NCBI RefSeq assembly: GCF_009498735.1
Contig: NZ_ML762424.1
Coordinates: forward strand, 92,619 to 156,618
Source of the DNA: Gracilibacillus oryzae
Lineage (GTDB): Bacteria; Bacillota; Bacilli; Bacillales; Amphibacillaceae
Reading direction: 5' to 3'
DNA: 64,000 nt
Shown: piece by piece, positions 1-64,000 of the stretch
How the letters are laid out: every line of letters starts with the position of its first letter
Numbering within the stretch: the stretch's first letter is position 1
The notes under the pieces: generated by a model
What the model was told of the DNA's origin: nothing
What the model saw: only the letters and a program-made list of their open reading frames with translations
Database searches by the model: none
Translations under genes and position numbers: made by a program

Positions 1-410
1 ACCGATTTCATTGCACTCATCCCAATATAGTGCATTCCAAAAGTCCCTGTACCTATCGTTATTCCTCCAAGGAAAAGTGCCAGCAGCTTATGCTTCATAA
101 AGGTAATGGAATAAAAACCTATTACGCACGAAAGGACAGCAATAATAACAGAATATGCTGACATCGCTTTATCGAAGTAAGCTTGTTCAGAAAAAGGATA
201 GGATAACATTGAGACGAAATGCATTGACCATATTCCTATTCCTAATACCGCACCACCTGTTAAAATCCAAGCGTGTTTTATCAGTCCATTTGATAAATGT
301 ATCTGTTTTGCCGAATCTATCGAAGTAATGGAAGCTGTATATGCAATAAGAAAGGATATTATTATGAAAATTAATTGATGTTCTGAATGAATAAATTGAC
401 CTAAGTCCAA
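1..410 (-). CDS. MHYT-domain membrane sensor protein, N-terminal part
   Basis: This open frame runs off the left edge, so only about 136 N-terminal residues are visible. They form hydrophobic helices carrying the repeated MHYT signature: MHFVSM near residue 57 and MHYIGM near residue 124. MHYT domains are integral membrane sensors, thought to bind a metal and a gas such as O2, CO or NO, and are often fused to GGDEF/EAL domains. The missing C-terminal half would decide the output. The start is taken as TTG at 410, because AGGTGGAG sits 6 bases upstream. The family call is good; its role is unknown. Confidence 0.8.
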   Translation of the reverse strand, partial: MDLGQFIHSEHQLIFIIISFLIAYTASITSIDSAKQIHLSNGLIKHAWILTGGAVLGIGIWSMHFVSMLSYPFSEQAYFDKAMSAYSVIIAVLSCVIGFYSITFMKHKLLALFLGGITIGTGTFGMHYIGMSAMKS

Positions 411-500
411 ATTATCTCCACCTATAAATAAAAGTAAGCATTTTAATATAGAACTTTCCTACTACACTATTTAATCATATTTTTGTCGAAATTAATAGAA

Positions 501-541
501 AAAAGTAGGTAATACTTACATCTGCAGCACTACCTACTTTT
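501..541. terminator. Bidirectional stem-loop terminator
   Basis: The arms AAAAGTAGGTA and TACCTACTTTT pair perfectly around a 19-base loop. The hairpin lies just past the stop of the PEP/pyruvate-binding protein gene and before the MHYT gene, and ends in A/T runs on both strands. Confidence 0.7.
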
Positions 542-545
542 GTAT

Positions 546-3095
546 TTACTTACATAACAGCTTCTGACTAACAATATCAGATAGTAATTCCATCTGATTT
601 GGCGCACATATATGGATGGTTTGTTTCCATGTACCGGCATTTGATATCCAGTTGTCCAGCATGTTAGCTTGCTTCAAAATATAATCCGGCTCGAAGCGGA
701 CATTCTCTTCTCCTTCAAACAAAGCAGCATAGAAGATATCTGACTCGACAATATCCTGGAAAAAGTGACTGCCATACGATAACTCTGGCATAAACCCTTT
801 TGCCTGGGAGGATATTTCACAGATTGCATCAACATGCTGAATCTCGGCGAAGTGAACAGGTACACCGAGTGACGGCGTAGAAGTTCCCCACCTCCCTGGA
901 CCAACAAGGAATATATTCTTTTCCTTTAGCTCTCTTGTTAATTTTCCGATAATCCTGGCAACACTGTATTTATCTTGTTCATTCAAGCTTAAATAATGGT
1001 CCATATCAACATAGATAACATAATCTATCGGCAAGCGAATGTTCCCACCCATAAAATTCCCATTTGTTTGAATAAAGCACGGCTCATCTGGTGAAACAAC
1101 TGGAATCTCCACAGATTTACCAAGACCTTTTGTCTGTAATGGCCGGCATTGCACAACATTAATTTGGAAATCATCTTTTGAACGGAAGTTTGCCGTAAAT
1201 TCTACATCAACAGGATAATCATATACTCTCGAAATTTCGGCCAGCATTTCCTTGATTACTCGTGGAAATGCAGAATGTTTTAATAGGTTTTTAAAATCAA
1301 GAATATATGGTGTTGGCATATTCTGATAACCAAGCTCTTTTAACCGGAAGCTCGTTTCAGTGTCAATTGATGCAAATAAGTTCCGTTCGACATCCCATAC
1401 ATTTGAAATGGCTTCATCCAGCTTGACACTTGTTAACCTATTTTCTTTAATTGATAAGACATCCACACCGTGCTGGGAGAATTTTTTCTGATCATCCATA
1501 TGCATTAATGGCTTTCGAGTCGGCTGATCTAATGTAACGATTTTGGCATAATCGTCTACTGTCCGATCAACAGCTCTCGTTCCTAAGCCAAACACAAGGC
1601 GGATCATACCTGCATCCATATCAACATTTTTGTCCCATACATATAAATTTGAAGAGTTTCCCACTCCTGCAATATGCGGAAAGAAATTATCTGCGTAATG
1701 GTCGCCAGATACTCTTTGGATCAGGATAGCCATTTGTTCATCTTTCTCAAATAACCCGCGATTCATTCGATATTCTAATGCATCAGGATGCATCGTACTT
1801 GCATAAACTGTCCTTATTGCATTTTCCAATTGTTCATACCGCTCTTCCGGTGTCCCCTGGTTCACACAAAACACGCTGTCATACTTACCAGCAAATGCAT
1901 TACCGAAGTTATCTTCCAGCAAAGAACTGGAGCGAATAATTATCGGTGATTGACCAAAATATTCTAATACCTGGACAAATTGTTCCTTGATATTTGTCGG
2001 GAATTTACCTGTCAGGATTTTTTCTTTCAATTCCTTTGCATACTGATAATAACCTTCTTTTGTTTTTTGTTTTACCCGAAGCTTCCACCAGCCGTTTTGA
2101 ACGATAAACGTATAAAAAATATCGGAACCAATATAAAAGGAATCGTGTGCTTCCATATACTGATGGAATTTACCTTCTTTTTCTGATCTTAATATTTTTC
2201 TGGCTAACAGCATTCCGACACTTTTTCCACCGATAAATCCAGTGCCTACTTCTCTTGAGGCAATTCTCAGGATATCCTCTAATGTAAAATACTGATTGCA
2301 TAAATCATACATGCGTGATTTTTCACCAATCAGCAGGGACATTAATAGTTGTTTAATATTTTCCTGCTTTTCTTTGCTTTCGTTTAACGCATCTTTCGCT
2401 TTAGTAAAGACAACATCCCAATAATCCATTCTTTCTTCTACAAGTTTTACATTAGCGAACAGACTGGTTGCTTCAGAACTTGCCGTTATACTTTTGACAT
2501 GATCACCTTCAATTAAATGAGGGAAAAACATTGTTGGGGAGTACCTCTGCCAAACTTTTAACGGGTGAATATACCGCTGTCCTTCCACCTCGTATAAATC
2601 TAACAAAACTTGTGTGGTTTCACGAATACTGGCGATCGTGCTGTATGTGTGAACATTTCTGTTTATGGCAAAATAGGCAACAGTATCTAGTTCGTACAAA
2701 TAGGGACAACATACCTTGAAAAAGTTACCTATCATTAAATCCGAATACCAGTTTGTTAATAATTCTGTCAAACTATCGAAAATATAGAACGTTTTATAAC
2801 TTTCTTTTTCAATTAATCGATGTATTTCGGTCGCGAAACTTTCAAACCCTTTTTTAGCATCCACTTCATAGACAATGATCCGCTCATTATCTTCGACTAA
2901 TTTCTTATGCTGGCCAAATCGAACATACACAACTTTCCGGTTATCTTCTAATGCTTTATTCACGAAAGGAGTGATGATTCCCTGATATGATTCGATATCA
3001 TCTACTTGCCATACGACATTATCACCTAATCTCAGCGAGTCAATCGTTTCATCAAACCCCCTCATACCTGTCGAAACTTTCAGTTGCATTTCCAA
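546..3095 (-). CDS. PEP/pyruvate-binding (PPDK N-terminal) domain protein
   Basis: The 849-residue protein has two visible parts. Residues 1 to about 240 resemble a RecA/KaiC-like fold with a Walker-B-like strand (FYIFDSLTEL), but no P-loop is seen. From about 285 on it matches the ATP-grasp region of pyruvate phosphate dikinase and PEP synthase, with GFIGGKSVGM and RSSSLLEDNF near 395, and it ends near GPGRWGTSTPS. The phosphohistidine swivel and the PEP-utilising barrel of full PEP synthases are absent, so it probably does not make PEP. A kinase or phosphotransferase role is possible, but the substrate cannot be read. The start is TTG, with GGAAGGTG 7 bases upstream. Confidence 0.75.
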   Translation of the reverse strand: MEMQLKVSTGMRGFDETIDSLRLGDNVVWQVDDIESYQGIITPFVNKALEDNRKVVYVRFGQHKKLVEDNERIIVYEVDAKKGFESFATEIHRLIEKESYKTFYIFDSLTELLTNWYSDLMIGNFFKVCCPYLYELDTVAYFAINRNVHTYSTIASIRETTQVLLDLYEVEGQRYIHPLKVWQRYSPTMFFPHLIEGDHVKSITASSEATSLFANVKLVEERMDYWDVVFTKAKDALNESKEKQENIKQLLMSLLIGEKSRMYDLCNQYFTLEDILRIASREVGTGFIGGKSVGMLLARKILRSEKEGKFHQYMEAHDSFYIGSDIFYTFIVQNGWWKLRVKQKTKEGYYQYAKELKEKILTGKFPTNIKEQFVQVLEYFGQSPIIIRSSSLLEDNFGNAFAGKYDSVFCVNQGTPEERYEQLENAIRTVYASTMHPDALEYRMNRGLFEKDEQMAILIQRVSGDHYADNFFPHIAGVGNSSNLYVWDKNVDMDAGMIRLVFGLGTRAVDRTVDDYAKIVTLDQPTRKPLMHMDDQKKFSQHGVDVLSIKENRLTSVKLDEAISNVWDVERNLFASIDTETSFRLKELGYQNMPTPYILDFKNLLKHSAFPRVIKEMLAEISRVYDYPVDVEFTANFRSKDDFQINVVQCRPLQTKGLGKSVEIPVVSPDEPCFIQTNGNFMGGNIRLPIDYVIYVDMDHYLSLNEQDKYSVARIIGKLTRELKEKNIFLVGPGRWGTSTPSLGVPVHFAEIQHVDAICEISSQAKGFMPELSYGSHFFQDIVESDIFYAALFEGEENVRFEPDYILKQANMLDNWISNAGTWKQTIHICAPNQMELLSDIVSQKLLCK

Positions 3096-3203
3096 TGCCT
3101 AACACCTTCCTAACAATATGTTTATATATACAATTATAACATCATTTATAGATAAACCTATATCGTTTAAAGATCAATACAATATGATAATGATATAATA
3201 AAT

Positions 3204-3236
3204 AAAAAAGCCCCACTAGCTGTTAACTAATGAGAC
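3204..3236 (-). terminator. Rho-independent terminator of the diguanylate cyclase gene
   Basis: On the minus strand, GTCTCATTAG pairs with CTAGTGGGGC over 10 positions including several G-U pairs, and is followed by six T residues. It lies just downstream of the GGDEF gene. Confidence 0.7.
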
Positions 3237-3281
3237 ATAATTAATTTATTTCCACTATTGTATACGGGTTGAGTCTATGGA

Positions 3282-4940
3282 TCATCTTTCTTTTGAATAA
3301 ATATGATAGCCGTCTTTTCCACCTTTTTTTGTTGCATATAAAGCTAAATCGGCTTTCTTCATTAATGCAAAAGAACTTTCATACCTCTTTTGTTTCATTG
3401 CAATACCAATACTTGTTGTTACTTTAAGATTTTCTGCAATTTGATGCCAGCCGTGCTCCATATGTGCTTTGATTTGTTCAGCTAATTGCTCTAAGCCATG
3501 CAGAGACTTGTCCGCAACTAATATGATAAATTCATCTCCACCAAGCCTTGCGATGATATCTTTATTTGTTAAGAGTGACTGGATTCTGTGACCAAATTCC
3601 ACTATAACTGCATCACCGATATCATGGCCGTATGTATCATTAACGCTCTTAAAATCATCGATATCCAGCATTAGCAGACCCAAATCTGCATTACTATTCA
3701 ACGCTTCCGCTAAGTGTACTTGAAACAGCCTGCGATTTGGCAACCCTGTTAAATGATCGTGCATCGCATCATATTTTAATTTTTCATGGTAATCTTTTTG
3801 TACCGTAATATCCCTTGATAAGACAACCATATGTTTGAATTGATGATTCTCATTAAAGACGGGAGTTCCTTTAGATTCTAACCAAATGTAGGTGCCAGAA
3901 TTAGTAAAATGTCTTGTTTCAATTGTAAATGGCTTTCTCTCCTGGATGGAACTTGTTACAATTTGATTGAAATCTTCTCTGTCATCTGGATGAATATGAT
4001 AAAGGAAAATTTTATTAACATATTCCTGTTCATCGAAACCAACTATCCGTCGATAAGATGGGGATGCATAGACAATTTTCCCCTGGTGATTCAACAATGT
4101 GATAAGGTCATTGGCATTTTCTGCAATCACTCGAAAGCGCTCTTCACTTTCATACAGCCTGCGTTCCGATTCTAACTGCTCACTCAAATCCTGAAAAATA
4201 GTATAAATACCTTCCACCTGTTTATTTATCATAATTGGGCTTACTTTTACAGAAACAGGTACTAAATTACCATTTTTATGACGTACTGTCAGTCTATGCA
4301 ATTTCATTTTGCGATAAAAGGCACCGTTCACCATTCGTTTTAACTCATCAAAAGAGTCATCATCCAGAACACTCATAATTTCTCTCCCTTTTAGTTCAAC
4401 AGGAGTGTAACCCAATAATTTTTTAGTTTCAGGATTACAATTTAAGATGGTACCATTTAAATCAAATGAAATAATAGCTTCAGGATTATCTCTGAATAGT
4501 GATTGATATCTTTTTTTGCTTTTGTTCAGTTCTGTCCATATCTCTTTCAATTCCAGTTCTGCCTGTTGCTCTGCCGTAACATTTTTGACCACTCCAACAA
4601 TTAAATAAATCACATTACTATCATCAAACAATGGTGTAAGCGTACTTTCGTAATAAAATGTGGTACCATCAAGGTCATATCCATCCCTAAATATAACTGC
4701 TCTTTTTGTATCCAGTACTTCTTGATATTTCTTTACTAGATTTCCGGCTTGTTCTCCCGGAAATACTTCTCTTACTTCCATTCCGATCACTTTATCTGTA
4801 AATCCTGCAATTTTTGTGACAGTGTCATTTAAAAATTCAAAAACGAATTGTCCATCAGAAATAGGACGAACGACATAAATTTGATCAGTTATACCATATT
4901 TCAATATATTCAAGAATGAGCTCCCTTGCCTTTGTTCCAA
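3282..4940 (-). CDS. Diguanylate cyclase with three PAS domains
   Basis: The 552-residue protein has PAS domains at about 15-130, 142-260 and 267-385, each with PAC-like ends, then a GGDEF domain from about 390 to 548. The intact active-site loop RLGGDEFIIL, and LDIDDFKSVNDTYGHDIGD upstream of it, predict active c-di-GMP synthesis from two GTP. There is no EAL domain and no membrane helix, so it should sense a soluble cue through PAS. An RxxD inhibitory site ahead of GGDEF is not evident. The start is TTG, with AAGAAGG 8 bases upstream. The input signal is unknown. Confidence 0.9.
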   Translation of the reverse strand: MEQRQGSSFLNILKYGITDQIYVVRPISDGQFVFEFLNDTVTKIAGFTDKVIGMEVREVFPGEQAGNLVKKYQEVLDTKRAVIFRDGYDLDGTTFYYESTLTPLFDDSNVIYLIVGVVKNVTAEQQAELELKEIWTELNKSKKRYQSLFRDNPEAIISFDLNGTILNCNPETKKLLGYTPVELKGREIMSVLDDDSFDELKRMVNGAFYRKMKLHRLTVRHKNGNLVPVSVKVSPIMINKQVEGIYTIFQDLSEQLESERRLYESEERFRVIAENANDLITLLNHQGKIVYASPSYRRIVGFDEQEYVNKIFLYHIHPDDREDFNQIVTSSIQERKPFTIETRHFTNSGTYIWLESKGTPVFNENHQFKHMVVLSRDITVQKDYHEKLKYDAMHDHLTGLPNRRLFQVHLAEALNSNADLGLLMLDIDDFKSVNDTYGHDIGDAVIVEFGHRIQSLLTNKDIIARLGGDEFIILVADKSLHGLEQLAEQIKAHMEHGWHQIAENLKVTTSIGIAMKQKRYESSFALMKKADLALYATKKGGKDGYHIYSKER

Positions 4941-5029
4941 TTGTAAAACCTTCTTTCCTGACTTCGGTTCATTCTATATGTTAGATGTTTCGATAAATCT
5001 TGAAATCTAAATGATGTATTTATTTCACA

Positions 5030-5635
5030 TTATAACCTAGGTTTGCAGAATACTAAATTATAAATTCTTTTTTTCTCATTCAATTTTAGAAAGAACCTGA
5101 TAGTGGAAACAAAAAAACCGAACTGATTTTCCCTTGAGAAAAATCGTTCGGATTCAATAGAAATCAGATACTTTCGTTTCAGTATCTTGCTGCAAATATT
5201 ATTTAACAATGAACACAGGACATGAACTCGTTTTGCAATTTTATGGCTTACACTGCCTAAAATCATTGTCTGTAATTTATTTAACCCCCGGCTTCCTACG
5301 ACAACACAATCATAGGTTTGGCTATTAGCAAATTCCACAATTGTCGGTCCCGGCTCACCATGCAGAAAATGTGTTTTGCAGGCAACCTGTTTCTCTTGCA
5401 TCAATTCAACTATTGGTCTTAATTTCGCTTCCCGCTCTTTTTTCACCTCATATTTATCAATACCGTGCAAAACATCCTCTTTCGAAGTTTTCCCATCCAC
5501 GACATATACTAAATCAATTTGTCCATCATGAGGATTAGTCAGGTTAATAGCATGAGATGCGGCTCTAACAGAATGATCTGACCCATCAGCTGCAAGTAAA
5601 ATTCTCTTATACAACCCCTTCACCTCTTCCAACAT
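5030..5635 (-). CDS. Universal stress protein UspA family, C-terminus frameshifted
   Basis: Residues 8 to about 140 form a typical nucleotide-binding UspA domain: YKRILLAADGSDHS at the start and VVVGSRGLNKLQTMILGSVS near the end. After HKIAKRV the frame slips. In the +1 frame the next bases read SCPVFIVK and stop at 5199, which is the standard UspA ending. A one-base loss near 5228 therefore adds about 60 unrelated residues, which even read through the gene's own terminator. Translation probably starts at TTG 5614 (MYKRILL), preceded by GAGGTGAAGGGG, rather than at ATG 5635. It is coupled to the SulP gene upstream, a common pairing. It may be inactive, or the base may be a sequencing error. 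Confidence 0.85.
   Translation of the reverse strand: MLEEVKGLYKRILLAADGSDHSVRAASHAINLTNPHDGQIDLVYVVDGKTSKEDVLHGIDKYEVKKEREAKLRPIVELMQEKQVACKTHFLHGEPGPTIVEFANSQTYDCVVVGSRGLNKLQTMILGSVSHKIAKRVHVLCSLLNNICSKILKRKYLISIESERFFSRENQFGFFVSTIRFFLKLNEKKRIYNLVFCKPRL
5111..5151 (-). terminator. Terminator of the sulP-uspA unit
   Basis: CCGAAC and GTTCGG, extended by GATTTT and AAAATC, form a strong hairpin at 5118-5151. Seven T residues follow on the minus strand. It lies inside the frameshifted UspA reading frame but 48 bases past the predicted original stop. Confidence 0.85.
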
Positions 5636-5800
5636 TAATGCCCTGATGCTTTTGATAAACCACCGATTTTATCTTTCAGGCTTTTGCTGTCCTGATTTAA
5701 ACCTGTATATCTTACTTTTACATTATTTTGTTCAAATTTCGTTTCGATTTTATCTAAAGCACCAATAGCGGAGTCATCCCAAAGGTGTGCATTCCAGCTT
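5635..5800 (-). pseudogene. Out-of-frame STAS domain remnant of the SulP transporter
   Basis: This frame carries [17 protein letters not shown] and runs to KIGGLSKASGH, the second half of a STAS anti-anti-sigma-like domain. It belongs to the SulP protein encoded just upstream but lies in a different frame. The usual beta strand between the two halves (about seven residues) is also missing, pointing to a short deletion rather than one miscalled base. Its stop TAA overlaps the ATG of the UspA frame (TAATG). Confidence 0.8.
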
Positions 5801-7072
5801 CTCATTGAAATCAAACTTTGTGACAAAATCAGTAACTGATGCGAAGAAAATCTGGCCATCAACTTTATATACCTTTTTCTTGCCGTTTACAGCTACAATA
5901 TTTGTTACTTTTACTTTCGAAATTTTTGCAGCAAAGAAAATGGCACTTAACAGAACACCAGCCAGAACACCAATAGATAAGTTATGCGTCATCACTACTG
6001 CTGCTACTGTAATGAGCATAACTACTGCATCTGTTCTCGGTATTCTATGCAGATTTTTAATGGAAGACCAGTCAAATGTACTGATCGAAACCATAATCAT
6101 GACACCTACAAGTGCTGCCATTGGAATCTGAACTACTAAGCTGTCTAATACGAAAATCAAAACCATCAGAAATACACCGGCAACCAGCGTAGACAAGCGG
6201 CCTCTTCCACCAGATTTCACATTGATCACAGATTGTCCGATCATCGCACAACCAGCCATTCCGCCGAAAAACCCTGTAATGATATTGGCAATACCTTGAC
6301 CGCGGCTTTCTTTGTTCTTATCACTTTCCGTATCTGTCATATCATCAACAATATTCGCTGTCAGTAATGATTCGAGCAAACCTACTAAAGCCAGTGATAA
6401 AGAATATGGAAAGATAATGGCTAATGTATCAAAATTCAATGGAATGTCCGGAATTAAAAAGACTGGTAATTCGCTGCTTAAATTACCCAAATCACCAACA
6501 GCACGCATATCAAATCCGGCAAAGACAGCAATTGCTGTTACTGCAATAATGGCAACCAATGTAGATGGGACTGCTTTTGTAAGCATTGGAAAAAGATAGA
6601 TAATTGCTAAGGTTAAAGCAACAAAACTATACATAATCCAGCTTTCCCCTTTGAAATGGTCTAACTGTGCTAAGAAAATTAATATTGCCAGTGAGTTAAC
6701 AAAACCAATCATTACAGAGCGAGGAACAAATTTCATCACTGATGCTAACTTAAAAACTCCGAAGAGAATTTGTAAGATACCAGTTAGAATTGTTGCTGCA
6801 AACAAATACTGTAATCCATGATCTGCAACTAAAGTGACCATTAACAGTGCCATCGCGCCTGTGGCTGCTGAAATCATCCCGGGTCTTCCCCCAACAAATG
6901 CAATAATGACTGCAATACAAAATGAGGCGTATAAACCGACCATCGGATCCACACCTGCAATGATGGAGAAAGCAATCGCCTCAGGAATTAATGCAAGTGC
7001 AACTACGATACCTGATAAAATATCCCCTCTGACATTGCCAAACCATTCTTCTTTTATTTTTGCTACGTTCAT
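5774..7072 (-). CDS. SulP family anion transporter, truncated by frameshift
   Basis: The 432-residue product has a full SulP membrane region of about 10-12 helices, starting with the conserved [20 protein letters not shown]. SulP proteins carry sulfate, bicarbonate or other anions. The C-terminal STAS domain begins ([19 protein letters not shown]) but is cut at 5774 by a frameshift; its second half lies in another frame at 5635-5800. Intact relatives are about 490 residues. A transporter lacking most of its STAS domain is usually impaired in trafficking or activity. The UspA gene follows directly, and SulP/UspA pairs are common in bacilli. The broken state of both genes suggests the unit is decaying. 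Confidence 0.88.
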
Positions 7073-7280
7073 GAAGCACCTCTCTTTTATTAATAATTTG
7101 CTTCTCTGATCCCCTCAGAGAAATTCCGACTGAACGGATAAATAATAGCATATTTTCAAATAAAGACATAACCTTATGTAAGCGTGATCAAATAGGCATC
7201 TCTTTCTATTTCTATGATTATCTCTATTTTTCTGTATTTTTCATATAATAGGGAAAATAATAGTTACAGGTCGCCAGAAT

Positions 7281-7323
7281 TAAAAAGGAAGACTTGCCAC
7301 AGCAATAAAGTGACAAGCCTTCT
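7281..7323 (-). terminator. Terminator downstream of the endolysin gene
   Basis: A hairpin between AAGGAAGACTTGCCAC and GTGACAAGCCTTCTT lies 85 bases past the endolysin stop and is followed by five T residues on the minus strand. The rest of the 336-base gap (7073-7408) shows only an AT-rich leader for the SulP gene and no recognisable gene. Confidence 0.7.
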
Positions 7324-7408
7324 TATCAATTAATAAAGAAACAGATTTGATCAGTGAGGATCAAACAGACGCATAGCCCATTTTACCAGTGATTTTATGA
7401 GTATTGCG

Positions 7409-8293
7409 CTAAAACATTGCTCCCCACGTTCTTGGACCGATTATCCCATCAACACTAAGTCTTGCTCTATTTTGAAATCGCCTTACAGCTTGTTCTGTTT
7501 GCTCACCGAAAATCCCATCAACAGGAACCGCCAATTTCCGCTGAACAAGTCTGACTAAGTCACCTGTACTGCCTTTTCTGATATAGTTTCCAGGGAATTT
7601 ACTGATACGGCTAACAGCAGTTAACCATTTGTTTCTCGTTCTTGGACCTACAATACCATCAGCTTTTAATCCATAATCCTGCTGAAATATTCTCACTGCT
7701 GACAATGTCTCATCCCCAAATACGGCATCAGCCCCAAACTTCGATAGGTCGTATCCTAGTTTTATCAGATCCTGCTGCAATCGACTAACTTCTTTCCCTC
7801 TTGATCCTTTCTTTAAATTAACTTGAGTTGGCGGTGATGATGTCTCATCAAACTGATTCAGATAAATGACAGGATTTAAAGTGGAATTCTGCTTATTTGA
7901 GCGATACCCGTAAGGTACAGTTGTTTCTCCATATCTGCGGACTTCATAGTGGAGATGCGAACCAGTAACATATCCTGTACTCCCTTGATATCCTATGACT
8001 TGATTTTCACTTATCTGTTGTCCTGTTCTTACTGCAACTCGGTCCAGGTGTGCATACAATTGGCCACGGTTATTTTTATCTTTCATTAATACTACATAAC
8101 CATATCCCCCCAAGCCTGTACCATTATTACCAAAACCAGCATAACTTACAACTCCTGAAGTAAATGCATGAATGGGAGCTTCATGGTATTTAACCAGATC
8201 GATACCTGCATGGAATTCTCTCGTCCCGTTTATCGGGTGTATTCTGTAACCATAGGGACTGGTTATACGATACCCTTTAAAATTTTCTGCCAC
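7409..8293 (-). CDS. M23 endopeptidase with two peptidoglycan-binding domains (endolysin-like)
   Basis: The 294-residue protein starts with an M23/LytM metallopeptidase domain (about 1-150). Its zinc ligands are visible in HAGIDL and in the GSHLHYEVR motif. Two PG_binding_1 domains follow (about 160-225 and 235-294), each with DGIVGP or DGIIGP motifs. It should cut cross-bridges in cell-wall peptidoglycan. There is no signal peptide, so release needs a partner; the gene upstream encodes a holin, 16 bases away. This layout is that of a phage lysis cassette, yet no phage structural genes are nearby. A sporulation or germination role for an M23 protein is less likely given the holin. Confidence 0.85.
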   Translation of the reverse strand: MAENFKGYRITSPYGYRIHPINGTREFHAGIDLVKYHEAPIHAFTSGVVSYAGFGNNGTGLGGYGYVVLMKDKNNRGQLYAHLDRVAVRTGQQISENQVIGYQGSTGYVTGSHLHYEVRRYGETTVPYGYRSNKQNSTLNPVIYLNQFDETSSPPTQVNLKKGSRGKEVSRLQQDLIKLGYDLSKFGADAVFGDETLSAVRIFQQDYGLKADGIVGPRTRNKWLTAVSRISKFPGNYIRKGSTGDLVRLVQRKLAVPVDGIFGEQTEQAVRRFQNRARLSVDGIIGPRTWGAMF

Positions 8294-8309
8294 TTTTCCC
8301 CTCCTCTAC

Positions 8310-8570
8310 TTAATCCTTACGGCATGCCGTTTGTTTGACCATCTGATGACTTAATACAGATATCCCTACTGCAATAATTCCATTAATCACAGATCGGAAA
8401 TTCCAGCCAAATATGCTGCAGGATGCTATTATGCCAAAACAAAACAGGATCCATATAATTAACCAATCAGGAATGTATGGTGTTCTTTTACAAGCATATC
8501 CGACAAACCATAAAGCTGGAACAATATAGTAGTATTCGTCCGGCAACATAGACTGCAGTTCTTGTAACAT
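8310..8570 (-). CDS. Phage-type holin (Hol44 / Phage_holin_5_2-like)
   Basis: The 86-residue protein has three hydrophobic stretches. The order PDEYYYIVPALWFVGYACKR, then PDWLIIWILFCFG, then a GIIAVGISVLSHQMVKQ end matches the Hol44 holin family of Bacillus and Clostridium phages. Holins make membrane pores that release the endolysin encoded just downstream. The start is placed at ATG 8570, preceded by GAGGGGGTG 6 bases upstream; an in-frame ATG at 8615 would add 15 residues without a good ribosome site. Confidence 0.75.
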   Translation of the reverse strand: MLQELQSMLPDEYYYIVPALWFVGYACKRTPYIPDWLIIWILFCFGIIASCSIFGWNFRSVINGIIAVGISVLSHQMVKQTACRKD

Positions 8571-8889
8571 TTCGAACACCCCCTCTGATTTTTTTATGAG
8601 CCCATAAATACTCATGCGATTATAAAGGGACTCACTAATAAAGTATGCAATAATACAAAAAGTGTTTTGGCGATTAAAATAGACATCCTCATATCTATAA
8701 TCAATATTTCGTTAGAAAAAGTAGCAAGAAATCCGAAAAAAATTTTTTGATTCTTTGCAGAAAAAAATTAGACACGATAACACGGAGAAAATCTAAGGAT
8801 AGTATATGAAAGGACAATGTAAGCAGATTTCTTTATCGTAATTCTTATTTATGTTAAAAATAGGTGTAATAAATAAGAGAGGTGTAAAA
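8571..8889. other. Intergenic region between divergent holin and dsbA-like genes
   Basis: This AT-rich stretch has several A and T runs but no repeat, RNA gene or convincing promoter that I can defend. It must hold the promoters of both divergent units. Confidence 0.4.
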
Positions 8890-9588
8890 ATGAAGATCGA
8901 AATATGGTCAGATTTCGTATGTCCATTTTGCTATATAGGAAAAAGACGATTAGAGCAGGCAATTCAAAGATTTCCAGAAGAAATCGATGTTAATATACAG
9001 TTTAAAAGCTTCCAGCTGGATCCTAATGCTCCACAGTACAGTGGCGAAAATATTCACGAACAATTAGCAAAGAAATATAACATGTCGGTAGAAAGAGCGA
9101 AACAAATGAACCAGCAATTAGGCGAACAGGCTAAATCTGTCGGACTGGAGTTTGTTTTTGACACAATGAAACCTACTAATACATTTAATACGCACCGTTT
9201 GGCGAAATTCGCTAAATCGGAGGGAAAAGAGGCACAGTTTGTCAGTGAAATGCTTCATCAATATTTCACATTATCTGCTGACATCAGTGACAGGGATACA
9301 CTTCTAACGATTTGCGAAGACCTTCAATTAGATGCAGAGAAAGCAAGACAAGTATTGGAAAACACAGATTTATTTGCTGAAGAGGTACGACAGGATCAAG
9401 AGGAAGCACAAAATCTGGGGATAACCGGTGTACCTTTTTTTGTCTTTAATGGCAAATATGCCATTTCTGGTGCACAACCAATTGAGACATTTATGAATGC
9501 ACTCGATAAAATCGCAGAGGAGCCACAACCACTTCAGGATTTATCTGATAACAAAGGCAGTTATTGCGATGGGGAAAATTGTCACTAA
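8890..9588 (+). CDS. DsbA/FrnE-family thiol oxidoreductase
   Basis: The 232-residue cytoplasmic protein has a thioredoxin fold with a CPFC active site at residues 11-14 and the cis-proline loop ITGVPFFVFNGKYAISGAQP. This is the FrnE / 2-hydroxychromene-2-carboxylate isomerase-like branch of the DsbA superfamily. Such proteins catalyse disulfide or glutathione/bacillithiol-linked reactions; the substrate here is unknown. It ends in a CDGENCH tail with two more cysteines, as in FrnE-type proteins. The start is ATG 8890 after AGAGAGGTG; an upstream in-frame ATG at 8851 lacks a ribosome site. It is a single-gene unit with its own terminator. Confidence 0.88.
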   Translation: MKIEIWSDFVCPFCYIGKRRLEQAIQRFPEEIDVNIQFKSFQLDPNAPQYSGENIHEQLAKKYNMSVERAKQMNQQLGEQAKSVGLEFVFDTMKPTNTFNTHRLAKFAKSEGKEAQFVSEMLHQYFTLSADISDRDTLLTICEDLQLDAEKARQVLENTDLFAEEVRQDQEEAQNLGITGVPFFVFNGKYAISGAQPIETFMNALDKIAEEPQPLQDLSDNKGSYCDGENCH

Positions 9589-9610
9589 CCAGATCCATTG
9601 AACTATATAA

Positions 9611-9645
9611 AAGAGGGATATTTACTGTTAAATATCCCTCTTTTT
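9611..9645 (+). terminator. Terminator of the dsbA-like gene
   Basis: AAGAGGGATATTTA pairs with TAAATATCCCTCTT around a 4-base loop and runs into a T tract. Confidence 0.9.
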
Positions 9646-9842
9646 CTTTGTCCAGAAATTTTTTTCCATTACCTATCGTTATTTTTTCACATACATGATA
9701 TAATTATTTTGAACTATACAAGCGTTTTCATATTCATTTAATTGACTATTGAATTAACAGGTAGATCAATTTATTTGATTCAATAGTTCTACAATTATAA
9801 GAAAACCCATTCAGTCAAAATAATGATTAACGGAGGCCTAAG

Positions 9843-11978
9843 ATGAAAAAAAAGCGGTTTAACTTTAAAAAGAAAGCAAAGAACAAACAGCCAAAAAAAG
9901 AACATAGGTTACAAGATATCATACATAAAATAAAGTTCCCTAAAAAGAAAGAGCAAAAATCAGCATACCATTCCACCATACCCAGAAAGCATTCGATTAG
10001 TACAAGAATTTTATTGAGTATTCTGTTAACTGTGCTAGTAAGCGTCATCATTGTAGGAGTTATGTCTTATACTATTTCTAATAACATCATAAAGAACAAA
10101 GTAACAGAAGCGACAGAACAAACCATTATCCAATCAGGTGACAAACTTGATTATATAATGCAGCAATACAAGGATCGTGTTACAGAAATTTTAATGTCAC
10201 CTAACTTCAGTAATACTGTTATGGAATTGAATTCTTATGAAGAAACAACCAGCTTTGAATATTTCACGCTTAAGAGCACTGTGGATGAAGCTCTCACCCA
10301 GGTAAAAATGATTGATGGGAATGTTAACTTATATTTCATAGATACTGCACAACAGCGTGTTGTTTCTTCAACCCAAACGATTGACGAAAAAAAGATTTTT
10401 GAAAGTGAATGGTATCGTGCAGCAGAAGAATCGAGACAATCGACTAATTGGATTGGCGGATTAATTGGCGGCGTTTCCACTACAAGTGAAAATCCAACCA
10501 TCAACTTTGCCCAAAAATTACGTATTGGGGGAGATAAGTACATTATGCTGGTAGAACTCGCTCCCGTAATTTTTGAAAAAGCATTGGAGAATGTCACCGT
10601 AGGGGAAGATGGCCATGCCTATGTGGTAAATCGAAACAATCAAGTAGTTTTTTCCTTTGATTCTGAAGAAATTACAACAGACTATCCATATGATATAAAA
10701 GCAGCTTCTGATGAGCAGACACTTGAAGAAAATGGAAGGGTAATAATGAAAAGTCCGTCTGATGTCACAAATTGGTTTTTAACAGGCTCTCTTGACAATT
10801 CAGAACTGACAAAGGACACGCGAGTTATCTTTTATGTAACACTCGGTATTATCGTTTTATCTTTAATTATCTCGATTTTTATTGGAAACGGAATAGTCCG
10901 AACTGTTGCCCGTCCTTTGGGAAATATCTCGAGCTTAATGGCTCAGGCAAAACAAGGGAAATTAACTGTCCGTTCTTCTGATATAAAACGGAAAGACGAA
11001 ATCGGCGAACTTGCCACAAGCTTTAATACAATGTTAGAGAATATATCGCAAATGATGCAGAAAACGAGAAACTCAGCAAATATGGTACTCGATGCTGCAA
11101 CAAAATTAACAGATATCTCTCAAACACAGTCACAATCAGCAAAAGAAGTGGCTGCAGCTTCTGAAGAAATCGCCAGCGGTGCAACAGGCTTAACAGATGA
11201 AGCAGAAAAAGGAAACTCCCTTGCAATAACAATTCATGACGAGGTCGAGAATGTTTTCCAAAACAATGCGGAAATGGAATCACATGCAATAGGAGTGCTA
11301 GAAAGAAGCCATGAAGGATTAGAAAAAATGAACGAACTTGTCGAAACCACTAAAGATGGCGATCAAATGACAAAAGCACTTGTAAATAAAGTAGATACAT
11401 TAAAAACGAGTACAGAGCAAATTTCTGATGTGATGATTATGCTGACAAATATCGTACAACAAACAAATTTATTATCACTAAATGCAGCGATTGAAGCAGC
11501 AAGAGCAGGAGAAGCCGGAAAAGGTTTTGCGGTTGTTGCTGATGAAATCAGAAAACTGTCTGAACAATCAAAACAATCCATTAATCGTGTTGATGAGATT
11601 ACAACAGGAATTGTCAATGAGGTGAATGATACATTAAAAGTATTAGAACAGGCAAATCCTCGTTTCCAGGCTCAAGTTACACAGGCCGAAGAGACACAAA
11701 CACTGCTAAACAGCGTCGGGGAAAGTATGGGGTCTTTTACAGGGAAAATACAGCATGTTACAGAATCTATTCAGCAATTAAGAAATTCTCAGGAAATTTT
11801 GTCTGCAACGATTCATCAAGTAAGTGCAACAGCGGAGGAGTCATCAGCAATCAGTGAAGAAGTGTCAGCAACAACAGAAGAGCAGTTAAAAGTAAGCGAA
11901 ACACTTGTAACAACATCTGATGAATTAAAACACCTGGCGGAAGACCTTCAGGAAATGATGAAGAAATTTCAAATATAA
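9843..11978 (+). CDS. Methyl-accepting chemotaxis protein with very basic N-terminal tail
   Basis: The 711-residue receptor has a first membrane helix at about 55-78, an extracellular dCache-like sensor region (about 80-325), a second helix at about 328-350, a HAMP domain (about 350-405), and a signalling domain. The conserved hairpin tip [20 protein letters not shown] binds CheA/CheW. Before the first helix lies an unusual tail of about 50 residues crowded with Lys and Arg. The start is clear: GGAGG lies 7 bases before the ATG. It is monocistronic, with a terminator 24 bases after the stop. The ligand is unknown; the position next to the pectin locus hints at a sugar but does not show it. 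Confidence 0.9.
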
Positions 11979-12001
11979 CTAAAAGAAGTTTTTCATTTAT
12001 T

Positions 12002-12041
12002 ATGAAGTACACGGCAAAATCCTGCCTGTACTTCATTTTTT
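12002..12041 (+). terminator. Terminator of the chemotaxis receptor gene
   Basis: ATGAAGTACA pairs with TGTACTTCAT, with a G/C-rich inner part, followed by six T residues. Confidence 0.88.
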
Positions 12042-12065
12042 ATATTAAGAACTAGAGCAGATTTA

Positions 12066-12239
12066 GCTTTATAGCTTCATAACTGGCAGGAACTCCGACA
12101 CTTTTGATGGTATGAACGCTTTATAACATCATAACTGGCGAGAGCTCCGGCACTTTTGATGCTATGAACGCTTCATGGCTTCATAACTTACTGGAACTCC
12201 GACACTTTTGATGCTATGAACGCTTCTTATCTTCATAAC
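12066..12239. repeat. Tandem array of 52-bp repeats (array 1, about 3.3 copies)
   Basis: Units begin at 12066, 12118 and 12170 and are each exactly 52 bases long, with a partial fourth copy from 12222. Each contains the core ACTCCGACACTTTTGATG with few changes. Across unit boundaries GCTATGAA and TTCATAGC (or near versions) form an 8-bp stem with a CGC loop. 52 is not a multiple of three and no frame stays open, so it is not coding. It lies between two convergent genes. Array 2 at 43542 has the same period and design. Confidence 0.9.
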
Positions 12240-12240
12240 T

Positions 12241-12309
12241 AAAAACCAGCTCCTGTCATATGGCATTCAGGTTTTTTTACAAAAAACCTTCATTTCCATG
12301 ACTGGAGCT
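12241..12309 (-). terminator. Large inverted repeat ending the rhamnogalacturonan operon
   Basis: AGCTCC at 12248 pairs with GGAGCT at 12304, and the 28-29-base arms match imperfectly to the loop around 12278. On the minus strand the stem is followed by TTTTTAG. It sits 47 bases past the last gene of the operon and directly adjoins array 1. Confidence 0.7.
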
Positions 12310-12355
12310 AGTATTATCGAGGTTATCCGGAGAATAAATCACTGTTTTTCTTAAC

Positions 12356-13648
12356 TTATTTCATGTCTTTGCTTGTATCCTGTTCGATGTATTCACCGCC
12401 AGGATACAAGGTTACAGCATAAGACCTTTTACTCTGTGGTAAAGTTCGATCACTTTTAACAGACAAATCGATAGGTTCATTTCCGTAAACATAAGCAGTT
12501 GTCTGGTTATATACAATGACTTGCTTCTTCCCACTCCCAACTAAATCATCATAAACAACATAACCATCAACAGGGAATGTTGCCACTATTTGCTGGTAGC
12601 CATCATAAATTGTTGGAAGTACATCTCCACCACGTCTGTATGCAATAATATAATCCAGGTCACTATCATCCCAACTGTCAATTGTATCAATAATAGTCAG
12701 CCAGCCATCTGTTTGTCTATTCTCTTTCCATACCTCCTGCCCATTCTCATCAAGTAAGAAAATACCATCTTTTCCGTCCGAATAATGGGAACCCCTTATA
12801 ATCCTGTCAAGCCCGGCAACTTGCAATCCAGGTAAATCTTCTCTAAATTTTCCGATACAAACATGCTGCGATTCAATTGAACCATTGTACCGCCAGAGTT
12901 CCTTACCTTTCCAATCATATAAAACAGTCACACTTCCACCAATAACTAACTGGAAGTCAGAAGCATTTTGCTGAACTTTACCCACCCATATACAATCTGC
13001 ATGATCATCCAATTCTTTACAAGACCATAGCAGTTCTCCATCAGAGTTAAGAAAATCATAACCAGCCATTACTTCATCCTTACCATCACCATTAAAATCG
13101 AAAACCCAGGGAAAATGCCCGATATTTCCTTTATGTGTCCATAAAAGTTCCCCTTCGGCATTCATTGCCCACATTTGATGATAGCGATCCTTTAAAATTA
13201 TATCTTGTGAAAATGCATTTCCCGCCAAATTAGCGATCACGATGCAATCATGAGCATGTTCACCTGGCAGAGAGAATTCTTTTTTTATATCTCCTGTTCT
13301 TCCATTAATGATCCGGAACGTTTTATCCATTACACATAGAACTTCATTATACCCGTCCCCATCAATATCATAGATTTGCACAGGATAGTCACTTCCAGGA
13401 CCGCCTGGTTCATTACCAGGTGTACCAATTTGCCAGATAACGCTCCCTTCCATATTGAATGCAGTCATTGCTTCTACTTGATGCGGAACATATCTGTCAT
13501 CAATCCCGCTATCTGGCTGAACCATCAGCAAATCTTTCCGTCCATCTCCTGTTAAATCACCAAGATACATTTTGCAATTCTTCCCTGCTTCTCCAATATT
13601 GATCTCTCTCAATCGAACCGGTTTTGTCTTTTCAGCCGTGGTTTTCAT
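12356..13648 (-). CDS. FG-GAP/VCBS beta-propeller protein, possibly PL11-related
   Basis: The 430-residue protein has no signal peptide. It shows repeated calcium-type loops: DLTGDG (31-36), DIDGDG (94-99) and DFNGDG (184-189), plus weaker later blades, which indicates a seven- or eight-bladed propeller. The blade pattern and the pectin context recall the catalytic propeller of family 11 rhamnogalacturonan lyases (YesW/YesX), but the N-terminal domain of those enzymes is missing and I cannot confirm a catalytic site. It is the last gene of the operon, 24 bases after yesL, with its own good ribosome site. It could be a cytoplasmic lyase or a sugar-binding protein. Confidence 0.65.
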   Translation of the reverse strand: MKTTAEKTKPVRLREINIGEAGKNCKMYLGDLTGDGRKDLLMVQPDSGIDDRYVPHQVEAMTAFNMEGSVIWQIGTPGNEPGGPGSDYPVQIYDIDGDGYNEVLCVMDKTFRIINGRTGDIKKEFSLPGEHAHDCIVIANLAGNAFSQDIILKDRYHQMWAMNAEGELLWTHKGNIGHFPWVFDFNGDGKDEVMAGYDFLNSDGELLWSCKELDDHADCIWVGKVQQNASDFQLVIGGSVTVLYDWKGKELWRYNGSIESQHVCIGKFREDLPGLQVAGLDRIIRGSHYSDGKDGIFLLDENGQEVWKENRQTDGWLTIIDTIDSWDDSDLDYIIAYRRGGDVLPTIYDGYQQIVATFPVDGYVVYDDLVGSGKKQVIVYNQTTAYVYGNEPIDLSVKSDRTLPQSKRSYAVTLYPGGEYIEQDTSKDMK

Positions 13649-13672
13649 ACAAAAAATCTCCCTCCTACTATT

Positions 13673-14320
13673 CTATGCTTGTGTTTCCTGCAGTTTTTCC
13701 TGTCTTAACTCCAGCCGCTGGAACGTTCGGTAAGCGATCCACATAATGACAAAACTAGTCAAACTTGCACCAAAGAAGAACAGGAACACTGGTAATACAA
13801 AATATAAATAATATAATGTTAAGCATGCCGCTATAACATAAATCGTTCTTATCGGGGAATATACTGCGATAAGGACAGCATTTTTGAAATAGGCAACTAA
13901 TTTGTTGTCATAATGAACATACATTGGGAAAATATAAATAATCATAATTCCATAGACAATTGCCGCTATAATTAATAAAATTTTGCTTAACTGCTGCAGC
14001 CAGACAATATCAACTTCAAAAAACGTAAAATTAATATAAAGCATGTAGCCAATGAATAGTAAAAGAAGCCCTAAACCATTCGCACGGATAAACTCTTTTT
14101 TATAAGTCTGCCAGAAAATCCGGAATGCAGGAAGGTCGTCTTCGCCCATTGACCATTTACGGAAAACGGTAAACATGGCAACAGTACTAGGTCCAATTCC
14201 AAAGAACACAAGACCTAACAGTGTAAAGCAGACCCATAATAAATTCACATATAATAAAAGCAAAACTGTTTCTCCGAAAAAATAAAACTTACCGATAAAT
14301 CCATCACCTAGCATCATCAT
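13673..14320 (-). CDS. yesL: YesL-like membrane protein (DUF624)
   Basis: The 215-residue protein has about five or six membrane helices and the DUF624 pattern, including GPSTVAMFTVFRKW early in the sequence. In Bacillus subtilis yesL is part of the yes/lpl rhamnogalacturonan region, and DUF624 proteins are common beside CUT1 sugar importers. Its job is not known; an accessory role in import is inferred from context. Three ATG codons in a row (14320, 14317, 14314) follow AGGAGGA, so the real start is likely the second or third. The ribosome site overlaps the stop codon of the DUF1961 gene, which suggests translational coupling. Confidence 0.85.
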   Translation of the reverse strand: MMMLGDGFIGKFYFFGETVLLLLYVNLLWVCFTLLGLVFFGIGPSTVAMFTVFRKWSMGEDDLPAFRIFWQTYKKEFIRANGLGLLLLFIGYMLYINFTFFEVDIVWLQQLSKILLIIAAIVYGIMIIYIFPMYVHYDNKLVAYFKNAVLIAVYSPIRTIYVIAACLTLYYLYFVLPVFLFFFGASLTSFVIMWIAYRTFQRLELRQEKLQETQA

Positions 14321-14325
14321 TCCTC

Positions 14326-15018
14326 CTAATCTCTAATTGCATGTTTAACTGATAAATTGGCATATGCGGCAACCATTGGTGCCATCTGCCTGAACCCGAT
14401 TTTCCCCCCTTGTAAAACAGGACCATATTCTTTCCCATCATCTTCCCATTCCAGAATAGCTAAATCATTAATATAAAACTGGATGTGCTGATCATATTTT
14501 ACTAACTTCATATGGTACGGAGATATCGCATCCTCTGCTGGCGGCAACGGATCTGCTGCCTGTGTTACAAGATGAAATCCATGACTTTTCCGTAAATTAC
14601 ATGTGCGAAATGCTCTTTCTTCGGGATGTTTATGGCGGAAATATGATAAATGCAAGGCATTGATCGAACCTGAGTGATAGTGCGGATAATACCCTGTTCG
14701 TTGAGGTAGAGATGGATCAAAGATATCCTCCCCATTTCGGCCTTTTGCAGCGAAAAACAACATGCACAGCCCAGGTTCTTCCAGTGGATAAAAATCCCAT
14801 TCTACAATAATCCGATCAGGAAATTCTTCCGGACACCATAACACCCAATGAGCATTGTCTCCATATTCCTCTGGGTCTAATTTATTTTCTAACAAAAGTT
14901 TATTTTGCCACGTTTTTGTAACCAACTCTCCTTCTTTAATCCAACCCTTAATGGACTGTAAATCTGTTAAAGAATTTTCATAAATGGTCTCTCCAGTACG
15001 AAAGGTAACCTTATTCAA
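14326..15018 (-). CDS. DUF1961 family protein
   Basis: The 230-residue soluble protein fits DUF1961, a family of concanavalin-like jelly-roll proteins found in polysaccharide-use loci. Visible marks are FFAAKGRNGEDIFDP, GYYPHYHSGSINALHLSYFR and a C-terminal strand set around QFYINDLAILEW. There is no signal peptide. A lyase or carbohydrate-binding role is possible, but none is established that I can name. It lies between the importer genes and yesL; a stem-loop separates it from the permease gene upstream, so its level may be lower than that of the importer. Confidence 0.8.
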   Translation of the reverse strand: MNKVTFRTGETIYENSLTDLQSIKGWIKEGELVTKTWQNKLLLENKLDPEEYGDNAHWVLWCPEEFPDRIIVEWDFYPLEEPGLCMLFFAAKGRNGEDIFDPSLPQRTGYYPHYHSGSINALHLSYFRHKHPEERAFRTCNLRKSHGFHLVTQAADPLPPAEDAISPYHMKLVKYDQHIQFYINDLAILEWEDDGKEYGPVLQGGKIGFRQMAPMVAAYANLSVKHAIRD

Positions 15019-15121
15019 TTATATTTCCTCCCTTTTGATTCACAATTTTCCTACTGTTCAAAAAGATGCAAACAAATAATTACCATGCCTGATAATCATT
15101 TGTTTTTACCTTTTTATCATT

Positions 15122-15169
15122 CTCAGGCAGAAAAAAATTAAGTGGACGACAACCTATCTTCTGCCTGAG
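15122..15169 (-). terminator. Intercistronic stem-loop (partial terminator)
   Basis: CTCAGGCAGAA and TTCTGCCTGAG pair perfectly around a 26-base loop. It lies 22 bases past the second permease gene and may lower or end transcription before the DUF1961-yesL-propeller genes. Confidence 0.65.
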
Positions 15170-15190
15170 TTAATAAATGTTCATCAGTTA

Positions 15191-16069
15191 TTATCCTTTC
15201 ACAGACCCTAACATGACACCTTTGGCAAAATGCTTTTGTAAGAACGGATAGAATAATAGAATAGGAACGGTTGCAATAACGATAACCGCTAACTTAACTG
15301 ATTCTTCCGGAGGCTCGTATAATTGAGCTTCCTGTAAATCACCAATCCCCATATTCGCTACCATTACAAGTTGCTGAAGCAATAATTGGATCGGCCATTT
15401 TGTTGTATCTGTTAAATAGAGTAATGCCTGGAAAAAGTCATTCCAGTAAAATACAGCATAAAACAATGTAAATGTGGCAATAACCGGTTTGGATAATGGC
15501 AGCATTACCCGCCAAAATGTTTGAAATTCGGTACATCCATCTATTTTTGAGGCATCTTCCAACTCTTTCGGCAACTCCTGGAAGAATGTTTTTACAATAA
15601 TCAGGTTAAAGGGATTAATTGCAACAGGTAAGATTAATGCCCAAATTGAGTCTAATAAACCTAATCCTTTTACAAGTAAATATGTCGGGATCATACCTCC
15701 ACCAAACAGCATGGAAAATAGAATCAGATTAAGAATAAAATTTCTCCCAACCATCGTTTTTCTTGATAAGGGATATGCCATTGTAAGTGTCAATATCATA
15801 CTTACTGCAGTACCTAAAACAGTTATTAAAATTGATATACCAAGACTGCGAAGTACGGCATCTGTTGAGAAGATATAGTCATAGGCAGCTGTCGTAATTT
15901 CATTTGGTATGACAAAAAATGATCTTGTCGCAATTTCAGATTCTGTTGCAAAGGAACCACCGATAATATATAGAAACGGAACAACGGTAATTAACGCAAC
16001 AACCGCTAAAAATACATGATTAAAGATGTCAAATACTCTTCCTGGACCTGTGTTATGCATTCGGTGCAT
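15191..16069 (-). CDS. lplC: Carbohydrate ABC transporter permease (LplC/YtcP type)
   Basis: The 292-residue protein has six predicted helices and the MalG-type EAA loop (LPKELEDASKIDGCTEFQTF) used to contact the ATPase. The start MHRMHNTGPGRVFDIFNH and the ending FAKGVMLGSVKG are typical of the LplC/YtcP class of CUT1 permeases, which take up complex oligosaccharides. It pairs with the permease encoded upstream. No ATPase gene lies here, as is normal for this class, which shares a general ATPase such as MsmX encoded elsewhere. The cargo is inferred to be rhamnogalacturonan oligosaccharides from the neighbouring enzymes. Confidence 0.88.
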   Translation of the reverse strand: MHRMHNTGPGRVFDIFNHVFLAVVALITVVPFLYIIGGSFATESEIATRSFFVIPNEITTAAYDYIFSTDAVLRSLGISILITVLGTAVSMILTLTMAYPLSRKTMVGRNFILNLILFSMLFGGGMIPTYLLVKGLGLLDSIWALILPVAINPFNLIIVKTFFQELPKELEDASKIDGCTEFQTFWRVMLPLSKPVIATFTLFYAVFYWNDFFQALLYLTDTTKWPIQLLLQQLVMVANMGIGDLQEAQLYEPPEESVKLAVIVIATVPILLFYPFLQKHFAKGVMLGSVKG

Positions 16070-16108
16070 GATTTAACTCCTCCTCTTCTAGTTGGTTAGA
16101 TGATTGCA

Positions 16109-17062
16109 TCAGAACAATCCACCTTGACCTAATTTTTTCGCAATTCGATCAGCACCGACGATTAATACGATTCCAACAACCGATTTAAATAACCCGACCG
16201 CTGTACTGTAACTAAATGCTCCTTCGGTAATACCAACAAAATAAACATACGTATCAAACACATCTGCCACACTGCGGTTTAATGAGTTCGACATTAGATA
16301 GATCTGTTGGAAACCTGTATCAAGGAAATTACCTAATCTTAAGATTAATAAAATAACAATCGTGCTGCGCAGTGCTGGTAATGTTACATGCCATAAGCGG
16401 CGAAAACGTCCCGCACCATCAACGATCGCGGCCTCATATTGTTCTTGATCCACACTAGCCAGTGCTGCAAGGAATATTACGGTACCCCAGCCAGTCTCTT
16501 TCCAGATAATTTGACCAATGATCATTGGTCGAAACCATTCCGGGCTTGATAGGAAGTTAATTTCCTGACCAATTAGTTTGGCAATTAAATCGTTTACAAC
16601 CCCTCCGCCAGTTGTTAAGAAAACATAACTGATACTTGCAATAATTACCCATGACATAAAGTGAGGTACATATACCATTGTCTGTAATGCTCGCTTATAA
16701 ATACTTATCCTGATTTCATTCAGCATTAACGCCAGAATAATCGGTGCCGGAAAGAAAAAGACTAAGTCATATAAAGCAAGAATAAATGTATTTCTAAGTA
16801 AACGTAAGAAATCAGGATTGGAAAAGAAATATTGAAAATGTTCAAATCCTACCCATTCACTCCCAAACACTCCTAAAAAAGGCGAATAATCTTGAAATGC
16901 AATCACTATTCCCCACATTGGAAAGTACTTAAAGATAAGAAAATACGCCAATCCTGGCAGTACCATTAAATATAACCATTTCTCTTTTAATATCTGATTC
17001 CATTTGCCTTTCTTACTTTTTGCTGCAGTACGCTCTAGTGTATTATCATGTACATTTGCCAT
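16109..17062 (-). CDS. lplB: Carbohydrate ABC transporter permease (LplB type)
   Basis: The 317-residue protein has a cytoplasmic start rich in Lys, six helices, and the MalF-like EAA loop (VDQEQYEAAIVDGAGRFRRL). LPGLAYFLIFKYFPMWGIVIAF at helix 1 and the DTYVYFVGI stretch before the last helices are typical of LplB. It forms a heterodimeric channel with the LplC-type protein encoded 39 bases downstream. A stem-loop between this gene and the binding-protein gene upstream should keep permease levels below those of the binding protein. Confidence 0.88.
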   Translation of the reverse strand: MANVHDNTLERTAAKSKKGKWNQILKEKWLYLMVLPGLAYFLIFKYFPMWGIVIAFQDYSPFLGVFGSEWVGFEHFQYFFSNPDFLRLLRNTFILALYDLVFFFPAPIILALMLNEIRISIYKRALQTMVYVPHFMSWVIIASISYVFLTTGGGVVNDLIAKLIGQEINFLSSPEWFRPMIIGQIIWKETGWGTVIFLAALASVDQEQYEAAIVDGAGRFRRLWHVTLPALRSTIVILLILRLGNFLDTGFQQIYLMSNSLNRSVADVFDTYVYFVGITEGAFSYSTAVGLFKSVVGIVLIVGADRIAKKLGQGGLF

Positions 17063-17146
17063 CGAATCCCCTCTTAACTTAAATGATGATCGAACTTTTT
17101 ACAAAATCCTTTTGCAACCGCACTTCATTATGATTAGTATTTGAAT

Positions 17147-17174
17147 AAAAAGCAGGCTGGCTCACCTGCTTTTT
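17147..17174 (-). terminator. Attenuating stem-loop after the binding-protein gene
   Basis: AAAAAGCAGG pairs with CCTGCTTTTT around an 8-base loop. Such hairpins between a solute-binding-protein gene and its permease genes usually let only part of the transcripts pass. Confidence 0.8.
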
Positions 17175-17199
17175 ATCTTATTCACCTTTTAATTGCAGA

Positions 17200-18732
17200 C
17201 TATTTTTGTGCTTCCTGGTGCAACTGGTTAATTTCTGCAATATAATCTGTTCCGCCATTTTGTTTCCAAAGCTCGATCGCCTCTTCCAATCCAGCTTCAT
17301 CAATCTGTCCAACAATATATTTTACACGTGCATCTAAGATAATATTGTCAAGCTGCTGACCTTTTTTCGAATAAACTTCGGAAATATAAGATTCTGCAGG
17401 ATTTGCCACAACAATTTCTTCATTTTCTTTCATTAATTTTTCTTCTAATTCACGTAACGGATCTCCTGCTGGGGTAAGCACTTTACTTTCTGGTATAAAT
17501 GTTAAAAGCTGATTTAACCCATCCATTTCAGCCAGAAGTGCCGGATCATCTTGTGCATGATTTACAAGTTCACCATCAACGATATCGTATTGACGCCCTT
17601 CAATCCCATTTCCTGCTAATATTTGTGCTTCTTCATCACCTAATTTATCAATAAAATCTAGGACTTGTTTTAGCTCTTCTTCTGATTTAACGGACGTTTT
17701 TGAAATAGCAAGCATACCGTTATAGCCGGAAGTTGGTAAATTCAATAGCCCATGATCCCCTTCGACAGCTTTGATTACCGTGATTGGTTCCGTATTTTCA
17801 GGATTCGCTTCAACAATTTTATCCTGGATACGGTGGCCTTCATCAAGCACGTTTACTTGAACTCCCGCTTCACCGGAAATAACAGGCTCAGACCACTGAG
17901 CTGGATCCATTACAGCAAAGTCTTCATTTACTAAACCTTCATCATAAAGCTTTTTAAAGAAATTCAATGACTCTACATAATTATCATCCATAAAGAATGG
18001 ATATAATTCACCGTTTTCATCTTCACCCCATCTGTTTGGTACACCAAACCATGTTTGCATAACATCCCATGGCCCTTCATATTTGGAAACAACTAAACCA
18101 TACGTATCATCTTGTCCATCTCCATCAGGATCCTGCTCTTTAAACGCTTTTAACATATTATAAAATTCATCAATTGTTTTCGGCTCTTCTAAACCTAAAT
18201 TTTCCAGCCAGTCTTTACGGATTATGACACCAGTTCTACCTAAATTACGAGAGCGATAGATTCCGTATATATCACCATTAATTGAACTGTTATTTAAAAT
18301 TATTTCATTTGCTTGGCTAAGATTTGGATAATCTTTTAAATATGGACCTAATTCCCAGAATGCTCCATCTTCTACTGCACTGATAAAACTTGGCGACTTA
18401 TTTGGTACTACCATAATGTGTGGTAAGTCACCTGATGACAATGTGATGTTAAATTTATCTTCTATGTTACTGTTCGGCGCCCACTCCATTGTAATGTCTT
18501 TATTTGTATAATCTTCGATTGCCTTTAATACTGGACTGTCATCTGTTGGTGGTTCTGTTGTAAATGTTGGTGCGAATACTCTTATATTCATTCTTTCCTC
18601 AGAACCTTCTTCACCTGATTCTCCTTGATCATCATTGCCCGTTGTCTCACTATTGTTACTGCAACCAGCAAGTATTAGAACACCAAAAACAAATAATGCC
18701 ATTAATAAATTACGAAGAAACTTTGTTTTCAT
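17200..18732 (-). CDS. lplA: Extracellular sugar-binding lipoprotein (LplA type)
   Basis: The 510-residue protein has a lipoprotein signal with lipobox LAGC (Cys24), then an acidic linker and a family-1 solute-binding domain. GVIIRKDWLENLGLEEPKT and DPDGDGQDDTYGL are typical of the LplA/YtcQ group, whose members bind oligosaccharides for CUT1 importers. It sits outside the membrane and delivers cargo to the permeases encoded downstream. A cre-like site lies about 150 bases upstream, so CcpA repression is likely, and the YesS-like regulator probably activates it. Confidence 0.9.
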   Translation of the reverse strand: MKTKFLRNLLMALFVFGVLILAGCSNNSETTGNDDQGESGEEGSEERMNIRVFAPTFTTEPPTDDSPVLKAIEDYTNKDITMEWAPNSNIEDKFNITLSSGDLPHIMVVPNKSPSFISAVEDGAFWELGPYLKDYPNLSQANEIILNNSSINGDIYGIYRSRNLGRTGVIIRKDWLENLGLEEPKTIDEFYNMLKAFKEQDPDGDGQDDTYGLVVSKYEGPWDVMQTWFGVPNRWGEDENGELYPFFMDDNYVESLNFFKKLYDEGLVNEDFAVMDPAQWSEPVISGEAGVQVNVLDEGHRIQDKIVEANPENTEPITVIKAVEGDHGLLNLPTSGYNGMLAISKTSVKSEEELKQVLDFIDKLGDEEAQILAGNGIEGRQYDIVDGELVNHAQDDPALLAEMDGLNQLLTFIPESKVLTPAGDPLRELEEKLMKENEEIVVANPAESYISEVYSKKGQQLDNIILDARVKYIVGQIDEAGLEEAIELWKQNGGTDYIAEINQLHQEAQK

Positions 18733-18881
18733 TTTGACCCTCCTTAATATTCTTTAAATGAAGCAGACAATCACTTGTTCCTTTTCAACACATTTTTTAG
18801 TGAAATAAAATTCACTTCCCCCCTTTTTCTTGCCTTCATGTCTTTTGAAAAGGTTGAAATGTTCTTGTCGGTAACCTAAAT

Positions 18882-18896
18882 ATAAAACGCTTACAT
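18882..18896 (-). promoter_or_regulatory. cre-like CcpA site upstream of lplA
   Basis: The minus strand reads TGTAAGCGTTTTAT, which fits the cre core TGNAANCGNNNNCA except at its penultimate C. It lies in the 247-base gap before the binding-protein gene and would mediate carbon catabolite control. Confidence 0.5.
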
Positions 18897-18979
18897 TTTT
18901 CCTGCAATATTCATTTTTTGTTTCCTAACACTCTTTTCAGCAATTGTTTAGATTATCAAGACTCCAAGTTCTGGGAATA

Positions 18980-21550
18980 TCACTTTTTTAGCTTAATAAT
19001 ACTTTTTTGCCAGCCCTTATCAGGCAAGGAATCCTTTAATAATTCCAGGCAGACGATCGTATTAATGGACCATTGCGAAATAGTGTTAGTTGTTATCCAG
19101 GAAATTTCATTGATTGACTTCCAGGTTGTTATTTGTTGAGCTTTAATGGGAAGTGGGGTATGGCTGTATTCCAGATTAAGTAATAATTCCCATGCCTTTT
19201 CTGACATTTTTTGATCGTTATTCCGATTGGCACTGTACGCAACCATCGCAGAAGCAAACATTGGCCAATTAAAAAACTTATCTTGCAATGCATTATTACT
19301 TCTGTCTCGCTTTTCCTGATCAGATAGGGAATAAAACTCACCAAATTCTGCAATCATATCTTTCCATTCCTCGTCATCCAAGAGTTCTGCCAGTTCCATC
19401 CATACTTGTGGTGCACCAAACGCTATAATCATATGATATCCGCCTTCATTGCCATCTCCCATATGATATAAATGGGATGTCTTTGGATCATATCCATAGG
19501 TCGGCCCTGACAGCAAGCGGTATGGCATTTTTTTCAGATCATTTATGCCTGTTTTGATCTTTTCCAAATATAGAGGATTTTTCGTCCGCTCCCATTCACA
19601 TAGCCAGTTAGAAGAAAAAGCTGCCCAGTCCGGTCCCACTCTTGTATGTGTTGGATATTCATCTTTCGGGTAAAATTCTCTCATAGGATCAAGTCCCACT
19701 GTCGCTTCATCAGCATCCCTTACACTTGTTAAGACCTCACCAGTTCGTTCGTCTGCTGTTAAATAGAAATAAAATTTATATAAATTAGCCATACTGATCC
19801 GAGCTTCCTTGCAGCCACAACCCCAGTGACTAACATTATGCCTTGATCCAAGTCCCTTGTATTCCCCAAGATGATAGCAGTCTACTTCACTATTGTGTCT
19901 TGTCATCGCTTCCGCTAAATGAAATATTTCTGCCTTGCCTGTTCGCAGAAAGCTGTACCATAACCAGATATTTGGCGCGAGTTCTGTATTCTGCCATGCA
20001 TATCCTCCAACATCATAACACCACTGGTGCCTTACTGGATCATATGTATGCATCACATCTCCGTAATTCCAGAAACCATACCAGCTCCGCTGTTCGATTT
20101 CCTTTTGGTAGAAATCAAAAGCATTATCAAGCTGCTGTTCCAAAAATGATGTGAAGTCACTTCGATAATCTGGCATACTCCATATTCCTAGTGTCTTCGT
20201 CTGATGGTAATATTCCGGTTCACATACAAGTAATTTGGTGTTCTGCCAATCGATTGTTTTATCATACATTTTTTCCGTCGTCGGGGCAGAGTCAAAAAAA
20301 GAAACAATTAATTCATTTGTATTCGCTATTCCTATTGGTGTTGCGCGCATTTCGTCAAAACCTTCATATGCACTTAATACATGGGTATCATTGCTGTAAT
20401 GTCTCAGATCCATTGCTTCACTGTCTGGTGACCAGAGCCAGATCGTTATGTTCGATTCCTCTTTGTTTAATCCATTTACTTCAAGCGAACTCGGGAATTT
20501 CTGCCAGAACTTTCTTTGGCAGACAGCAATCCCGCCATCTACACCGCCAGCATACAATGTACCTTTCGAACGGTTACCATGCATGACTTCAACCCACGAG
20601 TTGTTATTATCACAACGTTTTAATACTTTAAAATGGTTTGCACTATCCTGAACCATTTTAAAGTCATTCCATATTGCGTTTGTCTGCACATGTTTCTTCA
20701 AATCCGGCATTTCGTCTAAATCTATTGTCTGATTAGCAATCTGCTTCTCAAATAATCCATCGGTGTTTCGATACCTTCGCGTTAGGATCAGTTGTCCAGG
20801 CTCACTGTAGATTCCTTCATCACTAGCCAATTGAACATGACGATTCCAGGGATCTCCGCTGAATCTTGCTTTTAGTTTTAATCCTAATCCTTTGATAAAA
20901 TATTTCTCCGGATCACTATCATGGATCATCGTGTAAGTCACTTTTATATCAGCTATTTGATGGAAAAAGTACAACCTTAATATAAACGGTAAAAATCGCT
21001 CTTCATCGTCTGAATAATGTGCACCTTCCAACCTGATCACTGTCCGGATATTTCCTTTATTCTCTATCTGTGCATCCTCAATTCTTCCCTGCACATTTGT
21101 ATAAGTATTAACATGTTTATTCTTCATTTTTTCTCTTTGTTCTATTGTTGTTTCTAAGAACGCCTGGTATTTCTGCTGATTTTTGTTTGTTTCAAAGATT
21201 ATCTCCCCCTTTTTAGGAATATAGCATTCCAGTTTATTATTATTTACAAAGAATCCCTTTTCATTTTCTTTAATCAGTAGACCCTCGGATTCTGATACAT
21301 TTCTTTCAGTTGTAATTGCTGCCTTTTCTTCATTTTGCAGGTTGGCTGAATGCGCTGTCCATTTCACACTGCCATCAGGCCAATAAGCAAGTGGCCATGT
21401 TTGTACAGGAATTGAATTCTCTGCTTCATTTTCTAAACTTATGGAATCCGTACTATCGAGCTGCCCTTTCTGCCAAGGCACACCCCATGTAATATTCGTC
21501 AGATTTTCAGGTTTTTCCTCTAACCATTTTAAATTTACTTTCAATCTCAA
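18980..21550 (-). CDS. YetA-like exo-rhamnogalacturonan lyase family protein (PL26-type)
   Basis: The protein of about 856 residues resembles Bacillus YetA and the PcRGLX family of exo-acting rhamnogalacturonan lyases: an N-terminal beta domain (opening with NITWGVPWQKGQL and WPDGSVKW), then a long alpha/alpha barrel region from about 470 on, rich in Trp, Tyr and His (HQWCYDVGGYAWQNTELAPN, NVSHWGCGCKEARISM). It lacks a signal peptide, so it should act on imported oligomers, releasing unsaturated disaccharides from rhamnogalacturonan ends. Start codons are uncertain: TTG 21550 or TTG 21544 fit the AAAGG ribosome site better than the more distal ones. Activity is inferred from family and context. 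Confidence 0.8.
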   Translation of the reverse strand: MRLKVNLKWLEEKPENLTNITWGVPWQKGQLDSTDSISLENEAENSIPVQTWPLAYWPDGSVKWTAHSANLQNEEKAAITTERNVSESEGLLIKENEKGFFVNNNKLECYIPKKGEIIFETNKNQQKYQAFLETTIEQREKMKNKHVNTYTNVQGRIEDAQIENKGNIRTVIRLEGAHYSDDEERFLPFILRLYFFHQIADIKVTYTMIHDSDPEKYFIKGLGLKLKARFSGDPWNRHVQLASDEGIYSEPGQLILTRRYRNTDGLFEKQIANQTIDLDEMPDLKKHVQTNAIWNDFKMVQDSANHFKVLKRCDNNNSWVEVMHGNRSKGTLYAGGVDGGIAVCQRKFWQKFPSSLEVNGLNKEESNITIWLWSPDSEAMDLRHYSNDTHVLSAYEGFDEMRATPIGIANTNELIVSFFDSAPTTEKMYDKTIDWQNTKLLVCEPEYYHQTKTLGIWSMPDYRSDFTSFLEQQLDNAFDFYQKEIEQRSWYGFWNYGDVMHTYDPVRHQWCYDVGGYAWQNTELAPNIWLWYSFLRTGKAEIFHLAEAMTRHNSEVDCYHLGEYKGLGSRHNVSHWGCGCKEARISMANLYKFYFYLTADERTGEVLTSVRDADEATVGLDPMREFYPKDEYPTHTRVGPDWAAFSSNWLCEWERTKNPLYLEKIKTGINDLKKMPYRLLSGPTYGYDPKTSHLYHMGDGNEGGYHMIIAFGAPQVWMELAELLDDEEWKDMIAEFGEFYSLSDQEKRDRSNNALQDKFFNWPMFASAMVAYSANRNNDQKMSEKAWELLLNLEYSHTPLPIKAQQITTWKSINEISWITTNTISQWSINTIVCLELLKDSLPDKGWQKSIIKLKK

Positions 21551-21630
21551 CATCCCTTTCTGATAGAATATCAAATATGGAAATTCCCCATACTGTCAGC
21601 AGTACGGGGAATGGATCAAAGGTTAATAGT

Positions 21631-22257
21631 TTAATAACTTTTCATCAGGCTGCTTATGTGATTTGCTAAGATCTTTGCAATTTGGCTGGCACCTTTTTCA
21701 GTAAAATGAGTATGATCTGTGCCATTAACATCAACCATATAATAGGTTTTCGCTTCTTCAAAACCTGCATTTTTCAGGTGGTTAATAGAATGCTGCATCA
21801 AATCAATTACAGGACACTGCTCTTCCTCCCCAACCTCTTTCATCGCATTACAATAATCCCCAAAGTCTGCCAGAAATTCGCCAGAAACGTAATGCAGGCG
21901 CGCAACAGGGGTGATTAGGACAGGAGCGGCGTGATTCTTTCTTGCTGTATGGATATATTGTTTTAAGTATTGCTTATAATCTCGATACGGTTCGGTATAG
22001 CGTTCCGGTTTATCTTTTGTAGAATCATTATGACCCATCTGGATTAATAGAAAGTCGCCTTCTTTCATTGTCTTTTCTATTACCGATAATCGTCCTTCTT
22101 CAATAAATGTTCTTGAACTTCTGCCACCTATTGCATGATTACTAATTTGATACGCTGGTAAGTATTCTTGTAAGAATTGGCCCCACCCAGCTTGAGGAGC
22201 ATCTTTCTCCTCATAGGATTGACACGTAGAATCACTCGCTAAAAATAATGTTGTCAT
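21631..22257 (-). CDS. rhgT: Rhamnogalacturonan acetylesterase (SGNH hydrolase, CE12)
   Basis: The 208-residue protein has the SGNH motifs in order: block I as LASDST (catalytic Ser), the oxyanion Gly in IGGRSSRTF, GHND (Asn), and a C-terminal DHTHF with the catalytic Asp-His pair. This set is typical of RhgT/YesT-type enzymes that remove acetyl groups from galacturonic acid residues. It has no signal peptide, so it deacetylates imported oligomers before lyase action. The ATG overlaps the stop of the glycosidase gene upstream (TGATG), so the two are coupled. Confidence 0.9.
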   Translation of the reverse strand: MTTLFLASDSTCQSYEEKDAPQAGWGQFLQEYLPAYQISNHAIGGRSSRTFIEEGRLSVIEKTMKEGDFLLIQMGHNDSTKDKPERYTEPYRDYKQYLKQYIHTARKNHAAPVLITPVARLHYVSGEFLADFGDYCNAMKEVGEEEQCPVIDLMQHSINHLKNAGFEEAKTYYMVDVNGTDHTHFTEKGASQIAKILANHISSLMKSY

Positions 22258-24773
22258 CACTGTCCATTCCTTTTCATCTTTTTTTGGTATCCAAAAAGTC
22301 TGACAGGACCAATTAATCCTGATGGCAATAACTGTTTATCCATTTTATTAGCACTGTTATTTGTTATCCTGACAATAAAAGAATTTTCTCCTTTTTGGAC
22401 TTTTTCTCCAGAAATTGTAACCCGATAAGGTGCCCACATCTTTACATTTGATTCTTCAGACCAGATTACTTCCGCGATTTCATATACTTCGCCTAAGTCA
22501 ATGACCACTTCATCCAATTCTGGTCCTTGATAATTAAAATTAAACTGATAATCCAGTGAACCGGAGAAATGACACAAGTCTTCCAATTCTGACCAGTCAC
22601 TTAAGCTATTTTTATTCCAGTAATCATTCTCTGCAGATGGCTGCACGTTAAGATCCAGTTCTGCCACCTTTATTAATTCTTCCTGTTGATTCTCTGAATT
22701 AATACCTGCTTCTGTATACCATATTCTCGATTCACGAGAGGAAAGTTCCAGCAAATACTCGCCTTGATCGTTTTTTGTCAGCCTACGTCTGGTTCCTGTC
22801 CATGGATTCCATTCTTCAACAGGGAAAGGTTCTTTCAATTTCACTTTTCTTTGACAGGAAGTCTCTCCTTCATTTGTCATAAAGTAAAATTGTTTACCGG
22901 ATTTCTTTAACTTTGTTATCCGGAGATCAGAAGCAGACTCCGTAATTTCAAAATAACGATATGGCAGAAAATGCTCATTCATTTCAGTTTCTTCTTCTGG
23001 TGATAAGCAGGTGGCATTATTTATCTTCTTCTCATCATTACCTGTTACCAAATATACTTTTCCGCCGTTCGCTGCAAATTGCTGTATTATCTGTTCAACT
23101 TTAGGATGAAAATCAGCTAGATCCATATTATCAATTACGAAAGCATGATAGATTTGTTTGCCGATGGATAATTGATCTCCATTGATCGTGACTTTATCCA
23201 TACTGAACAAGGATTCGTGCAAATAATTGAACTCAATCTGATTTTGATGAAAATATTTCGCCATCTTCCATGGCAAATGACTGTCTTGAGCCAGGACCGC
23301 TATATCAGCCTGATTCACACTATCTGTCATTAACCAGCTGACTCTTTTAATGTATGTACTGAAATAATGATAGTATTGCCACCATACATTGTTTGGCCCA
23401 ACATCCGGCGGACGTTCATGGCTTCTTTCTCTTCCTTCCACACTGTAATAAAAGGCATGTGGGCAAAATAAGTTAACTCCTCTTACCGCTAACCAATCGG
23501 TGTACCATTTCATATCAGATGCCGACAGATTCCAGCCGTTGTCTTTCCCGCAAACACCAAGATATTCATTCAAATTACGTCTCCGATTAAAATGCCTCGC
23601 AGCATCAGCGCCGCATTTTCCTGCAGTTGCATGCTGGCCGGCCAATCCCTTTTCATCTTCTGGAGCAACCCATCTCCAAACAACATCCTGGCCAGGAATG
23701 GTGAAAGGATGAAGCAACCCAATGTCATCACTCTTAGCCGGATGTCCTGTTAGATACAGATGATTCTTCTCACACCACTCGCTGATGGGAACATAATACG
23801 TTTCTAACATTCTTTTGTTCAACGCTTTTTCATAAAGCTTTCGCAAACGGTCTGTTTTTTCCCCAACAGAAAAAAACAACCCCGGCAAATCTTCAATATG
23901 CAAGCCTTTCTGATATAGAAATCTCTCAAACTGATTGGTCCAGGCAATACCACCTTTTCTTGCATTTCGCCCTGTAATATCAGGTTCATCTGTAAACATG
24001 GCAAATATCGTATTGCCAAAATAATCGCCTACTGCTTCTTTATAGCTCTCATGTGTTAATCCAATAAATGTATTAACAGCCTCAGGATTTAACAGGTCAG
24101 CTGAACGTGGAGCCTCAGACTGTCCATCATCCTGATCTGCATGTATGCCGCGAATCGTTCCATATGTGTACTTCTCGATTAAGACGATACATTCGTAATT
24201 TTCCTTATCTCTTTGTTTTACCTGAAAATACTGATCAATCACTTCTTTAGTAATAAAAACCGTATTATCACTCACTTCAATGATTTGAGCATTTAATGGA
24301 TAGAGACAGCTTATCTGCTCTGGAATATACGTTTTATCATCTTGTTTCTCTGCTAAGTAAATGGCAACTATTCGATCATCTTCTTCCAAAGATAAAGAAA
24401 CTGGCTGATCCAAATCATTGATAACTTGTGCATATAATCCCCTGCTGGCATATTTGCGGTTTTTTTGCACAACTTTTCCATTGGCCGCACCTGATGGATA
24501 CATTGCTTCATCATATAATATTACGTGCATGTTTCGTTGATGGGCTTCTTTTACAGCAAACTTTACATATTCCATAAATTCAGTTGATAAGTATTCTGTG
24601 TCTTTTGGTATCCCAATTCTTGGATGTAAGACAAATCCTTCTACACCTTTTTGCTGAAAGTCTTCTATCTGTGATCGTAAGGTTTCTTTATCAAGCTGAT
24701 CATTCCAAAACCAGAACGGCATTGGCGAAAATTCAGAAGCTGGATTCAAAAATTGTTGATATAACGAGTCCAT
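22257..24773 (-). CDS. GH106-like glycoside hydrolase (probable alpha-L-rhamnosidase)
   Basis: The 838-residue cytoplasmic protein starts with a TIM-barrel pattern seen in family 106 and related enzymes: SPMPFWFWNDQLD, VEGFVLHPRIG, ILYDEAMYPSG, MFTDEPDITG. A C-terminal part with a galactose-binding-like beta domain (about 690-830) contains WAPYRVTISG. GH106 enzymes remove L-rhamnose from the non-reducing end of pectic fragments, which fits the locus. Glu/Asp of DEAMYP and DEPD are plausible catalytic residues, but I cannot fix them. The start is ATG 24773, with AGGGAG ahead of it. It shares a TGATG overlap with the esterase gene. Confidence 0.75.
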   Translation of the reverse strand: MDSLYQQFLNPASEFSPMPFWFWNDQLDKETLRSQIEDFQQKGVEGFVLHPRIGIPKDTEYLSTEFMEYVKFAVKEAHQRNMHVILYDEAMYPSGAANGKVVQKNRKYASRGLYAQVINDLDQPVSLSLEEDDRIVAIYLAEKQDDKTYIPEQISCLYPLNAQIIEVSDNTVFITKEVIDQYFQVKQRDKENYECIVLIEKYTYGTIRGIHADQDDGQSEAPRSADLLNPEAVNTFIGLTHESYKEAVGDYFGNTIFAMFTDEPDITGRNARKGGIAWTNQFERFLYQKGLHIEDLPGLFFSVGEKTDRLRKLYEKALNKRMLETYYVPISEWCEKNHLYLTGHPAKSDDIGLLHPFTIPGQDVVWRWVAPEDEKGLAGQHATAGKCGADAARHFNRRRNLNEYLGVCGKDNGWNLSASDMKWYTDWLAVRGVNLFCPHAFYYSVEGRERSHERPPDVGPNNVWWQYYHYFSTYIKRVSWLMTDSVNQADIAVLAQDSHLPWKMAKYFHQNQIEFNYLHESLFSMDKVTINGDQLSIGKQIYHAFVIDNMDLADFHPKVEQIIQQFAANGGKVYLVTGNDEKKINNATCLSPEEETEMNEHFLPYRYFEITESASDLRITKLKKSGKQFYFMTNEGETSCQRKVKLKEPFPVEEWNPWTGTRRRLTKNDQGEYLLELSSRESRIWYTEAGINSENQQEELIKVAELDLNVQPSAENDYWNKNSLSDWSELEDLCHFSGSLDYQFNFNYQGPELDEVVIDLGEVYEIAEVIWSEESNVKMWAPYRVTISGEKVQKGENSFIVRITNNSANKMDKQLLPSGLIGPVRLFGYQKKMKRNGQ

Positions 24774-24785
24774 TTTACTCACTCC

Positions 24786-27131
24786 CTATGAATTGCTTGC
24801 TCTCGATTTACGGTATTGACTTGGAGGCAATCCTACGTGTTTTTTAAATATCCGATTAAAGTAACTGTGTCTGTAACCTACTTGTTCAGAAATTTCATTA
24901 ATTTTCATGTTTGTCTGTAATAACAGTTCTTTTGCTTTATCCATTCTTACTTTTGTTAAATAATCAATAAAATTAGTTCCGTGAATCTTTTTAAAAGCCT
25001 TACTTAATGTATATGGAGTAATGCCAGCATATTCTGCACAGCTTTCCAAAGATATATCTTCCATATAATTCTCTTCAATATACAGGACTACCTGATCTAT
25101 AATCAGTTTCATTTCCATATTGGTATGATCTTCAAGATAAGTGATATATGGCTCAATCACCTGCTCCATTAACCATCTAATAACCCACTCAATTTCTCTC
25201 AGCTGTGATAATTCTTCATACATATTCCGCCCTTTGTACAATAAGACCGGATCCACTCCAGATAATAAAATTTCATGCTGAATTGTACTGTATAATTGCA
25301 TCATACCTGATTGGACACTAACCTCTTTTTTGCTGTTATCCAGTAATTCATCAAAAAACTGACGGATCAGCTCCTCCGCTTCCTTAATCCTTCCTCTTCT
25401 AATACATTGAATAATCTCTTTTTCTGTTTCAAACGGGTAGTAGAGTGTTTGTCCATTCATTTCTTTCTCCACTTCATTCAGCATAAGAATCTGATTCTGA
25501 TTATTAAAATCTCTCAACCTTCTCGCCTTTCCTATTTCATCAAACAAAAAGGATATATCCTTAATTTTCGACTTTTGAGAGCTGATCGTAATCGTTACAT
25601 ATCTTGATAAGACACGGTTTATTGCTGTTGTTATATCATTTGCAAGCTGATTTAAATGATTAGACAGATTAGAAAAATCGTTAGGAACGATTAAGAAAAT
25701 GCTTGCTGTCATATCATATTGATTAAGGACAGTATACTGATCCATATACTCTCTTGTGATGTCATCCGCAATATTTGCCATGGCAAATGCAATTAAACTG
25801 TCATCCTCATACGTGCGCTTTGAGCTGTTGATAAGCCCTGTCAGTTGGATATCTATTAATATGAAAGAATGGTCATCAACATTCCAACGGTAATTTTCCA
25901 TTCTTCTTTTTAAAGCATTTTCATCGAAATCATATAAGTATCCCTTTGTTAACTGTATTAAGAAATTATGTCTCAACTGGGGAATTTGACGAGTGATTCG
26001 TTTCTCTAATTGTTCACTCACAGATGTCAATGTATCCAGCCTGTCACGTATCTGTTTAAATTCATCTTTCGTCCCTTTGTTTGCTGAATTGCTAGCTGGT
26101 ATAAAGCTGCTGGCTAAATTCTTCACAGGCTGATATAAACGATTGGATGCAAACCATGTCAGAAAAAAGGCCAATCCCAATACAATCAGACTTGCAATCA
26201 AAATGACTTTAGAAATGGTTACAATTGGTGTTGTAATTGCTGAAATTGGTGCAGCAGACACATATGTCCACTCTGAACCAATACGGTCAAATGTACCGTA
26301 GGAAACAGAGTAAGTAGTGTTATTCCAATCTAATTGAAACGACCGGTCTGCTGGATTATTACTTGTAATATAAGAAATTAACTGCTCTGTGAAACTACCG
26401 CTTCCCGAACTTTCTGTTGAAACTAATACTTCATTATTTTCGCTCATTAATAAGGTGACACCATTACTGTATGGTGTAAGAGTTTCCAGTGAACGCACGA
26501 GACTCTTGTTATCAATTGATACAACGATCGCGCCAAAAGGGTTGCTAGTTACACCTGGTATTTGGTGTGTCAGGACAAGTTTGCTGCTGTATTCTGTATT
26601 TTCATAAAAATTATTGGTATGATTCCATGTGATGTTATTAGTCTGTTCTAACAAGGAATGGTAGGCTTCTTGTTTTGCTTGTTCATCAATATGCTGAATA
26701 TATGGAGTAAATAGTACCGGGCCATTCTCTGTTTCAACATAAAGATCCACTTTATTAATAAGTGGCTGACTTCCTTCCAGTATCATCAGCTTTTGCATTA
26801 TTTCTTCTGTTGTCTGGAATTCATAAACAAAATCGGTTGTAATCAGTTGATAGTTAAATGTTGGCTCAAACGCCCAATATGTAAGTGATTCTTCTAAATA
26901 ACTAAATTGTTCATCAATATGTTTTGCTCGCTCATCAATCTCTTCTAAATGGACCTTTCTCAATTCATTTTCTGTTGAATGTAAACCAAATGTATAAATA
27001 GCAATTGCCGAAATGATACCTGGTATGGATGTAATAAACAGGATTAACAGAAAACTCTTTCTAAAGAAATTGCTTTGCCAGCGTAATGAAAACCAATGAA
27101 CTACCTTGGAAATTTTTTGCTTAATTTTCAT
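24786..27131 (-). CDS. yesS: Membrane AraC-family regulator, YesS-like
   Basis: The 781-residue protein has a membrane helix at about 28-48, an extracellular dCache-like sensor (about 50-295), a second helix at about 300-322, a linker with a GGDEF-like relic, and an AraC HTH pair at the C-terminus (SLESCAEYAGITPYTLSKAF and GYRHSYFNRIFKKHVGL). Bacillus YesS has the same build and activates the rhamnogalacturonan genes. The sensor probably detects pectic fragments outside the cell or through the binding protein. The true start is ATG 27131, because GGGAGGTG lies just upstream and covers the more distal GTG. The glycosidase gene follows after only 12 bases. Confidence 0.88.
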   Translation of the reverse strand: MKIKQKISKVVHWFSLRWQSNFFRKSFLLILFITSIPGIISAIAIYTFGLHSTENELRKVHLEEIDERAKHIDEQFSYLEESLTYWAFEPTFNYQLITTDFVYEFQTTEEIMQKLMILEGSQPLINKVDLYVETENGPVLFTPYIQHIDEQAKQEAYHSLLEQTNNITWNHTNNFYENTEYSSKLVLTHQIPGVTSNPFGAIVVSIDNKSLVRSLETLTPYSNGVTLLMSENNEVLVSTESSGSGSFTEQLISYITSNNPADRSFQLDWNNTTYSVSYGTFDRIGSEWTYVSAAPISAITTPIVTISKVILIASLIVLGLAFFLTWFASNRLYQPVKNLASSFIPASNSANKGTKDEFKQIRDRLDTLTSVSEQLEKRITRQIPQLRHNFLIQLTKGYLYDFDENALKRRMENYRWNVDDHSFILIDIQLTGLINSSKRTYEDDSLIAFAMANIADDITREYMDQYTVLNQYDMTASIFLIVPNDFSNLSNHLNQLANDITTAINRVLSRYVTITISSQKSKIKDISFLFDEIGKARRLRDFNNQNQILMLNEVEKEMNGQTLYYPFETEKEIIQCIRRGRIKEAEELIRQFFDELLDNSKKEVSVQSGMMQLYSTIQHEILLSGVDPVLLYKGRNMYEELSQLREIEWVIRWLMEQVIEPYITYLEDHTNMEMKLIIDQVVLYIEENYMEDISLESCAEYAGITPYTLSKAFKKIHGTNFIDYLTKVRMDKAKELLLQTNMKINEISEQVGYRHSYFNRIFKKHVGLPPSQYRKSRASNS

Positions 27132-27581
27132 ATTCTTCACCTCCCAAAATCTATGTTACCACAAATGTAAGCACTTTCACAATTTGCGAGGGAAAAATTG
27201 AAGAACAAAGTTTTCCTAAACCACCTCCAAACTATAATAGTACTATATATTCTTTTAACTTTTCCTTCAATCATAATTTTTTGTAAATATTTTTTTGTCA
27301 TGATTTCTACTCCCATACTTTTATGCGAAACTAACACATTTTTGCAGATAAACTGTTAATGTCAACAGAACAAGGGAGACTGTGATATTCAGGCGTTTTC
27401 TATTAGTGAAATTTTGATCAGTGGGGATATGGAGACTGGTAAGCGATACTAAATCATTTTATGGTGTCAGGAAGCAATGTATTCGCCCAGAACAATCAAT
27501 ATGGTAAGTGACTGTTCTGAGCTTTAATTAATAAGTATGAGCTTTACATATGCAATACTTTATTCATCTTCAATTTAATAA
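27132..27581. other. 450-base intergenic region upstream of yesS
   Basis: Apart from the cre-like site, I see one hairpin at 27488-27519 (CAGAACAATCA with TGACTGTTCTG, one mismatch) lacking a T tract. The rest is AT-rich without an open frame longer than a few dozen codons that resembles a protein. It should contain the yesS promoter and the 3' end of the dehydrogenase transcript. Confidence 0.4.
27166..27179 (-). promoter_or_regulatory. cre-like site upstream of yesS
   Basis: TGAAAGTGCTTACA on the minus strand is a near-palindromic cre with CG changed to TG in the centre. It is 35 bases before the start codon, a place where CcpA would block transcription. Confidence 0.4.
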
Positions 27582-28745
27582 TCAGTGGGACTTCTCCACA
27601 TCAAGTGTTACATTCGTAACTTCTTCTTTTTGAAAAGTGGACAGTCTAATTTTCTCACGCAGTTTTTCCAGATATAAGTCTGGGTCTACTGGTAATTCAA
27701 CCATTTCCCCTAGCCATGCAGATAGATAAATAGCGTTCGATATCTCTAATCCCTTAATTCCTTCAATTCCCGGAGCAAGTAATGGAGTGCCATTTTGAAT
27801 AGCATCAATCCAGTTTTGCAGTACTCCTAAATGACCTGGATAATCCCCTGTAACCGGGATTTCAATTTCCCAGCATTCCGGCCTGCCGAATCCTGTTTTG
27901 TCTACTTTATTAAATTCACGCTCTGATTCAGTTAAACGGAAGAAAGTTAGTTTATTATTTTCTACCACAATTTTCCCACGGTCACCTGTGATTTCAAACC
28001 GGTTCGTACCAGGCGCTTCACCTGTTGAAGTAATAAACACTCCTGTCGCACCATTTTCATACTCAACGTATGCCGTAACATCATCTTCCACTTCAATATC
28101 ATGATATTTCCCCAAACTGGCAAATGCGCGAACTTTTTTCGGCATAAGACCAGTTGTCCATTGCCACAGGTCTAATTGATGTGGCGCCTGATTTAACAAC
28201 ACACCTCCACCTTCTCCGTCCCATGTTGCTCTCCATTTACTTGAATCATAATAGCTTTGCGAACGATACCAGTCTGTTATTATCCAGTTTGTTCTTCTGA
28301 TTTCTCCTAGTTCACCAGAGTGAATCATTTTGCGTAATTTCTGAAATAATGGATTCGTACGCTGATTATACATCATACTAAAAACAACATCGCTCTCCAT
28401 TGCCAGATCATTCATTTCTTTTACATTTTTTGCATACGTACCAGCTGGTTTCTCAAGCATGACATGAATTCCTTTGGCAAATGCAATCATTGCGGTTGTC
28501 GGATGGAAGTAATGTGGTGTAGCGATAATAATTGCATCAATGTCAGCTTCGTTTAAAAATTTGTCTTCATCCTGATATATTTCAATTTCATTAGTCAGGT
28601 TATTTTTCGCCCATTCAAGCTGCTGTTCTGATGCATCACAAACTGCTGTTAAAATTGCTCCTTTTACATCCCCTTGATTTAAATTTTTCGCATGAGAACG
28701 TCCCATATTACCAATACCGATTACACCGACTTTAACTAAACTCAT
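27582..28745 (-). CDS. Gfo/Idh/MocA family NAD(P)-dependent oxidoreductase
   Basis: The 387-residue protein has an N-terminal Rossmann fold (VKVGVIGIGNMGRSHAKNL), the family mark MLEKPAGTYAKN near residue 99, and a C-terminal alpha/beta domain. The HQLDLWQWTTGL stretch supplies the active-site His. The family oxidises or reduces sugars, inositols and sugar acids. Together with the isomerase-fold protein encoded 21 bases upstream it looks like a two-gene sugar-conversion unit, possibly for galacturonate- or rhamnose-derived products. The exact substrate cannot be told from sequence. Confidence 0.9.
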   Translation of the reverse strand: MSLVKVGVIGIGNMGRSHAKNLNQGDVKGAILTAVCDASEQQLEWAKNNLTNEIEIYQDEDKFLNEADIDAIIIATPHYFHPTTAMIAFAKGIHVMLEKPAGTYAKNVKEMNDLAMESDVVFSMMYNQRTNPLFQKLRKMIHSGELGEIRRTNWIITDWYRSQSYYDSSKWRATWDGEGGGVLLNQAPHQLDLWQWTTGLMPKKVRAFASLGKYHDIEVEDDVTAYVEYENGATGVFITSTGEAPGTNRFEITGDRGKIVVENNKLTFFRLTESEREFNKVDKTGFGRPECWEIEIPVTGDYPGHLGVLQNWIDAIQNGTPLLAPGIEGIKGLEISNAIYLSAWLGEMVELPVDPDLYLEKLREKIRLSTFQKEEVTNVTLDVEKSH

Positions 28746-28766
28746 CTATACTCACTTCCTAACGAT

Positions 28767-29540
28767 TTATTTTTGCACGAAACTAACTTGCTTCGACAAT
28801 TTCTTTACATTCGTTAAACTTGTTTGAAGGCAATCAAACGGATCGCGTTCACAGACATCTTGCTCTACTGCATACCATTCAATGCCATTTGCTTCGCCCC
28901 ATTCGAGAATTGGTACAAAGTCAATTAGACCTTCCCCCACTTCCGCAAAAGTCTGACGCTCATCCTGTGTCATATCTTTTAAGTGAATGATTGGCATACG
29001 GTTGGGATATTGGGAGATAAATTCGACAGGGTCTTGCCCGCCTTTTTTCACCCAAAAAACATCTATCTCTGCAAGGATCTTGTTATCATGGAGAGGATTC
29101 AGCAAATAACTTAAAGCATCCTGTCCATCAATTTCGTTATCAAATTCGAATGCATGGTTATGATAACTAATTCGATAATCTGGTACTTGTTCGGCAACCT
29201 TGTTTAAAATATCTTTGACCTCACGATAGCCAGCTTCATTGCGCAATTCCTCTGAAAGAAATGGACAAATAATATCCTTTGTTCCATATAAATCTGCTTC
29301 CTTTACTACATTATCCAAATCCTCTTGCAAACGCTGTAATGAAATGTGCATCCCTGCAGCCTTTAACTGATTTTCCTGCAAAGCAAGTGCTACTTCATTT
29401 GGATCATAATCTTGTGGCAATGCGGAGATTTGCACACCTGCCCATCCCATCTCCTTCAATTTTTTGAATACCGGACGTATCCCCTCGTTTTTTAATTCCT
29501 CACGCACTGTATACAGCTGTGCAGCAAACTTGTTTTCCAT
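28767..29540 (-). CDS. Sugar phosphate isomerase/epimerase (xylose isomerase-like TIM barrel)
   Basis: The 257-residue protein has an AP-endonuclease-2-like barrel: AAQLYTVREELKNE at the start, YHNHAFEF in the middle, ILAEIDVFWVKKGGQDP and PIIHLKDM with metal-binding Glu, Asp and His, and EWYAVEQD near the end. Such proteins are isomerases, epimerases or 3-dehydro-sugar hydrolyases working with Gfo/Idh/MocA partners, and the partner gene is next. The start is ATG 29540 after AAAGGAGAGG. A perfect cre-like site lies about 90 bases upstream. Confidence 0.85.
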   Translation of the reverse strand: MENKFAAQLYTVREELKNEGIRPVFKKLKEMGWAGVQISALPQDYDPNEVALALQENQLKAAGMHISLQRLQEDLDNVVKEADLYGTKDIICPFLSEELRNEAGYREVKDILNKVAEQVPDYRISYHNHAFEFDNEIDGQDALSYLLNPLHDNKILAEIDVFWVKKGGQDPVEFISQYPNRMPIIHLKDMTQDERQTFAEVGEGLIDFVPILEWGEANGIEWYAVEQDVCERDPFDCLQTSLTNVKKLSKQVSFVQK

Positions 29541-29629
29541 TAACAACCTCTCCTTTACACAAAATAATTACTCAATAAAGAGCAACTTTATTTCTCTTCT
29601 CCTAATCCGTAATGTAATATCATACGAGA

Positions 29630-29643
29630 TGCAATCGTTTTCA
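29630..29643. promoter_or_regulatory. cre site upstream of the isomerase/dehydrogenase pair
   Basis: TGCAATCGTTTTCA matches every fixed position of the cre core TGNAANCGNNNNCA. It lies 90 bases before the start of the isomerase gene, suggesting CcpA control. Confidence 0.6.
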
Positions 29644-29766
29644 AAAAATAACCTTAATTTTACTTGAAACTAGTTACAGTATAGTTTGGTTTTGGAGAAA
29701 AATCAGTGCATGAAGTTATTTAAATTATCCTTAAAATTATCTGAGCGTGCTTTTCGTTTATCTCCT

Positions 29767-29794
29767 AAAAAAACCTAACTGTTCATCACAGTTA
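29767..29794 (-). terminator. Terminator of the AraC regulator gene
   Basis: On the minus strand TAACTG and CAGTTA pair around TGATGAA, followed by GG and seven T residues. The stem is short but the T tract is good. Confidence 0.6.
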
Positions 29795-29830
29795 TCCTCA
29801 TAAGTCACATTAATGATGACTAAGCAGTTC

Positions 29831-30685
29831 TTAATTATTGTCCAATCTACTATGACGATAGCGCTTCGCCGTAATCCCAACTTTTTCACGAAAAAAGCGA
29901 CTAAAGTGCGAAACGCTTTCAAAACCGCACTCATATGCGATATCTTTGAGTGGTTTATGTGGTTCCATTTCTAATAAATATTTCACTTGGTTCAGGCGGC
30001 ATCCCATCACATATTCCATTACAGTAAAACCTGTCATTTCTTTAAACACATGCGAAACATAAGATTTACTTAAGTTGAGTGCTTCTGCAATACCATTTAA
30101 TGATAACTTGTTTTTATAATTAACCTGAATATATTCTGCAATTTTCTCCGAGTGTACTAACTTATCAGTTTTACGGTCTGGAAGTTTAATAGAATCAAGC
30201 TGCCCGAGATGATGAACGCTGATTAATATCTGGATTAATAATATTTTCAGTTCTGATTCATTAACAGTATTATTCCGAATTGCTTCAATCTTCTTTTGAT
30301 AAAGCCGGTGAATTACATCCTCTAAGTATTTCGATTCATTGTTTTCTTTTGTACGGATTAAGCAATGATGAAGCCTTTCAAATACTTCTAATAAATACAT
30401 ACTGTCTATTTCTAAAAGGACACTCTTAATCCACTGCGGAGAAAAATGAATGACACTTCGAACATATTCTTTATTTGGGTTTATATTTGGTTTGTGAAGT
30501 GTCATTCCATCCATAAGCAGCAGGTCACCTGGTATTAAATCAAAAATCTGATTATGTATTAAATAACGACAGGATCCTGCATGAAAAAAATAAATTTCAT
30601 AATGGTCTGGATGCGAGTGATAATCATATTCTTCATTTTTGCTCGTTCGATATCCGACTCTCAACGGTTCGTCCAAACTCACCAT
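29831..30685 (-). CDS. AraC-family transcriptional regulator with cupin sensor
   Basis: The protein of about 284 residues has an N-terminal cupin-like sensor (YHSHPDHYEIYFFHAGSCRY, then FDLIPGDLLLMDG) and a C-terminal AraC HTH pair (SLNGIAEALNLSKSYVSHVF and CGFESVSHFSRFFREKVG). It is soluble and would bind a sugar directly, then DNA. It probably controls the isomerase/dehydrogenase pair encoded next. The start is uncertain: ATG 30685, GTG 30682 and TTG 30676 all lie near AAAGGAATGGTGAG; the longer frame to 30736 has no ribosome site. Confidence 0.85.
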   Translation of the reverse strand: MVSLDEPLRVGYRTSKNEEYDYHSHPDHYEIYFFHAGSCRYLIHNQIFDLIPGDLLLMDGMTLHKPNINPNKEYVRSVIHFSPQWIKSVLLEIDSMYLLEVFERLHHCLIRTKENNESKYLEDVIHRLYQKKIEAIRNNTVNESELKILLIQILISVHHLGQLDSIKLPDRKTDKLVHSEKIAEYIQVNYKNKLSLNGIAEALNLSKSYVSHVFKEMTGFTVMEYVMGCRLNQVKYLLEMEPHKPLKDIAYECGFESVSHFSRFFREKVGITAKRYRHSRLDNN

Positions 30686-31034
30686 TCCTTTCAAGTGATT
30701 TACTAATAGTATATCGAGATTGACAAGGAAAAGCATCGAATTATTGTAAATAATTCAACTTTTGAATCTATGTCTTCTCTTGATTATTGGATAAGTTAGC
30801 AAAAATCCAACATCTAATCTCAGTTAGAGACAATACCTATCAATCCTTATTTTCGACAATATCCATTTACTCTCAGATAATTTCAGGGAAACCCGGCTAT
30901 TGTCAGACAAATATGGACAAGGAGTGTAATTGCTATGATTTAAAAGGAGCCTTATGTAAAGTCTAAAAAAACAAAAAAAGAACGATCATTGCAGAATAAT
31001 GCCTGAAATGATCGTTCTTTTGGGATTATTTATT
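30686..31034. other. Intergenic region between the EAL gene and the AraC gene
   Basis: It contains the strong hairpin at 30979-31019 and AT-rich sequence likely to hold the AraC gene promoter. No open frame resembling a protein and no repeat was seen. Confidence 0.4.
30979..31019. terminator. Terminator of the EAL-like gene
   Basis: AGAACGATCATT and AATGATCGTTCT pair perfectly around a 17-base loop, with A runs on the left and T residues on the right, so it can work in both directions. Confidence 0.85.
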
Positions 31035-32252
31035 TCACCATAGTAAATACGGATTATCATCAATATACATTTGAGAGATATCCATGAATAAGAATAGATC
31101 CTGCTCCATTGGGTAGGAGAAAGTTCTGATCATTTCGCCTGTCTCAATATCACTATATAAATCAGATAAGATACCATTCTTCTCTTCATTCATTCTGATC
31201 ACATTTTCAATAAAATACGGACGCCAGCTCCAATTCTTGCCTTTTACCGCCTCATCTATCTGCCATTGCCCTTCCGTTAATTCGACATTGGCTGTTTTTT
31301 GGAAACCTTCCCCATCTGTTACATACATTCGAAAACAGATTGTTTGCAGCTCTTTTGCCATCATTTCAATACGTTCATCTAGTGTTTTATTTTTCTTAGA
31401 CTGTATTAATAGATCACGGAATTGATTATTTAAGGATGAGGTTAACTGATACCTTGATGTTAGATGGGATCTCTCAATAGAGATGAACTGTCCAATATCT
31501 TTCCTGAACTTCTCTTTCCATAATGTATTCTCAACAAAATGATTTTTAGCACCGCTGAAAAATTCGCCTTGATAATACCTGCCATTTTTTCTCCAGGCAT
31601 AATGAAACTGGTAATTGGAATCAATCCCGTCAAACAGCAGCTCTGCCCCAACTTTTCGCGCTAAGAGTGATAAGGAATAAATAACATTCTGATAATTATC
31701 CATAAACGATTGAGTTTGTAATGATGCTAAGTTAATTTTAATGATATCCGGTTCTAACATACTAATTCTGTCTAAATTATTCGAGCCCTTTAATGCAACA
31801 TTTATTGCAACTTTTACACCGAATGTTTTTAAATACTTAATAGAATTTGCCAGTGCGTTAATCTCATCAATCCGGTCCTGTTCCACAATTTCGATGACCA
31901 ATTGAGAAAGATTCAGCCCTTTTTCTTCATATGATAACATTTCCTGAATAAAGTCATTCTCGCCGGTGCTAGTTAAATAATCTTGATGAACGATTAAATA
32001 AATATAGGTTTGGACATCTTCTTTGATAAACTCATCTAATGCTTGTTTATGTAAATGACGATCCATTTCCACTTTAAAATCTTCTGGAACATTATCATCC
32101 CGGAAAAAATTTCTTAAACTCTTCATTCCGTTATCTGTTTCCATATAACCTAACACCTGATAGCCAGTAACTTCATGACTGTCCGCACTGAAAATAGCCT
32201 GATAAAGTGGCTTCGCTTTTTCTAGATCTAACATAATCTCTAATGGATCCAT
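31035..32252 (-). CDS. ykuI: YkuI-like protein with degenerate EAL domain
   Basis: The 405-residue protein aligns along its length with Bacillus YkuI: an EAL fold (about 15-250) followed by a PAS-like YkuI_C domain holding NWSWRPYFIENVIRM and LYSDIETGEMIRTFSYPM. Key metal ligands are replaced: the EAL motif reads YQVLG with Gln32, the D(D/N) pair is Asn151-Val152, and the KxD motif is KIN with Asn174. Glu121 of EIVE remains. It should therefore not hydrolyse c-di-GMP, though it may still bind it as a receptor. It is a single gene with its own terminator. Confidence 0.88.
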   Translation of the reverse strand: MDPLEIMLDLEKAKPLYQAIFSADSHEVTGYQVLGYMETDNGMKSLRNFFRDDNVPEDFKVEMDRHLHKQALDEFIKEDVQTYIYLIVHQDYLTSTGENDFIQEMLSYEEKGLNLSQLVIEIVEQDRIDEINALANSIKYLKTFGVKVAINVALKGSNNLDRISMLEPDIIKINLASLQTQSFMDNYQNVIYSLSLLARKVGAELLFDGIDSNYQFHYAWRKNGRYYQGEFFSGAKNHFVENTLWKEKFRKDIGQFISIERSHLTSRYQLTSSLNNQFRDLLIQSKKNKTLDERIEMMAKELQTICFRMYVTDGEGFQKTANVELTEGQWQIDEAVKGKNWSWRPYFIENVIRMNEEKNGILSDLYSDIETGEMIRTFSYPMEQDLFLFMDISQMYIDDNPYLLW

Positions 32253-32507
32253 TTATTTCACCTCACATATTAGCCCACTTATCTATTATTATATCGAAAA
32301 AGGCTATGAAAGCGAATAATTTTGACACATACAAGCATTCTACATTAAAAAGGGAGACTTTCATCAGCAGGGGTATTACCAGACGGTTGACGCTGTGATA
32401 ATATTACCTATCTGCTTTAGAATAAGGGAGAGCTTCTGTTTTACGGTACTCAGTTTTATTACAGCTCTATATCTGTAAATCCACTACTCAACAAAGTCTT
32501 TAGAAAA

Positions 32508-32532
32508 GCCTGAATTCCACTTGAATTCAGGC
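32508..32532 (-). terminator. Terminator of the glutamine synthetase gene
   Basis: GCCTGAATTC and GAATTCAGGC form a perfect 10-bp stem with a 5-base loop 16 bases past the stop. On the minus strand it is followed by TTTTCTAAA. The remaining bases of the 295-base gap (32253-32547) show nothing recognisable. Confidence 0.85.
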
Positions 32533-32547
32533 CTCATCATTTTTCTA

Positions 32548-33918
32548 TTAGAATTTCGCTTGGTATCTATCTAATTCCCATCCAGTTACAGCGATTCTAT
32601 AGCTGTTCCACTCATCTTGTTTTAACGAAACATATTCATTTAATGCATATTCCCCAAGAACTTTTGTGCCAATCTCGCCATTTTTCAATGCTTCAATTGA
32701 TTCACCTAATGTTGTTGGAAGGTTCTGAATGCCTCTTTCTTCACGTTCCACCTCAGACATACTGAAGATATCGTCAACTGTTTCACCAGGTACTTCCATC
32801 CCTTTTTCAATACCATCAATACCTGCAGAAGCAATTGCTGCAAAAGCGTAATACGGATTTGCTGATGGATCTGGACAGCGGATCTCCACACGTGTTCCAG
32901 CGCCGCGAGTTGCTGGAATACGAACTAATGCAGAACGGTTTGATGCAGACCATGCAATGTAACAAGGTGCTTCATATCCTGGAACAAGTCGCTTATAAGA
33001 GTTAACCAATGGATTTGTTAATGCAGCAAATGATGGAACATGTGTTAACAACCCTGCAATAAACTGGTATGCCGTTTCAGATAATTGACGTGAATCTGAC
33101 TCATCAAAGAATGCATTTTTGCCTGCCTCTTCATCATATAATGACATATTTACATGCATTCCATTTCCATTCTCACCGAAAATCGGTTTAGGCATGAATG
33201 TTGCACGAAGTCCAAATTGCTGAGCAACTGTTTTTACTACCCATTTAAAAGTTGTTGCATTATCTGCTGTTGTCAACGCATCACCAAACTTGAAGTTAAT
33301 TTCGTGCTGACCAACAGCTACTTCATGGTGAGAAGCTTCAATGGTAAAGCCCATTTTCTTCAATGTACGATAAATTTCCAGACGAACTCGCTCTCCTAAA
33401 TCATATGGAGCTGGTTCAAAATAACCGCCTCTGTCAGCTACTTGGCTTGTTGGTTCACCTTTTTCATCCGTTTCAAATAAGAAGAACTCTAATTCAGGAC
33501 CTACATTGATGGAGAATCCTTTTTCTTTAGCCTCATCTACTGTTTTTTTCAGGATATTACGCGGGTCCCCTTCAAATAAAGTCCCATCAGGATTTGTTAC
33601 ACTGCACAAGAATCTTGCTTCAGAATAGCCTTCTTCTTCCGTCCATGGTAATACAGCGAATGTATTTAAGTCTGGTAATAAGTACAGGTCAGATTTGTTA
33701 ATAGGAGTAAAACCTGTGATAGAAGATCCGTCAAACATTGTTTCACCTTTTACTACTTCATTTAGCTGCTCAACCGTTACTGTCACTTGTTTCAAAGATC
33801 CTTCTATATCTACAAATTGTAAATGCAATAAATCGACATTTTTTTGTTTGATTTCTTCTTTAATATTTTCCAATAAAGCTTTTGTGTCCACTGTTCTTTC
33901 AGGTGCTATAGTTGCCAT
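32548..33918 (-). CDS. glnA: Type I glutamine synthetase, atypical regulatory residue
   Basis: The 456-residue enzyme joins ammonia and glutamate using ATP. Conserved parts are MFDGSSITGF, GPELEFFLFE, the HHEVAVGQHEI metal site, KPIFGENGNGMH and NRSALVRIPATRG. Its size and lack of an adenylylation loop fit the GS-I-alpha group. Arg62 of Bacillus GlnA, central to feedback control and GlnR signalling, is replaced by Pro72 (TGFTPINKSD). The N-terminus is about 10 residues longer than usual. No glnR gene lies upstream, unlike the standard glnRA operon, so this may be a second GS. A perfect GlnR/TnrA box precedes it. Confidence 0.9.
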   Translation of the reverse strand: MATIAPERTVDTKALLENIKEEIKQKNVDLLHLQFVDIEGSLKQVTVTVEQLNEVVKGETMFDGSSITGFTPINKSDLYLLPDLNTFAVLPWTEEEGYSEARFLCSVTNPDGTLFEGDPRNILKKTVDEAKEKGFSINVGPELEFFLFETDEKGEPTSQVADRGGYFEPAPYDLGERVRLEIYRTLKKMGFTIEASHHEVAVGQHEINFKFGDALTTADNATTFKWVVKTVAQQFGLRATFMPKPIFGENGNGMHVNMSLYDEEAGKNAFFDESDSRQLSETAYQFIAGLLTHVPSFAALTNPLVNSYKRLVPGYEAPCYIAWSASNRSALVRIPATRGAGTRVEIRCPDPSANPYYAFAAIASAGIDGIEKGMEVPGETVDDIFSMSEVEREERGIQNLPTTLGESIEALKNGEIGTKVLGEYALNEYVSLKQDEWNSYRIAVTGWELDRYQAKF

Positions 33919-33940
33919 AAATCATTTCCCCTTTTTGTTG

Positions 33941-33957
33941 TGTTAATTTATTTAACA
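33941..33957. promoter_or_regulatory. GlnR/TnrA box upstream of glnA
   Basis: TGTTAATTTATTTAACA fits the consensus TGTNAN7TNACA exactly. It lies 23 bases before the start codon and overlaps a possible -10 region, a place that favours repression. TGTTATAAACA just upstream may be part of the same control region. Confidence 0.65.
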
Positions 33958-34154
33958 TCTATTGTTATAAACAATCCTACTATTTCCTTGTGAGTTCCGT
34001 CATGACTTTTGTAAGAAAATCTGACAAAGTTTTTTGATGACTTTTTAAAAGAAAAAGAAGTGTTGAGACATAAAAAAGTTAATCTAAAAACCGAACAATA
34101 AATACACAGGTTTGTCACTTACTAATGTACTAATATAGATAGTGCTAACACACC

Positions 34155-34272
34155 GCTGGGGAAAATACTCGCTTTCCATGGGCACTGCTTCAGCTAACTT
34201 GTTAAAGAAACCCACTTTAACAAGTGGATCTTCAGTCTCGCTGTCCCATTGGAGTCTCGCATTTTCCCCAGC
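34155..34272. repeat. 118-bp palindromic intergenic element
   Basis: The ends GCTGGGGAAAAT and ATTTTCCCCAGC are perfect inverted repeats. Inside, ACTTGTTAAAG (34197-34207) and CTTTAACAAGT (34215-34225) form an 11-bp stem, and flanking CTCGCTTTCC and GGAGTCTCGC recall the GAAAGCGAG-type motifs of small dispersed repeats widespread in Bacillaceae. No transposase is linked. The rest of the 596-base gap (33919-34514) holds the glnA control region and no gene. Confidence 0.7.
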
Positions 34273-34438
34273 TTTTATTGCTTTTCTAGACCAATAAGTG
34301 GAACGAATATCATCCTATGAAGAGAGCATCACTCAAGGTAAGTGTAGGTATGAAAATTATTACAATGAAAGTCTCTCATCCAAAAGCATGAACCTGATAT
34401 TAAGTAGAGGAGGATAAACTCTATATTCAGAAAGCAAA

Positions 34439-34468
34439 TAATCCGAACGATTCAAATCGTCCGGATTA
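34439..34468 (-). terminator. Terminator of the ydbC-like gene
   Basis: TAATCCGAACGATT and AATCGTCCGGATTA pair over 14 positions with one G-U-type change. It is 46 bases past the stop. Confidence 0.7.
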
Positions 34469-34514
34469 CGTTAGGATAAACCTGCTTATGCCCACTTTTC
34501 TTCTGGCAACCACA

Positions 34515-34730
34515 TTATTCCGCTCTGAAATATTTCTTTAATTCTTGCCATTCTTCTAAACTCAGCGTTACACCTTTGCCCATCTTATCATGTTCCGGTG
34601 ACCAATCTCTTATATCATATTTTGGTTCTCTGTCATTCCAGCTTACAAGATTGATCTCCTTTTGCCAGCCTTTGCCGGATTCAGAAAGGACGGCAACATG
34701 CTCAACAATCTCAAATTTGATTCCTGCCAC
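34515..34730 (-). CDS. ydbC: YdbC-like PC4-family single-stranded DNA-binding protein
   Basis: The 71-residue protein fits the bacterial YdbC/PC4 fold: four beta strands ending in WNDREPKYDIRDWSPEHDKMGKGVTLS, then a helix LEEWQELKKYF. PC4-like proteins bind single-stranded DNA as dimers and may act in replication or transcription. Length matches the family. It stands alone and is read on the minus strand with its own terminator. Confidence 0.85.
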   Translation of the reverse strand: MAGIKFEIVEHVAVLSESGKGWQKEINLVSWNDREPKYDIRDWSPEHDKMGKGVTLSLEEWQELKKYFRAE

Positions 34731-34835
34731 TTTATCACCTCAATTTTTCAGAAAAATTATGAAAAGCTTCCTATCATACTTGTCCACATTTATTTTACCT
34801 AATCAAGGAAGGAGATACAATGGAAGCTTCCTGTA

Positions 34836-36584
34836 TTAAGAGACATGATACTTCCTAAGCAGGTCACTTAATTCGTGATTTAGATTTGTTAAACTTTCTG
34901 CTGCTTTTGCAACATTCGTGATCGCATTAACTTGTTCATCAATAGACGAAGATATTTCTTCAACAGACGCAGCAGTTTCTTCTGACACGCTTGATACACT
35001 TTCAATACTTTCACTCATCATTTCTGTCTGATTCGTTATTTGAGCCATATTATTATTTAATGAACTAGTTGCAAGGGCAATCTTCTCAATCGCTTTTTGT
35101 AAATCGGCAAATTTTCCTTCTGTCTCTAATACGTCCATGTTAAGACTTTCGGTACTTTTCATATTCGCATTAACTGCTTCTACTGTTTTGTTTGTTTCCT
35201 TCACGACAGTAGAGATCACATCCTGCACCTGATGCGCGGCTTTCTTTGACTGTTCTGCCAGCTTTCTAATCTCATCAGCAACTACTGCGAACCCTTTGCC
35301 ATGTTCACCTGCTCTGGCTGCTTCTATACTTGCATTCAGTGCAAGTAAATTAGTTTCTTCTGCAATATGTTCAATTGTGTCCATTACAGTGGTAATTCGT
35401 TTTACTTTGTCACTTAATTGTTTCATATCACTTGATATTTCACTCGAAGCGTCAGCTGATTGCTTATTCGATACTTTGAGCTTGGAAACAATGGCCATTC
35501 CTTTATTGGATACTTGTTCTGTCTGTTGCATAACTGTTTCGACTCTTACAGTCTCTTCTTTCATTTGCTGAACTGTCTTCATTAATAATTCTACTCTTGA
35601 ATGGACATCTTCTAAGTCGTTCGCCTGCTCCTGTGCACCGCTGGAAATTTCCATCATTGCTGTACCTACTTCCTGACTGCTTGCCGAAGTTTGTTCAGAT
35701 ATGGCTGACAGATCTGTTGCAGAGTCTAACAGATGTTCACTTGATTGCTGAACACTTGTCACAAGACGCTTTAATTCTCCAGACATTCTATTAAAGGAAA
35801 CGGCTAATAAACCGATCTCGTCCTTTGATTCTGGAAGCTCAGTCTGGCTTATATTTCCTGAAGAAATTGTTGCAGCTGCTTCCGCGACATTCTTAAGTAA
35901 ATTAAGTTTACGTCTGATTAGCAAGTAAAAGATAATGGAACTTGCTACAATAATGGCTCCAGTTATTGCAACAATGACATATTTTAAATTGTGGAGTCCT
36001 TCATAAAATTCATCTTCAAAAACGGCAATCCCAACTGTCCAATCCCATGGTTCGAAATAACGCATATAGGCTGTTTTCTGACGGTAACTGCCATCTGGCT
36101 GCTCATCATTGTATCCAGCAAAGCGGTCTTCGGGATTTGTTTCCATACCTGCTTCCACTAAATTCGCCCTGTTGCTGCGATTAAGTTCATCGGCTGGTTC
36201 GCCGCCGATTTTGGATGGGTGCAGCTGTAATACTAATGATTGGTCATATGCTAGAACATACCCTTCATTTTTATAGACAAAATTTGTCTGCATATAATCA
36301 TATTCATTTTCACTATTTACCGGTCCGTTCAGAATTTCTCTTGCACGGTCTTTTGCTTGCTCTAAAGTCAGCGTCCCCTCTTCCACATCCTGGTTTAATA
36401 ACTCCAGAACTGTGAATGCCCCATCTGCAATTTTTCTTAATTCACTTTGTCCAGATTCCAGTAAATGGTTCTTAGCAACATTATAACTGACTGTTCCAAT
36501 TACAATACCAGTAATTAGCACAATTCCGATTATTAAGAGATTTAATTTAGCTGTAACACTGCTGCTTAATTTTATCTTTTTCAT
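34836..36584 (-). CDS. Methyl-accepting chemotaxis protein with single-Cache sensor
   Basis: The 582-residue receptor has a helix at about 12-32, a short extracellular sCache-type sensor (about 35-195) with [19 protein letters not shown] and [15 protein letters not shown], a second helix at about 203-225, HAMP, and a signalling domain with [20 protein letters not shown]. sCache receptors usually sense small organic acids or similar. The start is ATG 36584 with GGGGAGTG ahead; a more distal in-frame start at 36647 has no ribosome site. It is transcribed away from the symporter's stop, so it is probably a separate unit. Confidence 0.9.
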
Positions 36585-36670
36585 ACGACACTCCCCTTTT
36601 GTATATATATCGACAAAATCCTCAAGAAGTAAAGCCTTTTCACCCAACCATTTCGTGGAAAATAATAGAA

Positions 36671-36702
36671 AAAAATAGCTACCCTTTCACAGGTAACTAT
36701 TT
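36671..36702 (-). terminator. Terminator overlapping the symporter stop
   Basis: AAATAGCTACC pairs with GGTAACTATTT with one mismatch; the stop TAG lies in the right arm and a T run follows on the minus strand. Confidence 0.65.
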
Positions 36703-38166
36703 ATTGCTTTTTAATTTAGCTGTAACATATCCAATAAATTCTTCGGCCTTTTCTGCTGGCGGTTTTGTAACAGCACTAACTCCAATATATAAGATTGCTG
36801 ATAGCAGGAGACCCCATATCCCTGATTTTAATCCGAGTGGCGTTATGGTGAAAAATTCAAGAATAATAACTGCCAGACTACCAATCGACACACTGCTGAT
36901 TACCCCAGCAGCTGTTCCTTTTTTCCAAAAGAATGTACCGATAATTGCTGGCACAACAACAATCAGACCCGCTGATGAAGCTACAGACAGTACAGCAATC
37001 AAGTCAAGCTGTAACTGCGCAAATAAGAAGGCCAGAATAGCTATTATTGGAATCACAATTTTACCGACTTTAAGCTGCTTTTTATCGTCTGTCTGTTTTT
37101 TCATATTGCCATATACATCACGGGAGAAAAGGGAAGACAGTGTTAAAAGAATCGAATCGATTGTGGAAATTGCTGCAGCCATGATTCCTACCATCACAAT
37201 TGCACCTAATACTGGCGGCACTAAATCAGATGATAGTAACATGGGTGTAGCCAGGTCTGCATTCTCTAAATCGGGAAATAATATAGCTGCAGAGAATCCC
37301 CACACAACAGAAACAATCGTATAAATCAGCCCAAATATAAGAAAGCCCATCAGCATATGTCGCAAACTTTTTAATGAAGCTGGCATAAATAATCGTTGGC
37401 TGACTTGCGGATTGGAAATACTAAAGAAAAACCACGGAATCGTCAAGCCAAGAAATGTCCAGAAACTGAAATACCCATTCCCCGGAACGGTTAAATCCTC
37501 AGCATGATTTGTTTCAATTCTGTCAAAGAATCCTGTTATTCCTCCTAATCCGTTAATGATCAGAATAACAACAATGGTAGCAGTAATAATCATCACTAAT
37601 GCCTGTAAGGAGTCGGTCCATGCAACAGAGCGGATACCCGCAATATAAGAAAATACTAATGCTAACACTGTCGCAATAATTACACCGGTTGTATAGGAGA
37701 CCGCATTATTCGTCACACCTTGCAGTAAATAGCCTATTCCTGTTAATTGGACAGCACTGTAAGGAATAAGAAAAAGGCAGCTTGATATAGCAGTGACTAT
37801 TGCTACCCATTTATTTTGGTACCTGTCACCTAACATTTCTGATGGAGTGACATAGCCATATTTTTTCCCAACTAACCAGAACCTCGGCCCGAAAATTGCT
37901 ACTAAAGAAACACCCATAAAATAAATAATTTCAAAACCATATGCACCAATTCCGCCATTATAAGTAAGTCCGGCTAATCCTACTAACATAAAAGCACTGT
38001 ATGTTGTCGCACTGTAACTAAGTGCGGACACAAATCCGTTTAATTTTCGATCACCAAGGAAATAACCTGTCATACTGTCCTGCTTTCCGTTTCTTGACAA
38101 ATATGCAATTACTAAAGCAAAAGCTACGTAAATAATGATCATACTCCATACAAGCGTTGTACTCAT
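36697..38166 (-). CDS. Sodium:solute symporter (SSS family)
   Basis: The 489-residue protein has about 13 membrane helices. SSS marks are SALSYSATTYSAFMLVGLAG near helix 2 and GIMAAAISTIDSILLTLSSLFSRD near helix 8, which includes Na+-site serines and threonines. Members carry proline, pantothenate, acetate, sugars or urea; the substrate is not clear here. Its ATG overlaps the stop of the small protein gene upstream (ATGA), so the two are translated together. Confidence 0.9.
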   Translation of the reverse strand: MSTTLVWSMIIIYVAFALVIAYLSRNGKQDSMTGYFLGDRKLNGFVSALSYSATTYSAFMLVGLAGLTYNGGIGAYGFEIIYFMGVSLVAIFGPRFWLVGKKYGYVTPSEMLGDRYQNKWVAIVTAISSCLFLIPYSAVQLTGIGYLLQGVTNNAVSYTTGVIIATVLALVFSYIAGIRSVAWTDSLQALVMIITATIVVILIINGLGGITGFFDRIETNHAEDLTVPGNGYFSFWTFLGLTIPWFFFSISNPQVSQRLFMPASLKSLRHMLMGFLIFGLIYTIVSVVWGFSAAILFPDLENADLATPMLLSSDLVPPVLGAIVMVGIMAAAISTIDSILLTLSSLFSRDVYGNMKKQTDDKKQLKVGKIVIPIIAILAFLFAQLQLDLIAVLSVASSAGLIVVVPAIIGTFFWKKGTAAGVISSVSIGSLAVIILEFFTITPLGLKSGIWGLLLSAILYIGVSAVTKPPAEKAEEFIGYVTAKLKSNK

Positions 38167-38351
38167 TCCTCATCACTCCAATCTTTCGTCAACATATAGT
38201 TTGCCGCAATGATTAAAATGGCTAAAACTGTCCATAATAAGAAACTGCCGTACCATTTGGCAACATTGCTAAGAAGTGTGTAAGGAATAAGGTAACCTAG
38301 AAGTATTATTATTAAAATGGTCAAACCCCATATTTTCTCTTTTTTATTCAT
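38163..38351 (-). CDS. Small membrane partner of the sodium:solute symporter
   Basis: The 62-residue protein has two helices (ILIIILLGYLIPYTLL and FLLWTVLAILIIAANYML) and a short acidic tail. Small two-helix proteins (DUF997- or DUF3311-like) are often encoded directly before SSS transporters and are thought to assist them. The 4-base overlap with the symporter gene supports this. The start is ATG 38351, preceded by GGTGGGG; the longer frame to 38426 lacks a ribosome site. Confidence 0.7.
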   Translation of the reverse strand: MNKKEKIWGLTILIIILLGYLIPYTLLSNVAKWYGSFLLWTVLAILIIAANYMLTKDWSDEE

Positions 38352-38519
38352 TGTCCCCACCTGCCCATTTCTTTTTATCACTATCATTATACACTTTTCT
38401 ATACATCTGTAAAGACACCTGATCAAATTAGAAAAAATCCCATTGGCTTATACTTGGAAAAATAAAATTCCCCGTACATCGACCAAGACTTTTTCGCAGA
38501 AATCTTTTCCAATGTACAA

Positions 38520-38548
38520 AAAAAAGAAGCATTTTTTCGCTTCTTTTT
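38520..38548 (-). terminator. Terminator of the small two-helix protein gene
   Basis: AAAAAGAAGC and GCTTCTTTTT pair around an 8-base loop, with A and T runs at both sides. It lies 13 bases past the stop at 38562. Confidence 0.75.
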
Positions 38549-38561
38549 CCGGCTCCTATTG

Positions 38562-38741
38562 TTAATCTTTCTTCTTATAATAATTTGCTGCATTTTTTCT
38601 GATATAAATGTTATAAGCAATCAATCCAATTGCAATCAGGAATATGACCAATGGCGGTACATAGATAATACCACTTAAATCTAAAAACATCAGGACAACA
38701 AGAACAATAAGTAAAGGTATTCGTATTTTATTATAATACAT
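38562..38741 (-). CDS. Small two-helix membrane protein, 59 residues
   Basis: This short gene begins at ATG 38741 after GGGGGATCTT and ends at TAA 38562. The product has two hydrophobic segments (IPLLIVLVVLMFLDL and PPLVIFLIAIGLIAYNIYI) and a basic tail ending YYKKKD. Codon use looks protein-like, and a good terminator follows at once. I do not recognise the family. It may be an unlinked small membrane protein of the kind common in bacilli. A cre-like site overlaps its upstream region. Confidence 0.65.
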   Translation of the reverse strand: MYYNKIRIPLLIVLVVLMFLDLSGIIYVPPLVIFLIAIGLIAYNIYIRKNAANYYKKKD

Positions 38742-38752
38742 AAGATCCCCCT

Positions 38753-38766
38753 CTTAAACGCTTTCA
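38753..38766 (-). promoter_or_regulatory. Possible cre-like site before the small membrane protein gene
   Basis: TGAAAGCGTTTAAG on the minus strand fits the left and central cre positions but not the right CA. It lies only 12 bases before the start codon, so it is a weak candidate. Confidence 0.3.
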
Positions 38767-38838
38767 ATATACTTACATCGTACCATAACCTCGCTGAATC
38801 GACTAGTCTATTGTTGGTTTTAATGAGGATTCTCTAAG

Positions 38839-39858
38839 TTATTTAAACGCTGGAGCTACTTTGCCAGCTAATAGTCTGATTGTTTTTTCCATTGCTTCTA
38901 ATGACTGTCCGCCAAAATCCACTTGTGCATTGAAACGATGATGGCCGAATAATTCGGATTGATATTTTAGTTTCTCTATAATATGCTCAGGTGTACCAAC
39001 AAAGATAGATGCTTCCTTACTAGTTAAATATTCCAAATCAGATCTTGCCGCACCCATTGCACCGCCAATACCTTCTTGTGTTATATGTTTCCAGTAATTT
39101 GCATAGTAAGGATAGAACTCTTCTTCCAGCTCTTTCTCCGTTTCCCTTATAAAGGTATGACCTGCTATCGCGATATGCGGGCTTTCCCCTTGATAACTAT
39201 CTCTGTATGCTTGAATTAATCGCTGATATTTTTTTGCAGTACCCCCAATCATTACAACTGTTAAACCACAGCCATATTTGCCGGCACGAATGGCACTTTC
39301 TATCGTACCGCCTACCCCAATGGAAATTGGCAGTTTTTGCTGGTATGGTCTTGGAGCAATCTCTGCATTATCTAAAGATGGCCGGTAATTGCCTTGCCAG
39401 CTCACACTAGTAGACTGATTTAATTTGATAAACAATTGCAAATGTTCCTCAAACAATTGATCATAATTTCGCTCGTCATATCCGAACAATGGGAATGATT
39501 CAACAAATGCTCCTCGTCCAGCTGTAAACTCTGCTCTGCCTTTTGAAAGTAAGTCCAATGTGGAAAAATCTTCAAACAAACGGACTGGATCAGACGTATT
39601 TAATAAAGATGTTAAAGCAGTTAAGCGGATTCTTTTCGTTCTTTGCGCAATTGCCGATAAAACCATTTGCGGTGATGATACCGCATAATCCAACCGATGA
39701 TGTTCCCCTACTCCAAATAAATCAAGTCCAGCCTTTTCCGTATATTCTGCCAGTTGGATAATTTGTTCCAATCTATCAGCAGCAGATATTTTCCCTTTTT
39801 TGATCGGATCTTCCATCATTTCTGATAAAGAATAAATACCAAATTCAAATGTACTCAT
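38839..39858 (-). CDS. LLM-class flavin-dependent oxidoreductase (luciferase-like)
   Basis: The 339-residue protein has the bacterial luciferase barrel: FGIYSLSEMM at the start, GLDLFGVGEHHRLDYAVSSP, RIRLTALTSLLNTSDPVR, and GRAEFTAGRGAFVESFPLFG for flavin binding. The family uses reduced FMN or F420 to oxidise varied substrates; in bacilli FMN is expected. The substrate is not evident. The start is ATG 39858 with GAGGAG ahead, rather than the longer frame to 39891. It is probably monocistronic. Confidence 0.88.
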   Translation of the reverse strand: MSTFEFGIYSLSEMMEDPIKKGKISAADRLEQIIQLAEYTEKAGLDLFGVGEHHRLDYAVSSPQMVLSAIAQRTKRIRLTALTSLLNTSDPVRLFEDFSTLDLLSKGRAEFTAGRGAFVESFPLFGYDERNYDQLFEEHLQLFIKLNQSTSVSWQGNYRPSLDNAEIAPRPYQQKLPISIGVGGTIESAIRAGKYGCGLTVVMIGGTAKKYQRLIQAYRDSYQGESPHIAIAGHTFIRETEKELEEEFYPYYANYWKHITQEGIGGAMGAARSDLEYLTSKEASIFVGTPEHIIEKLKYQSELFGHHRFNAQVDFGGQSLEAMEKTIRLLAGKVAPAFK

Positions 39859-39902
39859 AAACTTCTCCTCTTTCAGCCTTATTGTGTACATAACATATCG
39901 AA

Positions 39903-39930
39903 AAGACTTCCTGGTGAACCAGGAAGTCTT
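39903..39930 (-). terminator. Terminator of the CuA-like lipoprotein gene
   Basis: AAGACTTCCTGGT and ACCAGGAAGTCTT pair tightly around a tiny loop 13 bases past the stop. It separates this gene from the flavoenzyme gene. Confidence 0.88.
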
Positions 39931-39942
39931 ATTATCTTAAAA

Positions 39943-40326
39943 CTATTGAACAATTAATGTTGCTACCATGTCACTATGTCCTGCTCCACATGGGATATTA
40001 CAGTATATTTTATATTCCCCTGGTTCTAATGTTGCTGTTGCGCTGCCTTCAGATTCAATTGCGATGTCTGTGTTTTCAATTTCGATTCCATGAAAGCCAT
40101 CTTTACTTGATAGATTGACAGTTACTTCACCAGCTGGCACTGTATATTCTTCCTGATCAAATTCCCAGTTTGAAGCGATAATATCAACCGTTTCCCCACT
40201 TCCGCCAGCTTCTTTTGTTTCATTTTCATTATTTCCAGATTCAGATTCTTCACTAGAGCCGCCACCGCAAGCTGCAAGTAAAACTAGTAGTGATACTGCT
40301 GTTAATGATACTAACCATTTCTTCAT
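39943..40326 (-). CDS. Cupredoxin lipoprotein with complete CuA motif
   Basis: The 127-residue lipoprotein has lipobox LAAC (Cys20), an acidic linker to about residue 45, and a cupredoxin domain. The copper ligands of a binuclear CuA centre are visible: His79 (GFHGIEI) and Cys109-x3-Cys113-x3-His117-x2-Met120 in YCNIPCGAGHSDM. This is the pattern of cytochrome c oxidase subunit II without its membrane helices or the oxidase genes. It may carry electrons or copper at the outer membrane face, for example in copper delivery to an oxidase. It is a single gene. Confidence 0.85.
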   Translation of the reverse strand: MKKWLVSLTAVSLLVLLAACGGGSSEESESGNNENETKEAGGSGETVDIIASNWEFDQEEYTVPAGEVTVNLSSKDGFHGIEIENTDIAIESEGSATATLEPGEYKIYCNIPCGAGHSDMVATLIVQ

Positions 40327-40543
40327 TTACATTTACCCCTTTACTATTTTAATCGGTTACCTGTTCATTATAGTGATTTAAAATCAAAGATAAATTGATT
40401 AAGATCACACCATTACTATTCTCTCCAGATATGTAGAGTTTTAAGCTATGAAACTAATTATCGCCCAACATTTTCATTATAACGATAAGTGTGTTTTTTT
40501 TACTAGCTTTAATTGTCTCCTTCACAAAAAGTTCACAAATAAA

Positions 40544-41131
40544 TCATCCTGGTGAAAATATTCCCTCTGAAAGATATTTATAAAATGCTGGAACTTCTCT
40601 TAATGTAGAATAAATATCGCGCCATTCCCAATATGCTGGATGTGCTCCATAAACCTTTTCAAAACCCTCCTGCTGAAATGCTAACTTTGTCCTGGAAATA
40701 TGGTAAAACTGACTGATTATATAAATCTCGTCATCGTTAAGATTATTCTCCTCGATAATTTTTGCCGCATTTTCTGCTGTCATCCTTGTGTTATAGCCGT
40801 TCCTGTCTTTGATGATATGCTCTGCCGGAATCTCTTGTGATCTTAAATATTCCCCCATCACCACAGCTTCATCATATCCTTCCTTCCCTGTCCCGCCACT
40901 GACAATTATTTTTTCGATTAAGTTATCGTTGTACAGTTCCACGGCCCTGTCCAACCTTGCTTTTAATCTGTCAGATGGAGTACCGTCTTCATTTACTTTA
41001 TTACCAAGTACTACTCCTGTTTGTGCAGATTGCTTTTCGTCTGTAAGTCCATCCACAACAATCCAGCCAATATGAATAAGTAAAACACCAGCAATAGCGA
41101 GAATTATGGTAAATATCAGTTTTCGTTTCAT
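40544..41131 (-). CDS. YdcF/SanA/ElyC family (DUF218) membrane-anchored protein
   Basis: The 195-residue protein has one N-terminal helix (about 4-26) and an outside DUF218 domain: GVVLGNKVNEDGTPSDRL, IIVSGGTGKEGYDEA, DRNGYNTRMTAENA and IYIISQFYHISRTKLAF. The family is linked to envelope integrity and vancomycin sensitivity in other bacteria; its reaction is not settled. It is monocistronic and divergent from the nuclease gene. Confidence 0.85.
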   Translation of the reverse strand: MKRKLIFTIILAIAGVLLIHIGWIVVDGLTDEKQSAQTGVVLGNKVNEDGTPSDRLKARLDRAVELYNDNLIEKIIVSGGTGKEGYDEAVVMGEYLRSQEIPAEHIIKDRNGYNTRMTAENAAKIIEENNLNDDEIYIISQFYHISRTKLAFQQEGFEKVYGAHPAYWEWRDIYSTLREVPAFYKYLSEGIFSPG

Positions 41132-41242
41132 TGCATCCTCCTTTACTTTATTTTACAGGAAAAAGTAAATCTTTTAAACATGTCTGTCATATAGTAAACT
41201 GTTTGATAGCTTTATGTTTTAACAGCAGGAGGACATACAGAT

Positions 41243-41980
41243 ATGAATTGGAAAAATAGTTTTTCAGCACTCCTTATTATCATGCTGCTATTAGCTGGCT
41301 GCGGAACAGCACAAGTACATGAGCAGAATTCTTTTAATAGTAATGTTGAAAAAAACGGGGCAGAAACCTTAGAAACAGCCGAAGTACTTCGAGTAATTGA
41401 TGGCGATACAGTAAAAGTAAGATATAAAGGAAAGGAAGAAACGGTTAGATTATTGTTAGTCGATACACCGGAAACGAAACACCCCGATCTGCCTGTTCAG
41501 CCATTTGGACCAGAGGCATCTGCATTTGCTGAGAAAACCCTGGATGGCAAAGATATTCAACTAGAATTCGATGGACCAAGGAAAGATCACTATGGCCGAT
41601 TACTTGCATATGTCTGGGTGGATGGCGTGAACTTCAACGAATTGCTTGTCAAAGAAGGTTATGCTCGTTATGCTTACATAATTGATCCGCCATATGTTTA
41701 TCAGGACGAGATGGAAAAAGTGGAGGAAGCAGCAAAATCTGAGATGCAAGGAATATGGAGTATACCAGGATATGTTACGGAACACGGTTTTAATCAGGAG
41801 ATCGAAAAGCAAACAGAAGACGTTCCAGATAATAACAGTTGTCTCATAAAAGGGAATATAGGATCTGATAAGATTTATCATACACAAGAATCACCCTGGT
41901 ATGAGCAGACAAAGGCAGAAGTTATGTTTTGTACAGAGATGGAAGCTATAGAGGCTGGATTTCGTGCACCACGGCAATAG
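41243..41980 (+). CDS. Lipoprotein thermonuclease (SNase/YncB-like)
   Basis: The 245-residue protein has lipobox LAGC (Cys20) and a staphylococcal-nuclease domain (about 48-175) with VIDGDTVKV, RLLLVDTPETKHP and DHYGRLLAYVW, which hold the calcium Asp and the catalytic Arg/Glu residues. After it comes a small Cys-containing domain (CLIKGNIGSDKIYH to FCTEMEAIEAGFRAPR) common in Bacillus secreted nucleases. It should degrade extracellular DNA/RNA at the cell surface for nutrients. The start follows AGCAGGAGG. Confidence 0.9.
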   Translation: MNWKNSFSALLIIMLLLAGCGTAQVHEQNSFNSNVEKNGAETLETAEVLRVIDGDTVKVRYKGKEETVRLLLVDTPETKHPDLPVQPFGPEASAFAEKTLDGKDIQLEFDGPRKDHYGRLLAYVWVDGVNFNELLVKEGYARYAYIIDPPYVYQDEMEKVEEAAKSEMQGIWSIPGYVTEHGFNQEIEKQTEDVPDNNSCLIKGNIGSDKIYHTQESPWYEQTKAEVMFCTEMEAIEAGFRAPRQ

Positions 41981-42028
41981 TTAATTGAGGGGCATCTAAA
42001 CTAGCAGAATGTACTAGTTAATACCAGA

Positions 42029-42070
42029 AAAAGGATCCAGTCATCTAGTTTGATGATTGGATTCTTTTTT
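42029..42070 (+). terminator. Terminator of the nuclease gene
   Basis: AAGGATCCAGTCATC pairs with GATGATTGGATTCTT with few mismatches and ends in six T residues. Confidence 0.8.
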
Positions 42071-42159
42071 AATTTTTCAAAGTTTCCATGTGCGGGCAGG
42101 CAAAGTAAATGGAAGCGATATATTATAATGTTCCTGTCATGTTTATATTTTTTAAAAAC

Positions 42160-42189
42160 AAAAACCAAACTCTTGTTAACTACGTCTAA
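42160..42189 (+). promoter_or_regulatory. Candidate autoregulated ECF promoter
   Basis: An AAAAC -35-like element at 42161-42165 is 17 bases from CGTC at 42183, which begins CGTCTAA. This matches the AAC-N16/17-CGTC form of Bacillus ECF promoters. It lies 25 bases before the sigma-factor start, so the factor may drive its own transcription. Confidence 0.45.
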
Positions 42190-42213
42190 TAATTGAAGGA
42201 AGGAGGTAAAAAA

Positions 42214-42786
42214 ATGGCAAACAATTTCGCTAAGTCCTCGCATCACACGGAACTCAATGATATTTATACAGACCAGCCAAGCGAGGAAACGTGGCTAAAT
42301 GACCTGATGAACGAATATGGACAGGAGATTATCTGGTTAGCATACAGTTATGTAAGAGATAGGGCTATTGCTGAAGATTTAGCACAAAATGCCTTTATAA
42401 AATGTTACCAAAAACGAGAAGAGTTTAAAAATAACTCTTCAATAAAGACCTGGATCTATCGAATCACCATTAATTGCTGTAAAGATTATCTGAGAAGCTC
42501 CTACGTTAAACGCAATATCCCTACTAATATGAAAGAAATATTGAATCGTGAAAGGGCCCCATCATCAGAATCTGCATATATGGAAAAAGATACTTCCAGC
42601 ACTCTAATTGAGTGTGTATTTTCATTAGGTCCCAAATATCGAGAAGTAATCATATTACATTATTTTGAGGAGTTAAAAGTTAGAGAGATAAAAGAAATAC
42701 TTCAATTAAATGAGAATACGATAAAAACCAGACTGAAGAAGGCAAAAGAAATTCTTAGAAAAAAAATAGACAGAGGTGATTTCTAA
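42214..42786 (+). CDS. ECF-type RNA polymerase sigma factor
   Basis: The 190-residue protein has region 2 (WLAYSYVRDRAIAEDLAQNAFIKCYQ and IKTWIYRITINCCKDYLR) and region 4 (LGPKYREVIILHYFEELKVREIKEIL with an HTH at the end). It lacks regions 1 and 3, as ECF factors do, and looks like the SigV/SigW/SigM-related group. It would be held by the membrane protein encoded next. The start is ATG 42214, with GGAGG 8 bases ahead; a TTG at 42193 inside the same frame is too early. Confidence 0.9.
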   Translation: MANNFAKSSHHTELNDIYTDQPSEETWLNDLMNEYGQEIIWLAYSYVRDRAIAEDLAQNAFIKCYQKREEFKNNSSIKTWIYRITINCCKDYLRSSYVKRNIPTNMKEILNRERAPSSESAYMEKDTSSTLIECVFSLGPKYREVIILHYFEELKVREIKEILQLNENTIKTRLKKAKEILRKKIDRGDF

Positions 42787-42787
42787 A

Positions 42788-43510
42788 ATGGAAAATAAAT
42801 TAAAAAATCTTAGAAACGATATGATTTCCTCTGAGTTAAAGAACATTAAATTCGGCTCAAAGCAAAAACACAATGTTTTTCAGCAATTACACGAAAAAAA
42901 AGCAAAAAGGACACTCTTGCCTAAATTGATAAGTGTAGCGGTTACTCTATCTCTGCTGTTTTTCTTAGGAACCATTACAATTGATCATTTTACAAGTGAA
43001 GAACGAACGAATAGCAATATGAATACCGGTCAGGAAGAGCAAGCTGCTGCCGCACCCGCAGGAGAAGGAACTTACAAGTCAATTCTTCAAGGTGATGTTG
43101 GTACTATTGTGGAGAATGGCGATGTTATTTTTGAAAGAGTGGCAGATGATAGTTTGCCAGTAGAAGAAACTGATGGAACAATGGGCGATCTTGAATTCTT
43201 AATATCATTAAGTGGTCTTGATCATTCCCAACAATTTGAGATAAATGGAGAATTTAAGTATGCAAAATTTTGGATTCAAAATACAGGATCAAAGAGCATT
43301 ACAATCTCATTAGAGGATATTACAAGAAAAGATTGGGATGTTATAGAAGGATTTACTGTTAGAATACCTGCTGGCGAAACATGGAGTTTTTACAGCAAAA
43401 ATGCCTTGTCCAATGGAACATATTATCTAAACTTCACATTAGGCAGAGCTTATATGTCTGGTCAATCTGCTGCTATCATAGCACCAACACTCGCTGATTT
43501 AGATAGATAA
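42788..43510 (+). CDS. Probable membrane anti-sigma factor
   Basis: The 240-residue protein has a cytoplasmic N-terminal part (about 1-42), one helix at about 46-64 (LISVAVTLSLLFFLGTI), and an outside part of about 175 residues that I do not recognise. The gene starts 1 base after the sigma-factor stop. This build and location fit an anti-sigma factor that holds the ECF factor until an envelope signal leads to its cleavage. No zinc-binding HxxxCxxC motif is visible, so it is not of the ZAS class. The function is inferred from context only. Confidence 0.65.
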   Translation: MENKLKNLRNDMISSELKNIKFGSKQKHNVFQQLHEKKAKRTLLPKLISVAVTLSLLFFLGTITIDHFTSEERTNSNMNTGQEEQAAAAPAGEGTYKSILQGDVGTIVENGDVIFERVADDSLPVEETDGTMGDLEFLISLSGLDHSQQFEINGEFKYAKFWIQNTGSKSITISLEDITRKDWDVIEGFTVRIPAGETWSFYSKNALSNGTYYLNFTLGRAYMSGQSAAIIAPTLADLDR

Positions 43511-43541
43511 ACCGGAAATACTTATTGCTGCAGGGCATTAG

Positions 43542-43757
43542 CATTTTGCAATACTCTTTCAGTGCATTGAGTTCCTCCGATCACAAGTCTCATGGCATTG
43601 ATTTGCTCTCTCAATGCCTTCACTCTCTCCGATCACTACTCTCATGGCATTGAACCGCTCTCTTAATGCCTTCACTCTCTCCGATCACAACTCTCACGGC
43701 ATTGATCCACTCTCTCAATGCCTTCACTCTCTCCGATCACAATTCTCACGGCAGTGG
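43542..43757. repeat. Tandem array of 52-bp repeats (array 2, about 4 copies)
   Basis: Units begin at 43594, 43646 and 43698, with a broken copy at 43750 and a degenerate first copy from about 43542; each spacing is exactly 52 bases. Each unit contains GGCATTGA and TCAATGCC, which form an 8-bp stem around a 9-base loop, followed by TTCACTCTCTCCGATCAC. One unit has TTAATGCC, keeping a G-U pair. It lies between convergent genes, like array 1, and has no spacer sequences, so it is not a CRISPR array. Confidence 0.92.
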
Positions 43758-43822
43758 TGAAAGAGAACATCACACCAGCTGTTATTTTCCCCCTGGTTTT
43801 CTCATTAAGAAAGACCGCCGTT

Positions 43823-44599
43823 TCAATGGCGATCTTTTACTTGATAAAAAGTAACAGTATTCTTCACAATCGTTGCAGATACCGTTCCGAATGGCATGTT
43901 TTTTATTCGCGCTATTTGTGCAAGGGATTGTTCCATCATCTTAGGATGTGTCATCTGCCCTTGAAATGGTCCTTCAAATTGCCAGGGGCCGTCTGTTTCA
44001 ACCATCATTAACTCAAGCGGATATTGCTCAATCAATCTTTGAATTTCTTGTTCGTACAAACAATCTGGTGTTACAGATATCATATATTTCCGCTCAATCA
44101 TTCGTTGGATAGTCTTTTCTGATCCTTTAAACCAGTGAAAATGTGCTTTTGTCACCTGATGTTTCTCAAGCAAGTCACAAACAAGCTCTGCATCTTCATA
44201 GATGGCATGAAGAACAATCGGCAAGTCGCACTTTTTCGCCAATGAAAGAAATCGCTCCAATATCTCCGTATATGGCTGCACATCAAGAAAAGGATCTTCT
44301 TTTTTCATATAATATGGTAAGCCCACCTCACCAATTGCTGCAAGAGAATCTTGATGTTTATGAATCATTTCCTCTATTGCATCAAGTTCTGCTTCACTTG
44401 GCAGCTTTTGCTCCGGATGCCAGCCGAACGCCGGATAAACGTGTGGGCACGCTTGATGAAGTTTCCATACGTTGTTACATGAATTCAAATCACTCGATAC
44501 CGCAATAACGCCGTCGATCGTACGTTTTTCCAAATCCTCTAAAATTATCGCTTGTTCTTCCTCATTATACCAGTCCAAATGAATGTGGGCATCAATCAT
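43823..44599 (-). CDS. TatD-family metal-dependent hydrolase
   Basis: The 258-residue TIM-barrel protein has the metal motif DAHIHLD (His5, His7), then a Glu in AIGEVGLPYY, His in VLHAIYEDAE, His in AHFHWFKG, and Asp in MVETDGPW. This is a divergent TatD-type hydrolase. TatD proteins are known as nucleases, but here the gene overlaps the last gene of a thiamine-precursor import operon by 8 bases, so a role in salvage of a pyrimidine or vitamin fragment is possible. The stop codon is inside a hairpin (43811-43836) that may serve as terminator. Confidence 0.82.
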   Translation of the reverse strand: MIDAHIHLDWYNEEEQAIILEDLEKRTIDGVIAVSSDLNSCNNVWKLHQACPHVYPAFGWHPEQKLPSEAELDAIEEMIHKHQDSLAAIGEVGLPYYMKKEDPFLDVQPYTEILERFLSLAKKCDLPIVLHAIYEDAELVCDLLEKHQVTKAHFHWFKGSEKTIQRMIERKYMISVTPDCLYEQEIQRLIEQYPLELMMVETDGPWQFEGPFQGQMTHPKMMEQSLAQIARIKNMPFGTVSATIVKNTVTFYQVKDRH

Positions 44600-45335
44600 T
44601 GTTGATCCCTCGCAATGTGTGGAAGATCTGTTTTTTCAATTGTAAAAATTCTGGTGTTAATGTTAAGGATTCTTCTCTTGGTCTGTCGAATGGGATGCTG
44701 ATTTCCTCGATAACATTTGCTGGCCGCGCGCCAAGGACAAGTATCCTGTCAGACAGAAAGATGGTTTCTTCAATATTGTGGGTGACAAACAATACAGATG
44801 GGCGTTCTTCTTCCCATATCGATAAAAGCCACTTCTGCATATCTAATCTTGTAAATTCGTCCAGTGCGGAAAATGGCTCATCTAAGCAAATCAATGATTG
44901 CGGACTCAGGAGACTGCGGACAAAAGCAACTCGCTGTCGCATTCCACCAGATAATTGAGCGGGATAACTGTTGATATAATCTGCCAATCCTGCTCGTGTT
45001 AACATCTCCGTCGCTTTTTGTTTATCCGGTTTTTCGAAAAGCTCCTGTGCTAAAACCACATTCTCCAAGACCGTCCGCCATGGGAAAAGGGACGGTGACT
45101 GCGGCATATAGCTTATCGATCCCTTTTGGCCTGTAATGTCTTTCCCATCCAGTTCGATTATTCCCTTATCCGGCTGGTAAAGGCCGCCAATCAGATGAAA
45201 GATTGTACTTTTCCCACTGCCTGAAGGTCCTAATAAGGAAACAAATTCTCCTTCATTTACCTTAAGTTCGAGCTGGCTGAGAATGGTGTCACCGCCAAAG
45301 CTTTTCGACAAATCCTTTATTGCTAATGTGCTCAT
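44592..45335 (-). CDS. thiZ: ABC transporter ATPase (ThiZ-like)
   Basis: The 247-residue ATPase has Walker A GPSGSGKST, signature LSGGMRQR, Walker B LICLDEPFSALDE and the H-loop VTHNIEE. It is of the NitT/TauT (ThiZ/SsuB) type and powers the importer encoded with it. Its ATG overlaps the permease stop by 4 bases. Control by the TPP riboswitch at the operon head makes a thiamine-precursor cargo likely. Confidence 0.88.
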   Translation of the reverse strand: MSTLAIKDLSKSFGGDTILSQLELKVNEGEFVSLLGPSGSGKSTIFHLIGGLYQPDKGIIELDGKDITGQKGSISYMPQSPSLFPWRTVLENVVLAQELFEKPDKQKATEMLTRAGLADYINSYPAQLSGGMRQRVAFVRSLLSPQSLICLDEPFSALDEFTRLDMQKWLLSIWEEERPSVLFVTHNIEETIFLSDRILVLGARPANVIEEISIPFDRPREESLTLTPEFLQLKKQIFHTLRGINND

Positions 45336-46084
45336 CCATTCTCATCCTTTCTCCATCTGATCAGCAATTTTTCCAACCCGATAATAATCGCAAAAAAGAG
45401 CATGCATAATATCATAATAAACAGAATCGCTACAAACACCCGATCCGTCCGGAAAGATGATGATGCCAGCGTCATATAGACACCAATTCCCTGATTGGCA
45501 CCAAGCCATTCTGAAATCACAGCACCCATCACACTGTAAGTTGCAGAGATCTTCAGTCCTGAAAAAATCGATGGGAGTGCATGTGGAAGTTCCAGTTTGG
45601 TAAAAATCTGCTTATTTGTTGCTCCTGCCATTTTCATATAGTGAATAAGTTCTGGATTTGTCTGTCTTAGGCCATCAATTGTCGCGACAGCAATTGGGAA
45701 AAAGCAGACGAGAACAATTATGATCAGTTTTGGCGTAAGTCCAAATCCGAACCAGATCACAAGAAGTGGTGCCAGCACAATGATCGGAATGTTTTGTGAC
45801 ATAATTAATAACGGGTATAGAGCTTCTCTTAATTTCGGCATGAGATGCAGCGCAATGGCTATCAGCAATCCAATCGTGACACCAAGTAAAAAGCCGTAAA
45901 TGGTTAACTGAATAGTTGAAAAAATATGGTGCTGGTAATCAGCCCAGCCTGCCAATGCTTCTGTCATAATCCCCGTAGGTGCTGGTAATATCCAGTCAGG
46001 AATTGCGAAAAACCTGGAAGAGAGCTCCCAAATAATGATAATGAAGAGTATCACAGTAACCGGGAGCCATGATTTCCTAATCAT
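45332..46084 (-). CDS. thiX: ABC transporter permease (ThiX-like)
   Basis: The 250-residue protein has about six helices and the permease EAA loop (YHYMKMAGATNKQIFTKLELPHALPSIF). It is of the NitT/TauT class that partners with NMT1/THI5-type binding proteins. It starts 9 bases after a good AGGAGGTG site and follows the thiamine-binding-protein gene. Confidence 0.88.
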   Translation of the reverse strand: MIRKSWLPVTVILFIIIIWELSSRFFAIPDWILPAPTGIMTEALAGWADYQHHIFSTIQLTIYGFLLGVTIGLLIAIALHLMPKLREALYPLLIMSQNIPIIVLAPLLVIWFGFGLTPKLIIIVLVCFFPIAVATIDGLRQTNPELIHYMKMAGATNKQIFTKLELPHALPSIFSGLKISATYSVMGAVISEWLGANQGIGVYMTLASSSFRTDRVFVAILFIMILCMLFFAIIIGLEKLLIRWRKDENG

Positions 46085-46117
46085 ATGTGTGGCACCTCCT
46101 TTCCAGATTAACTAAGT

Positions 46118-46411
46118 TTAATCATATTTTGCGGTTAAATCATCCATTGATGCCTTGTCATCTGCTCGTGTATATATTTTCACCTGTGATATGTTGCTCG
46201 GACAGCCTAACTCCAGCATCCGCTGATTCATTTTTTCCAGAACTAATAATAATTCGTGCAGGTCACCTTCCATCGTTGTTTCCAATGGTCCGACTTTATA
46301 ATCGACACCAGCAGCTTGAATCACTTCAATCGCTGCATCAACAAACGGAATAACGTCCTCCCCATTCGGTGTTTTCGGAATTATTTGAATACTGACTAAT
46401 GCATTTGCCAT
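46118..46411 (-). CDS. Thiamine-binding protein (MTH1187/YkoF-like, single domain)
   Basis: The 97-residue protein fits the PF01910 family: ALVSIQIIPKTPNGEDVIPFVDAA, then KVGPLETTMEGDLHELLLVL. Bacillus YkoF has two such domains and binds thiamine or its pyrimidine part; single-domain forms act as dimers. It is soluble and may sense or hand over the imported compound. Its location inside a TPP-riboswitch operon supports this. Confidence 0.85.
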   Translation of the reverse strand: MANALVSIQIIPKTPNGEDVIPFVDAAIEVIQAAGVDYKVGPLETTMEGDLHELLLVLEKMNQRMLELGCPSNISQVKIYTRADDKASMDDLTAKYD

Positions 46412-46417
46412 CCAAGA

Positions 46418-47422
46418 TCACTCCTCTGGTAAAAATTCATTTGTGAATGCTGATTCCACATCCAGCTCTTTTTCTAATAGTTCATTCTCAAACATCCAGT
46501 CTGCATAGTTTTGCCAAACTTCTGCATCCTGTTCACCCCATCTTGCTGCATCATCCTGATATTTCGGTGAGAGCCATTCCTGACTTGCCTTTACAAGCTC
46601 AGGGTCTAAATCTGGTACTGCTTCAATTAAGATATCAGCAGCTTCACTTGGATTATCGATCGCAAATTGGTAACCTTTTGCTACAGCAGCTACGAATGCA
46701 CTAACTGTTTCTGAATCACTATTAACCATTTCCTCATTTGTAGTGATAACAGGAGTATAGTAATCTAGTTTTTCCGAATAATCGGTTAAATAAAGCATAT
46801 CAAGCTCGACATCTCTTAATTCTGCCTCCACACCTGTCCAGCCATAATAAATCCAGGCAAAATCTACGTCTCTCTCAACTGCTGTAAAAAAGTTCGCTTC
46901 ACCCATATTGATAATCTCAACATCATCAACTGACGCACCTTCTTGTTTCATTAATGAGTCAATAACAGCAGCCTCTACTGGTGCTCCCCAGCCGCCGTAT
47001 GTTTTGCCGGCAAAGTCAGCTGGTGATGTGATGCCTCTGTCGACTGGTGCCGCAAACCCTGATGTGTTGTGCTGGATAACTGCAGCAATTGATACAATTG
47101 GAATATCCTGAACACGGGCTTCTGTGACAGCTTCTTGTGCACTTATACCAAAATCTGCTCGGCCTGATGCTACCATTTGATCTGCTCCTGCTTCACCAGG
47201 CATGACTATTTCTACATTTAATCCTTGTTCTTCAAAGTACCCTTTTTCCTGTGCGACATATAATCCGGTATGATTCGTATTTGGTGTCCAGTCAAGTACA
47301 AAGGTGATGTCTTTTAATTCTTCGGAAGCATTTTCCTCTGCTTCTCCGTTTTCAGTGCTTCCCCCGCCACATGCTGCTAAAAACAAGAGCATGCTGACTG
47401 CTACAACTAAAATTCTTTTCAT
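46418..47422 (-). CDS. thiY: ABC transporter binding lipoprotein (ThiY / NMT1-like)
   Basis: The 334-residue lipoprotein has lipobox LAAC (Cys18) and an NMT1/THI5-like fold: ITFVLDWTPNTNHTGLYVAQEKGYF, GADQMVASGRADFGIS and FAWIYYGWTGVEAEL. ThiY proteins bind formyl-aminopyrimidine thiamine breakdown products for salvage. It is the first gene after the TPP riboswitch and has a good ribosome site. The whole unit matches thiY-binding protein-thiX-thiZ salvage operons. Confidence 0.9.
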   Translation of the reverse strand: MKRILVVAVSMLLFLAACGGGSTENGEAEENASEELKDITFVLDWTPNTNHTGLYVAQEKGYFEEQGLNVEIVMPGEAGADQMVASGRADFGISAQEAVTEARVQDIPIVSIAAVIQHNTSGFAAPVDRGITSPADFAGKTYGGWGAPVEAAVIDSLMKQEGASVDDVEIINMGEANFFTAVERDVDFAWIYYGWTGVEAELRDVELDMLYLTDYSEKLDYYTPVITTNEEMVNSDSETVSAFVAAVAKGYQFAIDNPSEAADILIEAVPDLDPELVKASQEWLSPKYQDDAARWGEQDAEVWQNYADWMFENELLEKELDVESAFTNEFLPEE

Positions 47423-47465
47423 GATTTTTTCCCCCTATAATTGTTTTTACAAGGGAACATACAGC

Positions 47466-47496
47466 AAAAAGCGCTCCAGACATAAGCCTAGAGCGC
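47466..47496 (-). terminator. TPP riboswitch expression-platform terminator
   Basis: On the minus strand GCGCTC and GAGCGC, with five further pairs, form an 11-bp stem around TTAT, then TTTTT. It lies right after the aptamer and before thiY, as expected for ligand-controlled transcription termination. Confidence 0.85.
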
Positions 47497-47515
47497 ATAT
47501 AGATAGCATTATCCC

Positions 47516-47610
47516 ATATGTTCCCTACGCTGGTTCTAACCAGATCAGGTTCTAAGGGTCAGTATCTGTACGGATACAATCTCAACTGGCAACACCAGTC
47601 CCCCCACATT
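47516..47610 (-). ncRNA. TPP (THI-box) riboswitch
   Basis: The minus strand contains the conserved TPP aptamer elements in order: GGGG start, TGAGA, ACCCTT with GAACCTGATCTGG, then GTTAGAACCAGCGTAGGGAA. All landmark positions of the THI box are present. With TPP bound, the downstream hairpin would end transcription of the thiY-thiX-thiZ operon. Confidence 0.95.
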
Positions 47611-47715
47611 TTTTTATGATCTTATCTTATTACTTTGACATAAAACAACAAATAGTTCAAGTTTTTTCTTCTGTACAATTATGTTGAAGATAACGAGAAG
47701 GAAGATGGTTTCTGT

Positions 47716-48363
47716 TTAGAAGTCTAAGGACATCTGCCAATTAATCTTATTCATCGGGCTTCGCTTAGCTAATAGAATTGTTCGCAAATATCTTTTATTT
47801 ATTCTGGCATATTCGTTCGAAAAATTAGCTGAGTGATGTTGCATACCATAATTATATCCAACGATAAATTCGTTCCAATCACGGTAATTTTCCTGTAATT
47901 TTTTCAGCCCTGAACGAAATCGTTCTGCTGCTTCTTCCTCCGTTAAATAACCTAATCGTTGGCCGGCAAGAGCAATAAACAGATATTCTGTCATATCCAC
48001 AGCCAATATTCCGCCTAAAGGTATTCGATGCATTTCATGGTGTATTCCGTTACACTTATGGAAATTATCATCTTCCTGTGACATTGTCTTGAGGATGAAT
48101 TGCCTGCTATCCATGGGCATAAGACTTATTCTGCTGTAAGCTGTATCAAAATCACTCCTCCCTCCTTTTTCAAAACACCAGTCCAATCCTTCTTCAAGGT
48201 CTTGCTTATTTTCTATCTTTCTAGCTTTTAAACCATTGCGGAAAAGCTTCTTATGGCGCCAATATGGCCACAACCCTACAGCTAATATATATTCCTTACG
48301 AGAATTTAATACTAGAATTGCTGTGACAAATTGTTTTATTTCTTTTGGGACCTTTCTTGTCAT
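47716..48363 (-). CDS. DUF1266 domain protein
   Basis: The 215-residue protein has the DUF1266 core: GGILAVDMTEYLFIALAGQRLGYLTEEEA, a helix, then YRDWNEFIVGYNYGMQHH. Its function is unknown. The gene overlaps the J-protein gene by 4 bases and is the last of a three-gene unit starting with an HscC-like Hsp70. Escherichia coli ybeU, next to hscC and djlC, also encodes DUF1266, so the link is seen in distant bacteria. Confidence 0.8.
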   Translation of the reverse strand: MTRKVPKEIKQFVTAILVLNSRKEYILAVGLWPYWRHKKLFRNGLKARKIENKQDLEEGLDWCFEKGGRSDFDTAYSRISLMPMDSRQFILKTMSQEDDNFHKCNGIHHEMHRIPLGGILAVDMTEYLFIALAGQRLGYLTEEEAAERFRSGLKKLQENYRDWNEFIVGYNYGMQHHSANFSNEYARINKRYLRTILLAKRSPMNKINWQMSLDF

Positions 48364-50165
48364 TTTCTAACCTCCCTGTAAAAAGCAATGCGACAACCTC
48401 GGTAAATGCTGAAGATAATGTAGGAGTACAGAAATAAAAGCAATGCAATAAATGGATAATTTAAAAAGGACATTGGTTCGTCAAGTTTCATCGCTCCATC
48501 AGCATACATGTCAGTTATAACAGGTGCCGTTCTGTCATCCTTAGACAGGATTACTTTCGACTCTACTCTATTGGTAACTGCTTCACTATCACTATGATTA
48601 TCGATTGGCCGCCACTCACCTGTTACAATTGTATCGAAGGATTGTGTTGTCGGTAAATTTACCGGTATATCTTCTAACGATTGAGTGAAGATAATTGCCG
48701 TATCCCCCAAGTATCCAACAAAGATGGGTTTCGCATCATCTTCCAGTAGATTCTCTGGATAGGTTGCATCTTCGATGTTATAAAAACCTCTTTCTCTTGT
48801 ATGCCATTCTACTCTTTTGCCAAGGGTTTCATAAAGACCTGTATGTCTTGCATCCTGAATCGATAAAGTTACAAAAGAATGGGGAGTATCTTCTAAATCC
48901 TCTAATTGATTGACTGAATCTATTTTCATCACTTCGACTGACTGGAACAGATTCTGCATCCAGCCAACTAGATCGAGTCCAGTGTGCCGTTCTATATCAT
49001 CTGTCAAACTTACATGAATGATAAAGGTAATTACGGATATAAGAATCAACCATGGAATAAATAAAAATTTCCTGAATAATTTTATCCGTTCTTTCCATGA
49101 AAAGGGAGCCATTTCTTTTTGTACCATTTCATTTTGCACTATAAGTTTTTTACTTTTTGGTATTTGGGCATATAACAGGTTAGCTTCAAGGTTATTTTTT
49201 TCTTCTGCCAGAATTTGTTCAATTATTTCCAGTGCCTTTTCCCAATTTTCTGTCGCCGAATAGGCTTTTGCTAAATGAATTTTAATTTGATGATTAGGTA
49301 TTTTTTCTAAAATATCACTAGCTTCTTTTATTACAATCTGCCAATTCTCCAAATAGGTATAAATACGTACTCTCTCTGCATAACAGTCCCATTCCTCCGG
49401 TTCTATTTCAATTGCCTTGTAATAGGTTTCCAAGGCTAATTCCCATTCCTTTAGTTCTTTATAATAGTGTGCCTGCATTTTCAGCAGATCCGGATCACGA
49501 TCAAATAATTCCATTGCCTTCTGTAATTCTGCAGGATCAAAGGCCGTTTGACCTGTTAATCCGCTATATACATTATCCCGATAGTTTAAAAACAGATCAT
49601 GATCTTTTTCCATATCTTTTATGTATTGAAAGCGCAGATTGTTATGTGATTGAACATATGTCTGAAAAAAATCCTGATTCCAACTTTGCCAATGGAAAAT
49701 TTGATTGAACCACTCCCACACTTCCCTAGGCAAATGATGGTGTTCTTCTAGAAATCGGGTCATTACTCTTTTATTTCTTTCAAATAATTCAACATTCCAT
49801 ATTTCTTCTTGATCAAGCAGGCCTTTCCATTCGTTAATGTCAATTCTTCTCGTATAATCTTCATATATGGATAATATTTGCTCATAGAATGATAAGCTGG
49901 GAGTACTCAAGAATGGTTGTATTGGTGAGGTATGTATGTCAGCATCTTGATTTAACTCGAACTCGATGTGTTCTACTGAATATGCTTCTTTTTCAACAGG
50001 ATTCTTCGCATATTTAACTGCATTGTTATAGGCTTCTCTTAATTTTTGATAGCCAACAGGATTATCCTCTGGATGATTTTTTTTTAATTGTTTGGCATAA
50101 GCCTTTTTAATTGCTGGAATATCCTTTGTTGGCTCTATCTCAAGCAAGTCCCAATCAATAATCAT
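48360..50165 (-). CDS. Membrane-bound J-domain protein with TPR repeats (DjlC-like)
   Basis: The 601-residue protein begins with a short J domain (about 3-55) whose loop reads HPED in place of the usual HPD. A helical region follows, then TPR-like repeats at about 235-330. One helix lies at about 372-392 (FLFIPWLILISVITFIIHV) and another near the end (about 573-590), so an outside loop of about 180 residues lies between. J proteins stimulate the ATPase of Hsp70. The gene overlaps the HscC-like Hsp70 gene by 11 bases, so that is the likely partner. A transmembrane J protein suggests the pair acts near the membrane. Confidence 0.8.
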   Translation of the reverse strand: MIIDWDLLEIEPTKDIPAIKKAYAKQLKKNHPEDNPVGYQKLREAYNNAVKYAKNPVEKEAYSVEHIEFELNQDADIHTSPIQPFLSTPSLSFYEQILSIYEDYTRRIDINEWKGLLDQEEIWNVELFERNKRVMTRFLEEHHHLPREVWEWFNQIFHWQSWNQDFFQTYVQSHNNLRFQYIKDMEKDHDLFLNYRDNVYSGLTGQTAFDPAELQKAMELFDRDPDLLKMQAHYYKELKEWELALETYYKAIEIEPEEWDCYAERVRIYTYLENWQIVIKEASDILEKIPNHQIKIHLAKAYSATENWEKALEIIEQILAEEKNNLEANLLYAQIPKSKKLIVQNEMVQKEMAPFSWKERIKLFRKFLFIPWLILISVITFIIHVSLTDDIERHTGLDLVGWMQNLFQSVEVMKIDSVNQLEDLEDTPHSFVTLSIQDARHTGLYETLGKRVEWHTRERGFYNIEDATYPENLLEDDAKPIFVGYLGDTAIIFTQSLEDIPVNLPTTQSFDTIVTGEWRPIDNHSDSEAVTNRVESKVILSKDDRTAPVITDMYADGAMKLDEPMSFLNYPFIALLLFLYSYIIFSIYRGCRIAFYREVRK

Positions 50166-51861
50166 GTGGATTCCACCCTTCTAATTGATCGAGCCTCCCT
50201 TTCAGAATCTTCGCTGCTTTTTCAATGATATCGGGCCGCTGTGTTTCTAGAGCCTGATCGAATTCTTCTAGTAAATTAGCCACTAATTTTCTTCGATCAC
50301 CTATAAGTTCTTCATACAACCTTTCTCCTCTAGCTAATAGTAAGCGATTTTCTTCTTTATCCTTTGGATGTACTTTTAATTGTGCGATCTTTTCCAATTG
50401 TTGTTCTAGTTCTTCATTAGTTAACATTCCAGGATTTTGTTCAATAACAATGCTTTTTGTTTCCTGTGTAGTAACAGAGATACAATCAACGGCTAGGATA
50501 CCATTTACATCATATGTATAACGGACATCAATCATTTCTTCTCCTGCAGGCGCAGGGGGAACCTGAATGCGCACTTCTCCGATTTTCAGATTATCTTTCG
50601 TTTTTCTGCTTTCCCCTTGATAAACATCCACCAATATTTGTTCCTGATTATCATACACAGTATATAATCTTTTTTGGATACTGATTGGAATAGGAGTATT
50701 TCTTTCGATTATCGGAAAAAAATATCCGCTCTCCCATTGATTCTGACCGATTTCCTTTACGACACCTGTCCCTAGTGTAAATGGACAAACATCTGTAAGG
50801 ATTACTTCTTTTAAAGATTCTGCTCTTTGTTTTAATGCTGCTTGAATGGCAGCTCCAAGTGCAACAGATTCATCTGGATCAATTGGCGAAAAAGGGATTC
50901 GGCCGAGCATTTTACTAACAACTGTTTTAATTAATGGCATTCTTGTAGCCCCGCCAACTAAAACTACCGCATCTAATTCATTTGGTTGTAAAGAAGCATC
51001 TTGCATGGCACGGTGTAATGGTTCGCGAAGTTTAATTATCAAATCATGTGTAATCTCTTCAAATTTCTCAACCGTCATTTTTACTGTTTCATTTTGTCCA
51101 TCAATAGTAAATACAAGTTCCGCTGTGTTACCATTCGTTAAATTTCTTTTGCAAATTTCTGCTTTTTTTACTAAGGCAGCTTTTTCTTTGGTAGTTATCT
51201 GCTGTTGAGAGTATCCTCTTTTTGATAAAGCATAATGGATGAGGGCATCAGTAAAATCAGTCCCCCCTAAATAATTGTTGCCGGCGATTGCTCGAACTTG
51301 AATAACACCTTCAAATTTCTCTAAAATCGACACATCATATGTTCCGCCACCTAAATCGAACACAAGAAAATTCGCATCTGTCTCTCGTTCATGAATTCCG
51401 TAAGACAATGCTGCAGCTGTCGGTTCACTAATCAGTCTTTCAACACGCAGACCAGCTAATTCCCCAGCTCTTTTCGTTGCTTTTCTTTGAGCATCATTAA
51501 AATAGGCGGGGACACTGATAACCGCCTCTTCAATCGTCTCATTCAAAAATTTTTCTGCCTCGATTTTTAATTTTTTTAATAAGAAGGATGAAAGATCAAC
51601 TGCTGAATAATACTTTTTCCCTAACATCATTTGTTTTTCTGTTCCCATATTCCGTTTAAACAGGGCAACCGTTTGTTCAGGATAGGTAATTAACCTTTCT
51701 TTAGCAACTTTTCCAATAAAAAGTTCTCCATTTTCATCCATACTAACAATCGATGGTGTAAGATTTTCTCCAAGTGAATTCGGTATTATCTTTGCTTTTG
51801 CACCGTCCCAATAGGCCATTACACTATTAGAAGTACCTAGATCGATTCCTATTATTGTCAT
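50155..51861 (-). CDS. HscC-like Hsp70 chaperone
   Basis: The 568-residue protein has a full Hsp70 ATPase domain: GIDLGTSNSVMAYW, RLISEPTAAALSYG, FDLGGGTYDVSILE and VVLVGGATRMPLI. A substrate-binding beta domain follows (about 365-470), then a short helical lid. It is shorter than DnaK and ends without the EEVD-like tail. Size and NIIPNS-type start fit HscC. ATP-dependent folding or remodelling of a limited client set is expected. It is the first gene of the unit. Confidence 0.85.
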   Translation of the reverse strand: MTIIGIDLGTSNSVMAYWDGAKAKIIPNSLGENLTPSIVSMDENGELFIGKVAKERLITYPEQTVALFKRNMGTEKQMMLGKKYYSAVDLSSFLLKKLKIEAEKFLNETIEEAVISVPAYFNDAQRKATKRAGELAGLRVERLISEPTAAALSYGIHERETDANFLVFDLGGGTYDVSILEKFEGVIQVRAIAGNNYLGGTDFTDALIHYALSKRGYSQQQITTKEKAALVKKAEICKRNLTNGNTAELVFTIDGQNETVKMTVEKFEEITHDLIIKLREPLHRAMQDASLQPNELDAVVLVGGATRMPLIKTVVSKMLGRIPFSPIDPDESVALGAAIQAALKQRAESLKEVILTDVCPFTLGTGVVKEIGQNQWESGYFFPIIERNTPIPISIQKRLYTVYDNQEQILVDVYQGESRKTKDNLKIGEVRIQVPPAPAGEEMIDVRYTYDVNGILAVDCISVTTQETKSIVIEQNPGMLTNEELEQQLEKIAQLKVHPKDKEENRLLLARGERLYEELIGDRRKLVANLLEEFDQALETQRPDIIEKAAKILKGRLDQLEGWNPHDY

Positions 51862-52227
51862 GTTCTCACCTCTAATTTACGCTATATGTTAATTTTTAAC
51901 TATGTTCACAAATAATACTATAAAAAATCATGCACTTTGTACAGTTACTTTTTACCTGTTCTTAAATGACTGTTTAAGGTGATCGCAACAATAAAGAAGA
52001 TATAAGCAGTAAAATTATCCTATAAATTTTTCTAAACGTTTTATGTTCCTGTTTGTTTAGCAAATACCATATCTTATGGAAACTAGCTATGAGAAGACTT
52101 ATATCTTGCAAAATTGAAAGATAATTTGTTATGATGGCAATTGCCTTGAAACTGAGATAATACATATTTCTTATCGTTCAAGCCAACATAACCAAGATGG
52201 AATAAACATGAAAGGAAGTTTGAATAA
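51862..52227. other. Divergent promoter region between the Hsp70 and wrbA genes
   Basis: The 366 bases are AT-rich. A promoter for wrbA is visible (52106-52135, listed separately). No CIRCE operator (TTAGCACTC-N9-GAGTGCTAA) is present, so the Hsp70 gene is not under HrcA by that signal. No gene was found. Confidence 0.5.
52106..52135 (+). promoter_or_regulatory. Probable sigma-A promoter of wrbA
   Basis: TTGCAA (52106-52111) and TATGAT (52130-52135) are 18 bases apart and about 90 bases before the start codon. Confidence 0.5.
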
Positions 52228-52824
52228 ATGGTTAAGGTAGCAGTAGTTTATTATAGCTCGACAGGAACAAACTATCAGCTTGCTAAATGGGCTGAAGATG
52301 CATTAAAAGAAGCTGGAGCAGAGGTAAAGGTTGTGCGGACTCAAGAATTAGCACCAGATGCAGCGATTGACTCGAATCCGGCATGGAGAAAACATGTTGA
52401 CGAAACACAACATGTTCCTGTAGCAACTTCTGATGATATTGAATGGGCTGATGCGATTATTTTCAGTATGCCGACACGTTTCGGAAATGTGCCATCACAA
52501 ATGAAACAATTTATCGATTCACAAGGTGGTCTGTGGGCTTCTGGCAAAACTGCAAATAAAGTCGTGACAGCAATGTCATCAGCATCCAACCCTCACGGCG
52601 GGCATGAAGCGACATTATTAAGCTTCTATATTTCCATGATGCACTGGGGCGCAGTAATTGTACCTCCAGGATATACGGATGACAGTGCCTATGAATCTGG
52701 CGGTAATCCATACGGAACAAGTGTGACACATGCACAAGACGGTTCTTTGATTGAAAATGTGGAAAATGCGGTAAAACACCAGGCAAGACGTGTAGCAGAT
52801 GTAGCTAAAAAACTTCACGGATAA
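52228..52824 (+). CDS. wrbA: WrbA-type NAD(P)H:quinone oxidoreductase
   Basis: The 198-residue flavodoxin-like protein has the FMN phosphate loop YYSSTGTNYQLA, the family insert RFGNVPSQMKQFIDSQGGLW, and the MSSASNPHGGHEATL loop. WrbA proteins reduce quinones by two electrons, avoiding radicals, and often rise in stress. The start is ATG 52228 after AAAGGAAG. It is a single gene with its own terminator. Confidence 0.93.
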   Translation: MVKVAVVYYSSTGTNYQLAKWAEDALKEAGAEVKVVRTQELAPDAAIDSNPAWRKHVDETQHVPVATSDDIEWADAIIFSMPTRFGNVPSQMKQFIDSQGGLWASGKTANKVVTAMSSASNPHGGHEATLLSFYISMMHWGAVIVPPGYTDDSAYESGGNPYGTSVTHAQDGSLIENVENAVKHQARRVADVAKKLHG

Positions 52825-52830
52825 TTCAGT

Positions 52831-52854
52831 GAGAGGAAAGACATCTTTCCTCTC
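52831..52854 (+). terminator. Terminator of wrbA
   Basis: GAGAGGAAAGA and TCTTTCCTCTC pair over 10-11 bases, followed by TTATTT. Confidence 0.8.
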
Positions 52855-52859
52855 TTATT

Positions 52860-53024
52860 TCAAATAGATAATTCTGTTTCCAGATAACTGTTTAAGCGAA
52901 CCAGATTTCCGCCTTGATAATAATCAAATGAAATGTTTGTTGTTTCCCCGTAAAGTGTAAGTTCCCCTTCCGGCTGCATTAAGCTCATTGCTGCAATTGA
53001 ATTTCCTTTACTACCTCTAATGTT
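52860..53024 (-). pseudogene. Detached C-terminal 54 codons of the DUF3221 lipoprotein
   Basis: Directly after the TAA at 53025 the same frame stays open for 54 codons and ends at TGA 52860. It reads protein-like (NIRGSKGNSIAAMSLMQPEG, later YYQGGNLVRLNSYLET). Being in the same frame without a start codon at its head, it looks like the original C-terminus cut off by a nonsense change. Confidence 0.6.
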
Positions 53025-53825
53025 TTAAATTATCTCATTGATTTCCTTTTGATCAGAAGTATTGAACAATATGTTATCCCCCGCTTTAACCTCTACTTTA
53101 TGATAAGACTGATCAGGGATGATAATCTCCGCAAGGGGTATATCTGCAACCAATAATGTTGACTCACTATTATTACAATTCACTATTTCAAAAGAAACTG
53201 TCTGGCTTTCCGTCAAAAAATACTCCAATTGACTACATGTAATGTGGCGAATGGCATTTTCTTCGGATCCGTACTGATCCTCTGAACTATCAATAACTAC
53301 TTCGATTTGCTTGTTCACATAGTTTATGTTCATAAAAACTGGATCACCTTCTGTTGTATATTGAACCATTCTTATTTGTTCTTCCTTCCCATTCTGTACA
53401 GCTTGCCTGAATGTTTCCAGCTCGATTAGGTTCATTTTCTGATCTTGTTGTAAGATGATATCATCGTCCTCGTCAACCACTCTTTTTATTTGACTAGCAG
53501 TACTTTGTTCTGGGTATGATTCTGCAACAGCTCCGTGAGTTACTTCCACCTTTTCACCTGTCTGTAAAGATTCTGACAGTTTATTACCCTCTACACGAAA
53601 ACTAATCGCATTACCTGCTTTTTCTGATAATTCTTCTATTGGAATCTCAGAAAATGGTTCTTGCAGTTTCTTCTCTACTACCATTATTCGCTCATCCCCT
53701 ACATCTGCAACATAACCAGTCATACTGTTCTCATTATCTGCGTAATTATTATCACCATCAGTCATGTTACCAGTTCCACAAGCTGCAAGAATTACAAGGA
53801 AAAAGGTTAATATATATTTCATCAA
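53025..53825 (-). CDS. DUF3221 lipoprotein, probably truncated by an in-frame stop
   Basis: The 266-residue lipoprotein has lipobox LAAC (Cys16) and a DUF3221/YobA-like domain at about 35-115 (MTGYVADVGDERIMVV, then GAVAESYPEQSTASQI). A second domain follows at about 135-266. Its function is not known; such proteins sit on the outer membrane face of bacilli. The frame continues past the stop TAA with 54 codons of protein-like sequence, so the present end is probably premature. One base change in TAA would restore a 321-residue protein. Confidence 0.75.
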   Translation of the reverse strand: MMKYILTFFLVILAACGTGNMTDGDNNYADNENSMTGYVADVGDERIMVVEKKLQEPFSEIPIEELSEKAGNAISFRVEGNKLSESLQTGEKVEVTHGAVAESYPEQSTASQIKRVVDEDDDIILQQDQKMNLIELETFRQAVQNGKEEQIRMVQYTTEGDPVFMNINYVNKQIEVVIDSSEDQYGSEENAIRHITCSQLEYFLTESQTVSFEIVNCNNSESTLLVADIPLAEIIIPDQSYHKVEVKAGDNILFNTSDQKEINEII

Positions 53826-53873
53826 ATCACCCTGCCTTTTTACTTTTATAGTCGAATTAAAAATAAAAAGGTT

Positions 53874-54857
53874 TCAAGATGTTGTTTCATTTCCATGCTG
53901 TGTTAAGACTTCTTGCAAGAAAAGCTTGGTGAATTTATCTTGTTCTTCGAGAAAAGGAGTGTGGGCAGATGATTCAAAGGTATACATTTTCTTATGCGGG
54001 GCTCTTATTAATTCAAAAAAACGTTTTGCTTCATTATAGGTAGTTTGGTAATCATACTTGCCTTGCATGATATATACCGGAATTTCAAAGCTGTTAGCTA
54101 ATTCCACCAGATCTGTTTTAGCAATCGTCTCGCCAAATGCTTGATAGGTTGTGAATAGACCTCTCGGGAAATTAAGTTTTTCTTTCCACGTATATTCCCT
54201 GCACTTTAATATCTCCATCAATCCATGTTTTTGTTTATAATTCTCACGTTTCATACCGCCACCATATTTTATTAAGTAACGATTCAACACATCTCGATAA
54301 TTCTTATCTTGATAAAAATTTTCATCAAAATTAATCTTTCTTATCTTTCTCTCCGCTTTTTTATCATTCCTGGCAATCGATGTATGGAGTAAGAATTGAT
54401 AAGTTTCTTCATTTGAATTAAAATGTCTGCCCATTTGTCCTGAACCGATATAAGCGTAATAATGCTCCGGATGCTTGGAGGCAGCTACACTACCCAATAA
54501 TGTTCCCCATGAATGACCAAACAAATAAATCTTGTCTTTACCGAACTCTTTCTTTAAGAATTCAGTAATCTTTAATGTGTCATCAATAAAACGATCAATA
54601 GTTAAAGGACCTTGCGTTTTCGCATCAAAAGACATACCTGTTCCTCTTTGATCCCAATAACAAACGGTTACATATTTCGACCATTCTAGTCCAGATGCTT
54701 TTATCATCGGGTATTGAGGATAGCCAGGACCACCATGCAGAAATAGTAATACAGGGTTATTAAGATTTTCTCCTTCAATAATCATGCCATGCTTATGCCC
54801 ATCAATAGAAATAAATTCTTTTCTAAATATTTTACTTGCTTGCATGTCTTCCATCAT
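53874..54857 (-). CDS. Alpha/beta hydrolase (proline iminopeptidase-like, S33)
   Basis: The 327-residue protein has the S33 marks: FLHGGPGYPQYP (oxyanion loop), VCYWDQRGTGMS, the nucleophile elbow GHSWGTLLG, then Asp in QGKYDYQTTY and His in SSAHTPFLEE. It has a lid region at about 150-240. The family holds prolyl aminopeptidases and related hydrolases; the exact substrate is not clear. The start is ATG 54857, with AGGTGGG 6 bases ahead, instead of the longer TTG frame to 54881. Confidence 0.85.
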   Translation of the reverse strand: MMEDMQASKIFRKEFISIDGHKHGMIIEGENLNNPVLLFLHGGPGYPQYPMIKASGLEWSKYVTVCYWDQRGTGMSFDAKTQGPLTIDRFIDDTLKITEFLKKEFGKDKIYLFGHSWGTLLGSVAASKHPEHYYAYIGSGQMGRHFNSNEETYQFLLHTSIARNDKKAERKIRKINFDENFYQDKNYRDVLNRYLIKYGGGMKRENYKQKHGLMEILKCREYTWKEKLNFPRGLFTTYQAFGETIAKTDLVELANSFEIPVYIMQGKYDYQTTYNEAKRFFELIRAPHKKMYTFESSAHTPFLEEQDKFTKLFLQEVLTQHGNETTS

Positions 54858-54995
54858 TCCATACCCACCTTTTCTTTCCAAAGTAGTCTTTTCCTCTCAG
54901 CACGTTCCCTTACCTATACGATCAGGAATTATAAAGGATTCACCATTACTGGAATTATATCCCGCTGACAATATTGAGAATCCAACACAGTAAAA

Positions 54996-55025
54996 AAGCA
55001 GCTGGTTACAATCAACCAACTGCTT
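54996..55025 (-). terminator. Terminator of the znuA-like gene
   Basis: AAGCAGCTGGTT and AACCAACTGCTT pair over 12 positions with a single G-U-type change and are followed on the minus strand by TTTT. Confidence 0.75.
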
Positions 55026-55053
55026 TCTGATATTATTTTATTTCATCATTTTA

Positions 55054-56112
55054 TTAATATTGCAATGCCTTTTCTAAAACTTCTAAGTTTTTTTCCATTA
55101 ACGTGAAATATGTTTCATCATTTTCAATGTTTTCTTCTGTTAATGTAGCTAAATTGTGTAGTTGTAAAGGTTCCACTTGAGCTTCTTCTTGGATAACCTT
55201 CGCTACTTTCGGTTCTACATTTTGTTCAAACAAAAGATACTTTATTCCGCTTTCTTCCACCTGGTTTAATATTTCTTCGATTTTCTTTTGTGATGGTTCA
55301 TCAGAAGAAGATATACCAGAAATAGCTATTTGTTCCATACCGTAGCTCTGCTCCCAGTACCCGTAAGCTGCATGTGTTACTAAGATCTCTTTGTTTGGAG
55401 CTTGCTCAATTGTTTCATGAAAAGACTCATCTAATGCTATTAATCTTTCTTCAAGGTTATGAAAGTTTTCTTCAAAATAATCAGCTTGTTCTGGTTTTAA
55501 TTCAACAAGTGCTTTTTTAATGTTTTCAGCCAAGTCAATTGCTTTGATTGGATCTAGCCATATATGCGGATCTTTGCCACCATGGTCGTGATCATGGCCT
55601 TCTTCTTCATGGGCATGCTCTTCATGACTGTGCTCTTCTTCATCATGAGCATGTTCTCCATGACTGTGCTCTTCTCCATGTTCATGACTATGCGTGTGTT
55701 CCACAAGGTTTATGCCTTCTGCTGCTTCTATGATTTTCACATCTTCATCTTGCAGTGCATCTTCGATTGAGCTGGCATATGATTCCATTTCTGCTCCATT
55801 ATAAACAAATAAGTCCCCTTCTGCTATTTCGACCATCAGCTTGGAGGTTGGTTCAAATGTATGGGCATCCGTGCCTGGAGGCAGGATACTAGTTGCATTC
55901 ACATACTCTCCTCCAATTTCTTTTGTAAAAAATTGTAATGGATACAATGTTGTATAGATATCTATTACCTCGCTGTTTGTTTTTTGTGCGTCTGTTCCTG
56001 CAGTTGTATCTTGATTGCCAGTGCTGTCAGCCTCTGACTGCTCTTCTTGTCCACAAGCTGCAAGCAAAATAATAAAGAAAAATGATAAAACTAGTAAGCT
56101 TGTTTTTTTCAT
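55054..56112 (-). CDS. znuA: Zinc ABC transporter binding lipoprotein (ZnuA/AdcA-like)
   Basis: The 352-residue lipoprotein has lipobox LAAC (Cys20) and a cluster-9 metal-binding fold: TLYPLQFFTKEIGGEY, PGTDAHTFEPTSK, DPHIWLDPIKA and VTHAAYGYWEQSYG, which hold the three His ligands and an acidic one. A long His/Asp/Glu-rich loop at about 130-172 (with more than a dozen His) is typical of zinc binding proteins. The permease and ATPase genes are not next to it and must lie elsewhere. Two Zur boxes upstream predict induction in zinc shortage. The start is ATG 56112 after AGGGGG. Confidence 0.9.
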   Translation of the reverse strand: MKKTSLLVLSFFFIILLAACGQEEQSEADSTGNQDTTAGTDAQKTNSEVIDIYTTLYPLQFFTKEIGGEYVNATSILPPGTDAHTFEPTSKLMVEIAEGDLFVYNGAEMESYASSIEDALQDEDVKIIEAAEGINLVEHTHSHEHGEEHSHGEHAHDEEEHSHEEHAHEEEGHDHDHGGKDPHIWLDPIKAIDLAENIKKALVELKPEQADYFEENFHNLEERLIALDESFHETIEQAPNKEILVTHAAYGYWEQSYGMEQIAISGISSSDEPSQKKIEEILNQVEESGIKYLLFEQNVEPKVAKVIQEEAQVEPLQLHNLATLTEENIENDETYFTLMEKNLEVLEKALQY

Positions 56113-56176
56113 ATTTCCAGTCCCCCTTTTAGGTTTTATATACATTATAGAAACCAAAATTTCCGCTTAATCAATT

Positions 56177-56197
56177 AAAACGAAATAAGTACGATTT
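56177..56197. promoter_or_regulatory. Zur box (znuA side)
   Basis: The 21 bases fit the Bacillus Zur consensus (AAATCGTAAT, any base, ATTACGATTT) at 17 of the 20 defined positions; the right half reads GTACGATTT. It lies 65 bases before the znuA start and would allow repression when zinc is plentiful. Confidence 0.65.
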
Positions 56198-56231
56198 ATC
56201 AACCTATTATACATAGTAAACCCTATTTTGT

Positions 56232-56252
56232 AAACAGTAATTATTACGATTT
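56232..56252. promoter_or_regulatory. Zur box (lipoprotein side)
   Basis: The 21 bases fit the Zur consensus at 18 of the 20 defined positions; the half-site ATTACGATTT is perfect and the other reads AAACAGTAAT. It lies 85 bases before the YtkA-like lipoprotein start, between the divergent genes. Confidence 0.75.
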
Positions 56253-56336
56253 GATTTTCATAATTTATCCATTGATTTATCTGTTATTTAATAATATAGT
56301 TGCAATGAATAAATAGGATATGTTGGAGGAAATAGC

Positions 56337-57098
56337 ATGAGAAAAACACTAGTAATAGTACTCTTATTTTTATTTGTTACCGCATGCAGCAGCAACTCAT
56401 CGGAAAATAATAAAACGGAAGAAAATACAATGGAAGAACCAAAAAGTCTTGAGGTAAATTTTGATCTTCCTGAATCGGCTGAAACTGGTAAAGCAGTGCC
56501 ATTGAAAGCAACAGTGACATATGGGGAGGAAATGGTTGCAGATGCGGAAGAAATGAGTTTCGAATATTGGAATGTAGAAGATGAAGCGAATAAAACGATG
56601 GTAGAATCAGTTAACAATAATGATGGCACCTACACAGCGGAAGTAACTTTTCAGCAACCTGGTACATATGAAATATATGCACATACGACGGCAAGAGAAC
56701 TGCACACAATTCCAAAAAAATCCATCACTGTAACTGGAGAGCCAACAGAAGAACATTCTCATCCATCACATGAGGATACAGAACACAGCCATCAACATCA
56801 GAATGAAAACTTCCATATGCAGTTTACAACAATAGAAACTGCAAAAGTGAACGAGGAGATTACACTGACTGTTTCTCCTATGTTAGATGAGCAGCCTCTG
56901 GAAAATGCCGAAGTTCGATATGAAATCATCCAGGACGGTGAAAAAGAACACAAATGGCTTGATGCAACAGAGCAAGCAGGAGTCTATACAGCAACACATA
57001 CATTTGCCAAGACTGGTTCAAGCACCGTTGTTATCCATGTAACAAATGACGAGGGCTTACATGAGCATGAAGAACATAGCATTGAAGTGACGGAATAA
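56337..57098 (+). CDS. His-rich lipoprotein with two YtkA-like domains
   Basis: The 253-residue lipoprotein has lipobox VTAC (Cys17), a YtkA-like beta domain at about 37-130 (DGTYTAEVTFQQPGTYEIYA), a linker crowded with His (EEHSHPSHEDTEHSHQHQ, about 139-156), and a second YtkA-like domain at about 162-250 (AGVYTATHTFAKTGSSTVVI). It ends in another His-rich motif. YtkA/FixH-like domains are linked to metal handling at the membrane. The Zur boxes upstream and the divergent znuA gene suggest it binds zinc outside the cell. That role is inferred. Confidence 0.8.
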   Translation: MRKTLVIVLLFLFVTACSSNSSENNKTEENTMEEPKSLEVNFDLPESAETGKAVPLKATVTYGEEMVADAEEMSFEYWNVEDEANKTMVESVNNNDGTYTAEVTFQQPGTYEIYAHTTARELHTIPKKSITVTGEPTEEHSHPSHEDTEHSHQHQNENFHMQFTTIETAKVNEEITLTVSPMLDEQPLENAEVRYEIIQDGEKEHKWLDATEQAGVYTATHTFAKTGSSTVVIHVTNDEGLHEHEEHSIEVTE

Positions 57099-57102
57099 GA
57101 AA

Positions 57103-57128
57103 AAGTGCGCGAAACTTATGCGCACTTT
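57103..57128. terminator. Bidirectional terminator between convergent genes
   Basis: AAGTGCGC and GCGCACTT pair around a 9-base loop, with A and T runs at the outer ends. It serves the lipoprotein gene and the DUF4870 gene. Confidence 0.8.
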
Positions 57129-57132
57129 GCTT

Positions 57133-57456
57133 TTATTTAATAAAATGGATCACTAAAGGCAATTTGTATCTTTCGCCTTGGTATGCCTTTACTGCTCCAA
57201 TAATTGTTAAGATAAGAGCAGCAATACCAACAACAAAAATTAATACAAATCCGATTAACACAAACATAAGGATTGTACTTGCTATTGAATAAATAGTAAA
57301 AGATATTAAAAAGTTAAAGTATTCCTTACCATGAAAATCTACCAACTCTGAGTCATCTCGTTTCATCAACCATATGATTAAAGGTGCGATAATTGGAAAA
57401 AATAGACTCAGTAAATAAATCAACATGGAAAACAGTCTATCATCACTTTCGCGCAT
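57133..57456 (-). CDS. DUF4870 (Tic20-like) membrane protein
   Basis: The 107-residue protein has three helices and the DUF4870 pattern: LSLFFPIIAPLIIWLMKRDDSELVDFHGKEYFNF, read as two parts around the charged HGKE site, and a C-terminal VGIAALILTIIGAVKAYQGERY. Its function is unknown. The start follows GAAGGGAGGGGAG. It is a single gene. Confidence 0.88.
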   Translation of the reverse strand: MRESDDRLFSMLIYLLSLFFPIIAPLIIWLMKRDDSELVDFHGKEYFNFLISFTIYSIASTILMFVLIGFVLIFVVGIAALILTIIGAVKAYQGERYKLPLVIHFIK

Positions 57457-57639
57457 ATTCTCCCCTCCCTTCAGTCTCCTTGCATTTTACCATAATATAT
57501 ATGTCTTCAAAAAATGGTTAATACAGATACGTAAAGAATTAGCGAAAAGTTTCAACAAAGTATATAATTATTATAAATTTTGCAATTCTGATAAGATAAC
57601 TTTACTAAGGTTAATATTAAAATAATTGGGGCGAACGTT

Positions 57640-58944
57640 ATGACACAATTCTACGATCTGATAGGTATTGGAATCGGACCATACAATCTTGGTCTTGCCG
57701 CACTAACGGAGGAACAGGGAAATTTAGACACGATATTTTTTGATCAAGAGGGCGAATTTGCCTGGCATCCGGGTATGCTGATAAGCGGAACAGACCTTCA
57801 AGTTTCTTTTCTCGCTGATTTAGTAACATTTGCAAACCCTAAAAGTAAATATACGTTTTTAAATTACTTACATGCACATAATCGTTTATATAAATTCTTT
57901 TTCTTTCATAAATTTGAAATGCCGCGAGCAGAGTATGCTGCCTATCTGAAATGGGCAGCAGATCAATTGCCAAGCTGTCATTTTCAATCAGAAGTAATGG
58001 ATGTGATCGACCACCATGATCACTATGAAGTTGTTGTCAACCATTGGGGATTAAATGAGCAGAAATCTTATTTTACAAAACATATCGCAATGGGTACAGG
58101 CCAAACGCCGATTATGCCAGTTGATACTGGTAATAACGTGGAAATTGAAGATGTTTTTCACTCAAGCCAGTACATTTATCATAAAACACACACACTGAAA
58201 GCGAACAACATAACGGTAGTTGGATCTGGACAAAGTGCTTCAGAGATTTTCTATGATTTATTAAAATTACAGGAACATTATACTTTTCATTTAACTTGGT
58301 ACACACGCTCACCCGGGTTCCTGCAATTGGATAACTCCAAATTAGGACAGGAAGTATTTTCACCAGACTATGTTGATTATTTTCATCAGTTAGATTTCCA
58401 GTCAAGAGTTGGTTCGCTTGATCATCTTGGTCAGCTTCGCAAAGGAATAGACGGGGAAACATTGCATAGTATTCATGAATTGTTATATCACCGTTCTGTA
58501 AATAATGAGCAATTGCCTGTTACGATACAGCCATTAACGGAAATTAATGCTGTCAGGAAAGATAAAGATACTTTAACTGTCAGTGCTCAACAATGGCAGA
58601 AAGAAGATTCTTTCACGTTCACAACGGATAAGCTGATTATGGCAACAGGTTATAAACCAAATATACCAGAATGGTTTTATAAGCGTTTTGAGAAAAAAAT
58701 AGTATGGGAAGATGAAAAAAGATTTCAAGTTGATAAAAATTTTAAACTTGTCTTTGCTGAAACTAATCGCTCCCATCATTTCTACACACTGACAAATTTA
58801 GATCATTCTCACGGTACCGGTTCAACTAATTTAGGGTTGGCTGTGGATCGCAATATTCGCATCATTAATGAAATTGCAGGTGAAGAAGTGTATAAGCAGC
58901 AAAAGGAGACAATTTTCTCTCAGTTTATACCGAAGGATAACTAA
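57640..58944 (+). CDS. Lysine/ornithine N-monooxygenase (IucD/SidA family)
   Basis: The 434-residue flavoenzyme has an FAD-binding loop GIGIGPYNLGLAAL, the family motif DLQVSFLADLVTFANPKSKYTF split over residues 52-73, an NADPH loop VVGSGQSASEIF and the ATGYKPNIP end motif. It adds a hydroxyl to the side-chain amine of lysine, ornithine or a diamine, the first step of hydroxamate siderophore synthesis. No siderophore synthetase or transporter lies within the window, so it is an orphan here. It has its own terminator. No clear Fur box was found upstream. Confidence 0.9.
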   Translation: MTQFYDLIGIGIGPYNLGLAALTEEQGNLDTIFFDQEGEFAWHPGMLISGTDLQVSFLADLVTFANPKSKYTFLNYLHAHNRLYKFFFFHKFEMPRAEYAAYLKWAADQLPSCHFQSEVMDVIDHHDHYEVVVNHWGLNEQKSYFTKHIAMGTGQTPIMPVDTGNNVEIEDVFHSSQYIYHKTHTLKANNITVVGSGQSASEIFYDLLKLQEHYTFHLTWYTRSPGFLQLDNSKLGQEVFSPDYVDYFHQLDFQSRVGSLDHLGQLRKGIDGETLHSIHELLYHRSVNNEQLPVTIQPLTEINAVRKDKDTLTVSAQQWQKEDSFTFTTDKLIMATGYKPNIPEWFYKRFEKKIVWEDEKRFQVDKNFKLVFAETNRSHHFYTLTNLDHSHGTGSTNLGLAVDRNIRIINEIAGEEVYKQQKETIFSQFIPKDN

Positions 58945-58948
58945 AGAG

Positions 58949-58979
58949 AACTGCAAGCATTTCGAGAGTGCTTGCAGTT
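58949..58979. terminator. Terminator between the N-hydroxylase and queE genes
   Basis: AACTGCAAGCA and TGCTTGCAGTT pair perfectly around a 9-base loop and lead into TTTAAAA. It can serve both convergent genes. Confidence 0.88.
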
Positions 58980-58989
58980 TTAAAATTAT

Positions 58990-59709
58990 CTAAACTCCTC
59001 GTTTATTTCCCCATACAAGTGCATGAACCTGAGGCAGAACGCGTACATGGTTTAATGCTTCTGATGCCATTACTTTCTCTATTAACCATTGATATCTCTT
59101 CAACAATGTTAAGGCTAATTGATCAGGTTGGTCCTCTTGTAAATCTTCATTCCCTACTTGGATAAAGAATGGAGTGTCAGGATAGCGTTGATGGACCTTT
59201 TCTGCATATTTCATATCCTTTTCATCAAATACAACAACTTTTAAACTAATGTGATTCTTTTGTAAACGCGCAATAATACTGTCCAGCATATCCCAGTTTG
59301 TATTCATTTGAGAGCTTGGTGGCTTAGGGGATATTGTAAGATCATCAATCTTCACAAACCAGTCCTGCCAGCGGCTCCCCTGCGTTTCCAAGGCGACTTC
59401 CATATCTTGAGAATGCAAAAGATCAATCAATTCTCCAATTGATGCTAATAATGCAGGATTCCCTCCAGATATTGTTACATGATCAAAATTCTCTCCACCG
59501 ATAGTTTTCAGTTCAGTTAATACCGCTTCACTTTCCATCATGCGAATTTCCTCTTTTGCACTTCCATCCCATGTAAAGGCTGAATCACACCATGCACAGC
59601 TATAATCACAACCAGCCGTCCGTACAAACATTGTTTTTCTGCCCAAAACCATTCCTTCACCTTGAATTGTAGGGCCAAAAATCTCCAAGACAGGAATTTT
59701 CCTATTCAC
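58990..59709 (-). CDS. queE: 7-carboxy-7-deazaguanine synthase QueE
   Basis: The 239-residue radical-SAM enzyme has the cluster motif GCDYSCAWCDS (CxxxCxxC) after FGPTIQGEGMV, and SGGNPALL for SAM. It converts carboxy-tetrahydropterin to CDG in queuosine synthesis. Its gene overlaps queD by 8 bases and is the last of the unit. The queF step is not encoded in this window. Confidence 0.93.
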   Translation of the reverse strand: MNRKIPVLEIFGPTIQGEGMVLGRKTMFVRTAGCDYSCAWCDSAFTWDGSAKEEIRMMESEAVLTELKTIGGENFDHVTISGGNPALLASIGELIDLLHSQDMEVALETQGSRWQDWFVKIDDLTISPKPPSSQMNTNWDMLDSIIARLQKNHISLKVVVFDEKDMKYAEKVHQRYPDTPFFIQVGNEDLQEDQPDQLALTLLKRYQWLIEKVMASEALNHVRVLPQVHALVWGNKRGV

Positions 59710-60169
59710 TTATCATCCACTCCCGCCTTGCCTCTGCATAGCTTGTCGGTGTCTCATATAATGTAACAAACTCGACACGGCATTTATTCGGAGCTAGTTG
59801 TAATGCAGTTTCCATCTTTTCAAAAATCCATACAACCATATTCTCAGCTGTTGTATTCATTTTTGGTAATGTTTCATTTAGATAACGATGGTCAAGGAAG
59901 ACTTCTATCTGTTCCTTCCATAGTTTCTTTATGTCACCAAAGTCAATTACAATCCCAATTTCATTAACATAGCCGCTGATCCCAAAGATTACTTTATATG
60001 TATGTCCATGCAGATTTTTACACTTGCCATCATAGCAATGCAGGTGGTGAGCCGCATCAAAGGTAAATTCCTTGCTGACTAAGGCACGTTTTTTGTGATA
60101 TTTCAACTCGTTTTTTTTGATATCCTGATCGATTTTCTGTAATTTGTCTACAATATGAAAACCGTACAT
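59702..60169 (-). CDS. queD: 6-carboxy-5,6,7,8-tetrahydropterin synthase QueD
   Basis: The 155-residue protein has the zinc and catalytic residues of the family: FDAAHHLHCYDGKCKNLHGH (His, Cys) and a C-terminal Glu in VTLYETPTSYAEA. It turns 7,8-dihydroneopterin triphosphate into carboxy-tetrahydropterin. About 30 extra residues lie at the N-terminus before the usual start region, within the norm for Bacillus forms. The gene lies 12 bases after queC. Confidence 0.93.
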   Translation of the reverse strand: MYGFHIVDKLQKIDQDIKKNELKYHKKRALVSKEFTFDAAHHLHCYDGKCKNLHGHTYKVIFGISGYVNEIGIVIDFGDIKKLWKEQIEVFLDHRYLNETLPKMNTTAENMVVWIFEKMETALQLAPNKCRVEFVTLYETPTSYAEARREWMISE

Positions 60170-60181
60170 TCATACATCCCC

Positions 60182-60835
60182 CTATCTTGTCCCCATATAT
60201 TTCTCTAACCCTTTTTGTCTCAGCACACATGCCGGACATTCGCCGCATCCACTTCCACGCAGACCATTATAGCAGGTTAACGTTTTTTCCTTTACATATT
60301 CGAAAACACCAAGATTATCAGCTAACTCCCATGTCTGTGCTTTGTCTAACCACATTAATGGAGTGTGAATAACAAAGTCATCATCCATAGATAAATTTAA
60401 GGTAACATTAAGCGATTTGATAAAAATATCCCGGCAGTCCGGATAACCGCTGAAATCAGTCTCACATACTCCTGTAATAATATGTTTGGCATCAATTTGT
60501 TTTGCCAGAATAGCTGCAAATGACAAGAATAATAGATTACGACCCGGGACAAAAGTTGATGGAAGCTCATCATCTTCACCATGTTCCACATCAATTTCCT
60601 GTCTTGTCAGTGCATTGGGAGCTAACTGGTTTAATAGAGACATATCGAGAATATGATGCTTTAACCCTTGCTGTTTGGCAATTTCCTTTGCAACATCTAT
60701 TTCTTGATGATGACGTTGATTATAATCAAAAGTTACTAACTCAACATGATCAAATCTGTCTAATGCCCAGAATAAACAAGTAGTACTATCCTGTCCCCCG
60801 CTGAATACCACAACTGCCCGATTATTTTTCTTCAT
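60182..60835 (-). CDS. queC: 7-cyano-7-deazaguanine synthase QueC
   Basis: The 217-residue enzyme has the PP-loop [17 protein letters not shown] for ATP and a C-terminal zinc knuckle with [11 protein letters not shown]. It converts CDG to preQ0. The start is ATG 60835 with AAAGGGG ahead. It is first in queCDE and directly follows the preQ1 riboswitch. Confidence 0.94.
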
Positions 60836-60882
60836 AAAAAAATCCCCTTTCATATTGAAAAGAGGTTGGATTACACCCGATC

Positions 60883-60919
60883 AAAAAAAAAAAATCATAC
60901 CTAAGGTAGAGGTACGATT
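60883..60919 (-). terminator. preQ1 riboswitch terminator
   Basis: On the minus strand AATCGTACC and GGTATGATT form a stem that runs into about 12 T residues. CTAAGG at the aptamer's 3' end can instead pair with CCTTAG in the loop, giving an antiterminator. Confidence 0.85.
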
Positions 60920-60921
60920 AT

Positions 60922-60957
60922 CCTTAGTTTTTTATAGAGGGTGCAGCTAGAACCTCT
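60922..60957 (-). ncRNA. preQ1-I riboswitch
   Basis: The minus strand reads AGAGGTTCTAGCTGCACCCT then CTATAAAAAACTAAGG, the H-type pseudoknot of class I preQ1 aptamers. Ligand binding would favour the terminator downstream and stop queCDE expression. Confidence 0.95.
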
Positions 60958-61059
60958 CCTGCAAGATTTGCAGACTTTTATTTAATTTCATACAAGTAAT
61001 ATTATAGCACAACAAGGCTGATTCAGAAACCCGATATCAGTCCAGTAATAAGGTATTAT

Positions 61060-61485
61060 CTATTTCGCTGCATCTGCTGATACTTGCCATGATATGCCGA
61101 ATTTATCTGTAACACTCCCATATGCCGGGCTCCAAAACGTTTCCTGGATTGGCATACTAACGTTACCGCCATCACTTAACTGGTCAAATATCTGTTTGGT
61201 CTGTTCCACATCATCCAGAATCAAGGCAATCGATGTTTGCATTCCGAGCTGTAATGGCTGTCCAGGAAAAGTATCTGATAACATCAAATCAACTTCTCCA
61301 ATTTTTAGATGAGCGTTCAAAACACGATTTTCCGCATCTTCGGGAATGGGCATGTCAGGATTAGGCGGCATTTGACCAAATGTTTGAATATTCAGAACTT
61401 TTGCATTCAGGACTTTTTCATAGAAATGGATGGCTTCTTGAGCATTACCGTCCATTGCTAAATATGGATACATATTTGTAATCAT
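61060..61485 (-). CDS. VOC-family protein (PhnB/YjdN-like)
   Basis: The 141-residue protein has the PhnB-type glyoxalase fold: YPYLAMDGNAQEAIHFYEKVL at the start (read as two parts), EDVDLML-like strand in HLKIGEVDLMLSD, and WSPAYGSVTDKFGISWQV at the end. Most members lack a known reaction. The start is ATG 61485 with GGAAGGGAG 10 bases ahead. It is a single gene. Confidence 0.85.
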   Translation of the reverse strand: MITNMYPYLAMDGNAQEAIHFYEKVLNAKVLNIQTFGQMPPNPDMPIPEDAENRVLNAHLKIGEVDLMLSDTFPGQPLQLGMQTSIALILDDVEQTKQIFDQLSDGGNVSMPIQETFWSPAYGSVTDKFGISWQVSADAAK

Positions 61486-61594
61486 TTTGTTCAGGCTCCC
61501 TTCCAATATCTTTAATAATTCTATTTTACACGAATAGGGAGAAAATAAAATTAATTATTATAAATTTTTTTGACCGTCTGAAATCTCCCCGCTG

Positions 61595-62284
61595 TCAAAC
61601 TCGTACTTTATTAAATTTGTTCCCATAATAAACGGAGAAGCCAATAATTACTGGTGTTAACAAAATGGTGGGTGTAAACCAAAGAATTACGCTGACAGAG
61701 TCAATATTCAACAACCTTGGTGCACCGAACACAAGAAAAGCTGTTATTGTTGAAATAGAACAACTGAGCATCCCGATTAAATGCTCAATATACCAATGGC
61801 CCTTTATTGCCGGCTTTCGCAGCCAGTAAATTAGTTGACTTCCTGATAGAAACAGACCAACAAGCGGAAAATAAGAAAGTAACGACATGTTGATTATAAA
61901 ACCATAGACACTTATGCCAATAGAACTAAGGAATAGCAGAACTGGAAACCCTAATACATCTAGCCGAACATTCCTTGTTGTTCTCCTCTTATAGCGTAAC
62001 ACTCTTAAGCCATACCATACCGTTGCTGAACTCAAAACCGCAATATAAACTAAAAACCAGGAAAAAGAAATAACTCCTGTATCACTACTTTTATCAATGA
62101 AAATTCGAAAAAATCCCATATAAAACGCGGAGATCGCTACAATTGCCATGGAATAAACATAAAGCCAGCCAATCCTCTTATGCAGAGGGCCGCCTTTTTT
62201 AACAATGACCGTTATCCAGAAAATAACCAATGCTGTAAAACCTGCAATAATGTGTGCAATACGAAAGAAATCAAACAGGACCAT
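61595..62284 (-). CDS. Multi-helix membrane protein, DUF2306-like
   Basis: The 229-residue protein has about seven helices. HIIAGFTALVIFWITVIVKK and PLHKRIGWLYVYSM near the start resemble the DUF2306-type heme-oxidase-like membrane proteins. A function is not known. The gene overlaps the epimerase gene by 14 bases and is the last in a TetR-controlled unit. Confidence 0.65.
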   Translation of the reverse strand: MVLFDFFRIAHIIAGFTALVIFWITVIVKKGGPLHKRIGWLYVYSMAIVAISAFYMGFFRIFIDKSSDTGVISFSWFLVYIAVLSSATVWYGLRVLRYKRRTTRNVRLDVLGFPVLLFLSSIGISVYGFIINMSLLSYFPLVGLFLSGSQLIYWLRKPAIKGHWYIEHLIGMLSCSISTITAFLVFGAPRLLNIDSVSVILWFTPTILLTPVIIGFSVYYGNKFNKVRV

Positions 62285-63233
62285 TTACTGTCTCCTCCTG
62301 TTCTCTAGTTTCCGCTAAACTTCTCAAAGTTTCTTTTAGTCCTTCTTCATAGGATGTTTTCGGTATTGGACCAATCTCCCGTTCATATAATTCTCCATCT
62401 AACACGACAGGCTCTTTGGTCAAATAAAACATTTCCACAACTTCTCTCATATTTTTGTCAAACAAGCCAAGCAGCTGGATCATCAATTTATTCACAATCA
62501 CTGGTTTTCCATTTTGGTTTGTTAGTTTGTCTGTAATCTCAAAAATTTGTTTACCTGAAATCACGTCTGTTGCAGGTATGTTCCAGTTCCGTCCGTATGC
62601 AGTCTCATGAATTGCTAAATTAACCAATGCTTTTGCCCCATCTGGAGTATAAATATATTCACGCAAAATGTTCGGATCTCCTACAAACATCGAACGCTTC
62701 TTTTCCGCTACAGATTGGAGATAATAATTCAGTATCGCATTTCCGGCATGAGGGCCGTAGAAATCCGGAAAATGTGCAATAACATAGGAAACACCAGAAT
62801 CTTTCACCATTTGCTCAAGTTCCAGCCTAATTTGCCCTTTTCTTGTATGAGCTTGCTTAGGCTGGTCTTCCTTTATTTTCTTTCCACTATTTTTTCCATA
62901 TCCATATATGTTATCAACGATGGCAAGCCTGGTCTTATGTTTTTTGGCTGCATTCAATGTATGCTGCATTATTTTAGGCAGTTTTTCTGCCCATTCTGCA
63001 TATGGCACATTGACACTGTGAATGATAAGATCCGTACCTTCCGCTGCCTTGATGACTTCCATTCCATTCAGCATATCGCCAGCAACAATATTCACTAAAC
63101 TGTTGTTTCCGTATAATTGATACAGCTTTGCTTTCGTTCTGGCAAAAGCAACTACTTCCATTTCTCTGCTTGTTAATTCATTGACAATTGCACTACCCAT
63201 CCCGCCACTTGCTCCTAATACTAATACTTTCAT
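62271..63233 (-). CDS. NAD(P)-dependent epimerase/dehydratase family protein
   Basis: The 320-residue protein has an N-terminal Rossmann loop VLGASGGMGSAIV, an NmrA/extended-SDR-type core, and a YGPHAGNAILNYYL stretch near the middle. The usual YxxxK site is not clearly visible, so it may be an atypical SDR. Its substrate is unknown. It is read between the TetR gene and the membrane protein gene; an operator-like site lies in the 49-base gap upstream. Confidence 0.82.
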   Translation of the reverse strand: MKVLVLGASGGMGSAIVNELTSREMEVVAFARTKAKLYQLYGNNSLVNIVAGDMLNGMEVIKAAEGTDLIIHSVNVPYAEWAEKLPKIMQHTLNAAKKHKTRLAIVDNIYGYGKNSGKKIKEDQPKQAHTRKGQIRLELEQMVKDSGVSYVIAHFPDFYGPHAGNAILNYYLQSVAEKKRSMFVGDPNILREYIYTPDGAKALVNLAIHETAYGRNWNIPATDVISGKQIFEITDKLTNQNGKPVIVNKLMIQLLGLFDKNMREVVEMFYLTKEPVVLDGELYEREIGPIPKTSYEEGLKETLRSLAETREQEETVNGPV

Positions 63234-63251
63234 AAAAATACCCTCCTTTAT

Positions 63252-63267
63252 TTGACCATCGGTTAAT
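63252..63267. promoter_or_regulatory. Putative TetR operator before the epimerase gene
   Basis: TTGACCATCGGTTAAT here and its minus-strand form ATTAACCGATGGTCAA match the site upstream of tetR (ATTAACCACTGTTCAA) at 13 of 16 positions. This suggests binding by the same regulator. Confidence 0.6.
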
Positions 63268-63282
63268 TAATGGGCAAAAAAA

Positions 63283-63864
63283 TTAATCTTTTGTAATTGA
63301 CCGCAAAATTAAATCAACGTGGATATCCGCCATGCTTTTGATATTTTCAAATGATTGATCTGTCCGGCAATATTGGGCAACAAACCCATGTAACATAAGA
63401 AATACTGACCATATAACGGGTACGGGTAACTGATTATTTGTAAACTCTGCAATTTTGGCTGCGAACTTTTGATAACTTTTGATCGGGCTTTCCATATCAT
63501 AACTGTTAATTTCCTTATCTCTGATCAGAAACATTACTTCGTAGTGATTCTTGTAAGTAACACCAAACTGAATATAACCTAACAATAATTCACGTAATTT
63601 TTCTTTGTTACTTAGCTCCAGCTGATCTAATTTATCAATTTCTTTATTTATCATGGCAAAATCCTGATCCACCATTGCTGTAAACAGATCTGCTTTACTC
63701 GTAAAATGATAATAAATTGCACCATGACTGTACCCTAAGCTTTTGGCTATTTTCCTCATGGAAACATTCTGATATCCTTCTTCTACGAACAGTTCATGTG
63801 CCACATCGATAATCATTTGCTGTGTTAGTTCCTTTTCAACTGCTCTTCTTGCTGCCATCTTCAT
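63283..63864 (-). CDS. TetR-family transcriptional regulator
   Basis: The 193-residue protein has an HTH at about 11-58 (IIDVAHELFVEEGYQNVSMRKIAKSLGYSHGAIYYHF as its two halves) and a helical ligand domain. It likely represses its own gene and the epimerase/membrane-protein genes that follow. The ligand is unknown. It starts at ATG 63864 after AAAAGGAG. Confidence 0.9.
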   Translation of the reverse strand: MKMAARRAVEKELTQQMIIDVAHELFVEEGYQNVSMRKIAKSLGYSHGAIYYHFTSKADLFTAMVDQDFAMINKEIDKLDQLELSNKEKLRELLLGYIQFGVTYKNHYEVMFLIRDKEINSYDMESPIKSYQKFAAKIAEFTNNQLPVPVIWSVFLMLHGFVAQYCRTDQSFENIKSMADIHVDLILRSITKD

Positions 63865-63874
63865 TCTCCTTTTT

Positions 63875-63890
63875 ATTAACCACTGTTCAA
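63875..63890. promoter_or_regulatory. Putative TetR operator before the regulator gene
   Basis: ATTAACCACTGTTCAA lies 10 bases before the tetR start and matches the site at 63252-63267 in the opposite orientation, which fits autoregulation. Confidence 0.6.
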
Positions 63891-63938
63891 TTAAATCATA
63901 AAAGACACTGGAAAAATTGTCAAGATTTTTAAAGAAAA

Positions 63939-63982
63939 AAAGACAGTCTGCATTTTTTATAGAAAAAGTGCAGGCTGTCTTT
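63939..63982. terminator. Stem-loop terminator at the right edge
   Basis: AAAGACAGTCTGCA and TGCAGGCTGTCTTT pair around a 16-base loop with A and T runs on the outside. The gene it serves is probably beyond the right edge. Confidence 0.75.
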
Positions 63983-64000
63983 CCTGTTAAATATAACTTA

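Follow-up and report, generated by a model that had tools for sequence, protein, structure and literature searches.

What maintains tandem repeats whose unit length is fixed while their sequence is not? The question is raised by two intergenic arrays in a stretch of 64,000 nucleotides of the Gracilibacillus oryzae genome (hereafter, the window), each built of 52-bp units that differ in sequence from those of the other. Subirana & Messeguer (2021) described tandem repeats of constant length (52 nt) and variable sequence in Bacillus, without an assigned function; in 176 Bacillus genomes, 1886 of 4029 arrays consist of 51-53-nt repeats, with species-specific sequences (PMC8161180). The published picture of such satellites is thus one of constant length without sequence conservation or an assigned role. 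The conserved dyad and strong replication polarity reported here make the question "why 52?" testable, through the search for a dyad binder and through the effect of array inversion.

Two arrays of 52-bp units in the window

A preliminary description of this DNA had reported both arrays with units of exactly 52 bp, and TRF scores of 245 and 288, against a highest score of 57 at periods of at least 15 in 20 shuffled windows, establish them as real (Table 1). Array 2 itself stands as described, but its start, placed at 43542, does not. Likewise, the 8-bp stem reported for array 1 is present, but as the inner portion of a dyad that extends over 27 nt; every unit of both arrays does carry an 8-bp inverted repeat plus CTCCGA or CTCCGG. 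By eye, the dyads of array 1 show a single G.T at one junction and mismatches at two. ORF calls and Pfam agree with the description in placing a convergent gene pair around each array.

Table 1. Features at and around the two arrays (positions in the window)
Feature	Position	Strand	Details
Methyl-accepting chemotaxis protein (MCP) gene	9843..11978	+	Pfam: MCPsignal, HAMP; flanks array 1
Terminator-like hairpin 3' of chemotaxis-receptor gene, then T run	12002..12036	+	fold -18.2 kcal/mol, z -7.1
Array 1	12066..12240	-	TRF: 52 bp x 3.4, 83% matches, score 245; AAA-after-dyad polarity on -
Array 1, dyad 1 (27 nt)	12105..12131		consensus dyad TGATGCTATGAACGCTTCATAGCTTCA; 6/7 outer pairs
Array 1, further dyads	12157-12183, 12209-12235		
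Terminator-like hairpin 3' of FG-GAP gene, then T run	12245..12312	-	fold -31 kcal/mol, z -6.3
FG-GAP repeat protein gene	12356..13648	-	Pfam; flanks array 1
Gene without Pfam match	42776..43510	+	flanks array 2
Array 2	43575..43753	-	TRF: 52 bp x 3.4, 90% matches, score 288; GGCATTGA/TCAATGCC dyads
Array 2, dyad 1 (25 nt)	43594..43618		
Array 2, further dyads	43646-43670, 43698-43722		
Hairpin, TatD side of array 2	43810..43837		terminator-like match 43816-43831 on +
TatD-related DNase gene	43823..44599	-	Pfam; flanks array 2

The strand of array 1 on which an AAA tract follows the dyad is the leading strand of its contig, as judged from GC skew (window skew -0.130). The AAA rule cannot score array 2, which has a purine fraction of 0.32 on the plus strand and hence 0.68 on the minus, leading strand. 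A search of Rfam 15 at the gathering score gave no match at either array; its only matches in the window are a TPP riboswitch (47505-47615) and a PreQ1 riboswitch (60918-60962), both on the minus strand. A separate repeat with a 36-bp period lies within a coding region at 55599-55679.

Members of a published repeat class

The window arrays and their relatives share with the published 52-nt Bacillus repeats a constant period of 51-53, a non-coding location, species-specific families with several per genome, short signals accompanied by their reverse within one repeat, and rarity or absence in many relatives (PMC8161180). The search in that study was set to at least four repeats per array, whereas the two window arrays have 3.4 copies each, other arrays of G. 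oryzae having 5-9; the four-copy threshold marks a limit of detection rather than a biological boundary, and arrays 1 and 2 are new members of the class. Sequence conservation is not reported there, and the text contains no analysis of orientation or gene context; the dyad geometry with constrained arms, the recurrent TGTCC-N17-GGACA dyad and the replication polarity described below are absent from the 2021 text and are added here. We found no literature report of replication polarity for 52-nt repeats, although the same authors' J Bacteriol 2020 paper may contain an earlier one.

The proposal that the two arrays belong to one class, with a fixed period, differing sequences and local homogenization, holds beyond the window. 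The genome-wide search that had been suggested yielded further 52-bp arrays in G. oryzae (genome 4.63 Mb): TRF reports 13 rows with a 52-bp period over 856 kb, and there are 77 matches across the genome to the pattern TGATAGN{14,16}CTATCAAAA, against 0 for the reversed control. Two 52-bp arrays with a near-identical unit lie at contig ends (G000:C21:77-258 and G000:C35:74-254) and may be a single array at which the assembly broke.

The period is also kept in close relatives, at 50-52 bp, with 21 bp as a second class: the intergenic arrays of three congeneric genomes (2.06 Mb), counted from 2.5 copies upward, have periods of 19 (1 array), 21 (16), 50 (2), 51 (3) and 52 (19). This survey excluded 14 arrays of 51 bp and 1 of 50 bp as coding, the former partly because 51, as a multiple of three, opens spurious frames (which were removed in later counts). 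Nine intergenic arrays were found in 711 kb from 80 named loci, mostly of Paenibacillus, with periods of 18 (2), 23, 39, 52 (2), 103, 123 and 153, so that 52 is not dominant there.

The 21-bp arrays have features of their own. Near 765.1, 776.1, 782.7, 866.4 and 880.9 kb of G012:C13 they come in facing pairs, in which units of the ACGGGAATT type or similar are followed, a few to 40 bp away, by reverse-complement arrays. A purine-rich 21-bp repeat of 18.6 copies (GCAAGAAGAGAGCGGGAAGTC) lies within a predicted ORF of G. oryzae (G000:C3:137588-137971).

A recurrent 27-bp dyad

The unit dyad spans 27 bp, with 10-bp arms, a 7-nt loop and TG...CA ends, and is followed by AAA. The test set was 63 non-redundant units, 49-54 bp long (22 from G. 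oryzae, 17 from G007, 1 from G012 and 23 from loci found via the CTCCGA pattern). Perfect outer arms of 7 bp are in excess over shuffled sequences at all spans from 16 to 46, with the peak at 27 (15 observed, 0.14 expected); a single repeat can enter this count several times, through its nested and complementary spans, and not all units show a clear dyad. Arm half-sites set at helical multiples within the unit were also considered and rejected: by eye their spacings vary, and only the outer span of 27 and the period hold.

The pattern TGTCCN{15,19}GGACAAAA matches in 181 of the 299 genomes of the order, many with single hits at chance expectation. At least 15 matches occur in 21 genomes of 11 families, by hand count among the matches listed; in one of these, G137, the reversed control gives as many matches as the pattern itself, which leaves 20 of the 299 genomes, in ten families, clearly above control. 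Among the matches listed, those that recur at a spacing of about 52 bp have a 17-nt interval.

The arms extend beyond the bases that this pattern fixes. Sixty-six arrays yielded 61 distinct TGTCC-N17-GGACA consensus dyads. The pattern leaves pairs 6-10 free, and these are Watson-Crick in 80, 95, 92, 84 and 82% of the dyads, as against 38, 49, 36, 63 and 50% when the halves are permuted; pairs 11 and 12 do no better than permuted halves, and pair 13 does worse. Shifting the partner by 1-3 bases lowers the pairing from 0.87 to at most 0.36. Complementarity between arrays of differing sequence, which the preliminary description had put forward for a covariation check, is thus strong. Even between arrays of one genome the inner arms vary while keeping their symmetry, a poor fit to a single sequence-specific protein and a better one to recognition of structure, such as a cruciform.

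CTCCGA, the proposed shared core, fared differently. Three spaced copies of the hexamer occur in 57 of the 299 genomes (about 193 matches), but its reversed form is equally widespread (56 genomes, about 125 matches; the 56 and both match totals were counted by hand). In G. oryzae the CTCCGA pattern has 4 matches against 0 for the control, at differing distances from the dyad; these early matches in the host genome were suggestive of a universal core, an idea dropped after the reversed-hexamer control. CTCCGA is a feature of the G. oryzae genome and not a class-wide core.

Arms and A tract are constrained within arrays

Within arrays, variation in the arms and the AAA tract is roughly three-fold below that of the spacer. 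In 68 arrays with 443 copies, pairwise differences average 0.049 for the outer arms, 0.064 for the inner arms, 0.172 for the loop, 0.048 for AAA and 0.171 for the remaining spacer, the outer arms varying less than the spacer in 61 arrays and more in 5. Contigs that had not been chosen by the dyad pattern supplied 23 arrays with 102 copies, in which the values are 0.058 for the arms, 0.137 for the loop, 0.022 for AAA and 0.180 for the spacer, with the arms lower than the spacer in 19 arrays and higher in 2.

Inside arrays, the earlier statement that pair changes keep pairing does not hold: among pairs that deviate from the array consensus (536 copies, 85 arrays), 9 are still Watson-Crick and 265 are broken. 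Read in the leading-strand sense, the mismatched pairs comprise 123 G.T and 113 A.C, from 31 and 30 arrays, respectively, and such a lack of G.T excess is expected if both strands count alike. The arm mismatches give no indication that a fold is under selection on one strand, and a one-strand RNA fold was rejected on this ground; RNA from both strands is still compatible.

Orientation follows replication

The joint polarity count covers 108 intergenic arrays from 13 genomes: 29 from G272, 23 from G. oryzae, 19 from G007, 16 from G151 and 1-4 from each of the others. With a strict dyad finder 21 are unscorable, 11 being symmetric and 10 lacking a dyad. The strand on which AAA follows the dyad is the local leading strand, by GC skew, in 81 of the 87 scorable arrays, with 6 against. 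An AAAA-containing pattern was used to find the arrays in G151, in G272 and in the small set; it fixes the A side, not its relation to replication.

With gene contexts taken from simple ORF calls, polarity agrees with replication in 36 of 39 arrays whose neighbours both run along replication, 30 of 32 between convergent genes, 5 of 5 between divergent genes and 3 of 4 with one neighbour unseen. It also agrees in all 7 arrays, in six gaps, whose neighbours both run against replication; in five of these gaps 9 of 10 neighbour proteins score above the Pfam family cut-off and one has no match, and the sixth gap lies between predicted ORFs of 97 and 100 aa. Our first reading, in which transcription sets the orientation, was dropped once orientation proved independent of the neighbours and followed replication. 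A looser dyad finder places the A side, whatever the neighbours, on the minus strand in 6 of 6 scorable arrays on G. oryzae contig C1 (7 arrays in all, array 2 being unscorable) and on the plus strand in 14 of 14 on contig C3 (15 in all); in G007 the A side is divided 13 to 2. Gene strand and GC skew identify the leading strand as minus for C1, plus for C3 and plus for G007:C12.

The complete chromosome of G151 (4.85 Mb) covers both replichores. Its 51 plus-strand sites (16 loci) all lie at 0.21-2.18 Mb and its 38 minus-strand sites (9 loci) at 3.04-4.33 Mb, and GC skew, in 6-kb samples, stays positive as far as 2.45 Mb and has turned negative by 2.60 Mb; the 25 loci, with 89 sites among them, thus all change strand across the skew flip, and the terminus side has no arrays. 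Among sixteen sampled arrays, the longest match between replichores is 71 identical bases in mirrored orientation, as against 15 in the other. In G272 (4.81 Mb), also a complete chromosome, where A's after and T's before TGTCC dyads were counted, the arrays listed for the right arm comprise 12 plus, 2 minus (a clear one at 1606498 and a weak one at 331786) and 3 that are nearly symmetric, and those for the left arm 5 minus and 1 nearly symmetric; the remaining listed arrays have no TGTCC dyad.

Could the polarity be a by-product, with purine-rich leading strands shaping the repeats, or with selection acting against inversions between dispersed repeats? Background intergenic windows do show a slight purine excess on the leading strand (mean 0.518, 54% above 0.5, n=5421), and arrays of period 24-48 are also purine-rich there (4 of 5, mean 0.585). 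The 52-bp arrays, however, reach a mean of 0.625, with 99 of 108 above 0.5, arrays of period 18-23 on the same contigs only 0.545 (14 of 22), and drift would not mirror near-identical units between replichores. We regard such a by-product as improbable.

The polarity suggests that the repeats act as DNA signals rather than as RNA. A transcribed hairpin RNA, in the form of a 3'-UTR stabilizer, a sponge or a small RNA, was discussed by Subirana & Messeguer; the dyads are able to fold, and B. coagulans arrays are present in RNA-seq according to an excerpt of PMC8625621. Yet orientation follows replication even where both neighbours are opposed, the window units fold just modestly better than shuffled ones (z -1.3 to -2.3) and Rfam has no match at the arrays, while the balance of G.T and A.C argues only against RNA of one strand. 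Taken together, this leaves an RNA role quite improbable.

Gene context

We counted gaps of at least 100 bp in sequence from G. oryzae (the host genome), G007, G012 and G272; the G272 regions had been chosen at arrays, which inflates the rates. Arrays occupy 25 of 136 convergent gaps, 29 of 554 co-directional gaps running with replication, 7 of 80 running against it and 4 of 219 divergent gaps, at rates of 0.65, 0.18, 0.30 and 0.06 per kb, respectively. At the level of gaps, arrays are about ten times as frequent between convergent as between divergent genes, and the convergent preference seen at the two window arrays extends to the class.

Termination of transcription, or insulation of convergent genes, is the role that this preference would favour, and the preliminary description had listed both. 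However, co-directional gaps with an array outnumber convergent ones (36 to 25), and a separate terminator-like hairpin stands outside array 1 on each side (Table 1), although neither was listed by a consensus terminator scan. The hairpins of the arrays themselves have no T runs after them, and terminator scans detected no intrinsic terminator (GC-rich hairpin plus T run) within array 1 or 2. A terminator or insulator role is therefore very improbable.

Mobile repeats, polar motifs and a putative binding-site array

The arrays could instead be selfish or by-product repeats that spread via single-stranded DNA at the fork, on the lagging-strand template, so that copies are born oriented and have no host function. 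The long mirrored matches in G151 would fit this origin, as would the variable presence of arrays between congeners and between B. coagulans strains (PMC8161180) and the orientation of IS200/IS605 elements, which likewise follows replication in the excerpted text of PMC5371812. Unlike these elements, the repeat unit has no transposase; Y1_Tnp matches in 18 of 20 genomes, three of which (G016, G056 and G245) have only short broken fragments, whereas the array-rich G014 and G119 have no match.

REP/BIME elements are clustered intergenic palindromes favoured 3' of genes and associated with RAYT transposases. The 52-bp arrays resemble them in being clustered intergenic palindromes with a preference for gene 3' sides, but are strictly tandem at 50-52 bp; RAYT (NF047646) has one match in G. 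oryzae (contig C24) and none in seven array-rich genomes (G014, G016, G056, G119, G224, G245 and G309). RAYT and Y1 transposases were accordingly rejected as required movers. If the arrays do spread on single-stranded fork DNA, they would be a replication-locked repeat, and one that does without a Y1 transposase in two or more of the array-rich genomes. Selfish spread is, in our judgment, unlikely but to be taken seriously; we prefer a binding-site array to it since neither transposase is needed in all array-rich genomes and since the A tract, which lies outside the palindrome, is conserved along with the arms.

KOPS, SRS and Chi are short single motifs skewed toward the leading strand along replichores. 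The arrays share this skew, but the motifs occur in few of the 108 arrays (SRS in 2, Lactococcus KOPS in 11, B. subtilis Chi in 17, E. coli KOPS in 0) and were rejected as the array motif, although GAAGAAG and AGCGG are denser in arrays than in the background. No period-52 array is present in the 500 kb of G. oryzae contig C2 (G000:C2:1-500000), and this gap, like the empty terminus side of G151, is unlike the distribution of KOPS. At about 350 kb of C2, gene strand and GC skew switch from plus to minus, the pattern expected of a replication terminus.

Protein binding, one of the roles offered at the outset, is the one that we favour: we put the chance that the arrays are replichore-polar, putative binding-site arrays acting at the DNA level at somewhat short of even. 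A period of 50-52 bp, about five helical turns, would put the dyads on one face of the helix, where a dimeric or structure-specific DNA-binding protein may occupy them. The A tract and the purine-rich spacer would give the array its direction, which would matter to a process that tracks the fork or travels along the replichore, and the preference for convergent gaps may reflect sites where such a platform harms expression least. More tentatively still, the arrays may represent Bacillales-wide, satellite-like DNA signals, built of a 27-bp dyad per five turns, locked to replication on both replichores and read by a putative protein, in a polar chromosome-organizing or fork-related system unlike KOPS, Chi and Ter.

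Several observations count against a binding-site array: the six wrong-way arrays, the unscorable ones, some of them symmetric, the inner arms that vary within one genome, the scarcity of known polar motifs, the lack of arrays on C2 and on the terminus side of G151, and the fact that orthologous Gracilibacillus gaps mostly have no array. Among named species, the FG-GAP protein beside array 1 has its closest relatives in G. ureilyticus (78%) and G. orientalis (77%). Seven other Gracilibacillus FG-GAP loci comprise one with an array (G. kekensis) and six without, of which that of Gracilibacillus YIM 98692 has a different next gene; the flanks are too diverged for an empty-site comparison. The G. 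kekensis array (L228, 5702-5832) lies behind the FG-GAP gene in a gap that is partly N, and its 52-bp units are unlike those of array 1 in sequence.
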